Assembly: GCF_003063575.1 (NCBI RefSeq)
Contig: NZ_NESC01000001.1
Span: 558,001 to 622,000, forward strand
Direction: 5' to 3'
DNA: 64,000 bases
Origin: Limnohabitans sp. Jir72
GTDB lineage: Bacteria > Pseudomonadota > Gammaproteobacteria > Burkholderiales > Burkholderiaceae_C
The notes under the pieces are model-generated. The model did not search any database. It was not told the origin of the DNA and was given only the letters and a program-made list of their open reading frames with translations. Both the position numbers and the translations under genes were made by a program. Of this stretch, positions 1 through 64,000 are shown piece after piece (positions within the stretch are counted from its first letter, which is position 1; the number at the start of each line of letters is the position of its first letter).

Positions 1-671
1 TCTGCCGCGCCAATGGTGTGGTGCGACTCGGCGCTGTAGGGCACGACCAGCATCACATGGTCGGCCTTCTTCAGAAGTTCTTCTTTGGAGACATAAGAGG
101 CCTTGCACTCGGCCTCCAGCTCGGCACTCAGCCGCGAGCGGTTGTGGTAAATCACATCCATGCCAAAGCCATGTGCGCCGCGATGCGCAATGCCCTGCCC
201 GATGCGGCCCATGCCGATGATGCCCAGCGTCGAGCCATGCACCTCGGCCCCGGCGAACATGTCGTAGCGCCAGCTTTTCCACAAACCCGCCCGCAGGAAA
301 TGCTCGCTCTCGGCCATGCGGCGGGCAGTGGCCATGAGCAGCGCAAAACCAAAGTCAGCGGTGGTCTCGGTCAGCACATCGGGCGTGTTGGTGGCCACCA
401 CACCGGCAGCGGTCATGGCGGGCACATCAAAGTTGTTGTAGCCCACGGCCATGTTGGCCACGATGCGCAGTTGCGGATTTCGGGCCAGCACCTGGGCATT
501 GACTGGGTTGGCTCCGGTCGTCAACGCGCCCACAAAGGGCTGCAAACGCTCGGCCCACACCTCGGGCGTCCAGGACGCATCGGCCTGGTTGTCCGTCACC
601 TCAAAGTGTTCGCGCAGTTGGGCCAGCACGTCATCGAATATCGGGCAGGCCACCAAGATCTTGGGTTTCAT
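1..671 (-). CDS. D-2-hydroxyacid dehydrogenase (glyoxylate/hydroxypyruvate or 2-ketogluconate reductase type), 3' end missing
   Basis: The reading frame runs off the left edge, so it is absent from the ORF track. Translating the minus strand from the ATG at 671 gives MKPKILVACPIF and about 223 residues. Visible motifs are the Rossmann loop GIIGMGRIGQG and the preceding TTADFGFALLMATARR block, both typical of NAD(P)-dependent D-2-hydroxyacid dehydrogenases of the GhrB/TkrA group. The C-terminal part with the catalytic His/Glu pair lies outside the window. An in-frame ATG at 680 is possible, but GAGATGG is better spaced for 671. It sits 18 bp downstream of the antiporter gene on the same strand. 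The exact substrate cannot be read from this fragment. Confidence 0.85.
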   Translation of the reverse strand, partial: MKPKILVACPIFDDVLAQLREHFEVTDNQADASWTPEVWAERLQPFVGALTTGANPVNAQVLARNPQLRIVANMAVGYNNFDVPAMTAAGVVATNTPDVLTETTADFGFALLMATARRMAESEHFLRAGLWKSWRYDMFAGAEVHGSTLGIIGMGRIGQGIAHRGAHGFGMDVIYHNRSRLSAELEAECKASYVSKEELLKKADHVMLVVPYSAESHHTIGAA

Positions 672-689
672 AGGGTCCATCTCACAGTT

Positions 690-2018
690 TCATTCCAGAA
701 TATTCAGCTTGCTCGCCCACCAAGGGGTCAGCGCAGGCAACAGGGTAAGTGTCCAAATGACCACCCAAGCCGTCAAAGGCATGAGCTGGGTCATCTGCGG
801 CAATTGCGCCACCGTCATCACGGCCAGCACCACCGGGATCACACCGGTCTCGCGCACGGCGCACAAAAATAGTTTTTCTTTCATCGAAATACCGGTAGGC
901 AGCAAAGACAACAACACCGCCACAGGTCGCGCCACCAGCATGAACAGCAAGGCCACACCCAGCCCCAAACCCGCCGTGTTGGCCAGATCAGGCAAGGCCA
1001 CAAAGGGGCCCACCATCATGAAAATGGTGGGTTTGGCCACGCTTTCGATTTTGGTTTCCATGCTGTGGATCAGCGCATGGAAAGCCTGGGAGCCCCGGTT
1101 GAAATTGCCCAGCAGCCCGGCGATGAACGCTGCCAAAAAGCCGTTGCCGTGGATCAGCTGTGCGAACATGAAGGTGACCAGCGGCCCCGCCAGCGCGATC
1201 GCAAAGTCATACACCGGCTCGTCTGCGCCCGTGGCGTGGTGCGCGCGCTTGTAGCGCTCAAAGGCGAACATGCAGGCCCAGCCCACCAGCCCAGCCACTG
1301 TGCCCCACAGGAACTGCTCACCCAACAGTGTCAGATTGGCGCTGCTGAAAAGGCCACCGGCCAGTCCCTGAACACTGTCCAGTTGGGCGCCGCCGATCAC
1401 CATCGCCGCGATCGCGGACGTGAAAATCGCGCCCACCGCATCGTTCAGCGCGCTCTCGGCCACGGCCATGTCCGACACACGGCGGTACTGGGCCTGAATG
1501 GTCAGCTGCTTGAGCGTCGGGATCAAGGCGGCTGGATCGGTCGAGCCCATGATGGCGGCCAACAGCGCTGCTGTATTGCCCTGAAGGCCCAAGGCCAGCA
1601 GCAAGGCATACGTCACGAAGAAGGTCGCCAGATAACCCACCACGGCGATCATCAGCGTGGGGTAGGCGATTTTCAGGAATTCCTGCCGGTCCACCTCATC
1701 ACCACCCGCTTTGAGGATGATGGCCGCAAGGGCGGTGCACACCACCACCGCCAGCGTCAATTGCGCCGACAGCGGCGCCAAGGCATCGTGCAACACGATG
1801 CCCACCAGCAACTGCAAGGTGAAGCTTGGAAACACCGTGCCTTCAGCCGCCTTGCTACAAGCCCAGCCAAAGCCCAGAAACAAACTCAGACACCACAGCG
1901 TCTGGGCAATGGCGGCTTCGGTGCCGCCCAAATAGGCGATGCGTTCCAGCAACACTGGCGCAACGGTGTTGACCGCCCAGGCCAGCACTGCCACCAGCAC
2001 AATCTTCAGATAACTCAT
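690..2018 (-). CDS. Cation:proton antiporter, CPA1/NhaP-like
   Basis: A strongly hydrophobic protein of about 440 residues with roughly 12 membrane segments. It carries family-typical motifs in the middle: a TDPAA stretch (GSTDPAALIP) and ESALNDAVG, which resemble the TDP and ESxxND ion-site motifs of CPA1 sodium/proton exchangers. It is expected in the inner membrane, exchanging Na+ or K+ for H+. The track start at 2036 is a TTG that overlaps the pncB stop. The ATG at 2018 (MSYLKIVLV) begins directly before the first membrane segment and is preferred; neither has a strong Shine-Dalgarno. Ion specificity is not predictable. It lies in tandem after pncB. Confidence 0.8.
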   Translation of the reverse strand: MSYLKIVLVAVLAWAVNTVAPVLLERIAYLGGTEAAIAQTLWCLSLFLGFGWACSKAAEGTVFPSFTLQLLVGIVLHDALAPLSAQLTLAVVVCTALAAIILKAGGDEVDRQEFLKIAYPTLMIAVVGYLATFFVTYALLLALGLQGNTAALLAAIMGSTDPAALIPTLKQLTIQAQYRRVSDMAVAESALNDAVGAIFTSAIAAMVIGGAQLDSVQGLAGGLFSSANLTLLGEQFLWGTVAGLVGWACMFAFERYKRAHHATGADEPVYDFAIALAGPLVTFMFAQLIHGNGFLAAFIAGLLGNFNRGSQAFHALIHSMETKIESVAKPTIFMMVGPFVALPDLANTAGLGLGVALLFMLVARPVAVLLSLLPTGISMKEKLFLCAVRETGVIPVVLAVMTVAQLPQMTQLMPLTAWVVIWTLTLLPALTPWWASKLNILE

Positions 2019-2032
2019 GCCATTCACGCCGT

Positions 2033-3217
2033 TCAAGCCGTTTGTTCGATTTCAAACACCTGTTTCAGGTACGCCAAGTATTTTTCGTCATCGCACATCC
2101 CTTTGCCCGGTGTATCCGACAACTTGGCGACAGGCTGACCGTTGCAGCGGGTCATCTTGATGACGATCTGCAAAGGCTCGTAACCCAAATCATTGGTCAG
2201 GTTGGTGCCCACGCCAAAGGCCAGCTGACAGCGCCCACGGAACTGCTGGTACAGCTCGATGGTGCGCGGGATCGTCAGGCTGTCGCTGAAAATCAGGGTC
2301 TTTGTTTTCGGGTCCACCCGGTTGTGCTGGTAGTGGCCGATCATGCGCTCACCCCAGCTGAACGGGTCGCCGCTGTCGTGGCGCGCCCCATCGAAGAGCT
2401 TGCAAAAATACAGGTCAAAGTCGCGCAGGAAAGCGTTGAAGCCATACACATCGGACAGCGCAATGCCCAGGTCACCCCGGTACTCTTTCGCCCACGATTC
2501 AAAGGCAAAAATCTGGCTGTCCCGCAAGCGCGGACCCAGCGCCTGTGCCGCTTGCAAATACTCGTGCGCCATGGTGCCCAGAGGCGTCAAGCCCAACAAG
2601 TAGGCGTAATACACGTTGCTGGTGCCCGCAAACTGCCCTTCAGGCCCTGTGCCCAAGCGCGCTGACAACACACGCAATACCTCTTCGTGCCAGGCCCGCG
2701 AAAAGCGGCGGCGTGTGCCGTAGTCGGCGATCTTGAGGGTTTCAAGGCCTGGCACTTGCAACTGGGCGATTTTTTGGTCCACCCGGCGGCGGCCTTCCAT
2801 CAGGTCGGGCACCTTTTTCGTGTTGCGGAAGTAGACCTCGTTGACGATGGCCAGCACCGGAATTTCAAACAGGATGGTGTGCAGCCAAGGGCCCTGGATC
2901 GTGATGTCAATCTCGCCGCTGGGCAGCGCCGTGACCTGGATGTATTTTTCGTTGAGCTTGAACAGGCCCAGAAAGTCCACAAAGTCGCTCTTGATGAAGC
3001 GCAGCGAGCGCAGGTACTGCAGCTCGGACTCCTTGAAGTTCAGACTGCACAGCGAACGGATTTCCTGACGGATCTCGTTGACAAACGGGGCCAACGCCAC
3101 GCCGGGGTTGCGGCACTTGAACTTGTATTCGACCTGCGCCCCGGGAAACTGGTGCAGCACGACCTGCATCATGGTGAATTTGTACAGGTCGGTGTCGAGC
3201 AGGCTGGTGATGATCAT
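2033..3217 (-). CDS. pncB: Nicotinate phosphoribosyltransferase
   Basis: 394 residues starting [16 protein letters not shown], the characteristic PncB N-terminus. It converts nicotinate, PRPP and ATP to nicotinate mononucleotide in the Preiss-Handler NAD salvage route in the cytoplasm. The motif [11 protein letters not shown] contains the conserved His known in this family to be phosphorylated during the catalytic cycle, and [14 protein letters not shown] follows as part of the phosphoribosyl site. Length matches the bacterial family (about 400 aa). It is 61 bp downstream of livF and 14 bp upstream of the antiporter ATG. Co-transcription with the Liv transporter is likely, but a functional link is not obvious. 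Confidence 0.96.
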
Positions 3218-3278
3218 GTGTTGTCTCTGGCGGCTTGTGTCCGCTCGGGGTATGGCTCAGTGTAAGTGATGGCCGGGT

Positions 3279-3923
3279 TCAAGGCAGCAGGCCCAGCCGC
3301 CCACTGGCCAGCACCAGCACACGGTCCGCCCGATCGGCCAGGATGTTGTTTTGCTCGGCCACCAGCATGGTCACGCCCTCTTGGGCCAACTGCAGCAGCG
3401 CATCGCGCATGGCCGCCACCAGCACCGGGGCAATGCCCTCGCACGGCTCGTCCAGCAGCAACAAGCGGGGGCCGGTCATCAGGGTGCGGGCCAGGGCCAG
3501 CATTTGCTGCTCGCCGCCACTCATCTGACTGGCGGGGCGTTGCAACATGGGTTCGAGCTGCGGGAACAAAGCCAGCACCCGCTGCAAGCGCGCTGCGAGG
3601 CTGCCCTGCCCCTCGGTTTGCGCGGCGATCCACAAATTGTCTTGCACCGACAGGCTGGTGAACAACCGCCGGTCTTCCGCCACAAAGCCCAGCCCGGCAC
3701 GCGCACGGCGGTGGGCAGGCCAGGCCTGAATGGCCTGCCCGTCCCAAACGATGCGGCCCTGCACGCGCGGACCGATGCCGATGAGCGATTGCAGCAAGGT
3801 GGATTTGCCTGCGCCGTTGAGCCCTTGCAGCACCACGAGTTCGCCCTCGCCCACTTGCAGGCTGACGTCAAACAGCGCCTGCGCGTGGCCCCACCAGGCG
3901 TTCAGGCCTTCAACCGTGAGCAT
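3279..3923 (-). CDS. livF: Branched-chain amino acid type ABC transporter, ATP-binding protein LivF
   Basis: 214 residues with Walker A GLNGAGKST near 34-42, signature MSGGEQQML and Walker B LLLLDEP followed by the switch region. It begins LTVEGLNAWWGHAQALFDVSL, typical of LivF, the second ATPase of HAAT importers. It should pair with LivG on the cytoplasmic face of the fused permease. The protein is slightly shorter than usual (about 235 aa), ending soon after the D-loop/H-loop region. The start overlaps the end of livG by 14 bp. The imported substrate need not be leucine; Liv paralogues in Burkholderiales serve aromatic and other carboxylated compounds. Confidence 0.88.
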   Translation of the reverse strand: MLTVEGLNAWWGHAQALFDVSLQVGEGELVVLQGLNGAGKSTLLQSLIGIGPRVQGRIVWDGQAIQAWPAHRRARAGLGFVAEDRRLFTSLSVQDNLWIAAQTEGQGSLAARLQRVLALFPQLEPMLQRPASQMSGGEQQMLALARTLMTGPRLLLLDEPCEGIAPVLVAAMRDALLQLAQEGVTMLVAEQNNILADRADRVLVLASGRLGLLP

Positions 3924-4704
3924 CGCGTGCCCCTTTCATGTCGGAATGCATACCCAGAGACATGTCGAAATCAAGCCCCAGGTAACGCTCGCGCACCTGC
4001 GGGTCTTGCGCCACCGCCTCGGGCGTGCCATCGGCCACCAGCCGCCCTTGCATGAGCACCAGCACCCGGTCAGCCACGCCAAAAACGGCGTCCATATTGT
4101 GTTCGGTATACAGCACCGTGACGCCGCCGCTGGCCACCTGACGCACCAGCGCCATCATGGCGGCGCGCTCGGCGGGGGCCAGTCCGGCAGCGGGTTCGTC
4201 GAGCAACAAAATGCGCTCCCCCGTCTCTGACAGACCCGCCAGCGCCATGGCCAACTCCAGCCGCTTTTTGGCACCGTAGGGCAAATCGGCCACCACGGCT
4301 TGGGCTTGATCGCCCAAGCCCACTTGGGCCAAAGCCTGCAGGGCCTGCGCCGCATGACGGCCCGCCAAGCGGTCCCACCACGACAGGCGCTCGCGTGACA
4401 GAACCAGCTGCAAGTTTTGCTGCACGGTGAGCGCTTCAAAGGTTTGCGCCACCTGAAAGGTGCGGGCCATGCCCTGCGCCTGACGCTGGGCAGGTGGCAG
4501 GCCGGTCACGTCCTGACCACGCCAGACCACGTGGCCACTGCCGGGCGTTTGCTGCCCTGCCAAGCAAGCAAAGCAGGTGGACTTGCCCGCGCCGTTGGGC
4601 CCGATCAAGGCCACGCACTGGCCAGGCAGCACCTCAAAGCTCACGCCGTCGAGCGCTTTGACGCCGCCGTAATGGCGCAGCAGGTCTTGAACGATGAGGC
4701 TCAT
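3910..4704 (-). CDS. livG: Branched-chain amino acid type ABC transporter, ATP-binding protein LivG
   Basis: 264 residues from the ATG at 4704 (MSLIVQDLLRHYGG). GGAGG stands 7 nt upstream, and the ATG overlaps the livHM stop as ATGA, so this start is chosen over the longer track ORF. Walker A GPNGAGKST is near 35-43 and Walker B LLLDEPAAGLAP lies later. The canonical LSxGxQ signature is replaced here by GAKKRLELAMALA, as seen in several Liv/Urt-type ATPases. The C-terminus DPQVRERYLGLDFD matches the LivG tail. It is the cytoplasmic ATPase partner of LivF. Confidence 0.9.
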   Translation of the reverse strand: MSLIVQDLLRHYGGVKALDGVSFEVLPGQCVALIGPNGAGKSTCFACLAGQQTPGSGHVVWRGQDVTGLPPAQRQAQGMARTFQVAQTFEALTVQQNLQLVLSRERLSWWDRLAGRHAAQALQALAQVGLGDQAQAVVADLPYGAKKRLELAMALAGLSETGERILLLDEPAAGLAPAERAAMMALVRQVASGGVTVLYTEHNMDAVFGVADRVLVLMQGRLVADGTPEAVAQDPQVRERYLGLDFDMSLGMHSDMKGARDAHG

Positions 4705-6557
4705 GCAGGCCTCCGGCGGGCCAGCCACCAAGACTGCAAACCGCCCAGCACGCCGTTGGGCGAGAGCACCATGACCGCCATGATCACCAGGCCCAACACG
4801 CCACGCCAGTATTCAAGACCTTGGCCCAATTCGGCCCCGCCCCACACCAGCAAGGCGCTGCCCACCAGCGCACCCCACAGCTGGTGCACGCCGCCAAGCA
4901 AGATCACCAGCAGCGCATCGACCGAGGTGCCCACGCTGGCCACCGACGGGAACACCGCCCCCTTGATGGCGGCCCACAAGCCACCGGCCAACCCGGCCAA
5001 AGCCGCGCTGAGCACAAACACCTGATACCGCAGACGGTTGACCGGCAAGCCACTGGCCGCCGCCCTGAGCGGCGCATCGCGCAAGGCCTGCAAAGCCGCG
5101 CCCCGGCTGGACACGCTCCAGCGGCCCAGCATGCCCACTGCCGCCAGCACGCCCGCCAAGAGCACGGCGTCAAACACCGCACGGGATTCGGGGGCGATGA
5201 GGGTCAGCCCAATCAAGCCGTTGTCCCCGCCCGTCAGGCCCACCCACTGGCTGGCCCCAGCCCAAATGACTTGCGCCAGCGCCAGCGACAACATGGCCAG
5301 GTACACCCCGCTCATGCGCACCAGCACAAGCCCAAACACCGCCGCCACCGCAACCGCCAAAGCCATGCCAGCGGCCAGCGCGGGCAGCAACATCCAGCCC
5401 CACTGCAAATGCACCAGCGCCGCGCCATAAGCGCCCAGCGCAAAAAAGGCCGCATGGCCAAAGCTCACCAGCCCCCCCAGCGCCATCATCACTTGCAAAC
5501 TCAAACCCAGCAGCAGCATGACCAGCAGGTCTTCCGTCAGGCTGCGGCTGTAGTCGCCCTGCCCCAAAGCCCACCACAGCACGCCCGCCACCATCAACGG
5601 CACAAACCAGCGGGCCCAGCCTTGCGGGGCGACTGAAAAAACAGGCACCGCCTCGCGCTGCGTGGCTGCCACAGCCGCGCCACCCAGGCCTTGCGGCCGC
5701 CAAACCAGCACCACGGCCATGGTCACAAACACCAGCACCAGCGTGGCTTGCGGCACCCAGGCCACACCCAGCGCGTGGATCACGCCAATCAGCACCGCCG
5801 CCGCAAAGGCCCCGCCCACGCTGCCCAGGCCGCCCGTGACCACGACCACAAAGGTCTCAACCACCACGCTCACGTCCATCTGCAAATTGGCAGGCTCACG
5901 CGGCAGCTGCAAAGCGCCGGCCAGCCCCGCCAGCGCACAACCGAGCATGACCACGCCCAACATCAGGGGCGCAGGGCTCACGCCCAAGGCATCGAGCATG
6001 TCTTTGTCTTGTGTGGCCGCTTTGACCTGCTTGCCCCACAGTGTGCGGGTCAGCAGCAGATGGAGACCCCACCAGACCAGGGGCCCCAGCGCCAGCGTGA
6101 AAAGTTGCCAGGTCGGGAAATACGCCTCGCCCAAAGCCACCGCCCCCTTGAGGCCCGGAAAGCGCGGGGCAAAAACTTCGTCAGGCCCGAAAAACCAGCG
6201 CATCGCGTCGTGCAGCGCCAAGGTCAGGCCAAAGGTGGCCACCAATTGGTACAGCTCAGGGGCCTGGCGCATGCGGCGCAGCAAGGTGAATTCGGCCAGC
6301 GCACCGACCAGCGCCGCCACTGCGGCCCCCAGCAGCATGGCCCCGGCGTAACCCAGCGCAGAATCGCCCAAGGCAGGCCACCAGCGGCTCACCGCATAGG
6401 CCGACACCAGCGCGCCCAGCATGAAGAAGCTGCCGTGCGCGAAGTTCACGATGCGGGTGACGCCAAAGATCAGCGTCAGCCCCGAGGCCATCAAGAACAA
6501 GGTGGTGGCGTAGCTCAGCCCGTTGAGCAACTGAAGCGCAAAACTGTCCAGACCCAA
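4701..6557 (-). CDS. Fused LivH-LivM branched-chain amino acid type ABC permease
   Basis: 618 residues combining two permeases that are usually separate. Residues about 1-290 are LivH-like (ASGLTLIFGVTRIVNFAHG), and residues about 315-618 are LivM-like (GGLVSFGHAAFFALGAYGAALV, then SRGAALQALRDAPLRAAASG). About 16-18 membrane segments are expected. The start is a TTG at 6557 preceded by AAAGGGG; no nearby ATG exists. The stop overlaps the livG ATG by four bases, implying translational coupling. No periplasmic substrate-binding protein gene is present in the window, so the receptor must be encoded elsewhere. Similar HM fusions are common in Burkholderiales. Confidence 0.88.
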   Translation of the reverse strand: MGLDSFALQLLNGLSYATTLFLMASGLTLIFGVTRIVNFAHGSFFMLGALVSAYAVSRWWPALGDSALGYAGAMLLGAAVAALVGALAEFTLLRRMRQAPELYQLVATFGLTLALHDAMRWFFGPDEVFAPRFPGLKGAVALGEAYFPTWQLFTLALGPLVWWGLHLLLTRTLWGKQVKAATQDKDMLDALGVSPAPLMLGVVMLGCALAGLAGALQLPREPANLQMDVSVVVETFVVVVTGGLGSVGGAFAAAVLIGVIHALGVAWVPQATLVLVFVTMAVVLVWRPQGLGGAAVAATQREAVPVFSVAPQGWARWFVPLMVAGVLWWALGQGDYSRSLTEDLLVMLLLGLSLQVMMALGGLVSFGHAAFFALGAYGAALVHLQWGWMLLPALAAGMALAVAVAAVFGLVLVRMSGVYLAMLSLALAQVIWAGASQWVGLTGGDNGLIGLTLIAPESRAVFDAVLLAGVLAAVGMLGRWSVSSRGAALQALRDAPLRAAASGLPVNRLRYQVFVLSAALAGLAGGLWAAIKGAVFPSVASVGTSVDALLVILLGGVHQLWGALVGSALLVWGGAELGQGLEYWRGVLGLVIMAVMVLSPNGVLGGLQSWWLARRRPA

Positions 6558-6586
6558 GCCAGCCCCTTTGTGCTCAGACGATCAAC

Positions 6587-7324
6587 TTATTCCACCCAGT
6601 GGGTGAAATCCTGCGCTTTCACGCGCGTGGTCTGGAAGGTGTTGACCAGCGCCGCCTCGTCGGCATAGCCCAGCGCCATGCCGCAGACCACCATCTCGTT
6701 TTCACCCGCGCCGACATGGGGCAAGATGATTTTGCTGAAGTTGTTCCAGGCCGCTTGCGGGCAGGTGTGCAGGCCCCGCGCACGGGCGGCCAGCATGATG
6801 CTTTGCAAGAACATGCCGTAGTCCAGCAAGCTGCCCCGGCCCATGACTTTGTCGATGGTGAAGACCAGGCCCACGGGCGCGTCAAAGAATCGGAAATTCT
6901 GCTGGTGCTGCGCGTGCATGCGGTCTTTGTCGCCCTTGCCGATGCCCAACACGCCATACAGACCAAAACCGCACTCGCGGCGGCGGTCGATGTAGGGGCT
7001 GACCCATTTTTCGGGGTAGTAGTCGTACACCTCGGCGTACTCGGCGGCCAAGGCCGGGTTGGCGCTGATGGCGTCGTGTGCGGCGCAGGTTTTGGCCACC
7101 AGTTCATCGCGCTTGGTGCCCTGCAAGACATAGACTTTCCAGGGCTGGGTGTTGGTGCCGCTGGGCGCACGGGCCGAGACTTGCAAGACTTCTTCGAGCA
7201 CGCTGCGCTCCACCGCCTGCGGCAAAAAAGCGCGGGCCGAAAACCGGCTCAGGATGGCGGTGTCCACGCTGGCCGGATCGCTCACGCGGGCGCTGACTTG
7301 TTGGTCGATGTGGGGGATGCTCAT
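6587..7324 (-). CDS. Nitroreductase family protein (FMN-dependent)
   Basis: 245 residues from the ATG at 7324 (MSIPHIDQQV), not the 424-aa track ORF. N-terminal FMN-site motifs RFSARAFLP and SARAPSGTNTQPW, and the C-terminal MALGYADEAALVNTFQTTR, identify the nitroreductase/oxygen-insensitive NADPH oxidoreductase fold. It probably reduces nitro, quinone or enone compounds with NAD(P)H in the cytoplasm. The ATG overlaps the thioesterase stop (ATGA), and the gene is followed after 29 bp by livHM. The physiological substrate is unknown; context suggests a role in catabolising whatever the Liv transporter imports. Confidence 0.88.
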   Translation of the reverse strand: MSIPHIDQQVSARVSDPASVDTAILSRFSARAFLPQAVERSVLEEVLQVSARAPSGTNTQPWKVYVLQGTKRDELVAKTCAAHDAISANPALAAEYAEVYDYYPEKWVSPYIDRRRECGFGLYGVLGIGKGDKDRMHAQHQQNFRFFDAPVGLVFTIDKVMGRGSLLDYGMFLQSIMLAARARGLHTCPQAAWNNFSKIILPHVGAGENEMVVCGMALGYADEAALVNTFQTTRVKAQDFTHWVE

Positions 7325-7761
7325 GTCAAAGTCTCCAGATAAGCTTTCAATGCGGGGGGCAAGGGCACGGGGCGGCGGGTTTCGCGGTCCACGTACACGT
7401 GTACAAAATGGCCTTTGGCGGCGCACAGGGGCTCGTCCTGGGCGAACAAGCCCACTTCGTAGCGAACGCTCGAAGTGCCCAACTTGGCCACGCGGATGCC
7501 GGCATCGATGGTTTGCGGAAAGGCCAGCGGCGCAAAGTAATTGCACTGGGTCTCGATGACCAGGCCAATGGTGCTGCCGCCGTGGATGTCGAGCACGCCT
7601 TTTTCGATCAAGGTCGCATTCACAGCGGTGTCGAACCAGCTGTAGTACACGACGTTGTTCACATGCCCATAGACGTCGTTGTCCATCCAGCGGGTGGTGA
7701 TCTCGCGAAATGCCTTGTAGGCGTCTCGACCTTCGGCTTGGGGTTTTGCAGGCGTGTTCAT
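7321..7761 (-). CDS. Acyl-CoA thioesterase, 4HBT/YbgC-like hotdog fold
   Basis: 146 residues from the ATG at 7761 (MNTPAKPQAEG). The start is chosen because it overlaps the stop of the upstream HDAC gene by four bases. The motif RWMDNDVYGHVNNVVYYSWF contains the catalytic Asp of the 4-hydroxybenzoyl-CoA thioesterase/YbgC group (WxDxDxxGHVNN). Family length is about 130-150 aa. It hydrolyses acyl-CoA thioesters in the cytoplasm; chain preference is unknown. It lies in an overlapping HDAC-thioesterase-nitroreductase gene trio. Confidence 0.88.
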   Translation of the reverse strand: MNTPAKPQAEGRDAYKAFREITTRWMDNDVYGHVNNVVYYSWFDTAVNATLIEKGVLDIHGGSTIGLVIETQCNYFAPLAFPQTIDAGIRVAKLGTSSVRYEVGLFAQDEPLCAAKGHFVHVYVDRETRRPVPLPPALKAYLETLT

Positions 7762-8696
7762 CGCCTGAGATTGTGCCAGCGTTGCCAACGCACCCAATGG
7801 TCGAAAGCCACGCCCCAAGTCTGCGTTTGCACCTGCACCGTGGTCTCAATGTCGTGCCCATAGCCGCCGCCCATGCACATGACCACAGGCAGGCGTCGCT
7901 GCCAGACCCAATCCATGACCACCCGGTCGCGCGCTTGCATGCCGTCAGCGGTCAATTTCAGGCGCCCCAGACGGTCGCCCTCGTGCGGATCGGCGCCTGC
8001 CAAGTAAATCACCAAGTGTGGGTCAAAACGGTCCTGCAGGGTTTGCAGGGCTTGGTGCAGCGCCGCCAGATAAGGCTCATCGGTGCAACCGTCCGGCAAG
8101 CCCACATCCAGATCGCTGGGCTCCTTGCGAAACGGAAAATTCTTCTCGCCGTGCAACGACAAGGTGAAGACACTCGGGTCGTGGGCAAAAATGGCGGCGG
8201 TCCCGTTGCCTTGGTGCACATCCAGATCGATCACCGCCACATTCATCTTCTGGCGCTGAAGCCGCCAGGCCTCGGTCTGCATGAGCCGGGCGGTGACGGC
8301 GATGTCGTTGAACACACAAAAGCCGCTGCCCTTGTCGGCATAGGCATGGTGGGTGCCCCCGGCCAAGTTGCCCGCCACGCCCTGCACCAAGGCATCACGG
8401 GCGGCGGCCACACTGGCCCCCACCGAGCGTCTGGCCCGCTCGGCCATGGCCGGGCTCCACGGAAAGCCAATCTCCCGCTGGATGACGGGGTCCAGGCTGC
8501 CCGTGGCCACGCCCTGGATGTATGCCGGGGTGTGCACCAGCGCCAGCTCGCCGTCGCTGGCCGCAGGGGCCTCGCGCATCTGCACACCGGTCAGCTCTTG
8601 CGTCAGACGGTCACGCAGACGGCTGTACTTGCGCATCGGAAAGCGGTGGCCTTCGGGCAAAGGCAAGACGAAATGGTCGGCGTAATAAGCGTGCAT
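7758..8696 (-). CDS. Histone deacetylase family protein (bacterial amidohydrolase/deacetylase)
   Basis: 312 residues. Family landmarks appear in order: HTPAYIQGV, GGTHHAYADKGSGFCVFNDIA with the two active-site histidines, VIDLDVHQGNGTAAIF with Asp/His zinc ligands, the ligand Asp in YLAGADPHEGDRLG, and GGGYGHDI with the transition-state Tyr. All key residues of the arginase/deacetylase fold are therefore present. Bacterial members act on acetylated small molecules or lysines. It is the first gene of the minus-strand run towards the Liv transporter and overlaps the thioesterase. Substrate unknown. Confidence 0.88.
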   Translation of the reverse strand: MHAYYADHFVLPLPEGHRFPMRKYSRLRDRLTQELTGVQMREAPAASDGELALVHTPAYIQGVATGSLDPVIQREIGFPWSPAMAERARRSVGASVAAARDALVQGVAGNLAGGTHHAYADKGSGFCVFNDIAVTARLMQTEAWRLQRQKMNVAVIDLDVHQGNGTAAIFAHDPSVFTLSLHGEKNFPFRKEPSDLDVGLPDGCTDEPYLAALHQALQTLQDRFDPHLVIYLAGADPHEGDRLGRLKLTADGMQARDRVVMDWVWQRRLPVVMCMGGGYGHDIETTVQVQTQTWGVAFDHWVRWQRWHNLRR

Positions 8697-8779
8697 GAGA
8701 GCGTGCAGGGGAGCCTAACTGTGCAAAGCGCCATTCTAGAAAACGCTCTCTAAACTTCGCGCCAGACGGTCTGTACCCC

Positions 8780-8807
8780 TTGCAAAGCCACGGGCAAACC
8801 CTAAAAT
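8780..8807 (+). promoter_or_regulatory. Predicted sigma-70 promoter of the phasin gene
   Basis: TTGCAA, a 16-nt spacer and TAAAAT lie about 90 nt upstream of the phasin ATG. Directly downstream, at 8816-8830, is the TGC-rich near-palindrome TGCTGCACTGCAACA, which resembles the kind of site bound by PHA-responsive repressors of the PhaR type. The match is by eye; the regulator assignment is inference. Confidence 0.5.
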
Positions 8808-8897
8808 CGAAACCATGCTGCACTGCAACAAAGTTGTACGGCCCCGGCCAGTTACGGCGCAGTCTTCTTGAACCACACTTTTTATCTGGAGATTCTC

Positions 8898-9428
8898 ATG
8901 ATGACCGCTGAACAAATCGTCGCCTCACACAAAGCCAATGTGGAAACCCTGTTTGGCTTGACCGCCAAAGCCTTTGAAGGCGTGGAAAAACTGGTCGAAC
9001 TGAACCTGACCGCCGCCAAAGCCGCTTTGGACGAGTCCTCCAGCAACACCCAAGCCGCTCTGAGCGTGAAAGACGCCCAAGAGTTGGTGGCCATGCAAGC
9101 CAACTTGTTCCAGCCTTTGGCTGAAAAGGCCGCTGCTTACAGCCGTCACCTGTACGACATCGCTTCCGGCACCGGTGGCGAATTCACCAAGGCTTTCGAA
9201 GCCCAAGCGGCTGCGGCTCAAAAGCAGTTTTCTACTCTGGTCGACAGCGCTGCGCAAAACGCACCTGCCGGTTCGGAGCAAGCCGTGGCCATGATGAAGG
9301 GTGCCGTGACTGCAGCCAACACCGCTTTCGAATCCGTGCAAAAAGCCGTCAAGCAAGCCACCGACATGGCCGAGTCCAATTTGGCTGCCGTCTCGGCTGC
9401 TGCACCCAAAGCTGGCAAGAAGAAGTGA
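8898..9428 (+). CDS. Phasin family protein (PHA granule-associated)
   Basis: 176 residues from the ATG at 8898 ([21 protein letters not shown]), which has GGAG 6 nt upstream; the track start is further 5' without a ribosome site. The sequence is alpha-helical, Ala/Lys-rich, without membrane segments or signal, and ends in a basic AAPKAGKKK tail. This is the typical Phasin_2 architecture of Burkholderiales PhaP. It coats polyhydroxyalkanoate granules in the cytoplasm and influences their size and number. It stands alone between its own promoter and a strong terminator, as expected for a highly expressed monocistronic gene. Confidence 0.92.
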
Positions 9429-9525
9429 TTTTCACAGGCGGCGGGTTTTGCAAGGACCTGCCCCCTGAATTTGCAAGTTGTCTCCTCGGATCCTTTCGAA
9501 TTTCATCTGAAACAGGGATCCCTTT

Positions 9526-9556
9526 AAGGGCTGATCGTCAGGTCAGCCCTTTTTTA
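9526..9556 (+). terminator. Rho-independent terminator of the phasin gene
   Basis: A perfect 9-bp stem AAGGGCTGA / TCAGCCCTT with an 8-nt loop, followed by a run of T residues, 98 bp after the phasin stop codon. Confidence 0.9.
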
Positions 9557-9640
9557 TCTGCAGTTTTCTTCTTCCCATTTCTGCCCAGCAATAAGAATTG
9601 ATGACACCGCCAGTGCAATGAGGCTGTACACACCGCAGAC

Positions 9641-10120
9641 TTATTGCAGCGGCTCTTTCAGCGCATCCGGCACAGGCAACGGCAAAACATCAATGCCCTC
9701 GTCAAGCAAGGCTTCGGTCTCTTCGCGAGTGGCTTGTCCACGGATGTTGCGTTCTTCGCGCTCGCCGTAATGGATCTTGCGGGCCTCTTCAGCAAACTTG
9801 TTGCCCACGTCTTCGGTGTTGGCCATCACATGGCGCACCATGTGCATCAGGGCGGCCTGCATTTGCACCACGGGGCTAGCGTCTGCGGGCGCTACTTCAG
9901 CGGCGGGCACCACAGCAGGCACATCGGTTGCGGGTTTCAAAGGCGTTGTGCCGTGGCCCAGGTTCAGGCGAGGTGCGGACAGCATTTTGGTGATCTCGCT
10001 GTCATTGCACATCGGGCACGTGACCAGTCCCTGAGCCCGCTGCGCATCGTAATCGTCTTGGGAGCCGAACCAGCCTTCGAAGCTGTGGCCCTGACGACAC
10101 TGGAGGTCAAGGACTTTCAT
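9641..10120 (-). CDS. DUF1178 family protein
   Basis: 159 residues beginning MKVLDLQCRQGHSFEGWFGS, the conserved opening of DUF1178. Two cysteine pairs (LQCRQGH and TCPMCND) suggest a small zinc ribbon near residues 8-40. The middle is Ala/Pro-rich, and the C-terminal AEEARKIHYGEREERNIRGQAT is highly conserved in the family. No function is known. It follows the NUDIX gene by 10 bp and closes the complex I neighbourhood, an arrangement seen across Burkholderiales. Confidence 0.9.
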   Translation of the reverse strand: MKVLDLQCRQGHSFEGWFGSQDDYDAQRAQGLVTCPMCNDSEITKMLSAPRLNLGHGTTPLKPATDVPAVVPAAEVAPADASPVVQMQAALMHMVRHVMANTEDVGNKFAEEARKIHYGEREERNIRGQATREETEALLDEGIDVLPLPVPDALKEPLQ

Positions 10121-10130
10121 GTCAATGCGT

Positions 10131-10718
10131 TCAGGTGGCGCTTTGCCAAGTCAATGGCCAAGCACCGGAGAGCACATTTTGCAGCCAAAGCACCCCGGTC
10201 AGGGTTTTGGCATCGGTCACCAGACCTTGTTGGCACCAAGCCATCAGTTCATCAGGGGTGGCGGTGAAGACATCCAGAAACTCTCCCGAGTCGAGTTGCC
10301 GCTCCCCCAAGGTGAGGTCTCGCGCAAACCATATCTCGATCACTTCGGTCGAATAGGCGATCACGGGGTGCAAGACACCTGCCTTGGCCCATTCGCGGGC
10401 GCGGTAGCCGGTTTCTTCCATCAGCTCACGCCGGGCGCACACCCAGGGGTCTTCACCGGCATCGAGCTTGCCTGCAGGGAACTCGATCATCACCTGCGCC
10501 ACCGGGTAGCGGTATTGCCGCTCCAGCACCAAACGGATCTGCCCGTCGGGCAGTTGCAGCATCGGGATCACCATCACCGCGCCGGGGTGAACCACGTATT
10601 CACGGGTGGCCAGGCTGTGGTTGGGCAGACGCACCGTGTCGCGAAAAGCGTGCAGAAAGTTTCCACGCAACAGCTCTTGCTGTGACACGCGGTGCTCAAT
10701 CAGATGATCGTCAGACAT
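10131..10718 (-). CDS. NUDIX hydrolase, ADP-ribose pyrophosphatase-like
   Basis: 195 residues with a complete NUDIX box (G-X5-E-X7-REU-XEE-X-GU) at about residues 83-105, containing ARRELMEETGY. The upstream PAGKLDAGED and the N-terminal layout resemble NudF/ADP-ribose diphosphatases, which convert ADP-ribose to AMP and ribose-5-phosphate. Substrate is inferred only. It lies 33 bp downstream of the DUF2818 gene and 10 bp upstream of DUF1178, so it is probably transcribed at the end of the nuo operon. Confidence 0.88.
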   Translation of the reverse strand: MSDDHLIEHRVSQQELLRGNFLHAFRDTVRLPNHSLATREYVVHPGAVMVIPMLQLPDGQIRLVLERQYRYPVAQVMIEFPAGKLDAGEDPWVCARRELMEETGYRAREWAKAGVLHPVIAYSTEVIEIWFARDLTLGERQLDSGEFLDVFTATPDELMAWCQQGLVTDAKTLTGVLWLQNVLSGAWPLTWQSAT

Positions 10719-10751
10719 GAGGGGAACCCAGGAAAGGGACCGAAGCCGCGC

Positions 10752-11054
10752 TCAGTGCTTTCGGTGCATCAGGTAACGGTAGACGAAACCGGGAAAGGCC
10801 AGGGTCAAGAACATGGTGCCGGTGATGGCATAGAACTCCCAGCCTTGGGGAGCGATTTGACCGGCATGGTTTTCGAGCGCCAAGCCCACAGCACCCACCA
10901 CAAAATAAAGCAGCACCAACTCAGCCAGCCGGATGGCCAGTGATTTGGTGCTGCGAAATGGCCCCACCAGCAAGACGCGCTGGTTGGCAAATGGCAAGTT
11001 GGCGGCCAGCACAGCCAGCGCGATCAACAAGCCAATGGCCCAAGAAGAGGTCAT
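10752..11054 (-). CDS. DUF2818 family membrane protein
   Basis: 100 residues from the ATG at 11054 (MTSSWAIGLLIALAVLAANLPF), with three predicted membrane segments and a short basic C-terminus (YLMHRKH). It is separated from the nuoN stop by 5 bp, so it is almost certainly the next gene of the nuo operon. The family has no assigned biochemical role; its constant position after nuoN suggests an accessory or assembly function for complex I, which is inference. Confidence 0.88.
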   Translation of the reverse strand: MTSSWAIGLLIALAVLAANLPFANQRVLLVGPFRSTKSLAIRLAELVLLYFVVGAVGLALENHAGQIAPQGWEFYAITGTMFLTLAFPGFVYRYLMHRKH

Positions 11055-11059
11055 GGTGC

Positions 11060-12550
11060 TCAGACAGCCAGCATGCGGGCGATGGCGTCTGCACACAGCG
11101 CCATCAAGGCACCGGGGGCCATGCCCAAGACCAGAACCAGCAAGCCGTTCAGGGACAAGACCACGCGCACGTCGGCATCGGCCGACACGGTGGTGGCGGT
11201 GACGGGCTCGTCAAAGTACATGACCTTGACCACGCGCAGGTAGTAGAAGGCGCCGATCAAGGACATGAGCACGGCGAAGATCGCCAGGCCAATGTAGAAA
11301 CCTTGACCCGACGCCACCAGCGATTGCAGCACGGCCAGCTTGGCATAAAAGCCCACCATGGGCGGGATGCCGGCCAGCGAGAACAGGCACACAGCCATCA
11401 CACCCGCGTACAGGGGGCTGCGCTGGTTCAGACCGGCCAGGTCGGTGATCTCTTCGCTCTCAAAGCCTTGGCGGGCCAGCAGCATGATGATGCCGAAGCT
11501 GGCCAAGGTGGTCAGCACGTAACCCACGATGTAGAACATGGCCGAGCTGTAGGCGTTGGCCGCAAGCGTCGTTTGACCATTGACCACGCCAGCGACGAAG
11601 CCCAGCAGGACAAAGCCCATTTGCGCGATGGTCGAGAAAGCCAGCATGCGCTTGAGGTTGGTCTGTGCAATCGCAGCCAAGTTACCGATCAACAGTGAGC
11701 CGATCGCCAAGAGGGACAACATCTGTTGCCAATCGATGGCCAAAGGCAGCAGGCCTTCGACCAGCAAACGGATCATGATGCCGAATGCGGCCAGCTTGGG
11801 CGCGCCACCGATCAGCAGCGTAGCGGCAGTGGGAGCACCTTGGTAGACGTCGGGGATCCACATGTGGAAGGGCACGGCACCGATTTTGAAAGCCAGACCG
11901 GACACAATGAAGACCAGACCAAACACCAGCACCTGGTGGTTGACTTGACCAGAAGCAATCGCTTTGAGCACTGCGGCCAGCTCGAGGCTGCCGGTCGCAC
12001 CGTACATCATGGACATGCCGTAGAGCAGGAAACCGGAAGCCATGGCCCCCAGCACAAAGTACTTCATGGCCGCTTCCGTGGCTTGACCATGGTCACGGCG
12101 CAGGGCCACCAAGGCGTAGCTCGACAGGGTCAGCAGTTCCAGGCCCAGGTACAGCACCAGGAAGTTTTGACCGGAGATCATCACGCTCATGCCCAGCAAG
12201 GCAAACATGCTCAGGCTGAACAGTTCACCGCCGCGCAGCATGTCCCGGTCAGCCGCATAAGGGCGCGAGTAAACCAAGGTCACCATCACGGCAATCGCGG
12301 CGAAGCACTTGAGCCAATGGCCCATCGGGTCGCTGACCACGAGGTGGCCAAAGCCGTACACAGTTTGGCCTGCATCGGCGTACATGGCGTTGAGGCAGGC
12401 CACACCGCCGAGCGACAGCAAAGTCAGGGCGTAGGTGGCAGTGCGCTTGGGGGTCTTCACAAACAGGTCGGCCAGCGCGATCACACAGGCCATGACCAGC
12501 AACACGATTTCAGGATAGATCGTCATCCAACTGGTGTTGTCCATCATCAT
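11060..12550 (-). CDS. nuoN: NADH-quinone oxidoreductase subunit N
   Basis: 496 residues with about 14 membrane segments, one of three antiporter-like subunits in the membrane arm of complex I. Family signatures include the GLELLTLSSYALVAL helix with its conserved Glu and the QTNLKRMLAFSTIAQMGF segment with a conserved Lys. Three ATGs stand in tandem at the start (MMMD); the first is used by the track and any could be right. It lies downstream of nuoM with a 31-bp gap. Confidence 0.97.
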   Translation of the reverse strand: MMMDNTSWMTIYPEIVLLVMACVIALADLFVKTPKRTATYALTLLSLGGVACLNAMYADAGQTVYGFGHLVVSDPMGHWLKCFAAIAVMVTLVYSRPYAADRDMLRGGELFSLSMFALLGMSVMISGQNFLVLYLGLELLTLSSYALVALRRDHGQATEAAMKYFVLGAMASGFLLYGMSMMYGATGSLELAAVLKAIASGQVNHQVLVFGLVFIVSGLAFKIGAVPFHMWIPDVYQGAPTAATLLIGGAPKLAAFGIMIRLLVEGLLPLAIDWQQMLSLLAIGSLLIGNLAAIAQTNLKRMLAFSTIAQMGFVLLGFVAGVVNGQTTLAANAYSSAMFYIVGYVLTTLASFGIIMLLARQGFESEEITDLAGLNQRSPLYAGVMAVCLFSLAGIPPMVGFYAKLAVLQSLVASGQGFYIGLAIFAVLMSLIGAFYYLRVVKVMYFDEPVTATTVSADADVRVVLSLNGLLVLVLGMAPGALMALCADAIARMLAV

Positions 12551-12581
12551 TCTTTCTTTTCTTCAGTTCAGCACTGAATGT

Positions 12582-14060
12582 TCATTGGGGCAATTTGGAC
12601 AAGGCCACGTGCTTGAGCAAGTCGGCCACCGAGGTGTCCATCACATCGGTGAACGGCTTGGGGAACAGGCCCATGTAGAGCACGGCGATGGCCAGCAAAG
12701 CCATGACCAGGAATTCGCGGCTGTTGATGTCGGTCAGTTCCTTCACGTCGTCGTTGGCCACAGGACCCAAGTACACGCGCTTGAACATCCACAGGGTGTA
12801 AGCGGCACCGAAGATCAGGGCCGAAGCGGCCAAAGCGCCGATCCAGAAATTGAACTTCACGGCACCCAGGATCACCATCCACTCGCCCACGAAACCGGCT
12901 GTGCCTGGCAGGCCGCAGTTGGCCATCGAGAACAGCAAGGCAAACGCGGCGAACTTGGGCATGGTGTTGACCACACCACCGTAGCTGGCGATCTCGCGCG
13001 AGTGAACGCGGTCATACAAGACACCGATCGACAGGAACATGGCCGCCGACACGAAACCGTGCGCGATCATTTGCACGATGCCACCGGACACGCCCAGCGG
13101 GTTGAAGATGAAAAAACCCAAGGTCACAAAGCCCATGTGCGCCACCGATGAATAAGCCACCAGCTTTTTCATGTCTTGTTGCACCATGGCGACCAGCCCC
13201 ACATACACCACAGCCACGAGCGACAGCACGATCATGAAGCCACCCCACTCATGGGCAGCGTCCGGTGCGATGGGCATCGAGAAACGCAGGAAGCCATAAG
13301 CGCCCAACTTGAGCATGATGGCGGCCAGCACAGCCGAACCACCGGTAGGCGCTTCCACGTGCACGTCAGGCAACCACGTGTGGAAAGGCCACATGGGGAC
13401 CTTCACGGCAAAAGCGGCAAAGAAGGCGAAGAACAGCAAGGTCTGCACACTGCCGGTCAGCGGGAGCTTGTGCCAGGCCAAGATGTCAAAGCTGCCGTTA
13501 GAAGCGGTGTACAGGTAGATGAGCGCAATCAACGTCAGCAGCGAGCCCATCAGTGTGTACAGGAAAAACTTGAATGCGGCGTAGATCTTGTTCGGGCCAC
13601 CCCAGATGCCGATGATCAGGTACATCGGGATCAGCGTGGCTTCAAAGAAGACATAGAACAACATCCCGTCGAGGGCACTGAACACGCCGATCATCAGACC
13701 CGACAGGATCAGGAAGGCTGCCATGTACTGGTTGACTTTGCGGGTGATGACTTCCCAGCCCGCGATGACCACGATCACGTTGATGAAAGCCGTGAGCAAC
13801 ACCAACCACAGCGAGATGCCGTCCACACCCAGGTGGTAATGCACATTGAAGCGCTCGATCCAGGTGTATTTTTCGACAAACTGCATGGCCGAGGTACCGA
13901 GCTCAAAGCCCTTGTACAGCGGCAAGGTGATCAGGAAACTGACGACGGAGCCGATCAAGGCCACCCAGCGCACGGCGCGGGCTTGGCCGTCACGACCGAT
14001 GGCCAGCAAGATGACGCCGAAAACAATCGGCGTCCAGATGGCAAGGCTTAACAATCCCAT
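12582..14060 (-). CDS. nuoM: NADH-quinone oxidoreductase subunit M
   Basis: 492 residues, about 14 membrane helices, homologous to Mrp antiporters. The FYVFFEATLIPMYLIIGIWGG helix holds the conserved glutamate, and HTWLPDVHVEAPTGGSAVLAAIMLKLGAYG and QQDMKKLVAYSSVAHMGF hold conserved Lys/His residues of the proton path. It forms the middle of the complex I membrane arm. It begins 22 bp after nuoL. Confidence 0.97.
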   Translation of the reverse strand: MGLLSLAIWTPIVFGVILLAIGRDGQARAVRWVALIGSVVSFLITLPLYKGFELGTSAMQFVEKYTWIERFNVHYHLGVDGISLWLVLLTAFINVIVVIAGWEVITRKVNQYMAAFLILSGLMIGVFSALDGMLFYVFFEATLIPMYLIIGIWGGPNKIYAAFKFFLYTLMGSLLTLIALIYLYTASNGSFDILAWHKLPLTGSVQTLLFFAFFAAFAVKVPMWPFHTWLPDVHVEAPTGGSAVLAAIMLKLGAYGFLRFSMPIAPDAAHEWGGFMIVLSLVAVVYVGLVAMVQQDMKKLVAYSSVAHMGFVTLGFFIFNPLGVSGGIVQMIAHGFVSAAMFLSIGVLYDRVHSREIASYGGVVNTMPKFAAFALLFSMANCGLPGTAGFVGEWMVILGAVKFNFWIGALAASALIFGAAYTLWMFKRVYLGPVANDDVKELTDINSREFLVMALLAIAVLYMGLFPKPFTDVMDTSVADLLKHVALSKLPQ

Positions 14061-14082
14061 TTTGATATCGTCCTCTAAACCG

Positions 14083-16101
14083 TTAAGCGAGCCAGACGAA
14101 ATACGTCATCAGCGCGAACACACCCAGGATCATGACCAGGGCATAGTGGTACAGGTAACCCGACTGGAAGCGGCGCACGGCTCCAGAGATCAAACCCACC
14201 ACTTTCCATGAACCATTGACCAACAGCCCATCGATCAAAGCGCGGTCGCCCACTTTCCACAAACCGGTGCCCAGCATGCGTGCGCCGCGGGCCAGGATGT
14301 TTTCGTTGATCCAGTCCAGGAAGTATTTGTTTTCGAGGATGACGATCACGGGACGCAAAACACGTGCAAAGAACGCAGGCACTTTGGGGTTGATGAGGTA
14401 CATGTACCAGGACACCACCACACCGGCCAAAGCCAGCCAAAAAGGCGCAGTGCTCAGGGCGTGGACTGCCATGGCCACAGGGCCGTGGAACAGTTCGGCC
14501 ATTTCTGCCATCACGGGGTGTTTCTCGGCGTTCACAAAGATCACGTCCTTGAAGAACTCGCCGTAGAGCATCGGCTCGATGGTCATGAAACCAATCACCA
14601 CCGAAGGAATCGCCAGCAAGACCAGTGGCACCGTCACGACCCAAGGGGACTCGTGGGGTTCGTGGTGCTCGTCATGGCCATGACCGTGGTCATCGTGACC
14701 ATGGTGGGCATCGGGGTTCTGGTCGTAGCGTTCCTTGCCGTGGAAGACCAGGAAGTACATGCGGAACGAATAGAAGGCGGTCACGAAGACACCGGCCAGC
14801 ACGGCGAAGTTGGCAAAGCCAGCAGCGGCCAGATGGCTTTCATGCACGGCTTCGATGATGCTGTCCTTCGAGTAGAAACCCGAGAAGAAAGGTGTACCGA
14901 TCAGGGCCAGGGAGCCAAGCAAAGAGGTGATCCAGGTGATGGGCATGTACTTGCGCACGCCGCCCATCCAGCGGATGTCCTGGTTGTGGTGCATGCCCAT
15001 GATGACGGAGCCAGCACCCAAGAACAGCAGAGCCTTGAAGAACGCGTGCGTCATCAGGTGGAACACAGCGACCGAGTAAGCCGATGCGCCCAGCGCCACG
15101 GTCATGTAGCCGAGTTGCGACAAGGTGGAATAAGCCACCACGCGCTTGATGTCGTTTTGGATGATGCCCAGGAAACCCATGAACAGCGCCGTGATCGAGC
15201 CGATCACCATGATGAAGTTCAGCGCAGTGTCCGACAATTCGAACAGCGGCGACATGCGGGCCACCATGAAAATACCTGCGGTCACCATGGTGGCCGCGTG
15301 GATCAGCGCCGAAATGGGGGTCGGACCTTCCATCGAGTCAGGCAGCCACACGTGCAGCGGGAACTGGGCCGACTTGCCCATGGCACCGATGAAAAGGCAA
15401 ATGCAGATCACAGTCACCAGCATCCAGTCGGTACCGGGGAATGTGAGTGCGCCCAGTTCGGCGGTCTTGGCAAACGCTTCGGCATAGTTGAGCGTGCCGG
15501 CATAAGCGGCGATCAGGCCAATGCCCAGGATGAAACCGAAGTCACCCACACGGTTGACCAAAAAGGCCTTCATATTGGCAAAAATGGCCGTGGGCTTGTT
15601 GAACCAGAAACCGATCAGCAGATAAGACACCAGGCCCACGGCTTCCCAGCCGAAGAACAGCTGCAGCATGTTGTTGCTCATGACGAGCATCAGCATGGAG
15701 AAGGTGAACAGAGAGATGTAGGCGAAGAAGCGGTTGTAGCCTTCGTCTTCTTCCATGTAGCCAATGGTGTAGATGTGCACCATCAGCGACACAAAGGTCA
15801 CCACGCACATCATCATGGCCGTCAGGCTGTCGATCAAGAAGCCCACTTCCATCTTGAGGCCACCCACCACCATCCAGGTGTAGATCGTCTCGTTGAATCG
15901 GGCGCCATCGATCACGCTCTTGAGCGTCATGGCCGACAGGATGAATGCCACCAAGACACCCAAAATGGTCAGGGTGTGCGACAGGCGGCGGCCAATCCAG
16001 TTGCCACCGAATTGCGTACCAAAGATACCGGCCAGTGCCGAGCCCACCAGGGGCGCGAGCGGCACAACCAGCAGCGTGCTTGCGTTGAGGGTTTGACTCA
16101 T
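14083..16101 (-). CDS. nuoL: NADH-quinone oxidoreductase subunit L
   Basis: 672 residues, the largest antiporter-like subunit, with the C-terminal lateral helix that spans the membrane arm. Motifs include WEAVGLVSYLLIGFW, PLHVWLPDSMEGPTPISALIHAATMV and QNDIKRVVAYSTLSQLG. A hydrophilic loop near residue 445-465 is extremely rich in His, Asp and Glu (AHHGHDDHGHGHDEHHEPHE). Such loops occur in other Burkholderiales NuoL proteins, but their role is unknown. It starts 7 bp after the nuoK stop. Confidence 0.97.
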   Translation of the reverse strand: MSQTLNASTLLVVPLAPLVGSALAGIFGTQFGGNWIGRRLSHTLTILGVLVAFILSAMTLKSVIDGARFNETIYTWMVVGGLKMEVGFLIDSLTAMMMCVVTFVSLMVHIYTIGYMEEDEGYNRFFAYISLFTFSMLMLVMSNNMLQLFFGWEAVGLVSYLLIGFWFNKPTAIFANMKAFLVNRVGDFGFILGIGLIAAYAGTLNYAEAFAKTAELGALTFPGTDWMLVTVICICLFIGAMGKSAQFPLHVWLPDSMEGPTPISALIHAATMVTAGIFMVARMSPLFELSDTALNFIMVIGSITALFMGFLGIIQNDIKRVVAYSTLSQLGYMTVALGASAYSVAVFHLMTHAFFKALLFLGAGSVIMGMHHNQDIRWMGGVRKYMPITWITSLLGSLALIGTPFFSGFYSKDSIIEAVHESHLAAAGFANFAVLAGVFVTAFYSFRMYFLVFHGKERYDQNPDAHHGHDDHGHGHDEHHEPHESPWVVTVPLVLLAIPSVVIGFMTIEPMLYGEFFKDVIFVNAEKHPVMAEMAELFHGPVAMAVHALSTAPFWLALAGVVVSWYMYLINPKVPAFFARVLRPVIVILENKYFLDWINENILARGARMLGTGLWKVGDRALIDGLLVNGSWKVVGLISGAVRRFQSGYLYHYALVMILGVFALMTYFVWLA

Positions 16102-16108
16102 ATTCTTA

Positions 16109-16420
16109 TTAACCCTTGAGCGAATTGAGTTCGTCTACGTTGATGGTGTTCTTGTTGCGGAACAACAGCACGAGGATCGCCAGACCGATGGCCGACTCGG
16201 CCGCCGCCACCGTCAGGATGAAAAACACGAACACTTGGCCGTGCATATCACCCAAGTAGTGAGAAAAGGCCACAAAGTTCATGTTCACGGCCAGCAACAT
16301 CAGTTCGATGGCCATGAGCAAGACGATCAGGTTCTTGCGATTCAAGAAAATGCCGATCACGGCCAATGCAAACAGCATGGCACCGAGCGACAAGAAATGT
16401 CCGAGGGTCAGGGCGATCAT
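16109..16420 (-). CDS. nuoK: NADH-quinone oxidoreductase subunit K
   Basis: 103 residues with three membrane helices. The two conserved membrane glutamates of the E-channel are visible in [19 protein letters not shown] and [12 protein letters not shown]. Length agrees with the family (about 101 aa). The ATG overlaps the nuoJ stop by four bases (ATGA). Confidence 0.97.
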
Positions 16421-17067
16421 TTGTTCTCCTGTGCAGCTTCGGGAGCCACGGGGGCGGGGGCCGCTTGGGTGACAGCGACTTTGACCACACTCAATCGGTC
16501 AGCAGCGCGCACACGGACCTGGATCGAGGGATCGATCGCTTTGCTGTCCTTGCGTTGACGCAGTGTCAAGGCAATTGCAGCGACCATCGCCACCAGCAAG
16601 ATCGCTGCAGCAATTTGGATGGGCATGAGGTACTCGGTGTACAGCAAGATACCCAAGGCTTTGGCATTGGAGACCGGTGCGGCACCAGCCACGGCAGCCA
16701 CCGCTTTGGGCACCGAAGACAAGCGAAAACCGCTCATCAGCACGGCGGCCATTTCGAGAGCAACAATGGTGCCCAAGGTGGCGGCCAGCGGGAAATGCTT
16801 CCAGAAGCCTTCGCGCAAGGTGTCGATGTTGATGTCCAGCATCATCACCACGAACAAAAACAGCACCATCACCGCACCCAAGTACACCAGCACCAGGGTG
16901 ATGGCCAGGAATTCGGCGCCGAGCAGCAGCCAGATGGCGGAGGCCTGAGAGAAGGCCAACATGAGGTACAGCACAGCGTGCACAGGGTTGCGCGCCGTCA
17001 CCACGCGGAAGGCTGAAAACATCAGCACCACCGAGAAGAGATAAAAGAAACCGGTCTTGACGTCCAT
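16417..17067 (-). CDS. nuoJ: NADH-quinone oxidoreductase subunit J
   Basis: 216 residues with five membrane helices. The third contains the conserved [18 protein letters not shown] segment near the quinone/E-channel region. The C-terminal 50 residues form a soluble extension that ends in an Ala/Pro-rich tail ([16 protein letters not shown]), common in Betaproteobacteria. It overlaps nuoK by four bases and lies 37 bp after nuoI. Confidence 0.96.
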
Positions 17068-17104
17068 AAGTCTGTCTTTTTAAATGTTCAGGACTGGGCC
17101 ACGT

Positions 17105-17611
17105 TCAACGGTAAGGAGCGTCAGCCGCTTTGGCAGCTGAGATCTCTTTTTCGTAACGGTCGCCCACGGCCAGCAACATGTCCTTGGTGAAGTACAAGTC
17201 GCCACGCTTTTCGCCGTGGTATTCGAAAATGTGGGTCTCGACGATGGAGTCCACCGGGCAGCTTTCTTCGCAAAAACCGCAAAAAATGCACTTGGTCAAG
17301 TCGATGTCATAACGCGTGGTGCGCCGGGACCCGTCTTCGCGTTGACCGGCCTCAATGGTGATGGCCATCGCGGGGCACACGGCTTCGCACAGTTTGCAGG
17401 CGATGCAACGCTCCTCACCGTTGTCATAACGGCGCAGCGCATGCAGGCCTCGAAAACGGGGCGACAGGGGTGTTTTTTCCTCCGGGAACTGCACCGTCAC
17501 TTTGCGAGCGAAAGCGTAGCGTCCGGTCAGGGCCATGCCCTTGAGCAACTCCACGAGCAGGAAGCTCTTGAGGAAGTCCTTGATGGAGAAAGAAGATGTC
17601 ATGGTGGTCAT
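17105..17611 (-). CDS. nuoI: NADH-quinone oxidoreductase subunit I
   Basis: 168 residues from the ATG at 17611 ([23 protein letters not shown]). Two ferredoxin-like motifs, [12 protein letters not shown] and [12 protein letters not shown], bind the N6a and N6b 4Fe-4S clusters in the peripheral arm. ATGs at 17602 and 17629 are alternatives. The one at 17629 overlaps the nuoH stop as ATGA and would add six residues, so the start is uncertain by a few codons. Confidence 0.96.
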
Positions 17612-17625
17612 GTTCTGTACACCGC

Positions 17626-18708
17626 TCATTTCCAAATGTTCCAGGGTGAGAACAGCCAAGCGCCCACCACCAGCAGCCACACCAAGGTGACCGGAATGAA
17701 AATCTTCCAGCCCAGACGCATGATCTGGTCATAACGGAAGCGCGGGAATGTGGCACGGATCCAGATGAACATGGACACGACCAAGAAAGTTTTCAGGCCC
17801 AGCCAGATCCAGCCGGGGATCAGGTTAAAAACGGTGCTGTCGATGGGCGACAACCAGCCACCCAAAAACATGATCACAGCCAGGATGGACACCAGCCACA
17901 TGCTGGCGTATTCGGCCAAGAAGAAGATCGCAAAGCCCATACCCGAATACTCGACCATGTGACCGGCCACGATTTCGGCTTCACCTTCCACCACGTCAAA
18001 GGGGTGACGGTTGGTTTCGGCCACACCCGAGATCAGGTACACCAAGAAGATGGGCAACAAAGGCAACCAGTTCCAGGACAGGAAGTTCAGACCCATGCGA
18101 GCCATGCTGCCTTTGTCTTGGGCCAGCACGATGTCGGTCAGGTTCATGCTGCCGGACACCATCAAGACCACCAAGAAGCAAAAGCCCATGGCAATTTCGT
18201 AGCTGACCATCTGCGCGGAGGCACGCAAGGCACCCAGGAAAGCGTACTTGGAGTTCGAGGCCCAACCGGCAATGATCACGCCGTACACCTCGATCGAGGT
18301 GATCGCCATCACCAGCATCAGGCCGGTGTTGATGTTGGTCAGCGCCACTTCAGGACCAAAAGGAATCGCCACCCAGGCAGCCAGTGCCGGCATGATGGCC
18401 ATGATCGGGCCCAAACGGAACAAGCCTTGGCTGGCTGCGGTGGGGTTGATCAGTTCCTTGGTCAGCAGTTTGAGCGCATCGGCGATCGGTTGCAGCAAAC
18501 CCATGGGGCCCACGCGGTTGGGACCATGGCGCACTTGCATGAAGCCCAGCAGCTTGCGCTCCCAGAGCGTCAAATAAGCCACTGCACCCATCAGGGGGGC
18601 CAAAACGGCGACGATCTTGAGCAAGATCCACAGGACCGGCCAAACCATGGTTGCCCACCAAGTGGCAGCGACCAGGTTCAGACCGCCGTTGTACAGAGCG
18701 TCAATCAT
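17626..18708 (-). CDS. nuoH: NADH-quinone oxidoreductase subunit H
   Basis: 360 residues from the ATG at 18708, which is preceded by a near-perfect GGAGGTGA ribosome site and overlaps the nuoG stop (ATGA); the 545-aa track ORF is too long. Eight membrane helices are expected. The quinone-channel motif [19 protein letters not shown] and the acidic loop [19 protein letters not shown] are complete. NuoH joins the membrane arm to the quinone-binding site. Confidence 0.97.
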
Positions 18709-20813
18709 GCTGTCACCTCCTGGCGAGCGTCTGCAGTCAACTGCAAGGACGGTGCGCGGCGCACGATGCCATCCAGTTGGTAAATGGCAGCCACTGCAGG
18801 CGTACCCGCTGCTGCAGCCAAGTTGATCGCAGCGCGTGTGGCGTTGGATGCTGCCAGCGGCTTGGCCGTGGCACGTGCCAGCACGTCTTGCGATGTCTCG
18901 AAAGACACGCCCGGCACGTCCAGCAAGTTGGCAAGCACGCGCAGCACTTTCCAGGCTGGGCGGGTTTCGGCCAAAGGCTTGACCACAGCGTGGAAGCTTT
19001 GCAGGCGGCCTTCGGCATTGACGAAGGAGCCCGAAGTCTCGGTGAACGGGGCAATCGGCAACAACACATCGCTGAAAGCCATGTTGGCTTTGAACGGGCT
19101 GAGCGTGACGACCATCTCGGCCTGACCCAAAGCCTGTGCAGCGGCGCTGCCTGCGGCGCTGTCGAACTCGGGTTCGGTGTTGAGCAAGATCGCGGCTTTG
19201 AGGCCGCCTGCCAGCATCTGGCCAGCGTTCTTGCCACCGGTTTGCGGCTGAGCACCCACCCACTGCGCACCCACGGTGTTGGCCGATTCGGTCAGGTAAC
19301 CCACGGTCGCGCCGGTTTGCTCAGCAATCCAGTTGGCAAGGGCCAGCAGGCTGGAGGCATTGGCGTGGTGCGCTGCGGCATTGCCCAGCAACACGGCCTT
19401 GCGTTCACCGCCGAGCAAGGACTTGGCGATGGCTTGTGCCTGCGTTGTTGCATTACCAGCAGCAGGGGCTGCAACGCCCTTCTCTGCTGCAATCGCGGCG
19501 GCCACATCGGCCAGGGTTTGAGCCCAGCCCGAAGCATCGGCCAGCACCGCTTGCGCCACGGGCATGGCCCAAGCGTCGGCGTGGCTGAAAGCGACTTGCG
19601 AAGTGATCACGTTCAGCTGAGCACCGTGGCGCACAGCGTGGCGCACGCGCAAAGCAAACAGTGGATGGTCCTTGCGCAGGTTGGAGCCCACGACCAGCAC
19701 GCGCTGCAGTGTGGACAGCGATGCAATCGATGTGCCCAAGGTGCGCACGCCTTCAGCAGCGCCAAACTCGGCGTTGCGCAGTCGGTAATCGATGTTGTCC
19801 GAACCCAAGCCACGCACCAAGGCGCCAGCCAAGTACAACTCTTCAACCGTGCTTTGAGGGCTGACCAATGCGCCGATGCTGTTGGCACCGTGGTCACGCT
19901 GGATGTTTTTCAGGCCATTGGCCACGTATTCCAGAGCGGTCTGCCAGTCAACGGTTTTCCACTCGCCGCCTTGCTTGAGCATGGGCTGTGTCAGGCGCTC
20001 GGTGCCATTCAAGGCTTCATAAGAAAAGCGATCACGGTCGGCAATCCAGCACTCGTTGACCTCTTCGTTTTCGAGAGGCACGACGCGCATGACCTGGTTG
20101 TTCTTGACCTGCACGATCAGGTTGGCACCCGAGGAGTCGTGCGCAGCCACCGACTTGCGGCGCGACAACTCCCAAGTGCGGGCGTGGTAGCGGAATGGCT
20201 TGCTGGTCAAGGCACCCACAGGGCAGATATCGATCATGTTGCCCGACAGCTCGGAGTCGATCGTCTGGCCCAAGAAGGTTTCGATCTCGGCGTGCTCACC
20301 ACGGTGGGACATGCCCAACTCCATGGCACCGGCCACTTCTTGACCGAAGCGGACGCAACGCGTGCAGTGGATGCAGCGGCTCATCTCTTCCATCGAGATC
20401 AACGGACCGACTTCCTTGTGAAAGACCACGCGCTTTTCTTCTTCGTAACGCGAGGTCGAACCACCATATCCCACAGCCAAGTCTTGCAACTGGCACTCAC
20501 CGCCTTGGTCGCAGATGGGGCAATCCAGCGGGTGATTGATCAGCAAAAACTCCATGACCGACTTTTGGGCCGCAATGGCCCGGTCGCTCTTGGTGCGCAC
20601 AATCATGCCTTGCGTGACCGGTGTCGCACAGGCGGGCATGGGCTTGGGGGCTTTTTCAACCTCGACCAAACACATGCGGCAGTTGGCAGCGATGGAAAGT
20701 TTCTTGTGGTAGCAGAAGTGAGGAATGTAGGTGCCGGCTTTTTCGGCTGCATGCATGACCATGCTGCCTTCGGCAACTTCCACTTTCTGACCGTCGAGTT
20801 CTATTTCAACCAT
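18705..20813 (-). CDS. nuoG: NADH-quinone oxidoreductase subunit G
   Basis: 702 residues. N-terminal 2Fe-2S ligands lie in [17 protein letters not shown], followed by the His/Cys N5 site in [17 protein letters not shown], the [10 protein letters not shown] cluster, and the N4 region ending [13 protein letters not shown]. The remainder is a molybdopterin-oxidoreductase-like domain without cofactor. The length is that of the short betaproteobacterial form (E. coli NuoG is about 900 aa). Its start overlaps nuoF by 8 bp. Confidence 0.97.
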
Positions 20814-22182
20814 GGGTCTTCACCGTTGTTGCATCGGCACCGACCATGGAGGTCTTGTGCTCGATAAGGTGTACAAATTCGTGACGGAAATGCTTGAGCA
20901 TGCCGCGCACCGGCATGGCCGCTGCGTCGCCCAAGGCGCAAATCGTGCGGCCCATGATGTTGCCGGCCACGCTGTCGAGCATGTCGATGTCGCTGGCACG
21001 GCCCTGACCGTGTTCAATGCGGTCGACCATGCGCCACAGCCAACCTGTGCCTTCGCGGCAAGGTGTGCATTGGCCGCAAGACTCGTGAGAATAAAAGTAA
21101 GACAAACGCGCCAGAGCCTTGACCATGCAGCGCGTCTCGTCCATGACGATCACCGCGCCCGAACCCAACATCGAACCGCCTTCTTTGGCGATGCTGTCGT
21201 AGTCCATGGTCAGCTTCATCATCAACTCGGCTGGAACCACCGGCGAAGACGATCCGCCAGGGATCACGGCCTTGAGCTTGCGGCCGCCGCGCACGCCACC
21301 AGCCAGTTCGAGCAGCTTGGCAAACGGTGTGCCCATGGGCACTTCGTAGTTGCCGGGGCGCTCCACGTCACCGCTGACCGAGAAGATCTTGGTGCCGCCG
21401 TTGTTGGGCTTGCCGCATTCGAGGTAAGCCTGACCACCGTTGCGGATGATCCAGGGCACCGCTGCGAATGTTTCGGTGTTGTTGATGGTGGTGGGCTTGC
21501 CGTACAGACCAAAGCTGGCTGGGAACGGTGGCTTGAAGCGTGGCTGGCCTTTTTTGCCTTCCAGCGATTCGAGCAAAGCGGTTTCTTCGCCGCAAATGTA
21601 AGCGCCAAAACCATGCGAGGCATGCAGCTGGAAGCTGAAGGTGCTGCCCAAAATGTTGTCACCCAGATAACCCGCAGCGCGGGCTTCTTCCAGAGCCGCT
21701 TCAAAGCGCTCATAAGTATGGAAAATTTCGCCGTGGATGTAGTTGTAACCCACGCTGATGCCCATGGCATACGCCGCGATGATCATGCCTTCGATCACCG
21801 TGTGCGGGTTGTACTCCATGATGTCACGGTCTTTGCACGTCCCCGGTTCGCCTTCGTCCGAGTTGCAAACCAGGTACTTTTGACCGGGGAACTGGCGGGG
21901 CATGAAGCTCCACTTCAGACCCGTGGGGAAACCCGCGCCGCCACGACCACGCAGACCGGACTCTTTCACAGTGGCGATCACTTGGTCTTGCGTCAGACCT
22001 TCGCCTCCATCTTTACCCAAAATCTTGCGCAAGGCCGCGTAGCCGCCGCGCGCTTCGTAATCTTTGATGCTCCAGTTCTGACCGTTCAGACCTGCATAAA
22101 TTTGCGGGTTGATGTGGCGATCATGGAAGCACGTGTCCACGCCTGAGGCCTGGAATTGACCGAGGATTTGCTCGACGTTCAT
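20806..22182 (-). CDS. nuoF: NADH-quinone oxidoreductase subunit F
   Basis: 458 residues from the ATG at 22182, preceded by GGAGG and overlapping the nuoE stop as TGATG. FMN/NADH binding motifs are [16 protein letters not shown] and [16 protein letters not shown]. The N3 4Fe-4S cluster motif is [11 protein letters not shown] with a distal Cys in the C-terminal domain. It is the NADH-oxidising subunit at the tip of complex I. Confidence 0.97.
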
Positions 22183-22670
22183 CAGACCGCCTCCGCTTTC
22201 TTCAAGCTGTCGATCAACTGATCGAGCTTGTCGTTGCTCATGAAGCTGCACATGTGGCGATCGTTCACCAGCATGACGGGGGCGTCAGCACAAGCACCCT
22301 GGCATTCGCTGGGCTGCAAGGTGAACAGGCCGTCAGCCGTGGTCTCGCCCGCGTGCACACCCAATTTGTGTTCCAGGTGTTGCAAGGCCTGCTGACCTCC
22401 GCGCAACTGGCAAGGCAGGTTGGTGCAGACGTTCAGTTTGAACTTGCCCACCGGCTTTTGGTTGTACATGTTGTAGAAGGTGGTGACTTCGTGCACCGCC
22501 ATCGCTGGCATGCCGAGGTAGTCAGCAACGCCCTGCTCGCTCTCAGGGCTGACCCAGCCCTGCTCTTGCTGAACGATCGACAAGCAGGCCATCACGGCCG
22601 ACTGTTTTTGGTCAGCCGGGAACTTGGCAACTTCACGCGCAAAGCGTGTTTTTGTGGATTCCGAGATCAT
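22182..22670 (-). CDS. nuoE: NADH-quinone oxidoreductase subunit E
   Basis: 162 residues with a thioredoxin-like 2Fe-2S fold. The ligands are the cysteines in [12 protein letters not shown] and [11 protein letters not shown]. An N-terminal helical bundle with [10 protein letters not shown] precedes them, as in NuoE/HoxE. It shares one base with nuoF, and its start overlaps the nuoD stop by four bases. Confidence 0.97.
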
Positions 22671-23920
22671 CGGTCAATCTCTCCAAACACAATGTCCATG
22701 GTCCCGATGATGGCGACAGCGTCGGCCAGCATGTGGCCACGGGCCATTTCATCGAGGGTGGCCAAATGGGCAAAGCCCGGGGCACGGATTTTCAGGCGAT
22801 AGGGCTTGTTGGCACCATCGCTGACCATGTAAATGCCGAACTCGCCTTTCGGGTGTTCGACGGCGGCATAGGCTTCGCCTTCGGGCACATGAAAACCTTC
22901 TGTGAAAAGCTTGAAATGGTGGATCAAGTCTTCCATGTTGGACTTCATGCCTTCACGCGAGGGCGGCGCGATCTTGTGGTTATCGGTGATGACCGGACCC
23001 GGGTTGGCGCGCAACCAAGCCACGCACTGCTGGATGATGCGGTTCGATTCGCGCATCTCTTGCACACGCACCAAATAGCGGTCGTAGCTGTCACCGGTCT
23101 TGCCTACAGGCACGTCGAACTCGACTTGGTCGTAGGCATCGTAAGGCTGCGTCTTGCGCAAGTCCCAAGCGAAGCCCGAGCCACGCAACATGGGACCGGT
23201 CATGCCCAGATTGAGGGCGCGCTCAGGTGGCACCACGCCGATGCCGACAGTGCGCTGTTTCCAGATGCGGTTGTCGGTCAGCAGGGTTTCGTACTCGTCC
23301 ACGCACTTGGGGAAGCGCTGCGTGAAGTCATCGATGAAGTCCAGCAAAGAACCGCAGCGGTTCTTGTTCAGCTGCTCAATCGCCTTGGCGTTTTTGATCT
23401 TGCTGACCTTGTACTGCGGCATGCTGTCGGGCAGGTCACGGTACACGCCACCGGGACGGAAATAAGCGGCGTGCATGCGGGCACCCGAGACAGCTTCGTA
23501 CATGTCGAACAGGTCTTCACGTTCACGGAAGGTGTAGATCAGGATAGTCGAGCTGCCGCAATCGTTGCCATGCGAGCCGAGCCACATGAGGTGGTTCAGA
23601 ATGCGCGTGATTTCCGAGAACATCACGCGGATGTACTGGGCGCGCATGGGCACTTCCAGACCGAGCATCTTTTCGATGGCCAGGCAGTAAGCGTGCTCAT
23701 TGCACATCATCGACACGTAGTCCAAGCGGTCCATGTAGGGCAGCGACTGGATATAGGTCTTGTGTTCGGCCAGCTTTTCGGTGGCGCGGTGCAGCAGGCC
23801 AATGTGCGGATCGGCGCGTTGCACGACTTCGCCGTCCAACTCCAGCACCAGACGCAACACACCGTGTGCTGCAGGGTGCTGAGGACCGAAGTTCAGGGTG
23901 TAGTTTTTGATTTCGGCCAT
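22667..23920 (-). CDS. nuoD: NADH-quinone oxidoreductase subunit D
   Basis: 417 residues. N-terminal [21 protein letters not shown] contains the His that lines the quinone site, and the C-terminal DIVFGEIDR end is typical of the 49-kDa subunit. It forms the quinone pocket together with NuoB. It starts directly after nuoC (1-bp gap), so NuoC and NuoD are separate proteins here, unlike the E. coli NuoCD fusion. Confidence 0.97.
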
Positions 23921-23921
23921 A

Positions 23922-24530
23922 TCAGTTCAGGCCTCCGTAGTTCTCTTCACGGATGATGCGCGGCGTGATTTCACGTGGCTCGATGCTCACGGGCTCGTAC
24001 ACCACACGCTTGCGCTCGGCGTCGTAACGCATTTCGACATGACCCGACAGCGGGAAGTCCTTGCGGAAGGGGTGACCAATGAAACCGTAATCGGTCAGGA
24101 TTCGGCGCAAGTCGTTGTGACCTTCGAACACGATGCCGAACAAATCGAAGGCTTCGCGCTCGTACCAGTTGGCCGAGTTCCACAAGTCGTTGACCGAAGC
24201 CACTAAAGGCAAATCGTCATCGGGGCACAGCACCTTCACGCGCACGCGCTGGTTCAGACTCACGGACAAAAGGTGGACGGTCACACCAAAACGGGGGCCG
24301 TCGGTGCCAACTTCGCGGTAAGTGGAATAGTCCACACCGGCCAAGTCGATCAGCTGTTCAAATTTGCAGCCTGCAGTGTCGCGCAGGGTCTGCATGACGC
24401 TCAGATAGTGGGCGGCGTTGACATGCACCGTCACTTCGCCCAAGGCGATGGTGATGCGTGCAGCACGCTCACCCAGCGCAGCGGCCAAGGTGCTTTGCAG
24501 GTCTTCGGGGCGAATGGCGAACTGGGTCAT
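23922..24530 (-). CDS. nuoC: NADH-quinone oxidoreductase subunit C
   Basis: 202 residues from the ATG at 24530 ([11 protein letters not shown]), with GGGAAAGA upstream. The track adds six codons from a GTG inside the intergenic overlap, which is less likely. The 30-kDa subunit signature [21 protein letters not shown] followed by [12 protein letters not shown] is complete. It is a peripheral-arm structural subunit without cofactor, sitting between nuoB and nuoD. Confidence 0.96.
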
Positions 24531-24540
24531 CGTCTTTCCC

Positions 24541-25020
24541 TCAAACACGCGCGATGGTGTGCGTGCGGCGGATCTTCTGCTGCAGCTGGATGATGCCGTA
24601 GATCAGCGCTTCGGCCGTGGGCGGACAACCGGGCACATAGACATCCACCGGCACCACACGGTCACAACCGCGCACCACCGAATAGCTGTAGTGGTAGTAA
24701 CCACCGCCATTGGCGCAAGAGCCCATCGAGATCACCCAGCGTGGCTCGGACATCTGGTCATACACCTTGCGCAGGGCCGGAGCCATCTTGTTGCACAAAG
24801 TACCGGCCACAATCATCAAGTCAGCCTGACGGGGACTCGCACGAAACACTTCAGCACCAAAACGGGCCAAGTCATAACGCGCTGTTGCCGAGTGCATCAT
24901 CTCGACCGCGCAACAAGCCAGACCAAAGGTCATCGGCCAGAGCGAGCCGGTCTTGGCCCAATTCACCACGGAGTCGTAACTCGTGGTGATGAAACCTTCC
25001 TTCATCACGCCTTCAATCAT
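24541..25020 (-). CDS. nuoB: NADH-quinone oxidoreductase subunit B
   Basis: 159 residues. The four ligands of the terminal 4Fe-4S cluster N2 are seen as the adjacent pair in [10 protein letters not shown], the Cys in [12 protein letters not shown] and the Cys in [10 protein letters not shown]. This subunit passes electrons to ubiquinone. It starts 46 bp after the nuoA stop. Confidence 0.97.
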
Positions 25021-25066
25021 TTTTTATATCCTCAAGCAGGCTGAACGCTGTGGTCTGTGCGAACGA

Positions 25067-25426
25067 TCATTCCCAGTCCAGGGCGCCTTTTTTCCACTCA
25101 TAGACAAAGCCCACGACCAAAATAGCCAGAAAAATCACCACGGCGATGAAGCCGGTCAAACCCACCTCCTTGAGCGCCACGGCCCAGGGAAACAAGAAGG
25201 CAATTTCCAGATCGAACAAGATGAACAAAATGGCCACCAAGTAGTAGCGCACATCGAACTTCATGCGAGCGTCTTCGAAAGCTTCGAAGCCGCATTCATA
25301 AGGGGAGTTTTTTTCTGCGTCAGGTCGATTGGGGCCCAGGATGTAGCCCAAAACCTGCGGGATGACGCCGACAGCGATGCCGACCAAAATGAACAAGAGA
25401 ATGGGGAGGTATTGGTCGAGGTTCAT
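25067..25426 (-). CDS. nuoA: NADH-quinone oxidoreductase subunit A
   Basis: 119 residues with three membrane helices. The conserved loop [25 protein letters not shown] between helices 1 and 2 contains the redox-sensitive Cys near the quinone site. It is the first gene of the 14-gene nuo operon, preceded by tRNA-Leu on the same strand 64 bp upstream. Confidence 0.97.
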
Positions 25427-25455
25427 CTTGAGACTGACGGTATTACCGAATGAAG

Positions 25456-25478
25456 AGCTCAGGCACGGTGCCTGAGCT
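25456..25478 (-). other. Hairpin between tRNA-Leu and nuoA
   Basis: A perfect 9-bp inverted repeat AGCTCAGGC / GCCTGAGCT with a 5-nt loop. On the minus strand no strong T run follows, so it may be a weak terminator, a processing site or an attenuator rather than a full stop to transcription. Confidence 0.5.
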
Positions 25479-25490
25479 GTTCTGATTGTC

Positions 25491-25575
25491 TGGTGCCGTC
25501 GGCGAGACTCGAACTCGCACAGCTTTCGCCACTACCCCCTCAAGATAGCGTGTCTACCAATTTCACCACGACGGC
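25491..25575 (-). tRNA. tRNA-Leu (anticodon GAG)
   Basis: The minus strand folds as a class II tRNA. The acceptor stem is GCCGTCG / CGACGGC with encoded ACCA, the D-loop contains TTGGTAGACAC, and the anticodon arm CTATC TTGAGGG GGTAG reads GAG. A variable arm around GCGAAAGC follows, then the T-arm GCGAG TTCGAGT CTCGC. It sits between secG and nuoA on the same strand, a conserved location in Burkholderiales. Confidence 0.97.
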
Positions 25576-25653
25576 GGGATGCACTGTCCGGATGGCTTGA
25601 GGAAAGCATGCAAGCACGCTTTGGGCTCTCCGGACAATCCCTGATTCTACTCT

Positions 25654-25685
25654 GAAAACCGGGTCATTTCCCTGTCAAAACCCGG
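25654..25685 (-). terminator. Predicted terminator after secG
   Basis: On the minus strand CCGGGT and ACCCGG form a 6-bp stem with a 15-nt loop, directly followed by TTTTC. It lies 35 bp after the secG stop and upstream of the tRNA-Leu gene. The stem is short, so strength is uncertain. Confidence 0.55.
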
Positions 25686-25719
25686 AAATTTGTGCACAGC
25701 AACAAAGCTGATGCCAAGC

Positions 25720-26088
25720 TTACTTGGCAGGTGCTGCAGGGTTGTTGCCGGGGATCTGCGAAGCAGTGCTGTTATCGGCAGCAGGCGCTGCCGGTGCGGG
25801 TGCAGTCACTGCAGCGCCTTCGAGCACGCTGCCCGATGCGCCTGCCGGGCGGTTGTTGCCCAAATAAGCCAGCAGCAAGGTGCATACGAAGAAAACACCG
25901 GCCAGCACGGCCGTGGTGCGGGACAGGAAATTGGCACCACCCGTCGCACCAAACAAGCTGCCCGAGCCGCCGCTGCCAAAAGCTGCCCCCATATCCGCGC
26001 CTTTGCCATGCTGCACCAAGATCAAACCGATCATGGTCAAAGCAGACAACATTTGTACCACCAAAATCACAGTCATCAAAAAGCTCAT
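25720..26088 (-). CDS. secG: Preprotein translocase subunit SecG
   Basis: 122 residues from the ATG at 26088 (MSFLMTVILVVQML), with GGAGAG upstream; the track start is 9 codons too early. Two membrane helices flank the conserved VQHGKGADMGAAFGSGGSGSLFGA stretch of SecG. An Ala/Pro-rich C-terminal tail follows. It assists the SecYE channel. It lies 31 bp after tpiA. Confidence 0.95.
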   Translation of the reverse strand: MSFLMTVILVVQMLSALTMIGLILVQHGKGADMGAAFGSGGSGSLFGATGGANFLSRTTAVLAGVFFVCTLLLAYLGNNRPAGASGSVLEGAAVTAPAPAAPAADNSTASQIPGNNPAAPAK

Positions 26089-26119
26089 CTTTTTCTCTCC
26101 AATATCAATCTTCAAAAGC

Positions 26120-26866
26120 TCAGCGGGAAGCTGAAGCCAAAATAGTCAAAAAGTCATCCGCTTTCAAGGCAGCGCCGCCGATCAAACCGCCATCCACATC
26201 GGGCTGGGCCAGCAAGGTCGCAGCATTTTCCGCGTTCATGCTGCCGCCATACAAGATGGCCATACGGTCAGCTTGAGCAGTGGCCGCCTGCAGCTGCTTG
26301 CGCAGCAAACCATGCACGACCTGCGCCTGCTCAGGGCTGGCCGTCAATCCCGTGCCAATGGCCCAAACCGGCTCATAAGCCACCACGATTTCGCTGATGC
26401 AATGACCGTTGGCGTGGATCACTGCGGCCAATTGGCGCTTGACCACCGCTTCGGTTTGGCCTGCAGCACGCTCAGCCTGCGTCTCACCCACACACACGAT
26501 GGGGGTGATCCCGGCAGACAAAGCACGTTGTGCCTTGGTGGCCACCAAGGTATCGCTTTCCGCATGGTATTGGCGGCGCTCTGAATGGCCCACCAGGCAA
26601 TAACGCACTCCGAAGTCTCGCAACATGCTGGCCGACACTTCACCGGTGTAAGCACCGGATTCGTGCGCAGACACATCTTGCGCGCCCCAGGCCAAAGAAG
26701 AACCCACCAAAAGCGTTTGCATCTGCGCCAGATAAGGCGAAGGCACACACACCGCAGCACGGCATGTCACACTGGACAAGCCCGATTGAATGGCCGACAG
26801 CAAGGCTGAATTGGCCTGCAGGCCTCCATTCATCTTCCAGTTGCCAACAATCAGTTTGCTTTTCAT
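26120..26866 (-). CDS. tpiA: Triose-phosphate isomerase
   Basis: 248 residues from the ATG at 26866 ([14 protein letters not shown]). The catalytic residues are visible: Lys in GNWKMNG, His in [11 protein letters not shown] and Glu in [13 protein letters not shown], plus the phosphate-binding [10 protein letters not shown] near the end. It interconverts DHAP and glyceraldehyde-3-phosphate. Its start overlaps the stop of the quinone oxidoreductase gene by four bases (ATGA). Confidence 0.97.
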
Positions 26867-27882
26867 GCCTGCGCCCAAGTCAAAACAATCTTGCCGACGT
26901 GTTGATTGGATTCCATCAGGGCATGCGCCTGCGCTGCGCCAGAAGGCAAACCAGCACCGGCTTGCGCCGCCACAAATACACTGTGGATCACGGGTTTGAT
27001 GCGGCCCGACTCCAAGGCAGGCCAAACGTTTTCACGCAATGCGCGAGCAATGACGCCCTTGAATTCGATGGGGCGTGGACGCAGTGTCGAGCCCGTGATG
27101 GTCAAGCGCCGACGCAGCACAGCACCCGCATTGAAGCCGCTGTCGAGCCCGCCTTGCACCGCGATGATGACCAGACGGCCATCTTCGGCCAAGGCCTCCA
27201 CCTCACGCGCGACATAGTTGCCAGCGACCATGTCCAAAACCACATTCACCCCTGCCCCGCCGGTCAGGCGCTTGGCCTCGGCGACGAAGTCGGTGGTTTT
27301 GTAGTTGATGGCGTGGTCCGCACCCAATGCCAAGCAAGCTTGGCATTTGTCGTCCGATCCAGCCGTCACGATCACGGTCGCTCCTGCGGCCTTGGCCATC
27401 TGGATGGCCGTGACGCCAATACCGCTTGAGCCGCCCTGAATGAGCAAGGTCTCGCCCGCTTGCAGATGCCCGCGGTCAAACACATTGCTCCAGACGGTGA
27501 AGAAGGTCTCAGGCAGCGATGCCGCCTCGATGTCCGTCAGGCCTTTGGGCACGGGCAGACATTGGGCCACCGGCGCCACGCACAGTTCGGCATATCCACC
27601 ACCAGCGACCAAGGCACACACCCGGTCACCCACAGCCAGGCCCGATGCAGCCATGGCCAGGGCATCGCCCGCCACCACCACGCCGGCCACTTCCAAGCCA
27701 GGAATATCCGAGGCACCGGGTGGCACGGGGTACAAGCCCTTGCGCTGCAGCACATCAGGGCGATTGACCCCGCTGGCCGACACGCGGATAAGCAACTCCC
27801 CTGCCCCGGCAACCGGGTCAGGGCGTTGTGCAGGCACCAGCACCTCTGGGGCGCCAGGACTTTGAATTTCAATGACATTCAT
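26863..27882 (-). CDS. NAD(P)H:quinone oxidoreductase, zeta-crystallin/PIG3 type
   Basis: 339 residues of the medium-chain dehydrogenase fold without the zinc-binding cysteines of alcohol dehydrogenases. The N-terminal half has [18 protein letters not shown] and [12 protein letters not shown]. The NADPH motif is [20 protein letters not shown]. It likely reduces quinones by one electron or hydride transfer in the cytoplasm. It is translationally coupled to tpiA and follows pnp after 59 bp. Confidence 0.92.
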
Positions 27883-27941
27883 GAAGCAATGCTCCGTTGG
27901 AATCCAGCACGGGCGACCTCTCGGTCACCCGCAACCCTTGA

Positions 27942-30047
27942 TCAGCCCTGTGCAGGACGGTCCAGCAAGGCCTTCATAGACAGCTTGATGCGGCCTTTTT
28001 CGTCGGTTTCCATGACCTTGACTTTGACGATCTGACCTTCGGTCAGGTAATCAGAAACTTTTTCAACACGCTCGTGCGCAATCTGGCTGATGTGCAGCAA
28101 GCCGTCTTTGCCAGGCAGCAGGTTGATCAGTGCACCAAAGTCCAGAACCTTGGTCACTGGGCCTTCGTAGATCTTGCCAATTTCAACTTCGGCCGTGATC
28201 TGCTCGATCCGCTTCTTGGCAATGTCGGCCTTCTCGCCGTCAGTGGCCGCAATGGTGATCGTGCCGTCTTCACCGATGTTGATCTGGCAGCCGGTTTCTT
28301 CGGTCAGGGCGCGGATGGTCGCGCCGCCCTTGCCGATCACGTCACGGATCTTCTCGGGGTTGATCTTCATGGTGAAGAGTTTGGGCGCGAAATCCGACAC
28401 TTCGGTGTTGGCCGTGCTCATCGCCTCTTGCATCTTGCCCAAAATGTGCATGCGCGCTTCTTTGGCTTGGGCCAAAGCGACTTGCATGATTTCTTTGGTG
28501 ATGCCCTGGATCTTGATGTCCATTTGCAAAGCAGTGATGCCGTTGGTGGTACCGGCCACTTTGAAGTCCATGTCACCCAGGTGGTCTTCGTCACCCAGGA
28601 TGTCGGTCAACACCGCAAAGCGGTTGTCTTCCTTGATCAGGCCCATGGCGATACCGGCCACGTGGGCTTTCATCGGCACGCCAGCGTCCATCATCGACAA
28701 GCAGCCGCCGCAGACCGAAGCCATGGACGAAGAACCGTTCGATTCGGTGATCTCGGACACCACACGCATGGTGTAGGGGAACTCTTCTTTGCTCGGCAGC
28801 ACAGCGGCCAAAGCACGCTTGGCCAAACGGCCGTGACCGATTTCGCGGCGCTTGGTGCTGCCCATGCGGCCCACTTCGCCAGTGGCAAAGGGAGGCATGT
28901 TGTAGTGGAACATGAAGCGGTCTTCGAACTCGCCAGCCAGCGCGTCGATGCGCTGTGCATCGCGCTCGGTGCCCAGGGTGGTCACGACCAAAGCCTGTGT
29001 TTCGCCACGTGTGAACAGGGCCGAGCCGTGTGTGCGGGGCAGCACGCTGTTGCGGATTTCGATGGGGCGCACGGTGCGTGTGTCGCGGCCGTCGATGCGG
29101 GGCTCACCGGCCAAAATCTGGCTGCGCACGATGCGCGCTTCGATTTCGAACATCAGGCCATCGAGCTTGACGCTGTCGAAGGCCACGCCCTCTTCGGCCA
29201 AAGCGACTTTGACCGAGGCGTAAGCTTCACGGCAAGCGTGTGTGCGGGCTTGCTTGTTGCGCAACTGGTATGCAGCGCGCAGTTTTTCTTCTGCCAAGGA
29301 AGCCAGCTTGGCTTCGAAAGCCAGGTCACGGGCAGGCGCTTGCCAGTCCCATGCGGGCTTGCCAGCCTCACGCACCAGTTCGTGGATCGCATTGATGGCA
29401 ATGGCCGATTGGGCGTGACCGTAAACCACACCACCCAACATGATTTCTTCGGACAGTTGCTGGGCTTCGGATTCGACCATCAGCACAGCGGCTTCGGTAC
29501 CAGCCACAACCAGGTCCATCACGCTGTCTTTGCGCTGGGTCTGGCCAGGGTTCAGGACGTATTCGCCATTGATGTAGCCCACGCGTGCGGCGCCGATGGG
29601 GCCGTTGAACGGGATGCCCGAGATGGACAAGGCGGCAGACACGGCGATCATCGCAGCGATGTCGGCGTCAACTTCAGGGTTCAAAGACACGGTGTGGATG
29701 ACCACGTGCACGTCGTTGTAGAAACCTTCGGGGAACAGGGGGCGGATCGGACGGTCGATCAGGCGGCTGGTCAGCGTCTCGTGCTCGCTGGGCTTGGCTT
29801 CACGCTTGAAAAAGCTGCCAGGGATCTTGCCTGCGGCGTAGGTCTTCTCGATGTAATCGACAGTCAGGGGAAAGAAGTCTTGACCGGCTTTGGCGATCTT
29901 GGAACCCACGACGGTGGCCAGCACCACAGTGCCTTCCATGTCGAGCAGCACAGCGCCGCCGGCTTGGCGGGCGACTTCGCCGGTTTCCATCTTGACCGTG
30001 TGCTGGCCCCATTGGAATGTCTTGGTAACTTTGTTGAAAATGGACAT
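27942..30047 (-). CDS. pnp: Polyribonucleotide nucleotidyltransferase (PNPase)
   Basis: 701 residues. Domain order: RNase PH 1 (from [14 protein letters not shown]), a helical linker, RNase PH 2 ([29 protein letters not shown]), a KH domain ([20 protein letters not shown]) and a C-terminal S1 domain ([26 protein letters not shown]). It degrades RNA 3'-to-5' using phosphate and belongs to the degradosome. It lies directly after rpsO, with a hairpin between the two, the classical arrangement. Confidence 0.98.
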
Positions 30048-30204
30048 GTTCAGAACTCCTGAAATCTAAAGCGCATGAGGCTGCACTGTGGGCCCGGAAA
30101 TTGACGCTCTGAACTCGATGCCATTCCACAAATCCTGGCTTGACAAGCCTTGTGGAATGACACAGCGCGGGTTCTTCCTGACAAATTCCGACTGAAAAAA
30201 GAAT

Positions 30205-30240
30205 AAAGCGCCTGAGCTAGTGTCCTAACTCAGGCGCTTT
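30205..30240 (-). terminator. Hairpin between rpsO and pnp (attenuator/RNase III site candidate)
   Basis: A perfect 12-bp inverted repeat AAAGCGCCTGAG / CTCAGGCGCTTT with a 12-nt loop, followed on the minus strand by ATTCTTTTTT. It lies 17 bp after the rpsO stop. In E. coli the rpsO-pnp junction carries a comparable terminator and an RNase III processing stem; the same double role is inferred here. Confidence 0.75.
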
Positions 30241-30256
30241 TCATCTGGAGAGACGA

Positions 30257-30523
30257 TTACTTACGCAGGCCAAGCTTGGCGATCAGCGCAACGTAACGGT
30301 CAGCATCACGGGACTTGAGGTAGTCCAGCAGCTTGCGGCGACGGCTGACCATGCGCAGCAAACCACGGCGACCGTGATGGTCTTTGGCGTGTGTTTTGAA
30401 GTGGGGAGTCAACTCGTTGATGCGAGCAGTCAGCAAAGCGACTTGGACTTCTGGGGAGCCAGTGTCGTTTGCAGCACGTGCGTTGGCCTTGACGACCTCG
30501 GCTTTGATTGAAGATGCAATCAT
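30257..30523 (-). CDS. rpsO: 30S ribosomal protein S15
   Basis: 88 residues from the ATG at 30523 ([17 protein letters not shown]), with AAGGA upstream. Conserved S15 segments [51 protein letters not shown] are intact. It binds 16S rRNA in the central domain. The mRNA leader of about 107 nt leaves room for S15 autoregulation as in other bacteria, but no specific pseudoknot was verified. Confidence 0.98.
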
Positions 30524-30636
30524 GGGTTTTCCTTGTATTTCGCGTGGATTCAAAAATGAATTTCAGCGTGTGAATGACTTGCGCCAACTGCCGGAAAAGC
30601 GGATGGCGTGCGCTTTGCAAATCGCAAAACAGATCA

Positions 30637-30664
30637 ATTATAGCGCGAAACGATTCAAGCCCAA
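30637..30664 (-). promoter_or_regulatory. Predicted sigma-70 promoter of rpsO-pnp
   Basis: On the minus strand TTGGGC, a 16-nt spacer and a perfect TATAAT lie about 115-140 bp upstream of rpsO. The perfect -10 and the location make this the best promoter candidate in the region. Confidence 0.65.
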
Positions 30665-30715
30665 ACACCGTGCCGCCAGCAATTTGTATGACTGAGAAAA
30701 AATGACAAGCGTCAA

Positions 30716-30736
30716 TTTGCGCGATATTCGCACAAA
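30716..30736. promoter_or_regulatory. Imperfect 21-bp palindrome upstream of pobA
   Basis: TTTGCGCGATATTCGCACAAA matches its own reverse complement at 8 of 10 paired positions. A second small repeat TGAC-AAGC-GTCA lies just before it. It stands about 100 bp upstream of the pobA ATG, where a LysR- or IclR-type PobR activator could bind. No regulator gene is adjacent, so this is a tentative operator. Confidence 0.3.
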
Positions 30737-30817
30737 AAAACCAACAAACGTGCAAAGCATCCCACCAAATCACCTAAGGCCGTCAAGCACTGCATAAGCT
30801 CGCGCTCAAGGTTTTGA

Positions 30818-32035
<1,218 letters not shown>

Positions 32036-32141
32036 GGCTCCGGTCACCCGCCCCATGGAGACCGGGACACAGCCCACCAACGCAGCTGGGGTCAGCACTG
32101 TTGATTGCCAGAAACACACCCTGCGGGCGATTGCCGATTTC

Positions 32142-32216
32142 TGTAGGAGCCCACCCTGTGGGCGATTCCGTGAATGGCCGGTATGCCCAAAATCGCCCAC
32201 GGGGTGGGCTCTTACA
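32142..32216. repeat. REPIN-like inverted repeat pair 1
   Basis: Arm 1 (32142-32167), TGTAGGAGCCCACCC-TGTGGGCGATT, and arm 2 (32191-32216) in inverse orientation agree at 24 of 26 positions. Each arm can itself form a hairpin (GCCCAC / GTGGGC). A third, partial copy (CCTGCGGGCGATT) lies just upstream at about 32119-32132. Ends GTAGGAGC...GCGAT resemble Pseudomonas REP sequences. Confidence 0.85.
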
Positions 32217-32310
32217 AGGACACCGACAAAGCGTGCAAAGCCTGCGTGACACGGTACGGATCAGGGCATACCGATAATGTCAAGTGTCTTTCACTGCCCT
32301 CAGATTCAGC

Positions 32311-33180
32311 ATGTCTTCCACAAAACCCCTGCGCGGTGCGCGCGTCCTCAGCCTTGCCTTGAACCTGCCTGGCCCTGCCGCGCTGATGCGCCTGGCGCAA
32401 ATGGGGGCCAGCTGCACCAAGGTCAACCCGCCATCGGGCGACCCGATGCAACACTACACACCCGACGGCTATGAGCTGCTGCACAAAGGTGCCAAGCACA
32501 AAACGCTGGACCTCAAAAACGCCGCCGGTCAGGCCGCACTGCACAAGCTGCTGACCAAGACCGATGTGCTGCTGACCTCGTTTCGTCCTTCGGCCCTGCG
32601 GAAATTGGGCTTGAGCTGGAAAACACTGCACAAGCAATACCCCACACTGAGCTTGATCGAAGTGGTCGGTGCCCCCGGCCCGCTGGCCGAAATCCCTGGG
32701 CACGACCTCACGTACCAAGCGGAAGTCGGCTTGGTCAACGGCATGGACTTGCCCCCCAGCCTGTTCGCCGACATGGGCGGTGCGCTCATGGCCAGTGAAG
32801 CGACACTCAAGGCCTTGATCACGCTCAAGACCACCGGCAAAGGCAGCCACCACGAAGTGGCCTTGTCAGACGCTGCCAAGTGGCTGGCACTGCCCCGCCA
32901 GTTGCGCATGACCACACCCGAGGGTGCAGTGGGTGGTGCGCACGCGGGCTACCGCATTTATGCCTGCAAGAACGGCCGCGTGGCCGTGGCGGCGCTGGAG
33001 CCGCACTTTGCCATCAGCCTGTGCGAAGCCGCTGGCGTGAAGCTGGCGCACCCGGTCAAAGACCTGTTCAAGCCCGCCACGCGACAAGCCATCGAGACCT
33101 TCCTGGCCAGCCAGACCCGCGCGCAACTGGACAAACTGGCCACGGCCAAAGACATCCCCCTGATGACACTCGACAAGTGA
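32311..33180 (+). CDS. CaiB/BaiF-type (family III) CoA transferase or racemase, short form
   Basis: 289 residues from the ATG at 32311 (MSSTKPLRGARVLSLALNLPG). N-terminal PLRGARVLSL, the CoA-binding-like KTLDLKN and DVLLTSFRPSALRKLGL, and FADMGGALMASEATLKALI with the candidate catalytic Asp place it in family III with alpha-methylacyl-CoA racemases and formyl-CoA transferases. It is about 70-130 residues shorter than those enzymes at the C-terminal side, so activity is not certain. The gene stands alone between two REPIN-like repeats and converges on the enoyl-CoA hydratase gene. Confidence 0.8.
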   Translation: MSSTKPLRGARVLSLALNLPGPAALMRLAQMGASCTKVNPPSGDPMQHYTPDGYELLHKGAKHKTLDLKNAAGQAALHKLLTKTDVLLTSFRPSALRKLGLSWKTLHKQYPTLSLIEVVGAPGPLAEIPGHDLTYQAEVGLVNGMDLPPSLFADMGGALMASEATLKALITLKTTGKGSHHEVALSDAAKWLALPRQLRMTTPEGAVGGAHAGYRIYACKNGRVAVAALEPHFAISLCEAAGVKLAHPVKDLFKPATRQAIETFLASQTRAQLDKLATAKDIPLMTLDK

Positions 33181-33259
33181 TTCGTTGACAGCCCCTGCGT
33201 CTGCCCCTTATGGAACCGGCCCCTTGAAGTCTTGAGTGACAGGCAAGGGATGGGTGCTT

Positions 33260-33335
33260 TGTAGGAGCCCACCCCTGTGGGCGATGGCTTGCGATGGAGG
33301 TATGGGTTCAATCGCCCACGGGGTGGGCTCCCACA
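33260..33335. repeat. REPIN-like inverted repeat pair 2
   Basis: Arms at 33260-33285 (TGTAGGAGCCCACCCC-TGTGGGCGAT) and 33310-33335 (inverse) are nearly identical to those of pair 1 and have the same orientation, with a different 24-nt spacer. It occupies the gap between two convergent genes. Confidence 0.85.
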
Positions 33336-33411
33336 AAAACAAACGCATGGCCGAGCAACACAGGGGCAATTCAAACTTCATGGAGCCGAATCGACAGTCC
33401 GCCCCTGAGCT

Positions 33412-34224
33412 TCATTTACCCGTGAATTGCGGCGCGCGTTTTTCCATGAAATGCGCCACGCCTTCGCGGAAGTCTTCACTCGCAAAACTGCGGGCCATCT
33501 CTGTGTTGGCCTGGCGGGTGTTTTCTGCCAGCGTCTGGAACGGCGCGTCGTACTGCTGGCGCTTGATCACCGCCATCGAGCGCGGCGACACGTTGTCCAC
33601 CAAGTCACGCGCATAGGCGTACGTTGCGGCGGCCAAAGCCTCGGGCGCAAACACCTTGTTGACCAAGCCCATGGCCTGCGCCTCGGGGGCCAGCACCTTG
33701 CGGGCCGACAGCAGCAAATCCATGGCGTTGGCGTGGCCCACGATCTTGGGCAGCATCCAGCTCAAGCCGTGTTCGGCAATCAAGCCGCGCCTTGAAAACG
33801 CGGTGGTGAACACCGCGTTTTCCGCCGCAAAGCGGATGTCGCAATACAAGGCGTGCACCAAGCCAATGCCCGCTGTTGCGCCGTTGAGCATGCCGATGAC
33901 CGGCTTGGGGATCGCCGGGTAAAACCCGTAACGCGTCTGGTAGTCCAGCCGCTGGTTCACATCAAAAGGCCGCGTCCAGCTGGTGGCGGTGATGTCGCTC
34001 GGGTCCAGGCCCTTGAGCAAATCCATGTCGGCCCCCGCGCAAAAGCCCCGCCCTGCCCCCGTGAGCACGATCGCGCGCACGCCCTCGTCTGCGGCGGCCG
34101 CGTCCATGGCCTCGCGCACCTCGCGCTCCATGACGGCGGTCCAGGCGTTGAGCTTGTCCGGGCGGTTCAAGGTGATGGTCGCGATGCGGTGTTCCACCTT
34201 GTAAATGATGTCTTGGTAACTCAT
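33412..34224 (-). CDS. Enoyl-CoA hydratase/isomerase family protein
   Basis: 270 residues from the ATG at 34224 (MSYQDIIYKVEHRIATITLNRPDKLNA). Crotonase-fold motifs include the oxyanion-hole segments AGRGFCAGADMDLL and MLNGATAGIGL, and the segment SRRGLIAEHGLSWMLPKIVG with a Glu at the usual catalytic position. The C-terminal NTEMARSFASEDFREGVAHFMEKRAPQF is typical. It acts on acyl-CoA intermediates in the cytoplasm; substrate unknown. It ends a probable operon MFS transporter - NTF2-like - hydratase. Confidence 0.9.
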   Translation of the reverse strand: MSYQDIIYKVEHRIATITLNRPDKLNAWTAVMEREVREAMDAAAADEGVRAIVLTGAGRGFCAGADMDLLKGLDPSDITATSWTRPFDVNQRLDYQTRYGFYPAIPKPVIGMLNGATAGIGLVHALYCDIRFAAENAVFTTAFSRRGLIAEHGLSWMLPKIVGHANAMDLLLSARKVLAPEAQAMGLVNKVFAPEALAAATYAYARDLVDNVSPRSMAVIKRQQYDAPFQTLAENTRQANTEMARSFASEDFREGVAHFMEKRAPQFTGK

Positions 34225-34251
34225 GACAGGCCTTTCAAAGCGTTTAACCAC

Positions 34252-34749
34252 TCACACCGTGCGTTTGGCACGGGCCAAAAATGCTTGGGTGGCAGGCTGG
34301 TCAATCAACTGCTGACTCCAGCGCTTGAGCACCTTCTCCAGGCGCGGCGCAGCCACCCCCAGCTGCACCATGGCCACACCGCCGTTGACCGATTCGCTGT
34401 AGTCGGCAATCAAGCCATCACGCAGCTCAAAGCGGCTGATGCCGTCGATCACCACCTGTCGCCCCGCAAAATCATGCACCTTGGAGGTGAAGCTCGACAA
34501 AGACCGGGCATAGGCCAATGACCCATTGCACACAGGCTCGAACATCTCCCAGCGGTAATCGGGGCCGGCATCGCGGTGAAACAGGTCGCTCATCATGTGG
34601 GCGATGTCGGCCCGGCCCGTGTGGTCGCCGTAGATGTAGTCGTGGTACACGCCGTCCGGCGTGAAGCACTGCGCAAAGGCCTCGCCATCGCCTGCTTCGG
34701 CGGCGGCCGAAAACCGTTTCAACAACGCTTCAAATGCGGCTTGTTCCAT
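34252..34749 (-). CDS. NTF2-like/SnoaL-type protein
   Basis: 165 residues from the ATG at 34749, with GGAGA 9 nt upstream; the track start is 10 codons longer. The N-terminal helix FEALLKRFSAAAEAGDGEAFAQCFTPDGVYHD, then GRADIAHMMSDLFHRDAGPDYRW, is the cone-fold pattern of the nuclear transport factor 2 superfamily. Members include small isomerases, hydrolases and orphan proteins. It is flanked by the hydratase (27 bp) and the MFS gene (35 bp), so it may act in the same pathway. Confidence 0.75.
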   Translation of the reverse strand: MEQAAFEALLKRFSAAAEAGDGEAFAQCFTPDGVYHDYIYGDHTGRADIAHMMSDLFHRDAGPDYRWEMFEPVCNGSLAYARSLSSFTSKVHDFAGRQVVIDGISRFELRDGLIADYSESVNGGVAMVQLGVAAPRLEKVLKRWSQQLIDQPATQAFLARAKRTV

Positions 34750-34784
34750 GGTCTTGTCTCCTCTGTGGTTTCTCTTCAATCGGC

Positions 34785-36011
34785 TCAGGTGTCGGGTAAG
34801 GGGTCAGGCAAGCGCTGGAGTGTGCGCACCTTGGACGCGGTGATGATCACGGCCTGCAAGCCAAAGCCCAACACCACGCACCACAGGCTGACCGAGGCCG
34901 GGAAATACACCCCCAACACACCGCCCAGCGCCGCACCCAGAGGCCGTGCGCCCGTGCTCGCCACGATGATGATGGACGTGACCCGCCCGATCATGGCGCG
35001 TGGCGTGACCGTCTGGCGCAAGGTGGTCGAGGTGATGACCCAAAGGATCGGGCCCGCACCGTACAAAAAGTAGGACAAAGCCGCCAACCAACCGTAGGGC
35101 CAAAACAAGGTCAAGGCCATCGTCAGCGCCGACAGAACCGAGACATACGGCCCCACCAAAATCGCCCGGCCAAAGGGCAATGCCGCCACCACGCGCGGTG
35201 CCAGCAAAGACCCCACGATCATGCCCACGCCATAGCAAGCCAGCGTCACCCCCACGCCGCTGGCGTCCAGCCCCAGGTCGTGGATGGCATAGGGCACATA
35301 AGCCGCTTGCAGCATGAACCACGAGATGTTCCAGGCGACCGAACAAAACACCATGGGCCTGAGCAGATCACTTTGCCAAACCCACTTGGCACCATCTTGC
35401 AACTCCAACAAGGGGTGCCTTGCGGGCATGGCCGCCCGTGCGGGTTCGGCAATGCCGCGCAAACACAGCACCGCAGCCACCGACAACATGCCCGACAGCA
35501 CAAACGCCGCTGGTGCACCGGTCCAAGCGATCAGCGCACCGGCCAATGCAGGCCCTGCAGCAAAGGCAGCGCTGCGGGCCAGCTCCAATCGGCCATTGGC
35601 CCGCGCCAACCCCTCCACCTGCACCAGCGCGGGCACCAGCGAAGGCGCGGCCACGCTGAAGGCCACCGTTCCCACAGCGGCCATGAAGCCGATCACCGCC
35701 AGCGCCGTGATCGACACCTGCCCTGTGAGGATCAAGACCAACAACAGCAACAAGGCCAGCGCCCGCAAGGCCTCGGCCAAGGCCATCAGGCGCGTGCGTG
35801 AGGTGCGGTCGGCCAGCAAACCCAAAGGCATGGACATCAGCAAAAACGGCAAGGACTGAACAGTGGCGAGCAAGCCGATCTCGCCAGGCCCGGCCTTGAG
35901 CATCAGCACCGCCACAATGGGCACCGCCGCCAAGCTCAATTGTTCGGCCGATTGGGCCAAAAGGTTGGACAGCGCCAGACGCTTGAATGCAGCGGAAAAA
36001 GGTGGAGACAT
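34785..36011 (-). CDS. MFS transporter, EntS-like
   Basis: 408 residues from the ATG at 36011 (MSPPFSAAFKRLALSNLL), which has AAAGG upstream. Twelve hydrophobic segments are visible. The MFS loop motif LGLLADRTSRTRLMALAEALRA lies between helices 2 and 3. The overall pattern resembles the enterobactin-exporter/multidrug group (MFS_3). It is the first gene of the minus-strand operon with the NTF2-like and hydratase genes and is divergent from the alpha/beta hydrolase gene across 207 bp. Transport direction and substrate are not known. Confidence 0.88.
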   Translation of the reverse strand: MSPPFSAAFKRLALSNLLAQSAEQLSLAAVPIVAVLMLKAGPGEIGLLATVQSLPFLLMSMPLGLLADRTSRTRLMALAEALRALALLLLLVLILTGQVSITALAVIGFMAAVGTVAFSVAAPSLVPALVQVEGLARANGRLELARSAAFAAGPALAGALIAWTGAPAAFVLSGMLSVAAVLCLRGIAEPARAAMPARHPLLELQDGAKWVWQSDLLRPMVFCSVAWNISWFMLQAAYVPYAIHDLGLDASGVGVTLACYGVGMIVGSLLAPRVVAALPFGRAILVGPYVSVLSALTMALTLFWPYGWLAALSYFLYGAGPILWVITSTTLRQTVTPRAMIGRVTSIIIVASTGARPLGAALGGVLGVYFPASVSLWCVVLGFGLQAVIITASKVRTLQRLPDPLPDT

Positions 36012-36218
36012 CAAAAGCCTTTCAATCTGGCCCATGCTAGGGCCTGCCAGCGCGGCGGGCAGTCACGCATGCTTCAGCCGCACACCGTTCCAGCGCTGTC
36101 ACCAAGGCGGCTGTTCAGACCTTCGCGCCCCCGCCACTGCGGGTCTGCACCCTTGAAGCCACCGTGCGATTCCGATTGAATCGAAATCCACTGCCATCCG
36201 GCAGCCCCTGGAGTTTTC

Positions 36219-38321
36219 ATGAACGCACCCTCCTCTTGGCTCTTGGCCAGCGCACTGCTCGGACTGGTGAGCACCACCACCCAAGCCCGCGTCACCCGCA
36301 TCGTGATCGACGACACACGACCTGTGACAGCCGTCCCCGGCAAGCCTGCGGGCATCGCATACGAACAAGTCGTTGGCCGCGCCTTTGGCGAACTGGACCC
36401 CAAGCTGGCGCAAAACGCCATCATCCAGGACATTGAGCTGGCCAAAGACGCCGACGGCAAAGCCCGCTACATGGCGTCCTTTGTGATCTACAAGCCCGTG
36501 AACCTCAAAGACGCCAATGGCCTCATGTGGCATGACGTGCCCAACCGGGGCCGGGTGGGCTTGCCCGCTGAGCAAGAGCTGGCTGCAGGCGACATTGGCC
36601 TGCTCAGCGCCTGGCAAGGCGACAACGCAGGCGCCACCACCGTCAAACCCAAGGCCACCATCGACGGCATGCAGTTTTTGCAGGTGCCCGTGGCGCGCAA
36701 CGCCGACGGCAGCCCAGTCATTGGCCAAGTGTTCGCCCGCATCGTCAACCGCTCTGGCCCGGCATCACAGCCGCTCATGGTGCAGACCAACCCCGTGCCC
36801 TACAAACCCGCCAGCCTCGACACCACCCAAGCGACCTTGGTCTCGCGCGGGCGCGAGAACATGAACGGCGAAGTCTTTGACGAGCAAAGCATCGCCCCCA
36901 CCGACTGGGCCTGGGCCCAATGCGACGCGCAAAACCCCTTTCCGGGCACGCCCGACCCCACACAGATTTGCCTGAAAAACGGGTTTGATGCCAAGCGCCT
37001 GTACCAGGGGGTCTTCACGGCGCAAGACCCCTATGTGCTGGGCATCGGCTTTGCCGCTTGGCGCGATGTGGCTGTGTTCTTCAAGCACGCCAAGGCCGAC
37101 GACGCGGGCACCCCCAACCCGGTGGCCAGCGCGGTCACGCACAGCATTGCGCGGGGCGTGTCGCAGTCGGGCAATTACCTGCGCGGCTGGCTGCACCTGG
37201 GCTTCAACCAGGACGAGGCAGGCCAACAAGTGCACGAAGGCCTGTGGCCCATCATCGCGGGCCGCCGCATCGCGCTCAACTTCCGCTGGGCGCAGCCCGA
37301 TGGCGTGCTGGAGCTGTACCAGGCGGGCAGCGAAGGCCCGCAGTGGTGGCTGCCCCACCCCGACCCGGTGCGCGGCACGCCCGCAGCGGGCATCTTGGAC
37401 CGCTGCACCCAGACCCGCACCTGCCCCAAGATCATGGAGCACTTTGGCTCGGCCGAAGTCTGGGCCTTGAAGCTCACGCCCGAATGGATCGGCACCGATG
37501 CCAAGCAAGACCTGCCGCTGCCCGCCCATGTGCGCCGCTACTACATCGCCAGCAGCAACCACGGCGGTGGCGCAGGCGGTTTTGACACCAGTGTGCCTGG
37601 CGCAGGCTTGCCCAAGGCTGGCCCCATGTGCCCGGGCAACAACTTCGGCCAGGGCTTGCTGCCTGCCAACCCGGTGCCGCACAAAGAGACCGTCAACGCC
37701 TTGCGCCTGCACTTTCGCCACTGGGTCATGAAAGGCACCGAGCCGCCCGCCAGCCGTTACCCCATGTTGGGCAAAAACCAATTGGCTGTGGCCGAGAAAA
37801 CCGCGCTGGGCTACCCCAGCCTGCCGGGCCTGCGCCCCACCGTGCCTGAGCGCGACTTCATCATGCCCGTGCACGACTACGACTGGGGCCCTGGTTTCAA
37901 GGCCGTCGATGGCTCGGGCGTGCCCAGCAACGCACCTCCAAAAATCAAACAAGTGCTGAAGATGTACGCGCCCAAAGTGGACGCCGATGGCAACGAAGTC
38001 GGTGGCGTGCCCGTGGTGCTGCTCGATGCCCCGTTGGGCACGTACTTGGGCTGGAACGTGACCGCAGGCGGCGCCAAACCCTTCCATCAGGGCGAGATCT
38101 GCAACTACGTGGGCGGCATGGTGCCCTTTGCCAAAACGGCTGCCGAGCGGCAAGCCAACAACGACACCCGCCTGTCGTTGCAAGAGCGCTACGGCTCGCA
38201 CGACGGTTATGTGCAGGCTGTTCAGAAAGCGGCTGACAGCGCCATGAAAGAAGGCTTCCTCTTGCCCGAAGACGCGCAAGCCCTGATCGACGCCGCCCAA
38301 AAGAGCGCCGTGCTGCGCTGA
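36219..38321 (+). CDS. Large secreted alpha/beta hydrolase domain protein
   Basis: 700 residues with an N-terminal signal sequence (MNAPSSWLLASALLGLVSTTTQA). It belongs to the group of large periplasmic alpha/beta hydrolase domain proteins common in soil and freshwater Proteobacteria. The nucleophile elbow is probably GVSQSGNYLRGW near residue 310. Conserved late segments are SSNHGGGAGGFD and RFWVMKG-like RHWVMKGTEPPASRYP. Substrate is unknown, perhaps an ester or lactone. It is followed after 23 bp by a Bug-type binding protein gene, suggesting joint handling of an external organic compound. Confidence 0.78.
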   Translation: MNAPSSWLLASALLGLVSTTTQARVTRIVIDDTRPVTAVPGKPAGIAYEQVVGRAFGELDPKLAQNAIIQDIELAKDADGKARYMASFVIYKPVNLKDANGLMWHDVPNRGRVGLPAEQELAAGDIGLLSAWQGDNAGATTVKPKATIDGMQFLQVPVARNADGSPVIGQVFARIVNRSGPASQPLMVQTNPVPYKPASLDTTQATLVSRGRENMNGEVFDEQSIAPTDWAWAQCDAQNPFPGTPDPTQICLKNGFDAKRLYQGVFTAQDPYVLGIGFAAWRDVAVFFKHAKADDAGTPNPVASAVTHSIARGVSQSGNYLRGWLHLGFNQDEAGQQVHEGLWPIIAGRRIALNFRWAQPDGVLELYQAGSEGPQWWLPHPDPVRGTPAAGILDRCTQTRTCPKIMEHFGSAEVWALKLTPEWIGTDAKQDLPLPAHVRRYYIASSNHGGGAGGFDTSVPGAGLPKAGPMCPGNNFGQGLLPANPVPHKETVNALRLHFRHWVMKGTEPPASRYPMLGKNQLAVAEKTALGYPSLPGLRPTVPERDFIMPVHDYDWGPGFKAVDGSGVPSNAPPKIKQVLKMYAPKVDADGNEVGGVPVVLLDAPLGTYLGWNVTAGGAKPFHQGEICNYVGGMVPFAKTAAERQANNDTRLSLQERYGSHDGYVQAVQKAADSAMKEGFLLPEDAQALIDAAQKSAVLR

Positions 38322-38344
38322 CACCAACTCATCTGAATCCGACC

Positions 38345-39316
38345 ATGAAAAAACACATCTTTTGTCTGGCCACCGCACTGTGCATGGTGCCTGCCCTCGC
38401 GCAGGCACAAAGCGCCGACTGGCCCAGCAAGCCCATCCGCCTGATCGTGCCGTTTCCGGCGGGCGGGCCGACCGATCTGGTGGCCCGTGAAGCGGCCAAC
38501 ATCTTGCGTGAAGAGTTCAAACAAACCGTCATCGTGGACAACAAGCCCGGTGGCAACGGCACCCTCGGTCATGCCGTGTTGGCCAAATCACCGGCCGATG
38601 GTTACACCATTGGCCTGCTGGTCATCACCGTGGCGATTGCGCCGCACTTGGGCAACGCCCCGTTTGACACCTTTAAAGACTTCGCGCCCATCAGCAACAT
38701 GGTCTCGATGACACCCATCGTGGTGGCCAACAACAACGCGCCTTTCAACACCCTGGCCGAACTGGCCAGCCAAGCCAAGGCCAGCCCCGGCAAGCTGGCA
38801 TTTGGCACACCGGGCGTGGCCACCGTGCCGCACCTGGCTGCCGAGCTGTTCCAGATGCAGTCAGGCACACAGCTCAACCACATCCCTTACAAAGGCGCAA
38901 CGCAACAAATCCAGGATTTGATCGGCGGCTCCACGCAGCTGGACTTCCAAAGCTCCTTGGTGGTGGCCATGCCGCAAATCAAGGCTGAACGCATCAAGGC
39001 CCTGGCCGTGCTGTCCGACCAACGCTCACCCCAGCTGCCCAACGTGCCCACGGCCAAAGAGTCAGGCTACCCAGGTCTGGTGGTGTCGCCCTGGTTCGGA
39101 CTGGGTGCGCCTGCGGGCACGCCCGCTGACATCGTTCAGAAAATGCATGGCGCCATTGCCAAAGGCTTGGGCAGCAAGGAAGTCCAAGACCGCTTCGCGG
39201 CCATCGGCGCGTCAGTACATCCCAACAAATCCCCCGCCGAATTCTCGGCCTACATCAAATCGGAGTTCGAGCGCTGGGGCAAAGTCATCAAAGCTGCCAA
39301 CATCAAGGCCGAGTAA
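38345..39316 (+). CDS. Bug family (TctC-like) periplasmic substrate-binding protein
   Basis: 323 residues with a signal peptide ending ALAQAQS. The hallmark WPSKPIRLIVPFPAGGPTDLVAR and the VDNKPGGNGTLG loop define the Bordetella uptake gene family. These proteins bind organic acids for tripartite tricarboxylate transporters, but most of the many paralogues in Burkholderiales lack adjacent tctAB, as here. It is co-directional with and 23 bp after the hydrolase gene. Confidence 0.92.
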   Translation: MKKHIFCLATALCMVPALAQAQSADWPSKPIRLIVPFPAGGPTDLVAREAANILREEFKQTVIVDNKPGGNGTLGHAVLAKSPADGYTIGLLVITVAIAPHLGNAPFDTFKDFAPISNMVSMTPIVVANNNAPFNTLAELASQAKASPGKLAFGTPGVATVPHLAAELFQMQSGTQLNHIPYKGATQQIQDLIGGSTQLDFQSSLVVAMPQIKAERIKALAVLSDQRSPQLPNVPTAKESGYPGLVVSPWFGLGAPAGTPADIVQKMHGAIAKGLGSKEVQDRFAAIGASVHPNKSPAEFSAYIKSEFERWGKVIKAANIKAE

Positions 39317-39372
39317 GCACCCAGTGACGGCCAGCCCAAGCCCTGCTGTCGACATTTGCGACAATACGGCCC

Positions 39373-39486
39373 ATGCATTCAGAAAACCTGTTGGAACAAT
39401 GGACCATGCTGGCTTATCGCTTGGCCGGTTACGCCACGACCAACCTGATCGATGACCCGGCCATGCTGGCCCTGATTTTTTGCTGA
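39373..39486 (+). CDS. Possible 37-residue small protein
   Basis: Too short for the ORF track. ATG at 39373 opens MHSENLLEQWTMLAYRLAGY and ends LALIFC before TGA, just before a terminator-like hairpin. There is no clear Shine-Dalgarno and no recognised family. It may be a real small gene, a remnant or chance. Confidence 0.25.
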   Translation: MHSENLLEQWTMLAYRLAGYATTNLIDDPAMLALIFC

Positions 39487-39492
39487 GCCCTT

Positions 39493-39529
39493 GGGCCCAC
39501 AGCGTGATGCTAATGGGCCCCATTTTTTT
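39493..39529 (+). terminator. Predicted terminator after the Bug protein gene
   Basis: Two copies of TGGGCCC, self-complementary to each other, are separated by about 13 nt and followed by a run of seven T residues on the plus strand. It ends transcription coming from the hydrolase/Bug genes before the convergent hppD gene. Confidence 0.6.
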
Positions 39530-40611
39530 CAGGCCGCGTCCACTTCGATCGCCCCTCGGCGAATCTGATCGCGCTCCAGACTCTCAAACAAGGCCTTGAA
39601 GTTGCCTTCGCCAAAGCCCTCGTCGGCCTTGCGCTGGATGAACTCGAAGAACACCGGACCCAGCAGCGTTTGGCTGAAGATCTGCAGCAGCAAACGCTTC
39701 TCGCCATGGGCCGTGGAGCCGTCCATCAAAATGCCACGCGCCTGCAACTCGGGCACGGGCTCGCCATGGCCCTTCAGGCGCTCTTCGAGCATCTCGTAAT
39801 AGATGTCGTTGGGCGCGGTCATGAGCGGAATGCCCGCCATCTGCAAGGCATCCACACTCTTCAAAATGTCGTCGGTCAGCAGCGCAATGTGCTGGATGCC
39901 CTCGCCGTTGAATTGCATCAGGAACTCCTCGATCTGCCCGCCGGTCTTGCCCGACTCTTCGTTGAGCGGGATGCGGATCATGCCGTCGGGTGCCGTCATG
40001 GCGCGGCTGGTCAGGCCCGTGTGCGTGCCTTGAATGTCGAAGTAACGGATCTCGCGAAAGTTGAAGATCTTCTCGTAAAAGCTGCCCCAAAAAGCCATGC
40101 GACCTTTGTAGACGTTGTGCGTCAAGTGGTCGATGAGTTTGAAGCCATGGCCGGGCGGGTGACGGTCCACGCCCTCGATGAATTCAAAGTCGATGTCGTA
40201 AATGCTCTTGCCGTCTTCATAGCGGTCGATCAAATACAGCGGCGCACCGCCGATGCCCTTGATGGCGGGCAGGCGCAACTCCATGGGCCCGGTGGGCACA
40301 TCCACCGGCTGCGCGCCCATCTCCAATGCGCGGGCATAGGCCTTGTGCGAGTCCTTCACACGAAAGGCCAAGGCGCAGGCACAAGGGCCGTGCTCGGAGG
40401 CGAAGTAACCCGCCAGGCTCTTGGGCTCGCGGTTGACGATGAAATTGATATCGCCCTGACGGTACAGCACCACGTCTTTGGACCGGTGTTTGGCCACCAG
40501 CGAAAAGCCCATTTTTTCAAACAAGGGTTCCAGCAAACCAGGCACAGGCGAGGCGAACTCGACAAACTCAAAACCGCACAAACCCATGGGGTTCTCAAAC
40601 AAATCAGCCAT
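39529..40611 (-). CDS. hppD: 4-hydroxyphenylpyruvate dioxygenase
   Basis: 360 residues from the ATG at 40611 ([20 protein letters not shown]), with GGAGA 6 nt upstream; the track ORF adds 22 codons. The iron ligands are the His in [11 protein letters not shown], the His in [12 protein letters not shown] and the Glu in [11 protein letters not shown]. It oxidises 4-hydroxyphenylpyruvate to homogentisate in tyrosine degradation. Neither hmgA nor fumarylacetoacetase genes are nearby. The upstream 600 bp contains no intact gene. Confidence 0.96.
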
Positions 40612-40918
40612 GAAATTCTCCAGCCATAAACAGGGCCATACTGCCTTGTACGCACGGCCCGAATTGAAATCGGTCAAACAAAAAAGGGGGTTTGCAGGAC
40701 GGATCTTCAGGTCCGACGTGGCGCTTGTGGATCACCAACATGTCGGGGCTGAAGCCGCCGACCTGCAAGGAAAAATTCACACCGACTGCGGCGGCGCACA
40801 AGGCTTGCCCCGCGTGCTGCGCGCGAGGTGGATACCGACGATCAAGACTTGGATGCTCATGGGGAAATTGTCAACAGCAGCCTTTGAGTTTGCCTGCATT
40901 TGGGTCATCGGTCCAGTT

Positions 40919-41046
40919 TTAAAATATGAACACATCGGCCAAGGCCACACTGACCCCTCTTGCAGACAGCGCACCGCCGTGCCCAGCCCAATGCCAATCG
41001 CAGTACCCGTGATGAGGTTCGTTTTCTGGGGCAATCGCATGGCCAT
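40919..41046 (-). pseudogene. 5' fragment of a short-chain dehydrogenase/reductase, frameshifted
   Basis: The minus strand from 41046 reads MAMRLPQKTNLITGTAIGIG and continues LGTAVRCLQEG, the start of an SDR with the TGxxxGIG cofactor motif. At that point the frame shifts by one base. The adjacent frame continues VSVALADVFIF and stops at 40919, matching the second SDR beta strand (VxLADV). Nothing recognisable as the rest of an SDR (YxxxK, NAG) follows. It therefore looks like a decayed gene remnant. The track reports part of it inside a meaningless 126-aa ORF. Confidence 0.65.
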
Positions 41047-41164
41047 TTCTTGAATGTGAAAGCGCCTGACCGACAAACGCGCCAAACCAAGAGACCTTCG
41101 CAACTCAAACGCCACTGCGAAGCACTGCACCAAACCCGGTAAAGAGCCAGCCGGCATGACGCGA

Positions 41165-41196
41165 AGCCTGCTAGCCTGCTAGCCTGCTAACCTGCA
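41165..41196. repeat. Tandem repeat of an 8-bp unit
   Basis: AGCCTGCT occurs three times in direct succession, followed by a degenerate fourth copy (AACCTGCA), 22 bp before the DUF1003 start codon. A copy-number change could alter the distance between promoter and start. Confidence 0.8.
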
Positions 41197-41218
41197 ACGC
41201 CACACCGACGAGGTCCAC

Positions 41219-41767
41219 ATGACATCCAAAAACAACGCGGTCAAACTCTCCCCGCATGACGAAGCCCAGCAGCTTGAGTTGCTGCGCAAGCACCGTCGGG
41301 CTCACCGGGAAAAACACGCCATCATCCCGACCCTGTCGGTCGAACACATCAAAATTGCGCCGCCCACCCGCGGCCAATGGCTTGCCGACATCGTGGCCGC
41401 CACGGTGGGTTCGTGGCGGTTCATCATCATCCAGAGCACCGCCATCGTGGTCTGGATCGTGGGCAACGTCTTGAGCGGCACAGCGGCCTGGGACCCCTAC
41501 CCCTTCATCTTGCTGAACTTGCTGCTCTCGTTTCAGGCGGCCTACACCGCGCCAGCGATCATGATGAGTCAAAACCGCCAGTCCGAGATGGACCGCCGAC
41601 ATGCGCAGAACGACTACGAGATCAACGTCAAGGCGGAGCTTGAAATCGAACTCTTGCACGAAAAAATCGACATCATGAAAGAACAGGAATTGCTGATGCT
41701 GACCCAGGCCGTGCGCGAGCTGTCCGAGGAAGTGAAGGTTCTCTCAAAGCGGCTGACTGCCCACTGA
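41219..41767 (+). CDS. DUF1003 family membrane protein
   Basis: 182 residues. Two membrane helices lie at about 65-85 and 95-115, the second within LLNLLLSFQAAYTAPAIMMSQNRQSEMDR, the DUF1003 signature. A charged, coiled-coil C-terminus (INVKAELEIELLHEKIDIMKEQE) extends into the cytoplasm. The function of the family is unknown. It stands alone between the SDR remnant and the Spy-like gene. Confidence 0.9.
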   Translation: MTSKNNAVKLSPHDEAQQLELLRKHRRAHREKHAIIPTLSVEHIKIAPPTRGQWLADIVAATVGSWRFIIIQSTAIVVWIVGNVLSGTAAWDPYPFILLNLLLSFQAAYTAPAIMMSQNRQSEMDRRHAQNDYEINVKAELEIELLHEKIDIMKEQELLMLTQAVRELSEEVKVLSKRLTAH

Positions 41768-41784
41768 ACAGGCCAAACAAACCC

Positions 41785-42333
41785 TCAGAAACCTCGACCC
41801 GCACCCATGCCACCACTCATGCCACCGCCTCGGCGGCGCATCTCATTGCCAGAGCGCGACTCAGGGCGACGCCCATCGCCGAAAGCGCTGTCGGGCCCCG
41901 CCATGGGCAAAAAACTGGGTAAGGTGCCCAGCAAAGCCTGATTGGCCAACAGCTGCTGGGGCGGCGTCAATGCGGCATACAAATGCTTGGCCGCCAGCTC
42001 TGCGTCTTCCAGCAAGGTCAAGCGGTTTTGCAAATTCATCACCAAAAGACCCATTTGTGCAGGTGCAGACTCCTGTGCGCTCGGCACCACAGGCCGCTCA
42101 CGGTAAAAATGCTGGGTGTAAGCCTCGACCTTGGACTGGTATGCCCGCCATAAGGACAATTGCTCTGCGTTCAACTGCAGTTGAAGTTGCACCTGCTCCA
42201 GAGAATCCACGGGACGCGCGGCCGAGATGCCCTGAGCACGAGGCACCGCATCTGGCGATGCATCAGCCAACGTGGGCTGCGCGTGACTGGCCAGCGCAAA
42301 CACCCACCCCAACAAGCCAACGATTTTTTTCAT
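41785..42333 (-). CDS. Periplasmic Spy/CpxP-like (LTXXQ) protein
   Basis: 182 residues from the ATG at 42333 (MKKIVGLLGWVFALASHAQ), which gives a clean signal peptide; the track ORF is longer. Mature segments LNAEQLSLWRAYQ and LTPPQQLLANQALLG resemble the paired LTxxQ elements of the Spy/CpxP envelope-stress chaperones. The C-terminus is a Gly/Arg/Met-rich tail (MRRRGGGMSGGMGAGRG), unusual for Spy. Assignment is by motif only. It is downstream of emrB on the same strand with a 105-bp gap. Confidence 0.55.
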   Translation of the reverse strand: MKKIVGLLGWVFALASHAQPTLADASPDAVPRAQGISAARPVDSLEQVQLQLQLNAEQLSLWRAYQSKVEAYTQHFYRERPVVPSAQESAPAQMGLLVMNLQNRLTLLEDAELAAKHLYAALTPPQQLLANQALLGTLPSFLPMAGPDSAFGDGRRPESRSGNEMRRRGGGMSGGMGAGRGF

Positions 42334-42438
42334 GTACCAACAATGCCTTGGATGAGCACCCAGCTTAGCGCTTGCAGGGGGCGAAGCGCAACGCGGCAAA
42401 GCAAAGTTAAATGAAGTGGCGAGGCTGCGCTGACCTGT

Positions 42439-44040
42439 TCAATGCGCACCACCCGCATCTGAAGTGCCAGAAGCCGCACCACGCGCAGCCGGTCTGCGGG
42501 TCAGCCAGATCATGCTGATCAGGCCCAGGAAAATCCAGGCCGAGGCCATGAAAATGTCATCGGCGGCACGCGTGTAGGCCTGCTGGTCAATCAGCCGGTT
42601 GATTTGCAGCAAGGCCTGTTCAGCGCTCAGGCCTGATGCCTGCAACGAGGCCACGGTCACACCAAACACCCCTTGGCCCTGCACCAGGGTTTCGGTCAGG
42701 TGGGCATGGTGCATCGCAGCGCGGCTGTCCCACAGCGTGGTCACAATGGATGTGCCCATGGCCCCAGCCGTGATGCGGGTGAAATTGCTCAAACCCGCAG
42801 CCGAAGGGATCCGTGCAGGTTCAATGCCCGCCAGCGTCAGCGTGGTCAGCGGAATGAAAAACATTGCCATGGCGGCGCCTTGCAACACGGTGGGGATCAG
42901 GATGTGCGCCATGTCGGTTTGGGTGGTGAATTGCGAACGCATCCACAACACCACGGCAAAACCGATGAACGCTACCGTCGCGATGCGTCTGGGGTCCCAA
43001 ACAGCGATCTTTTTGCCCACCACCGGTGTCAGCAAAATGGCCAGCAAACCCACCGGAGCCAGCGCCATGCCGGCCGATGTGGCGGTGTAACCCATCCACT
43101 GCTGCAACCACAAAGGCAAGAGCACCACATTGCCAAAAAACAAGGCATACGCGACCGACAAAGACAGCGCACCGAATGAGAAATTGCGCCGCTTGAACAG
43201 GCGCAAGTCCACCACCGGGTGCGCGTCGGTCAGCTCCCAAACCACAAAGACCGCAAACGAAATCACGGCCACGAGACCCAAGATGACGATCTGATCAGAA
43301 GCAAACCAGTCCAGCTCTTTGCCCTTGTCGAGCATGAGCTGCAAGGCCCCCACCCACAGCACCAGCAAGGTCAAACCGACGCTGTCGATGGGCAGTTTGC
43401 GTGTGGGCGTCTCGCGGTGTTTGTAAATGCTCCAGGCCATGCCCACCGCCAACAAACCAACCGGCACGTTGATGTAAAAAATCCACGGCCAAGAAATGTT
43501 GTCGGTGATCCAACCGCCCAAAAGCGGCCCGACCACGGGTGCCACCAGCGTGGTCATGCCCCACACCGCCAAGGCCATGCCAGCTTTGGCCGCTGGGTAA
43601 CTGCTGAGCAACAAGGTTTGCGACAAAGGAATCATCGGCCCCGCCACCAAGCCCTGGATCACCCTGAAAAATATCAGCATCTCCAGCGATGGCGCAAAGC
43701 CACACAGCCAGCTGGCCAGTACAAACAGCAGGATGCTCATGCAAAAAAGACGCACTGCACCGAATCGCTGCGTCAACCAGCCCGTCAAAGGCACAGAAAT
43801 CGCATTGGCCACACCAAAGCTGGTGATCACCCAAGTGCCTTGGCCCGGGCTCACGCCAAGATCACCCGCGATGGCGGGAATGGACACGTTGGCAATCGAC
43901 GAATCCAGCACATTCATGAAGGTCGCCAAGGACAAGGCCAAGGTGCCCAGCAACAAGGTTGGGCCTTGCAAAGGCGGCAAAACTGCCGGTGCCAGTGAGC
44001 CCATGCCGGGTGGTGTGCTTGCAGTGTCGGTAGAACTCAT
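42439..44040 (-). CDS. emrB: EmrB/QacA-type (DHA2) drug:proton antiporter
   Basis: 533 residues with 14 membrane segments. Typical DHA2 motifs are LDSSIANVSIPAIAGDLG in helix 1 and the antiporter motif VWGMTTLVAPVVGPLLGGWI in helix 5. It is the inner-membrane pump of an EmrAB-OMF tripartite system. It follows the EmrA gene by 15 bp. Substrates are likely hydrophobic toxic compounds; none can be named. Confidence 0.93.
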   Translation of the reverse strand: MSSTDTASTPPGMGSLAPAVLPPLQGPTLLLGTLALSLATFMNVLDSSIANVSIPAIAGDLGVSPGQGTWVITSFGVANAISVPLTGWLTQRFGAVRLFCMSILLFVLASWLCGFAPSLEMLIFFRVIQGLVAGPMIPLSQTLLLSSYPAAKAGMALAVWGMTTLVAPVVGPLLGGWITDNISWPWIFYINVPVGLLAVGMAWSIYKHRETPTRKLPIDSVGLTLLVLWVGALQLMLDKGKELDWFASDQIVILGLVAVISFAVFVVWELTDAHPVVDLRLFKRRNFSFGALSLSVAYALFFGNVVLLPLWLQQWMGYTATSAGMALAPVGLLAILLTPVVGKKIAVWDPRRIATVAFIGFAVVLWMRSQFTTQTDMAHILIPTVLQGAAMAMFFIPLTTLTLAGIEPARIPSAAGLSNFTRITAGAMGTSIVTTLWDSRAAMHHAHLTETLVQGQGVFGVTVASLQASGLSAEQALLQINRLIDQQAYTRAADDIFMASAWIFLGLISMIWLTRRPAARGAASGTSDAGGAH

Positions 44041-44055
44041 ACGAGGTACTGCAGA

Positions 44056-45276
44056 TCAGCGCACCGTGACCACCGGGCGGCCTAAGTTGGCCGCGATGAT
44101 CTGCTTGACCCGCTGCTGGGCACCTTGCTGCTGCGAATCAAATACCGCCGTGGTCACCGCAGCCGCTGCGCGCGGGACATCGGCCAGCGACTTGCCACTG
44201 CTGTCTTTGGTGTCCACGGTCACGTCCATCGACAGGCCCACGCGCAAAGGGTGCTCAGCCAAGTCTTTGGGTTCAATCGTGATGCGCACCGGTACGCGCT
44301 GCACCACCTTGATCCAGTTGCCCGTGGCATTTTGCGCAGGCAGCAAGGCAAAGGCCGCGCCCGTGCCAGCACCCAGCCCCAACACTTTGCCGTGGTAGAC
44401 CACTTTCTGACCATACACATCGGCTTGCATCTCGGCAGTCTGACCTATGCGCAGGCTTTGCAACTGGCTCTCTTTGAAATTGGCATCGACCCACAACTGG
44501 TCCAAAGCGACCAGGGTCATCAGCGGCGCTCCAGCCTGCACCCGCTGGCCCAACTGCACACCGCGTTTGGCGATGTGGCCATCAATGGGGGCCAGCAGCT
44601 CTACACGTTGGCGGGCCAAATAAGTCTCCTGCACTTTGGCCGCGGCCCGCTGCACGCCAGGGTGCTCGGACACACTCGTGCCATCGGTCTGGGCCTGGCT
44701 GGCAGCCAGCTGCTCCTTGGCCGCCTGCACGGCAGATTGGGCTGCCGTCACAGCGCTTTGAGCTGCCGTCACCTGGGCGGTGGCGTGCTGGAACTCTTCT
44801 TTGCCAATGGCCCCGCTGGCCACCAAGGGCGCACGGCGCTGGGCATCGGCCTCAGACCGCGCCAAATCGGTCTGAATGCGGCGCAAATCTGCTTCGCGGG
44901 CTTGAACCTGGGCCTGCACGGTGCTGGTGTTGGCAAACAGCGTGCGCACCTCGCGCACCGTCTGTGCCAACTGGGCTTCGGCCTGGGCCAGCGCCACTTG
45001 CGCATCCGCCGCATCAAGCTTGACCAAAACCTGGCCGGCTTTGACAAAGTCGGTGTCCTCCGCGCCGATGGCCACCACCGTGCCGCCCATTTGTGGCGTG
45101 ATTTGCATCACATTGCCCGCGACATAAGCGTTGTCGGTGTTTTGGTAGTGCCGCCCGGTGAACCAATGCCAGCCCCCCCAAATCAAGCCGCACACGCCCA
45201 CGGTGACGGCAATGAGGGTCAAGCCCTTGCGGCGGGCGGTACTGGATTCGGTCGGCGTCAATGAAGTCATGGTCAT
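44056..45276 (-). CDS. emrA: EmrA-type membrane fusion protein (HlyD family)
   Basis: 406 residues from the ATG at 45276 (MTMTSLTPTESS). One N-terminal membrane helix (GLTLIAVTVGVCGLIWGGW) precedes GRHYQNTDNAYVAGNVMQITPQMGGTV, the biotinyl-lipoyl-like entry of EmrA. A long Ala/Gln-rich coiled-coil hairpin follows (about residues 85-210), and then the second lipoyl half VELLAPIDGHIAKRGVQ. It bridges EmrB to the outer-membrane channel in the periplasm. It is 35 bp after the OMF gene. Confidence 0.93.
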   Translation of the reverse strand: MTMTSLTPTESSTARRKGLTLIAVTVGVCGLIWGGWHWFTGRHYQNTDNAYVAGNVMQITPQMGGTVVAIGAEDTDFVKAGQVLVKLDAADAQVALAQAEAQLAQTVREVRTLFANTSTVQAQVQAREADLRRIQTDLARSEADAQRRAPLVASGAIGKEEFQHATAQVTAAQSAVTAAQSAVQAAKEQLAASQAQTDGTSVSEHPGVQRAAAKVQETYLARQRVELLAPIDGHIAKRGVQLGQRVQAGAPLMTLVALDQLWVDANFKESQLQSLRIGQTAEMQADVYGQKVVYHGKVLGLGAGTGAAFALLPAQNATGNWIKVVQRVPVRITIEPKDLAEHPLRVGLSMDVTVDTKDSSGKSLADVPRAAAAVTTAVFDSQQQGAQQRVKQIIAANLGRPVVTVR

Positions 45277-45311
45277 GCTTTGAAAAATTGGTCTTGTGCT
45301 TGAAGACCGGC

Positions 45312-46778
45312 TCACAGGCCAGTCCGTGCGATAGGGGCTGTCGGGGTCGATGTGTCATGCCAGCCACCGCCCAAGGCCCGCATGAGGTTCACTCGGGTAT
45401 CGAGCTGGCGAGCCTTCAGGTCAATCGCGGCCCGGCGCTGCGACAACACCAAGGACTCTGCCGACAACACGGCCAACAGATTGCCCAAACCGGCTTGGTA
45501 ACGCTGTTGCGCCAAGGCATGGGCGCGCTCGGCACTGGCCAGCGCCAAAGATTGCTGGCCGTACTGGCGATCTACCGATTGGCTGGAACTGATCGCATCG
45601 GTGGTTTCCTTGACAGCCTCCAACACCGTGCTGTTGTACTGGGCAATGGCCATCTCGCGCTCGGCCTGACGGCCCGACAGCTGCGCACGCAGGCGCCCAC
45701 CATCAAACAGCGGCAGGCGCAAAGCCGGGGTCACGCCGTACTGGCGGCTGCCCGAGTCCAGCAACTGGTTCAGGCCCAGTGCGTTGAAGCCGACGAAAGC
45801 ACTGAGATTGATGTTGGGATAAAACTGCGTGCGGGCTTGCTTGACGTCCTGCTGGGCCGCCTCGACCCGCCAAAGCGCAGCCACCACATCAGGGCGGCGC
45901 CCCAGCAAATCAGCACCCACCCTGGCTGGCAAAACTTCCAACTCAAGGGCGCTCAGCTGAGGGCTCAGTCCATCCAGTGCGTGGGGCGGCTGCGCACTGA
46001 GCGCCGCCAGTTGGTGACGCGTCAGTGCCACTTGTTCTTTCAGGCCCTCGACTTGTGCCTGTGCATCGGACAGGCTGCTGTCCGACTGGGCTTGGTCCAA
46101 TTGCGTGTCCAGGCCCGCCTCGCGGCGCTGCACCACGATTTGCTGAACCGCCTGGCGCTGCTGCTGCATGCGCTCGGCCACGGCCAGCTGCGCCATCCAA
46201 CGGGCCAACACCACATAAGCATGGGCCACCTGACTGGCCAGTGCGTTGGCAGCCACAGCCGCGTCAGCCTGGGCTGCGCGGGTTTGGCCAATCGCCGAGG
46301 CCAGCTCGGCAGCATGCTGACCCCAGACATCGGGTGACCAGCCCAGGTTCAGCTGCGCCGTATCGTTGCTCCAGACGCTGCCAGCAATCGGTTTGGGGAA
46401 CAGGCCATTGGCGCTGTAACGCTGGCGGCTGAAATCGGCCCCCAGGGTGGCCTGCGGCAAACTGGCCGCACCGACCACACCAGCGAGCGCCTGCATGCGC
46501 TGCACCCGGGCCTGCGCCGTGGCCATGGACGGGTTGTCTTGCAAACTTTGCCGAATCAACGCATCCAGCTGAGGATCGCGCCAGCTTTGCCACCAGGCAT
46601 CCATCACCAGCGATGTGCGGACCTCCGGCAAACCCAAGGCTGGTGCTTGCAACAGTGCGGCAGAAGTTGGCCCCGTGTCGGGGGTCGAACACGCGACCAG
46701 CCCTGCGGTCACGCTCACGGTCAAAGCGATGGTGCGGCCCGCAGAAAATGTGGGGGGGAACTTCATGAGGGAACTCAT
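45312..46778 (-). CDS. TolC-family outer-membrane efflux lipoprotein (NodT/OprM type)
   Basis: 488 residues from the ATG at 46778. A lipoprotein signal with lipobox LVAC-S stands near residues 26-30. Two outer-membrane-efflux repeats follow, recognisable by WWQSWRDPQLDALIRQSLQDNP in the first and LLGRRPDVVAALWRVEAAQQDVKQARTQFYPNI in the second. It forms the exit duct for the adjacent EmrAB pump. It is the first gene of the efflux operon; no dedicated regulator adjoins it. A TTG at 46784 and an ATG at 46766 are alternative starts. Confidence 0.92.
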   Translation of the reverse strand: MSSLMKFPPTFSAGRTIALTVSVTAGLVACSTPDTGPTSAALLQAPALGLPEVRTSLVMDAWWQSWRDPQLDALIRQSLQDNPSMATAQARVQRMQALAGVVGAASLPQATLGADFSRQRYSANGLFPKPIAGSVWSNDTAQLNLGWSPDVWGQHAAELASAIGQTRAAQADAAVAANALASQVAHAYVVLARWMAQLAVAERMQQQRQAVQQIVVQRREAGLDTQLDQAQSDSSLSDAQAQVEGLKEQVALTRHQLAALSAQPPHALDGLSPQLSALELEVLPARVGADLLGRRPDVVAALWRVEAAQQDVKQARTQFYPNINLSAFVGFNALGLNQLLDSGSRQYGVTPALRLPLFDGGRLRAQLSGRQAEREMAIAQYNSTVLEAVKETTDAISSSQSVDRQYGQQSLALASAERAHALAQQRYQAGLGNLLAVLSAESLVLSQRRAAIDLKARQLDTRVNLMRALGGGWHDTSTPTAPIARTGL

Positions 46779-46963
46779 TTTCAAAATAGAGAAGGCTGGA
46801 GGCTGCGCTGAACATCGGCTCAGGCACCACCCGACCTTGTGAGAACCGTTGATGCTAACCGCCGCAGCCGTGGCGGGTCTTCGTCAAGGTCATTCACCTG
46901 CTGTTATTTCGCCTCGCTGCGCGATCCCCGAACGCTGCAATGGGTGGACAATCAACACCGCCC

Positions 46964-47095
46964 ATGCTCAAATTTTCAACACATTCATCCCATCTTGTGA
47001 TGGGCCTTCTGATCGCTTGTGTCGGACTGGCCCAAGTCGATTGGGAAGACATGCCCAACCAGCCCCTATACAGCGAGCCCGTGCATGTGGCGTGA
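46964..47095 (+). CDS. Possible 43-residue lipoprotein-like small protein upstream of cardiolipin synthase
   Basis: Too short for the track. From ATG 46964 it reads MLKFSTHSSHLVMGLLIACVGLAQ and ends PLYSEPVHVA. A hydrophobic core followed by LIAC-V looks like a lipobox or signal sequence. The last codons overlap the cls ATG (47085) in another frame, which would permit translational coupling. No family recognised; it could also be a leader peptide or chance. Confidence 0.35.
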   Translation: MLKFSTHSSHLVMGLLIACVGLAQVDWEDMPNQPLYSEPVHVA

Positions 47096-48488
47096 ACTTT
47101 TCGCGCCGCAATGGGTTTCAGTGCACGGGCTGGTGACCACATTGGCTTTGGGCATCTACTTGGCCAATTCGCATGCCCGCAAACAGCGCAGGCACCCATC
47201 GGCCGCCATCGCTTGGTTCGTGTCCTTGGCACTGATGCCCTACCTGGCGCTGCCGCTTTACCTGCTGCTGGGCAGCCGAAAGATACCGCGCAATCTTGTC
47301 GGTCTGCACGTCCAACCCACGGCTGCAGCTATGAAGCCTCCAGGCTTGTCGCGTACCCAGATCCTGGCCAGCACGCTGGGCCTGCCTCCGGCCTCAACTT
47401 ACGAGCATTTTGAACTGCACGAAGACGGCCGCCAGGCGAGGCAGTCCTTGATGGCCATGATCGACAGCGCCACCACCACACTGGACATCTGTGTGTTTGT
47501 GATGGGGCAAGACGCGCTGGGTCAGGAAGTGGCTTTGCACCTCATTCAAAGTGCTCAAAAAGGCGTTCAGGTCAGACTGCTGGTGGATGGTGTCGGGGCC
47601 TATCTGGGCGGGCGCCTCAATTGGCGCGCATTGACCGACGCGGGTGTGCATGTCAGCCGGTTTGTCTCCCCTTTCCTCTCGCCTTTGCCGGGACGAACCA
47701 ACCTGCGCAACCACAGAAAAATGGCCATAGCAGACAGCTGCCGCGTGTGGATGGGCGGACGCAATTTGGCGGCCGAATATTTTGAAGGCGACCCCAGCCG
47801 GCGCCAGCCCAAAACAGCCTGGACCGACCTGAGTTTCGTATTGAGCGGTGCCATCGCGCTGCAAGCGCAAAACCAATTCCACCAAGACTGGACCTTTGCC
47901 ACACAAGCGCAGCGTCAAGAACCCACAGCGCCGCCAGATATGACCGTGGCTGCACCCTGCGTGCAATGGCTGCCCAGCGGTCCAGACCAGGCCGAAGACA
48001 CGCTCTACACCTTGTTGATCTCCAGTTGCTTTGCAGCGCAAAACCGAATCATGGCGGTCTCGCCTTATTTTGTTCCGGATGCCACGTTGCAAATGGCACT
48101 CACTTTGGCCGCACGGCGCGGCGTGCTTGTCGATCTGGTGCTGCCTCGCAAATCGAATCACCGATTGGCCGACATGGCCCGCCACGCCGCACTTCGCGAG
48201 CTGACAGCAGCCGGCGCACGTGTCTGGCTGACGCCTGAAATGATCCACGCCAAAGCCGTGGTCATTGACGATGAACTGGCCATGGCAGGCTCGGCCAACT
48301 TGGATGAAAGAAGCCTCTTCCTCAACTACGAAGTGATGGTGGCCTTCTACAAACCCACCGACATTGAACAATTTGCCCAATGGATGGCGCGCCGCCGCCA
48401 AAGCGCTCAGCCTTACGAAGCCCAAGCCACCAGCCTGCTGCGAGAACTGTTGGAGGGCATGGTGCGGTGGCTGGCCTTCCAGCTCTGA
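47085..48488 (+). CDS. cls: Cardiolipin synthase / phospholipase D family protein
   Basis: 467 residues from the ATG at 47085 (MWRELFAPQW); the track start lies 22 codons upstream inside the small ORF. Two N-terminal membrane segments (HGLVTTLALGIYLA, AIAWFVSLALMPYLALPLYLLLGSRK) precede two PLD domains. The HKD motifs are NHRKMAIAD and IHAKAVVIDDELAMAGSANLDERS. It condenses phosphatidylglycerol into cardiolipin at the inner membrane. It is transcribed away from the efflux operon. Confidence 0.92.
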   Translation: MWRELFAPQWVSVHGLVTTLALGIYLANSHARKQRRHPSAAIAWFVSLALMPYLALPLYLLLGSRKIPRNLVGLHVQPTAAAMKPPGLSRTQILASTLGLPPASTYEHFELHEDGRQARQSLMAMIDSATTTLDICVFVMGQDALGQEVALHLIQSAQKGVQVRLLVDGVGAYLGGRLNWRALTDAGVHVSRFVSPFLSPLPGRTNLRNHRKMAIADSCRVWMGGRNLAAEYFEGDPSRRQPKTAWTDLSFVLSGAIALQAQNQFHQDWTFATQAQRQEPTAPPDMTVAAPCVQWLPSGPDQAEDTLYTLLISSCFAAQNRIMAVSPYFVPDATLQMALTLAARRGVLVDLVLPRKSNHRLADMARHAALRELTAAGARVWLTPEMIHAKAVVIDDELAMAGSANLDERSLFLNYEVMVAFYKPTDIEQFAQWMARRRQSAQPYEAQATSLLRELLEGMVRWLAFQL

Positions 48489-48646
48489 TGCGCAGGCGAC
48501 CCAACAAAAAATTTCCAGCAAATCACCAGCAAAGGCACAAGCGCCTGTGAAATCAACAAAACCGCTACGCGGCTTTTCGTACACTGAGCCAGCTGCACAC
48601 ACCGCTTGGTGGTACACCGTTGATGGCCACACGATTTGAAAACTTC

Positions 48647-49240
48647 ATGAAAAAAGCCCGACTCCTCCCGTCGCTCTGTGCCAGCTTGATCGCGGCCATC
48701 GGCTTGTGTGCCAGCAGCACGGCCTTGGCACAAATTTGCACCCGCGAATACGCACCCGTGTGCGGTCAAGTGCCAGGAGAGCCAGCCCCCCACACATTTG
48801 CCAACCGCTGCTTGCTTGACGCGGCGAAAGCCAGCTTCGTGTCGCAAGGCGAATGCACAGCGAAGCGCACACCATCCCCCACACCGACGCCCATGGTCGG
48901 CAACGATGTCGATGCCCACGGCTGCAAAAGCTCGGCAGGCTTCGTCTGGAACGAGGAGCTCAACCAATGCGTGCGGCCCTGGATGAGCAGCGCCATCACG
49001 CTGGAAGTGGCCCCCCACCGCCGCACCTGCACCGGCGTGATGGTCATGCAATGCCTCAAGGTGCGCGAACGGGTGCCTGGACAAGCCACCCCCAAATGGG
49101 TTCCGTTTTTTGGCGACATCGCAGGTTTCAAGCACGTGCCAGGCCAGCACTACACCCTGCGCGTGCGCAAAGACAAACTCGAAACACCACCCGCCGACGC
49201 GCCTGACATCACCTACACACTGCTGAAGGTCTTGCCTTGA
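48647..49240 (+). CDS. Secreted protein with Kazal-type inhibitor domain and DUF4377
   Basis: 197 residues from the ATG at 48647 (MKKARLLPSLCASLIAAIG), which opens a signal peptide ending ALAQ; an ATG at 48623 is an alternative. Residues about 31-72 match a Kazal-like protease-inhibitor domain (ICTREYAPVCG ... ANRCLLDAAKASFVSQGEC). After a Pro/Thr linker comes GCKSSAGFVWNEELNQCVRPW, then a C-terminal DUF4377-like domain (CLKVRERV...W, IAGFKHVPGQHYTLRV, PPADAPDITYTLLKV). It is probably periplasmic or exported and may inhibit serine proteases; this is family inference. Confidence 0.75.
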   Translation: MKKARLLPSLCASLIAAIGLCASSTALAQICTREYAPVCGQVPGEPAPHTFANRCLLDAAKASFVSQGECTAKRTPSPTPTPMVGNDVDAHGCKSSAGFVWNEELNQCVRPWMSSAITLEVAPHRRTCTGVMVMQCLKVRERVPGQATPKWVPFFGDIAGFKHVPGQHYTLRVRKDKLETPPADAPDITYTLLKVLP

Positions 49241-49367
49241 CAGCGCCACTGGCGCCACTGAAAAACCCCAGGTCGTCGGCACCTGCGACGAAACACCACA
49301 GAAAACCCTCAAACTGCGTTCTCTGTCTACACCTGTCCGGCTTCGCCAGCATGCACAACGGGCCAGG

Positions 49368-50729
49368 CTAGACCTTGCTGGCGCTCTCGCCCCAAGGCGT
49401 GGCGCGCATGATGAGCACCGTGCTCAGGCCATAGACGGCCATGCCTGCCCCCACCAAGGCAAAGATCATCCAAGCGGGGGACTGCCAATCAGCCAGCAGC
49501 CACCCACCCAAGGCCACCACCAGCAGTCGCAAGGTGCCAGCGATCACGGGGCCGATGGCTTTGCCCGCGCCGAGTGACGAAAAGTAGAGCGACAAGCCCA
49601 AACCAAAAAATCCATAGAACGGCCCGGCCCACAAAAAGTAGCTGCCTGCGGACGCGAGCACCGACGCGTCTTTGGAATACAGCGACGTCCACACATCAGG
49701 GGCCAAGGTCACGATCAGGCCCAACACCGCCAGCAAGGCGGTGGCCACGGCAGCAGCCGTCCACGCCACTTGGCGAGCCCGGGCAATGTGGCCCGCACCA
49801 ATGGCCATGCCCACCAAAGGCACCGAAGCCACGCCCACAGCAAACGCAATGGGTACCAACAAAAACTCCAGGCGCGTACCGATGCCATAACCCGCCAAAG
49901 CCTCGGTGCCAAAAGTGGCCACCAAACGGGTCAGGATCAAAATGGTCAGCACCGTTTGAAAAGGCGAAATGCAGGCCACCGCCCCCACGCGCAAAATGTC
50001 CAGCAGGTGCTTGCGATCGAGTGGCGTGTTGCGCACGGTGAGTCGGATCTTGCCGCGCCCAGACGACAGGTAGACCCATAAAAACACCGCTCCGCCCAGG
50101 TTGGCCAACACACCACCCGCCGCCACGCCGTGCATGCCCAGTTGCGGCATTGGGCCCCAGCCCAGACCCAGGGCCCCTGCCAGAAGCACCTGCGCCAAGG
50201 CCACCACAAAGAGTGTGACCGAGGGCACCAACATGTTGCCGCTGCCGCGGATGACCGAAGACAGCGTGTTCACGATCCACACGAACACCGAGCCGACAAA
50301 GGCCACTTCGCAATACGCCACGGCTTGGGCCAGTGCCTCGCCCTTGCCGCCCAGCGCAGACATCATCGCCCCGCCCAACAGCGCCATCAAGAGCATGAAC
50401 ACCAGGCCCAGCGAACACCCAATCCACAAAGCATGCACCGCCAGCACATTGGCCCGCGCAGCATCGCCTGCGCCCAAAGCCCGACTCACGGCAGACGACA
50501 CGCCACCGCCCATGGCCCCGGCAGACATCATGGTCTGAAGCATCACAAACGGAAACACCAACGCCATGCCCGCCAAGGCGGGCGCGCCAAACTGCCCCAC
50601 ATAACTGGTCTCGGCAATGGCGGCCAGCGCCGTGGCCAGCATGGCCACCATATTGGGCAGAGAAAACTTCAGCAACATCGGCAAGATCGGCCCGACCAGC
50701 AAAGGGTTGGCTGTAGCGTTTGAATTCAT
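49368..50729 (-). CDS. MATE family efflux transporter
   Basis: 453 residues from the ATG at 50729 (MNSNATANPLLVGPILPML), with GGA 7-9 nt upstream. Twelve membrane segments are present. MATE signatures include the N-terminal LLKFSLPNMVAMLATALAAIAETSYVGQFG and VWIVNTLSSVIRGSGNMLVPS. It exports drugs or metabolites using Na+ or H+. It follows the MarR gene by 28 bp and is probably controlled by it. Confidence 0.93.
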   Translation of the reverse strand: MNSNATANPLLVGPILPMLLKFSLPNMVAMLATALAAIAETSYVGQFGAPALAGMALVFPFVMLQTMMSAGAMGGGVSSAVSRALGAGDAARANVLAVHALWIGCSLGLVFMLLMALLGGAMMSALGGKGEALAQAVAYCEVAFVGSVFVWIVNTLSSVIRGSGNMLVPSVTLFVVALAQVLLAGALGLGWGPMPQLGMHGVAAGGVLANLGGAVFLWVYLSSGRGKIRLTVRNTPLDRKHLLDILRVGAVACISPFQTVLTILILTRLVATFGTEALAGYGIGTRLEFLLVPIAFAVGVASVPLVGMAIGAGHIARARQVAWTAAAVATALLAVLGLIVTLAPDVWTSLYSKDASVLASAGSYFLWAGPFYGFFGLGLSLYFSSLGAGKAIGPVIAGTLRLLVVALGGWLLADWQSPAWMIFALVGAGMAVYGLSTVLIMRATPWGESASKV

Positions 50730-50757
50730 GGGGTTTCCGTTCAGGGGTGGTTTGAAT

Positions 50758-51225
50758 TCACTCACCGCTGGCCACACCGGCCAGGGGTTCGAGCAAAGCC
50801 ATGGAACTGTCAATCAAATCATGCAGCTGCGCGACCTTGTCCGGGCCGAGCATGCGGTGGATGTCGTCTTGCGCCACACGCCAGCGGCGCTGCGCTTCGG
50901 TGCGCTTGAGGCGCCCGGCTTCGGTCAGGCTCACCAAGCGGCTTCGGGCGTCTGGGCCCGCAGACACCAGCACCCATTGCGCATCCACCAAAGGCTTGAG
51001 GTTGCGCGACAGTGTGGATGTGCCCATCTTGATGCGACCGGCCAGCTCGGTTTGCCCAATGGGCCCCAACTTGGCGATGTAAGAGAGCAAAGAGTATTGG
51101 GTGGTCTTCAAGCCCACCTTGGCCAGCTGCACGTCGTAGTGCTGCGTCACACGCCGCATGAACTGCCGCAACTTGAGGTTGGTGCAACCCTGTGGACTGG
51201 CCGCAAGAGAAAAAGTCTCTGTCAT
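50758..51225 (-). CDS. MarR family transcriptional regulator
   Basis: 155 residues from the ATG at 51225 (MTETFSLAASPQGC). The winged helix-turn-helix reads GLKTTQYSLLSYIAKLGPIGQTELAGRIKMGTSTLSRNLKPL, with the wing SAGPDARSRLVSLTEAG. MarR regulators usually repress a neighbouring efflux gene and release DNA on ligand binding; the MATE gene 28 bp downstream is the expected target. Palindromes just upstream of the start are likely its own operator. Confidence 0.92.
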   Translation of the reverse strand: MTETFSLAASPQGCTNLKLRQFMRRVTQHYDVQLAKVGLKTTQYSLLSYIAKLGPIGQTELAGRIKMGTSTLSRNLKPLVDAQWVLVSAGPDARSRLVSLTEAGRLKRTEAQRRWRVAQDDIHRMLGPDKVAQLHDLIDSSMALLEPLAGVASGE

Positions 51226-51227
51226 TG

Positions 51228-51260
51228 AACAATTGTAACTGCAACAATTGCATATGCAAT
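51228..51260. promoter_or_regulatory. Operator candidate for the MarR regulator
   Basis: A perfect 14-bp palindrome ATTGCATATGCAAT (51247-51260), and two direct copies of AACAATTG exactly 15 bp apart (51228-51235, 51243-51250), lie within 40 bp of the marR start codon. Spacing and symmetry fit MarR dimers binding on the promoter. Confidence 0.65.
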
Positions 51261-51426
51261 CAAAAAGCACTGATGACCAAGCCTCTGATCTGAGCACGGC
51301 ACGACATGCTGCTTTTTTACTTTGGACGGATGCCAGCCCTTGAGCCAAATGCGTACGTTGCCGCACTGAAGCCCCAGGGCCATGCGTGAGTCAATAGGTC
51401 CTCCTCATCACCCCAAGGCCATCTTC

Positions 51427-51978
51427 ATGAAAAACCACCCATACATCCCAACAGCCATCTTGTGCCTGAGCCTGCTGACACTGACGGGTGCGCACGCCCA
51501 GACGCTGAGCAAAACCGAGTACAAGGCCAGTAAATCGCGCATCAGCGCAGAGTACAAAACCGAAAAAATGGCTTGCAATTCGCAGGCGGGCAATGCCAAG
51601 GACATCTGCGAAGAAGAAGCCAAAGGCAAAGAAAAAGTAGCACGCGCCGAACTGGAGTACAGCTTCACAGGCAAACCCGCCGACCGCAATCATGTGTTGG
51701 TCACCAAGGCCAAAGCGGCATACGAGGTGGCCAAAGAACGCTGTGACGATCAGGCGGGCAACGCCAAAAACGTGTGCATCGAAGAAGCCAAGGCGGCCGA
51801 AAAGAAAGCCTTGGCCAACGCCAAGATGAATAAAGACATAGGCGATGCCAAAAAAGACGCCGCGACAGAAAAGTTGGACGCTGACTACAAAGTGGCACAC
51901 GAAAAGTGCGAGGCCCAAGCAGGCGATGCCAAAGCCAGCTGCATTGCTGACGCCAAAACCAAGTTCGGCAAACACTGA
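51427..51978 (+). CDS. Periplasmic protein of three C-X10-C repeats, unknown function
   Basis: 183 residues from the ATG at 51427 (MKNHPYIPTAILCLSLLTLTGAHAQ), giving a signal peptide. The mature protein is Lys/Ala/Glu-rich and helical. Cysteine pairs occur at residues 50/61, 106/117 and 161/172. Each is a C-X10-C unit around QAGNAK or QAGDAK, repeated with a period of 55-56 residues. The regular spacing suggests disulfide-clamped helical hairpins. I do not recognise a characterised family. It is divergent from marR across 201 bp. Confidence 0.8.
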   Translation: MKNHPYIPTAILCLSLLTLTGAHAQTLSKTEYKASKSRISAEYKTEKMACNSQAGNAKDICEEEAKGKEKVARAELEYSFTGKPADRNHVLVTKAKAAYEVAKERCDDQAGNAKNVCIEEAKAAEKKALANAKMNKDIGDAKKDAATEKLDADYKVAHEKCEAQAGDAKASCIADAKTKFGKH

Positions 51979-52108
51979 GTCACGACCCCAGTCTCACGGG
52001 CCAGAGGCACAAAGTGCCTTTGCGCCCTGCAGTCGATTCAGATTTCGCTGACCGGGCCGGTCATGCCCAATTTGATCGGCGACAATCGAGACTCTGACCG
52101 TGAACACC

Positions 52109-53374
52109 ATGCAAGCCAAGACCCCCCCATTTTTGACGCTCCTCTTCGCCATCGCCGCTGGCGCTTTGATCCCCGCCTCGGCCGCCTTCGCTGCCAGCCA
52201 CAAACCCGCCAAGCCTGCCGAGCATCAAAAGGCCTCCTCCAACAAGAAGGCCGCTGCTGCTGCCAATGCACTGCCCCCCTTGGCGGCCGAGGCCGCTTTG
52301 GCAGACAACGCCCCGGCACTCTCCGCCAAAGCCTGGCTGCTGATGGACTACGACTCCGGCCAAGTGCTCGCCTCGGCCAACGCCGACGAAGCCCTGCCAC
52401 CGGCCTCGCTCACCAAGATGATGACCAGCTACATCGTCGAGCAGGCCCTGCGCACGGGCAAGCTCAAGCCCACCGACCTGGTTTCGGTCAGCCAAAACGC
52501 CTGGTGCCGAGGCTCTAGCACCGAGTCGTGCATGTACCTGCCACTCAACGGTCAGGCCACCGTCATTGACATCTTGCGCGGCATCATCATCCAGTCAGGC
52601 AACGACGCCTCCAAAGCAATTGCCGAGCACATGGCCGGCTCCGAAGCGGGCTTTGCCAAGCTGATGAACGCCGAAGCTCAGCGCCTGGGCATGACGCACA
52701 CACATTTCGTCAACCCCACAGGCCTGCCCGACCCGACGCACAAATCGTCTGCGCGCGACCTCGCCATTCTGGCGCGCGCCATCATCGGGGGCAGCGCAGA
52801 CTATTACCCGCTCTATGCGGAACGCGAATTCAAGTACAACGGCATCAAGCAAGGCAACCGCAATGCCCTGCTCTACACCGATCCCAGCGTGGATGGCTTA
52901 AAGACAGGCCACACCGATGAAGCCGGTTACTGCTTGGTCACCTCCTCCAAGCGCAACGACATGCGCCTGATCACGGTCATCCTCAACACCAACAGCCCCC
53001 AAGCACGCGCTGACCAGACCCGCACCATGCTGGGCTGGGGATTTGGCAACTTTGAAAAAACCACCCCGATTCAAGCCAACACTGTCGTCACGACAGCCAA
53101 GGTCCGCTTCGGCAAAGCAGCCACCGTTGCCGCAGGCTTGGGCGCACCGTGGCTCTTGACCGTGCCACGCGGGCAACAACAAGTGCAAACGACAGTGGAA
53201 CTCACACCAGGCCTGGAAGCGCCTGTGGCAAAAGGTGCAGTGATCGGCAAAGTGATCGCCTCTGCCAACGGCAAACCCGTGGGCGAAGCGCCACTGGTGG
53301 CTCAAGCCGAGGTGGAACGCGCAGGCTTGCTGCTGCGCGGCTGGCAGCATGTGACGCAGTTGTTTGGCCAATAA
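52109..53374 (+). CDS. dacC: D-alanyl-D-alanine carboxypeptidase (PBP5/6 type)
   Basis: 421 residues from the ATG at 52109 (MQAKTPPFLTLL), with a signal peptide ending AAFAAS and a low-complexity Ala/Lys linker. Catalytic motifs are SLTK (Ser100-Lys103), SGN (163-165) and KTG in DGLKTGHTDEAGYC. A C-terminal PBP5-like domain and a final amphipathic stretch (ERAGLLLRGWQHVTQLFGQ) anchor it to the periplasmic membrane face. It trims the pentapeptide of peptidoglycan. Unusual is AWCRGSSTESCMYLPL with Cys133 and Cys141, where many homologues have no cysteines. The gene symbol dac class (A or C) is uncertain. Confidence 0.9.
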   Translation: MQAKTPPFLTLLFAIAAGALIPASAAFAASHKPAKPAEHQKASSNKKAAAAANALPPLAAEAALADNAPALSAKAWLLMDYDSGQVLASANADEALPPASLTKMMTSYIVEQALRTGKLKPTDLVSVSQNAWCRGSSTESCMYLPLNGQATVIDILRGIIIQSGNDASKAIAEHMAGSEAGFAKLMNAEAQRLGMTHTHFVNPTGLPDPTHKSSARDLAILARAIIGGSADYYPLYAEREFKYNGIKQGNRNALLYTDPSVDGLKTGHTDEAGYCLVTSSKRNDMRLITVILNTNSPQARADQTRTMLGWGFGNFEKTTPIQANTVVTTAKVRFGKAATVAAGLGAPWLLTVPRGQQQVQTTVELTPGLEAPVAKGAVIGKVIASANGKPVGEAPLVAQAEVERAGLLLRGWQHVTQLFGQ

Positions 53375-53410
53375 GCGTCAACCAGGCCTGCCCTACAAAC
53401 ATCAGTCACC

Positions 53411-53433
53411 AAGGCACCTGCGGGTGCCTTTTT
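53411..53433 (+). terminator. Rho-independent terminator of the D-Ala-D-Ala carboxypeptidase gene
   Basis: An 8-bp stem AAGGCACC / GGTGCCTT with the tetraloop TGCG, followed by TTT, 37 bp after the stop codon. Confidence 0.85.
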
Positions 53434-53486
53434 CATGGGCAGGCATCTGCAGACACCCTGCAAGGGCAGCTGCCCTCTTGGCGGGT

Positions 53487-55697
53487 TTAAACCAAGGCCT
53501 GCTTCGCCGCCACACGCGCCCGCGCCGCGTGCAGTTTTTTGTAGCTGTCAAGCAAGCGCTGGTGGCGGTCCAAGCCCTCCAGCTGCAAGCTGGTGGGCGT
53601 GAGGCCATGAAAGCGCACGCTGCCGTCCACCGAGCCGGTGGCCGCATCCATGCGCTCGTTGCCAAACATGCGCCGGAAATTCACCACGTAGTCTTCCAAC
53701 GCCAACTCGTCATCCAGCGTGACTTCCAGCACCACATTCAGGGCTTGGTAAAACAAGCGGCGCTCCACCGTGTTGTCGTTGTATTGCAAGAAAGCGCCCA
53801 CCAGCTCATGCGCCTCTTCCAGCTGCTGCAACGCCAAGTGAATCAAGAGCTTGAGCTCCATCACCGTCAACTGGCCCCACACCGTGTTGTCGTCAAACTC
53901 GATGCCGATCAGGGTGGCGATGTCCAGGTAATCGTCGAGCTCGTTGTTCTCCAAACGGTCGAGCAAGGCCTCCAAGGCTTCATCGTCCAAGCGGTGCAGG
54001 TTGAGCACATCGGCACGGAACAAGAGCGCTTTGTTGGTGTTGTCCCAGATCAAGTCGTCGATCGGGTACACCTCAGAATAGCCCGGCACCAAGATGCGGC
54101 AGGCGGTGGCGCCCAGTTGGTCGTGCACCGCCACATAGGCTTCTTTGCCCATGGCCTGCAAGATGCCGAACAGCTTGGCGGCCTCTTGGGCGGTGGCGTC
54201 GTGCCCTTGCGAAGAAAAATCCCACTCCACAAACTCGTGGTCGGCTTGGGCGCTGAAAAACCGCCACGACACGATGCCGCTGGAGTCAATGAAGTGCTCT
54301 ACAAAATTATTGGGCTCAGTCACCGCGTTGCTGATGAAGGTGGGCGCGGGCAAGTCATTCAGGCCCTCAAAACTGCGGCCCTGCAGCAGCTCGGTCAGGC
54401 TGCGCTCGAGTGCCACCTCCAAGCGCGGGTGTGCGCCAAAAGAAGCGAACACACCGCCCGTGCGCGGGTTCATCAGGGTCACGCACATCACTGGGTACAC
54501 ACCACCGAGCGACGCGTCTTTGACCAAGACCGGGAAGCCCTGCGCCTCCAAAGCCTCGATGCCGGCCACGATGCCGGGGTACTTCGCGAGCACGGCTGGC
54601 GGTACATCGGGCAAAGCCATCTCGCCTTCCAAGATCTCGCGCTTGACGGCCCGCTCAAAAATTTCTGACAGGCACTGCACCTGCGCTTCGACCAGCGTGT
54701 TGCCCGCGCTCATGCCGTTGCTCACGAACAGGTTTTCCACCAAGTTGGACGGAAAGTAGACCACCTCACCGTCGGACTGGCGCACATAGGGCAGCGCACA
54801 AATGCCGCGCTCGGTGTTGCCCGAGTTGGTGTCGAACAGGTGCGATGCCTTGAGCTCGCCGTCGGGGTTGTAAACGCTCAGGCAATGCTTGTCCAACAAG
54901 CCCTTGGGCAGCGCGTCGCGCTTGCCGGGCTGGAACCAGCGCTCGCGGGGGTCGTGCACAAAGTCGGCCTGCGCAATGTCTTCGCCAAAAAACACGCCTG
55001 CATAAAAGTGGTTGTTGTTCAGGCGCTCGATGTATTCACCCAACGCCGAGGCCAAGGCACTCTCTTTGGTCGAGCCCTTGCCGTTGGTGAAGCACATGGG
55101 CGAATGCGCGTCGCGGATGTGCAGCGACCAGACGTTGGGCACCAAATTGCGCCAAGACGCGATCTCGATCTTGATGCCCAAGTTGGCCAAGACCGCGGTC
55201 ATGTTGGCGATGGTCTGCTCCAGTGGCAAGTCCTTGCCCGCAATAAAGGTCTGCGCCTGCGCATCAGGGCTCAGGGTGAGTAAGGCCTGTGCGTCAGCGT
55301 CCAGGTTGTCCACCGCCTCAACGATGAAAGTGGGCCCCGCTTGAATCGCCTTTTTGACCGTGCAACGATCGATAGACCGCAAAATTCCCAAGCGGTCTTT
55401 GTCGGACATGTCGGCCGGCAACTCCACCTGGATCTTGATGGTCTGCAGGTAGCGGTTGTCGGGGTCCACGATGTTGTTTTGCGACAGGCGAATGTGCTCG
55501 GTCGAGATGTTGCGCGTCTGGCAATACAACTTCACAAAATACGCGGCACACAAAGCCGACGACGCCAAAAAGTAATCAAACGGTCCCGGCGCCGAGCCAT
55601 CGCCCTTGTAGCGAATGGGCTGATCGGCCAGCACGGTGAAGTCGTCAAACTTGGCCTCCAGGCGCAGTTTGTCGAGAAAGTTGACTTTGATTTCCAT
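53487..55697 (-). CDS. OsmC-YcaO fusion protein
   Basis: 736 residues from the ATG at 55697 (MEIKVNFLDKLRLEAKFDDF), with AGGA upstream; the track adds 24 codons. The N-terminal 140 residues are OsmC-like (GSAPGPFDYFLASSALCAAYF). The central part is a YcaO domain, with ATP-site elements in GKGSTKESALASALGEYIERL and QCLSEIFERAVKREIL. A helical C-terminal region similar to that of E. coli YcaO follows. The cyclodehydratase-type proline-rich tail is absent (end AAKQALV). E. coli YcaO is linked to methylthiolation of ribosomal protein S12; whether the OsmC-fused form does this is unknown. No RiPP genes adjoin it. Confidence 0.87.
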   Translation of the reverse strand: MEIKVNFLDKLRLEAKFDDFTVLADQPIRYKGDGSAPGPFDYFLASSALCAAYFVKLYCQTRNISTEHIRLSQNNIVDPDNRYLQTIKIQVELPADMSDKDRLGILRSIDRCTVKKAIQAGPTFIVEAVDNLDADAQALLTLSPDAQAQTFIAGKDLPLEQTIANMTAVLANLGIKIEIASWRNLVPNVWSLHIRDAHSPMCFTNGKGSTKESALASALGEYIERLNNNHFYAGVFFGEDIAQADFVHDPRERWFQPGKRDALPKGLLDKHCLSVYNPDGELKASHLFDTNSGNTERGICALPYVRQSDGEVVYFPSNLVENLFVSNGMSAGNTLVEAQVQCLSEIFERAVKREILEGEMALPDVPPAVLAKYPGIVAGIEALEAQGFPVLVKDASLGGVYPVMCVTLMNPRTGGVFASFGAHPRLEVALERSLTELLQGRSFEGLNDLPAPTFISNAVTEPNNFVEHFIDSSGIVSWRFFSAQADHEFVEWDFSSQGHDATAQEAAKLFGILQAMGKEAYVAVHDQLGATACRILVPGYSEVYPIDDLIWDNTNKALLFRADVLNLHRLDDEALEALLDRLENNELDDYLDIATLIGIEFDDNTVWGQLTVMELKLLIHLALQQLEEAHELVGAFLQYNDNTVERRLFYQALNVVLEVTLDDELALEDYVVNFRRMFGNERMDAATGSVDGSVRFHGLTPTSLQLEGLDRHQRLLDSYKKLHAARARVAAKQALV

Positions 55698-55890
55698 GCG
55701 GTGGTTCCTAGGAATGGATGCGCCCCAGCGGTCGACTATCAGTCGATCAGCGGCTGGGTAGGTGAACAAAAGGTATGTAGGTTTACTGAACGGGGCAGCC
55801 CGGCAGTTTTCATCCTTGACCTTGTCGAATTCCCGGATATAGCACGATCCAGAACAATCAATAAGTCGGTCTCAGGGGTCAAGGATTCAC

Positions 55891-56199
55891 TCATGCCACT
55901 GCCAATGGCCGCACATCTTTCAAACTGTCTTTCATTTGAATCTGCGCCACTTTCAGGTCATAAGCAGATTGCAGGTTGAGCCAATATTGCGGCGTTTGAC
56001 CCAAGGCACGACCAAGGCGCAGAGCCAACTCGGCTGTAACAGGGCGATCGCCTTTGAGTAAATGCGATACACGCATGGCGGATACCCCAATGGCTTCGGC
56101 GAATGCAGCTTGGGTCATGGCCAGTTCTTCCAGTGTCTCGTGCAAGAACTCGCCTGGGTGGATGGCAGGCAGACCATCCACAGGATTTTTGGCAGTCAT
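55891..56199 (-). CDS. higA: HigA family antitoxin
   Basis: 102 residues from the ATG at 56199 (MTAKNPVDGLPAIHPGEFL), placed 8 nt after GAGGAG; the ATG at 56205 is too close to that site. An HTH_XRE domain spans about residues 25-75 (MTQAAFAEAIGVSAMRVSHLLKGDRPVTAELALRLGRALG), followed by the family-typical PQYWLNLQSAYDL. It neutralises HigB and represses the operon. It lies 12 bp after higB, the toxin-first order typical of hig modules. Confidence 0.95.
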   Translation of the reverse strand: MTAKNPVDGLPAIHPGEFLHETLEELAMTQAAFAEAIGVSAMRVSHLLKGDRPVTAELALRLGRALGQTPQYWLNLQSAYDLKVAQIQMKDSLKDVRPLAVA

Positions 56200-56211
56200 C
56201 TTCATCACTCC

Positions 56212-56493
56212 TCAGTGGTAATCCACAATTTCAACGTCATGCGCATGCCCATGCTCAAACCGAAAGCACAAACGCCAGCGGTCGTTGACACGAACGCTCC
56301 ATTTACCGACAAGGTCACCCGTCAACGCCTCCAAGCGGTTGGAAGGCGGCATGCGCAAGTCATCCACTTCAACCGCCGCGTGAAGCTGCAAGAGGCGCAT
56401 CACGGCTCGCTTGAGGATCTCAGGTGGCAGACGGCGCGATTTGCCCGTCGCAAACAGACGCTCAGTTTCGTCGCTGGCAAAGCTTTCGATCAT
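56212..56493 (-). CDS. higB: HigB family toxin (RelE/ParE superfamily ribosome-dependent RNase)
   Basis: 93 residues beginning MIESFASDETERLFATG and ending WRLCFRFEHGHAHDVEIVDYH, which match the HigB/RelE-like family throughout. Basic residues in KSRRLPPEILKRA and RVNDRWRLCF would contact mRNA in the ribosomal A site. No truncation is visible, so the module appears intact. The start lies 8 bp from a perfect palindrome that probably contains the promoter. Confidence 0.95.
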   Translation of the reverse strand: MIESFASDETERLFATGKSRRLPPEILKRAVMRLLQLHAAVEVDDLRMPPSNRLEALTGDLVGKWSVRVNDRWRLCFRFEHGHAHDVEIVDYH

Positions 56494-56500
56494 GTCGCCA

Positions 56501-56521
56501 TTATAAACAATTTGTTTATAA
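56501..56521. promoter_or_regulatory. higBA operator: perfect 21-bp palindrome
   Basis: TTATAAACAA-T-TTGTTTATAA is perfectly symmetric. On the minus strand it overlaps TATAAT, which ends only 6 nt before the higB ATG, and another TATAAA with TTGATA 19 nt upstream. HigA dimers would cover the promoter when bound. Confidence 0.85.
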
Positions 56522-56560
56522 ATAGCATTCCGCGTTGAATATCAAGGCAAAGATGACGCC

Positions 56561-59500
56561 TCAATGGTTCAATTGCCCCCAAGCCTTCTCCAGCCGCTTG
56601 ATGCTGACCGGCTGCGGGGTGCGCAGTTCTTGCGCAAAGAAGCTCACGCGCAGCTCTTCGAGTAGCCAGCGGAACTCCAGCATGCGGGCGTCTTGCGCGC
56701 CTTTGCGTTCGGCCACCAGGCGCCAGTAGCGTTGTTCTTGGGGTTTGAGCTCAGCCAAGCGCTGGGCGTCGCGGGCGGGGTCGGCGCGGTATTTGTCCAG
56801 GCGCAGGGTGATGGCCTTGAGGTAGCGGGCGTAATGCTGCAACTGCGGCCAGGGGGTGGCGGCCATGAAGTTTTTGGGCATCAGGCGTTGCAGTTGCTGC
56901 GTGCAGTCTACCGTCGCGTCGGGGGCGTTTTTGGTGTCCTTGATCTTGCGGGTGGCTGCGCCAAACTCCAGCAAGATGGTGCCTGCCAGCCGGGCCACTT
57001 CGTTGGCGATCAGGGTCAGGCGGCCCCGGCCCTCGTCGATGCGGCGCTTGAATGTGGCCTCATCGTTGGGCAGCGGGTCGAGCAAGAAGGCGCGGTCCAG
57101 GGCTACATCGATGATCTGGGTTTTCAACTCGTCGGCGGTGCCCAGCGGCATGTAGGCCACGGCCATTTTTTGCAGGTCGGGGATGTTTTTCTCAAGGTAT
57201 TTGAGCGCGTCTTTGATCTGCAGCGCAAACAGGCGGCGCAGGCCCGCTCGGTTTTTGCTGGCGGCCACTTCGGGTTCGTCAAACACTTCGATGGTGACGG
57301 CGTCTTGCACGTCCACCAGCGCGGGGAAGCCAATCAAGGTCTGGCCGCCTTTGCTGATTTCCATCAGCTCCGGCAGTTCACCAAAGGTCCAGACGGTGTA
57401 GCGCTGGGGGGCGATGGGCTGGGGGGTGGCTGGCTTTTCCCCTCGGGCTGAGGTGTTGCGTCCGACCGCATCGCGCTGAGGCAAATGGGGGTCTGACCCC
57501 GATTTTTTGGTGTCCCCCTTGTTTGGGGGTTCAGAGGCAGAAGCAGGCGCTGCCGCCACCTTCAGCTGCGCAAGTGCCTGGAATGCACCCCGCGCTTTGG
57601 CACCCAGCTCGCCTTTGAGCGCCCCCAGATTGCGGCCCATGCCCAGCTGGCGGCCGTGCTCGTCCACCACCAGCAGGTTCATGAACAAATGCGGGCTGAG
57701 CATCTCGTGTTTGAAGTCGGTGCGCTTGACGTCCAAGCTGGTTTCGTCGCGCACTTTTTTGAGCAGCACGTCGGTGAGCGACCCACTGCCAAACAATTCG
57801 GGCACCGACAGCTCGGCGGCCAAGCGGGTGGCCGATTCGGGCAGCGGCACGAAGCGGCTGCGCGGGCGTTGCGGCAGGCTTTTGAGCAGGGCCTGGATCT
57901 TGTCTTTGAGCAGGCCGGGCACCAGCCATTCACAGCGGTCTTCGCTGACCTGGTTCAGCACAAACAAAGGCACCGTCACGGTGACACCGTCGCGGGCATC
58001 ACCCGGCTCGTGCAAATACGTGGCTTGGCAGTCGGTGCCGCCCAGTCGGATGTGTTTGGGGAAGGCCTGCGTGGTGATGCCTGCGGCTTCGTGGCGCATC
58101 AGCTCTTCGCGGGTCAGCAACAGCAGGCGTGGCTGCTTGGCGCTCTCGGTGCGGTACCAGTTCTCCAGCAGGCGGCCGCTGCACACGTCGGCGGGCAGTT
58201 GCTGGTCATAAAAAGCGTAGATCAGCTCGTCGTCCACCAACACGTCTTGGCGGCGCGACTTGTGTTCCAGCTCTTCGACCTTGGCGATCATCTTGTGGTT
58301 AGCGGCCAGGAACGGCAGCTTGGTTTCCCACTGGTCGCCCACCAGCGCTTCGCGGATGAAAATCTCGCGTGCCCCATGCAGGTCCACCCGGCTGTAGGGC
58401 GTGCGGCGGCCGCTGTAGACCACCAGGCCGTAAAGCGTGGCCCGCTCCAGCGCCACCACTTCGGCCGATTTCTTTTCCCAATGCGGGTCGAGCAGTTGCT
58501 TCTTGAGCAGGTGCGCGCCGACCTGCTCAAGCCACTGCGGCTCAATCGCGGCAATGCCCCGGCCAAACAGGCGCGTGGTCTCCACCAGCTCGGCCACCAC
58601 GATCCAGCGACCCGGTTTTTTGCTCAGGTGCGCGCCGGGGTGTTTGTGAAACTTGATGCCGCGCGCGCCGAGATAGGCCTCTTCGTCTTCGAGTTTGTAG
58701 CCCACGTTGCCCAGCAGACCCGCCAGCATGGACAGGTGCAACTGCTCATACGTGGCAGGCTGGGTGTTGATGCGCCACTTGTGTTCGGCCACCACGGTGA
58801 GCAGCTGGGTGTGCGTGTCGCGCCACTCGCGCACACGGCGAATGTTGATGAAGTTCTGGCGCAGCAGTTGCTCGTATTGGCGGTTGCTCAGCTTGTGCTG
58901 CGGAGCTTCTTGCGCCGCCATCTGCCGCCCTTTAATTGGCATAATTGGCATAATTGGGGTCAGATCCCGATTATTTGCACCCTGTGACGCAGGCGAATTT
59001 AATTGGGATCTGACCCCGATTGTTTTGGTGGGTCCGCCTCGGGCGTCGTGAATCCATTTCCACAGCTTCAGATAGCCGGTGAACTCGCTTTTGTCGTCGT
59101 CGAACTTGGCGTGTTGCTGGTCGGCTTGGGCCTGCAAGTCCATGGGGCGGTCGCGCACGTCTTGCACGCTCATGGCGCTGGCAATGACCAGCACTTCCTC
59201 CAGGGCGTTGCGGCCACGCGCTTCCAAAATCATGCGGCCCACGCGGGGGTCGAGCGGCAGGCGGGCCAGCTCTTGGCCAATGGGGGTCAGCTCGTTGTCG
59301 TCATCCACCGCGCCCAGCTCGGCCAGCAATTGGTAGCCGTCGGTGATGGCACGTTTGGAGGGCGCTTCGATGAACGGAAAGTCTTCCACCACACCCAGGT
59401 GCAGCGACTTCATGCGCAAGATCACGCCTGCCAAAGACGAGCGCAAAATTTCCGGATCCGTGAAGCGCGGGCGGCCTGCAAAGTCTTTGTCGTCGTAAAG

Positions 59501-60586
59501 CCGGATGCAAATGCCATTGGCCACGCGGCCGCAGCGGCCCGCCCGCTGGTTGGCGGCGGCTTGGCTGATGGGCTCGACCATCAGCTGCTCAACCTTGCTG
59601 CGCAGGCTGTAGCGCTTGACCCGCGCCGTGCCTGCGTCGATCACATAACGGATGCCAGGCACCGTCAATGAGGTTTCGGCCACGTTGGTGGCCAGCACAA
59701 TGCGGCGGCCGTTGGACGCTTCAAAAATCTGGTCCTGCTCGGCCTGCGACAGGCGGGCAAACAGGGGCAGCACTTCGGCGTTGCGCGTGAGCGGCTGGTG
59801 CACCAAGTGTTTACGCAGGTGGTCGGCAGCCTCGCGGATTTCGCGCTCACCGGGCAAAAAGATCAGGATGTCGCCCCCTGCCCCGCCCTGCCAGAGTTCG
59901 TCCACCGCATCGGCCATGGCCTCGTTCAGGCCATAGTCACGCGACTCTTCAAACGGCCGGTAGCGCTGCTCCACCGGGAAGGTGCGGCCAGACACCATGA
60001 TGACCGGGGCCGGTCCTTGGCGCGAGGCAAAGTGTTTGGCAAAGCGGTCCGCGTCGATGGTGGCCGAGGTGACGACGATCTTCAGGTCCGGCCTGCGCGG
60101 CAGGATCTGGCGCAGGTAGCCCAGCAAGAAGTCGATGTTCAGGCTGCGTTCGTGCGCCTCGTCGATGATGATGGTGTCGTAGGCCTGCAGCAGCGGGTCG
60201 GTTTGCGTTTCGGCCAGCAAAATGCCGTCGGTCATGAGCTTGACCGAGGCGTTTTTGGAGAGTCGATCCTGAAAGCGCACCTTGAAACCCACCACCTCGC
60301 CCAGTGGCGTTTTGAGTTCTTCGGCAATCCGTTTGGCCACCGAGCTGGCCGCAATCCGCCGGGGCTGGGTGTGGCCGATCATCCGCGCCCGCTCGCCCGG
60401 CTTGGCGTTGAGCTTGCCACGCCCCAGCATGAGGGCGATTTTGGGCAGCTGCGTGGTCTTGCCCGAGCCGGTTTCACCGCAAACGATGATGACCTGGTGC
60501 TGATCCATGGCGGCCATGATTTCGTCACGGCGGGCCGAGACCGGCAGGCCTTCGGGGAAGTCGATTTGGAGGGGGGTGTCGGACAA
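56561..60586 (-). CDS. hrpA: ATP-dependent RNA helicase HrpA (DEAH box)
   Basis: 1341 residues from a TTG at 60586 (SDTPLQIDFPEGLPVS); the track starts 8 codons earlier at another TTG, and no ATG is available. Helicase motifs: GETGSGKTT (I), DEAH in IIIDEAHERSLN (II), TSAT (III), and QRAGRCGR (VI). HA2, OB-fold and DUF3418 C-terminal domains follow. Two in-frame inserts, at about residues 515-560 (TIGVRSQLNSP ... PIMPIMPIKG) and 1010-1055 (KSGSDPHLPQRDAVGR), derive from palindromic repeats and are not part of the family. HrpA acts on mRNA and stalled ribosomes. Confidence 0.94.
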   Translation of the reverse strand: MSDTPLQIDFPEGLPVSARRDEIMAAMDQHQVIIVCGETGSGKTTQLPKIALMLGRGKLNAKPGERARMIGHTQPRRIAASSVAKRIAEELKTPLGEVVGFKVRFQDRLSKNASVKLMTDGILLAETQTDPLLQAYDTIIIDEAHERSLNIDFLLGYLRQILPRRPDLKIVVTSATIDADRFAKHFASRQGPAPVIMVSGRTFPVEQRYRPFEESRDYGLNEAMADAVDELWQGGAGGDILIFLPGEREIREAADHLRKHLVHQPLTRNAEVLPLFARLSQAEQDQIFEASNGRRIVLATNVAETSLTVPGIRYVIDAGTARVKRYSLRSKVEQLMVEPISQAAANQRAGRCGRVANGICIRLYDDKDFAGRPRFTDPEILRSSLAGVILRMKSLHLGVVEDFPFIEAPSKRAITDGYQLLAELGAVDDDNELTPIGQELARLPLDPRVGRMILEARGRNALEEVLVIASAMSVQDVRDRPMDLQAQADQQHAKFDDDKSEFTGYLKLWKWIHDARGGPTKTIGVRSQLNSPASQGANNRDLTPIMPIMPIKGRQMAAQEAPQHKLSNRQYEQLLRQNFINIRRVREWRDTHTQLLTVVAEHKWRINTQPATYEQLHLSMLAGLLGNVGYKLEDEEAYLGARGIKFHKHPGAHLSKKPGRWIVVAELVETTRLFGRGIAAIEPQWLEQVGAHLLKKQLLDPHWEKKSAEVVALERATLYGLVVYSGRRTPYSRVDLHGAREIFIREALVGDQWETKLPFLAANHKMIAKVEELEHKSRRQDVLVDDELIYAFYDQQLPADVCSGRLLENWYRTESAKQPRLLLLTREELMRHEAAGITTQAFPKHIRLGGTDCQATYLHEPGDARDGVTVTVPLFVLNQVSEDRCEWLVPGLLKDKIQALLKSLPQRPRSRFVPLPESATRLAAELSVPELFGSGSLTDVLLKKVRDETSLDVKRTDFKHEMLSPHLFMNLLVVDEHGRQLGMGRNLGALKGELGAKARGAFQALAQLKVAAAPASASEPPNKGDTKKSGSDPHLPQRDAVGRNTSARGEKPATPQPIAPQRYTVWTFGELPELMEISKGGQTLIGFPALVDVQDAVTIEVFDEPEVAASKNRAGLRRLFALQIKDALKYLEKNIPDLQKMAVAYMPLGTADELKTQIIDVALDRAFLLDPLPNDEATFKRRIDEGRGRLTLIANEVARLAGTILLEFGAATRKIKDTKNAPDATVDCTQQLQRLMPKNFMAATPWPQLQHYARYLKAITLRLDKYRADPARDAQRLAELKPQEQRYWRLVAERKGAQDARMLEFRWLLEELRVSFFAQELRTPQPVSIKRLEKAWGQLNH
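57486..57537. repeat. Palindromic repeat inside hrpA (copy 2)
   Basis: GGGGGTCTGACCCCGATTTTTT, with the palindrome GGGGTC-T-GACCCC at its core, is followed by CCCCC-ttgttt-GGGGG. The segment encodes part of a low-complexity stretch in the HrpA C-terminal region and keeps the reading frame. Confidence 0.7.
58933..59021. repeat. Inverted repeat pair inside hrpA (copy 1) with 9-bp tandem units
   Basis: Arms AATTGGGGTCAGATCCCGATT (58952-58972) and AATTGGGATCTGACCCCGATT (59001-59021) are inverse copies with two mismatches around a 28-nt spacer. AATTGGCAT is repeated twice before the first arm, followed by AATTGGGG. All is in frame within hrpA. Confidence 0.8.
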
Positions 60587-60673
60587 AGCGGAAACTTCTG
60601 TGAAAATCAAAGCAAGAACAGCTGGGGATTATCCCAGCCCCACGCCCACACTGCCCGAAACGCTTGATTGCCC

Positions 60674-62020
60674 ATGTCCACAGTCTTCAACTTCACCTTC
60701 GTGCCCTGGTTCCGGTCGGTGGCGCCCTACATCCACATGCACCGCGGCAAGACTTTTGTGGTGGGCATCGCGGGCGAGGCCATTGCAGCGGGCAAGCTGG
60801 GCCTGATTGCACAGGACCTGGCGCTGATCCAGAGCATGGGCGTGAAGATCGTGCTGGTGCATGGCTTTCGGCCGCAGGTGAACGAGCAGCTGGCGGCCAA
60901 AGGCCATGTGCCAAAGTATTCGCACGGCATGCGCATCACCGACGAGGTGGCGCTGGACTGCGCGCAAGAGGCCGCAGGCCAGCTGCGTTACGAGATCGAA
61001 GCGGCCTTCAGCCAGGGCCTGCCCAACACGCCGATGGCGGGCTCCACGGTGCGGGTGATTTCGGGCAACTTCATCACGGCGCGCCCGGTGGGCATTGTGG
61101 ATGGCGTGGATTTCCGGCATTCGGGTCTGGTGCGCAAGGTGGACGTGGACGGCATCATGCGCACACTGGACATGGGCGCGATGGTGCTGTTGTCGCCCTT
61201 TGGCTTCTCGCCCACGGGTGAGGCTTTCAACCTGACCATGGAAGAAGTCGCCACCAGCGTGGCCGCCGAGCTGCAGGCCGACAAGCTGATTTTTGTGACC
61301 GAGATTCCAGGCATCCGCATCCACCCGAACGAGCCGGCCAGCGAAGACAACCCGATCGACACCGAGCTGCCTTTGGCCGCGGCCAAGAAGCTGCTGGCAG
61401 AGTCGCCCAACCCCACTCAGCCAACCGACTTGGCGTTTTATCTGCAGCACTGCGTGAAGGCGTGCGAAGAAGGCGTGGAGCGCAGCCACATCCTGCCCTT
61501 TGCGGTGGATGGCGCTTTGTTGTTGGAGATTTATGTGCACGACGGCATCGGCACCATGGTCATTGATGAAAAGCTCGAAGAACTGCGGGAAGCAACTTCC
61601 GACGATGTGGGTGGCATCTTGCAACTGATCGAGCCGTTTGAGAAAGACGGCACGCTGGTCAAACGCGACCGCACCGAGATCGAGCGCGACATCGATCACT
61701 ACACCATCATCGACCACGACGGCGTGATCTTTGCCTGCGCAGCGCTCTACCCCTACCCCGAAGCCAAGACGGCCGAGATGGCGGCGCTGACCGTGTCACC
61801 CCAGTCGCAAGGCCAGGGCGATGGTGAAAAAGTGCTCAAACGCGTGGAGCAACGCGCCCGGGCCATGGGCCTGAAAAGCATCTTTGTGCTGACCACGCGC
61901 ACCATGCACTGGTTCATCAAACGCGGTTTTGTGCAGGTCGACCCCGACTGGCTGCCCGAAGCGCGCAAACGCAAATACAACTGGGACCGCAAGAGCCTGG
62001 TGCTGGTCAAGAAACTCTGA
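60674..62020 (+). CDS. argA: Amino-acid N-acetyltransferase (N-acetylglutamate synthase)
   Basis: 448 residues from the ATG at 60674 (MSTVFNFTFVPWFRSVAPYIHMHRGKTFVVGIAGEA). An N-terminal amino-acid-kinase domain (to about residue 290, KIVLVHGFRPQVNEQL) is joined to a C-terminal GNAT domain (EMAALTVSPQSQGQGDGEKVL, then KSIFVLTTRTMHWFIKRGF). It makes N-acetylglutamate from acetyl-CoA and glutamate, the first step of arginine synthesis. It is divergent from hrpA with 87 bp between starts. Confidence 0.95.
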   Translation: MSTVFNFTFVPWFRSVAPYIHMHRGKTFVVGIAGEAIAAGKLGLIAQDLALIQSMGVKIVLVHGFRPQVNEQLAAKGHVPKYSHGMRITDEVALDCAQEAAGQLRYEIEAAFSQGLPNTPMAGSTVRVISGNFITARPVGIVDGVDFRHSGLVRKVDVDGIMRTLDMGAMVLLSPFGFSPTGEAFNLTMEEVATSVAAELQADKLIFVTEIPGIRIHPNEPASEDNPIDTELPLAAAKKLLAESPNPTQPTDLAFYLQHCVKACEEGVERSHILPFAVDGALLLEIYVHDGIGTMVIDEKLEELREATSDDVGGILQLIEPFEKDGTLVKRDRTEIERDIDHYTIIDHDGVIFACAALYPYPEAKTAEMAALTVSPQSQGQGDGEKVLKRVEQRARAMGLKSIFVLTTRTMHWFIKRGFVQVDPDWLPEARKRKYNWDRKSLVLVKKL

Positions 62021-62037
62021 GCCCATTCAAGCGGAGC

Positions 62038-62106
62038 ATCGCGCACGGGGTGCAGCTCCTACAAATGCCGCGCTGCCACCTGTAGGAGCAGCGCCCTGCG
62101 CGCGAT
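62038..62106. repeat. REPIN-like inverted repeat pair 3
   Basis: Arms at 62038-62063 and 62081-62106 share TGTAGGAGC and GCGAT ends with pairs 1 and 2, but the stem is changed to GCAC/GTGC or GCGC/GCGC, with compensating bases. Here the GTAGGAG ends face inward, opposite to pairs 1 and 2. It fills the gap between convergent argA and dsbB. Confidence 0.75.
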
Positions 62107-62115
62107 GGACTGTGG

Positions 62116-62616
62116 TCAGCGGCTGCGCCAAACCTGCACAGCGATCAGCAAGCCCATCAGCGCAAACCCGACAAAAGCCACGAACGACCAATTGGCAATC
62201 GAGCCGCCGAGGAAGGTCCAGTCGACCTTGGTGCAGTCGCCGCTGCCTTTGAAGATCATGGGAATGGCGCGGTTGATCGGGAAGTTTTCGACCATGCCGT
62301 AAAAATCACGGCCGCAGGTGACGATCTCGGGTGGGTACCACTGCAGCCAGCTTTGGCGGGCGGCCACAAATGCGCCAAAACCGGCCATCAGCGCCAGCAA
62401 CACGCCCAACACAGCTACAGCGCCGGGCTTGCGCAAGCGCGAACCCACCCAAGCGATGAGCATCACCCCGATCAGAGCATAGCGCTGCACGATGCACATG
62501 GGGCAAGGGTTCAGGCCCACCACATGTTGCAGGTACAGGCCAAACGCCAGCATGCCGATGCACGAGAGCGCGATCAGCAACATCCAGCGGTTGAAGGAGA
62601 TGGAAAACAGTTTCAT
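62116..62616 (-). CDS. dsbB: Disulfide bond formation protein DsbB
   Basis: 166 residues from the ATG at 62616 (MKLFSISFNRWMLL). Four membrane helices and the two redox pairs are present: CPMC at 38-41, and Cys101/Cys128 in TCGRDF and GDCTKVDW. It reoxidises periplasmic DsbA and passes electrons to quinone. No dsbA gene is nearby. It is downstream of fpr on the same strand, but a terminator separates them. Confidence 0.95.
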   Translation of the reverse strand: MKLFSISFNRWMLLIALSCIGMLAFGLYLQHVVGLNPCPMCIVQRYALIGVMLIAWVGSRLRKPGAVAVLGVLLALMAGFGAFVAARQSWLQWYPPEIVTCGRDFYGMVENFPINRAIPMIFKGSGDCTKVDWTFLGGSIANWSFVAFVGFALMGLLIAVQVWRSR

Positions 62617-62635
62617 GGGGATGCGAATTTCCAAT

Positions 62636-62661
62636 AGAAAACGGGAGCATTGTGCTCCCGT
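62636..62661 (-). terminator. Rho-independent terminator of fpr
   Basis: On the minus strand ACGGGAGCA-caa-TGCTCCCGT is followed by TTTCT, 55 bp after the fpr stop and upstream of dsbB. Confidence 0.85.
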
Positions 62662-62716
62662 TGTCTGGAGGATGGCGTGACGCAGATCACAAAGCCATCA
62701 GGCCCGTCCTGAAATA

Positions 62717-63493
62717 TCAGGCGTCGGCAAACGCCCGCTCGATCACAAAGGCGCCAGGGGTGCTGGTGTTGCCTTCTTTGAGACCGCTTTCTTCGCAGAT
62801 GCGCTTGAGGTCTTTGAGCATTTCGGGCGAGCCGCAGATCATGATGCGGTCGGTTTCGGGGTTGAGCTTGGGCAGGCCCAAGTCAGCGAACAGCTTGCCG
62901 TTTTCGATCAGATCGGTCACGCGGCCCTGGTTTTTATAGGGTTCGCGGGTCACGGTGGGGTAGTAAAGCAGTTGTTTGCTCACCATCTCGCCCAAGAACT
63001 CGTTGGCCGGCAGGTCCTTGGTGATGTAGTCGTGATACGCCAGCTCGTTGACCTGACGCACGCCGTGCACCAGGATGACTTTTTCGAAACGCTCATAGGT
63101 TTCGGGGTCACGGATGATGCTCATGAAAGGGGCCAGGCCCGTGCCGGTGGACATCAGGTACAGGTTTTTGCCAGGCAGCAGGTAGTCGCACAGCAAGGTG
63201 CCCGTGGGCTTGCGGCCCACCACAATGGTGTCGCCCACCTGGATGTGTTGCAGCTTGGAGGTCAGCGGACCATCGGGCACCTTGATGCTCAAGAACTCGA
63301 GGTGCTCTTCGTAGTTGGCGCTGGCGATCGAATAGGCGCGCAGCAGCGGTTTGCCGCTTTCCTGACGCAGGCCAATCATGGTGAAGTGACCATTCGAAAA
63401 ACGCAGGGCCTGGTCACGCGTGGTGGTGAAACTGAACAGGCGGTCGGTCCAGTGGTGAACGCTCAGAACGCGTTCTTCGAGAAATGCACTCAT
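62717..63493 (-). CDS. fpr: Ferredoxin--NADP+ reductase
   Basis: 258 residues from the ATG at 63493 (MSAFLEERVLSVHHWTDRLFSF). The FAD motif is RAYSIASANYEEHLEF. The NADP side shows LMSTGTGLAPFMSIIRDPETYERF and MICGSPEMLKDLKRICEESGLKEG. The length and the C-terminal FVIERAFADA fit the bacterial FPR type. It transfers electrons between NADPH and ferredoxin or flavodoxin, often in oxidative stress or Fe-S assembly. It is divergent from the yggX-like gene across 212 bp. Confidence 0.94.
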   Translation of the reverse strand: MSAFLEERVLSVHHWTDRLFSFTTTRDQALRFSNGHFTMIGLRQESGKPLLRAYSIASANYEEHLEFLSIKVPDGPLTSKLQHIQVGDTIVVGRKPTGTLLCDYLLPGKNLYLMSTGTGLAPFMSIIRDPETYERFEKVILVHGVRQVNELAYHDYITKDLPANEFLGEMVSKQLLYYPTVTREPYKNQGRVTDLIENGKLFADLGLPKLNPETDRIMICGSPEMLKDLKRICEESGLKEGNTSTPGAFVIERAFADA

Positions 63494-63655
63494 GAAATCT
63501 TTTTGGGTTGGAGGCCAGGGCAAGAGTCCCGTGGCCACTGAGGGGAGCTGAAAGCTTGCTACAGTTGCGTTTGGAATGACCGCGCGAGAAGTCGACCTGT
63601 CGCAAAACAGGCGGTATTTTCGCCCGAACCGCTTACAACTGGAAATACTGAAATT

Positions 63656-63669
63656 TTATATCCGTATAA
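63656..63669. promoter_or_regulatory. Inverted repeat in the fpr-yggX intergenic region
   Basis: TTATA-TCCG-TATAA lies 37 bp before the yggX-like ATG and about 165 bp from fpr. An A/T-rich symmetric site in a divergent promoter region suggests binding by a LysR-type regulator (perhaps CysB- or FinR-like). The regulator is a guess. Confidence 0.35.
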
Positions 63670-63705
63670 CCAGTGCTTCTTAAGATAGATCAAGGCAAGA
63701 CACAC

Positions 63706-63981
63706 ATGGCACGCACCGTTCAATGCATCAAACTCGGCACCGAAGCAGAAGGCTTGGACTTCGCGCCCTATCCTGGCGAATTGGGCAAGCGCATCTGGGA
63801 GAGCGTGAGCAAGCAGGCCTGGGCCGACTGGCTCAAGCACCAGACCATGCTGGTCAATGAAAACCGCCTGAACCTGGCGGATCTGCGCGCCCGCCAGTAC
63901 CTGGCCCGTCAGATGGAAAAGCATTTCTTTGGCGAAGGGGCTGACGCGGCACAAGGCTTCGTGCCCCCACCTGCCAACTGA
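63706..63981 (+). CDS. Oxidative damage protection protein, YggX family (Fe2+-trafficking)
   Basis: 91 residues from the ATG at 63706 ([30 protein letters not shown]), with AAGG upstream. The single Cys7 and the segment [39 protein letters not shown] are the YggX hallmarks. The family protects Fe-S proteins from oxidative damage and is proposed to handle iron. Its position opposite fpr fits a shared redox role. Confidence 0.95.
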
Positions 63982-64000
63982 GTTTGAGCTCGACGCCTTT

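Follow-up and report, generated by a model that had tools for sequence, protein, structure and literature searches.

We analysed a stretch of 64,000 nucleotides from Limnohabitans sp. Jir72, hereafter the window, in which a gene at positions 51427–51978 of the forward strand encodes a cysteine-paired repeat protein of 183 amino acids plus stop, as judged from the translation and aligned homologues. The mechanical open reading frame begins at 51382 and spans 198 amino acids; we preferred 51427 because this start yields a signal peptide and agrees with the aligned starts of the homologues. The signal peptide comprises residues 1–24 (51427–51498, forward strand), with a pLDDT below 50 over most of residues 1–23, and is presumably cleaved after A24, which is invariant in 26 aligned homologues. 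The translation contains cysteine pairs at 50/61, 106/117 and 161/172, together with C13, which lies within the hydrophobic stretch of the signal peptide, where there is no lipobox. Ala makes up 20% of the mature protein, Lys 18% and Glu 11%. The nearest neighbours of the gene in the window encode a MarR-family regulator, a MATE efflux pump and DacA.

Each cysteine pair belongs to one copy of an internal repeat, with the cores of copies 1, 2 and 3 reading CNSQAGNAKDIC, CDDQAGNAKNVC and CEAQAGDAKASC, respectively. The top 30-residue self-match within the protein aligns AEYKTEKMACNSQAGNAKDICEEEAKGKEK with AAYEVAKERCDDQAGNAKNVCIEEAKAAEK at an offset of 56 residues with a score of 90, compared with a mean of 17.9 (sd 6.8, maximum 46) in 400 shuffles (z=10.6), while the probability of obtaining three C-X10-C pairs from six randomly placed cysteines is P ~1.5e-5. 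The internal triplication is thus real and far beyond chance. Combining AlphaFold2 with the repeat match, repeat 1 (51511–51669) corresponds to predicted helices 29–52 and 55–81, with Cys50 and Cys61 across the turn. Repeat 2 (51676–51831), the best conserved of the repeats (ERCDDxxGNAKDVC), comprises helix 84–106 and the first half of helix 112–162, with Cys106 and Cys117 across the turn, and repeat 3 (51832–51966) comprises the second half of helix 112–162 and helix 167–180, with Cys161 and Cys172; all three are on the forward strand. Repeat 3 is missing from two-repeat homologues, and its approach helix is of variable length. A preliminary description of the locus had proposed an exported, helical protein with three C-X10-C units, a period of 55–56 residues and an internal triplication, and each of these points is borne out by the signal peptide, the translation, the comparison of the self-match with shuffles and the all-helical AlphaFold2 models.

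The AlphaFold2 model of the window protein was computed with 25 homologues. The window protein was predicted to form helices 29–52, 55–81, 84–106, 112–162 and 167–180 (pLDDT 88, core ~97), and a two-repeat homologue helices 25–46, 51–76, 80–102 and 108–132 (pLDDT 90, core ~98). In the models of both forms, each C-X10-C spans a turn, and the fold is confidently predicted to be an all-helical up-down bundle. We dropped the idea that the 12-residue C...G...C loop resembles an EF-hand, as the models show plain helix turns.

The cysteine pattern holds throughout the family. In all 164 distinct homologues, the mature cysteines fall without exception into C-X10-C pairs, with no extra cysteine; a survey of repeat number, suggested in the preliminary description, found three such units in 132 homologues, two in 32, and one or four in none. 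In 163 of the 164, exactly 44 residues link pair 1 to pair 2. Conservation of the spacing had been set beforehand as a test of the proposed architecture, and on the sequences compared the family carries the fixed signature C-X10-C-X44-C-X10-C. The single exception to X44 (L100, 7263–7661) has two repeats joined by a 43-residue linker and looks as if it has lost repeat 1 and retained repeats 2 and 3, which suggests that each C-X10-C pair is self-sufficient. Disulfide pairing within each repeat predicts the observed pairs-only pattern of cysteines. A disulfide very probably forms within each C-X10-C, one per helical hairpin. The disulfide-stapled hairpins of the preliminary description thus stand as far as the fixed-spacing pairs, the signal peptide and the predicted fold go; the bonds themselves are very likely.

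Alternatively, the absolute conservation of the cysteines could mean that the protein uses its thiols to buffer metal (for example, Cu+) or redox state, with the invariant pairs at the end of the bundle binding metal or switching between thiol and disulfide. Foldseek searches with the window protein and the two-repeat model against the PDB, and against viral models, returned nothing under an E-value of 0.001, and the top two matches by probability (0.98 and 0.97) were chains of 7vw1, a dimeric periplasmic protein with cuprous ions. However, this match had an E-value of 1.3 and its probability fell to 0.72 with the two-repeat model, and simple helical bundles readily match one another; we treat 7vw1 as no more than a lead. 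In the recurrent clusters of neighbouring genes we saw none for metal resistance, and the spacing of the cysteines across a turn, in an oxidizing compartment, favours a disulfide. On this balance, we regard a metal or redox buffer as unlikely.

The linker between pairs 2 and 3 varies, being 43 residues long in 73 homologues, 65 in 16, 54 in 15 and 57 in 11, with rarer values, including 87, besides. In many homologues, the longer forms contain 11-residue units, such as TADARTDANKQ-TADARKDAVVD or TADARKDAxxD, each of which would lengthen the helix by about three turns. Lengthening in helical phase (weighted mean cosine 0.66) is suggestive only, since its nominal P of ~0.009 against random lengths ignores relatedness. 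On a poorly resolved tree, the linker-length states change ~37 times in total, indicating that lengthening or shortening of the second linker has recurred. These observations could point to a modular stapled rod, the third arm of which has been repeatedly extended in phase-keeping steps (43, 54, 65 and 87; also 57) to give a length-tuned periplasmic spacer or clamp acting under stress, a role that we consider quite unlikely.

We next turn to the distribution of the family. It was present in 126 of 301 genomes (~42%) of the host's own family and in 72 of 349 (~20%) of its order. In a class-wide sample, 7 of 321 genomes were positive, 2 of these being the window's own genome and a relative from the same family, and matches in a phylum-wide sample were confined to the order. 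Named hosts include Limnohabitans, Hydrogenophaga, Acidovorax, Variovorax, Dechloromonas, Thiobacillus, Nitrosospira and Herbaspirillum, and members also occur on Cupriavidus megaplasmids. The window's genome carries a single copy. Within the genus, the gene is patchy and is missing in two sampled congeners; with more than half of the sampled members of the host family lacking it, it is an accessory gene. As previously supposed, the protein resembles no characterised family: it is not covered by any model in Pfam, NCBIfam or PHROGs, scattered weak matches all falling below the curated cut-offs, no relative was found among PDB sequences, and literature searches on CX10C, and on CsbD together with BON, yielded nothing on this family. 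It belongs to a widespread, unnamed Betaproteobacterial family.

Several known protein types share part of this architecture. PsiF repeat proteins (PF07769) are likewise small and periplasmic, with tandem Cys-paired repeats and a G-(D/N)-x-(R/K) core, but differ in their spacing of about C-X16/17-C and in their motif. The PsiF_repeat profile matched none of 26 members (Pfam, E-values up to 10), hhalign gave a probability of 1.4%, and the window's genome separately encodes an unrelated tandem Cys-paired PsiF protein (G000:C23:225040-225243; L234, L241); a relation to PsiF was therefore rejected. In mitochondria, the twin CX9C (CHCH) proteins of the intermembrane space use Cys pairs of fixed spacing to staple helical hairpins in an oxidizing compartment; there, however, both cysteines of a pair sit in the same helix and bridge to the partner helix, whereas C-X10-C in the repeat family reaches across the turn. 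We found no relation to CHCH proteins in sequence. The 11-residue repeats of group 3 LEA proteins resemble the 11-mers in the extended helix of some homologues, but the repeat protein is predicted to be folded rather than disordered, and no LEA match was found with Pfam in 26 members.

Proteins of the LprI/DUF1311 family (PF07007) are also exported and carry a Cys pair about ten residues apart, although they lack such tandem repeats. The LprI-family lysozyme inhibitors, other small exported Cys-paired proteins described in PMC7933661, set a precedent for reading the repeat protein as a periplasmic inhibitor or binding partner of an enzyme. With Pfam, no LprI match was found in 26 members, and hhalign, a weak test given the poor LprI set, gave no useful profile match; a relation to LprI was rejected on these results, and an inhibitor role appears very unlikely.

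The preliminary description placed a MarR gene divergent from the repeat gene, which is correct, and suggested that the repeat gene may be co-regulated with the MATE pump, with the MarR operator lying in the shared promoter region. The MarR-family regulator (155 amino acids, PF01047) is encoded at 50758–51225 and the MATE pump (PF01554) at 49368–50732, both on the reverse strand, and a 201-bp intergenic region separates the divergent marR and repeat genes. At its marR end, this region contains inverted repeats, CAATTGT/ACAATTG, and a perfect 14-bp palindrome, ATTGCATATGCAAT (51230–51260, forward-strand coordinates), and in three close relatives (L118, L033 and L035) MarR lies on the same side of the repeat gene, all of which would fit an efflux or stress module under MarR control. 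Upstream alignment, however, revealed two separate conserved blocks. The palindrome is retained, exactly or partly, where marR is retained and is absent from loci that lack marR, while a leader block of the repeat gene, roughly 90 bases ending at the start codon (51340–51426, forward strand), is kept in 6 of 6 close loci, including two without MarR, and probably holds the gene's own promoter. At two loci (L031 and L032), the repeat gene stands beside MATE with no MarR gene present, and the congener L118 has a 4HBT thioesterase gene between the MarR box and the repeat gene, which are ~0.6 kb apart. In the simplest history, the window lineage would have lost a gene from between them or undergone a rearrangement, bringing the MarR box near the repeat gene. 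Only very close relatives have marR or MATE as neighbours, and more distant homologues have neither. With no conserved shared operator or neighbourhood, MarR and MATE are local neighbours of the repeat gene and not conserved partners; we rejected the proposed co-regulation and judge a MarR-controlled module with the pump to be highly improbable.

A different context recurs among the relatives. In many genomes, the repeat family shares a gene neighbourhood with CsbD-like (PF05532) and BON/OsmY-type (PF04972) proteins. Among 129 loci, a non-random set picked by family presence and contig span, CsbD was found within 3 kb of the repeat gene in 48, BON in 26 and either in 62. The csbD gene is mostly less than 200 bp away on the same strand, usually tens of bases upstream; anchors scored as ‘down, 0’ from csbD represent overlaps, in which the mechanical anchor open reading frame extended upstream into csbD. 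By coordinates, CsbD lies within ~1.2 kb of the repeat gene in 17 of 37 genomes. These 37 genomes contain 58 CsbD matches, and at ~1.6 CsbD genes per genome of ~4–5 Mb, chance adjacency would be expected well below once in the whole set. Neither partner is related to the repeat family in sequence: at these loci the CsbD proteins lack a signal peptide and open with the domain itself, and BON is another domain. CsbD and BON genes probably share expression with the repeat family. No CsbD gene was found in the window's own genome, where the neighbours are MarR, MATE and DacA, and we therefore infer the stress context from the relatives.

Since the family often lies beside general-stress genes, the protein is probably one of envelope stress protection rather than a drug-pump partner. 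Our favoured explanation, held with moderate confidence, is that it is a soluble, periplasmic, disulfide-stapled helical scaffold of the general or envelope stress set, with a protective or chaperone-like action. The protein would be exported via Sec to the periplasm, where its cysteines would be oxidized pairwise, presumably by DsbA, with each C-X10-C stapling one hairpin turn. Two hairpins would make up an obligatory four-helix up-down core, and a third would sit on the end of the extended helix. Induced under stress, the protein would act in one set with CsbD and BON-domain proteins, its rigid Ala/Lys/Glu-rich scaffold protecting or holding other envelope components in osmotic or starvation stress. 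Its signature, confidently predicted fold and stress-gene context now allow this family, present in a large part of the Burkholderiales, to be defined and thus annotated and tested. CsbD and BON proteins are poorly understood, and a third recurrent partner, a periplasmic one, would make them easier to place.

Upstream regions of the family contain two recurrent elements. An imperfect Crp-like palindrome, GTNCG-N4-CGNAC, occurs before 18 of the 164 homologues, compared with 1.1 expected from shuffles and 8 in a −500 to −250 control region, itself frequently part of stress-gene DNA. In one other genome (G839), a perfect GTACG-N4-CGTACRGA precedes the repeat gene, occurs twice upstream of csbD, and also lies close to genes for Crp-type regulators, one of them next to the repeat gene; a DUF883 gene is preceded by a looser match. 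The palindromes of this genome, at G839:C1 ~1164000-1210000 and 2117132-2117174 (L203, L206, L208–L210, L215 and L216), outline a putative Crp-type regulon, in line with a place for the repeat protein in the stress set. The window has an imperfect copy, GTACG-TTGC-CGCAC (51353–51366, forward strand), identified by pattern match; across its genome, the strict palindrome showed no excess over control, and the evidence here for a putative Crp-type operator is weak. We consider the palindrome a lead to a regulator site of the family. The second element, GTAGGAC...CTAC...GTCCGCT, lies ~60–110 bases before the start (for example, in L014, L016, L025 and L027) and occurs in 16 of 164 upstream regions, with 0 in shuffles and 4 in the control region at −500 to −250; it is a possible operator or RNA leader.

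Two further genes of the window deserve mention. The product of 48620–49240 (forward strand) is exported and combines a Kazal-type inhibitor domain at the N-terminus, a weak match above the cut-off, with a C-terminal DUF4377 domain; a homologue of this protein adjoins MATE in L035. On the reverse strand, 53487–55769 encodes an OsmC-YcaO fusion, a single chain that carries OsmC, YcaO and YcaO_C domains.
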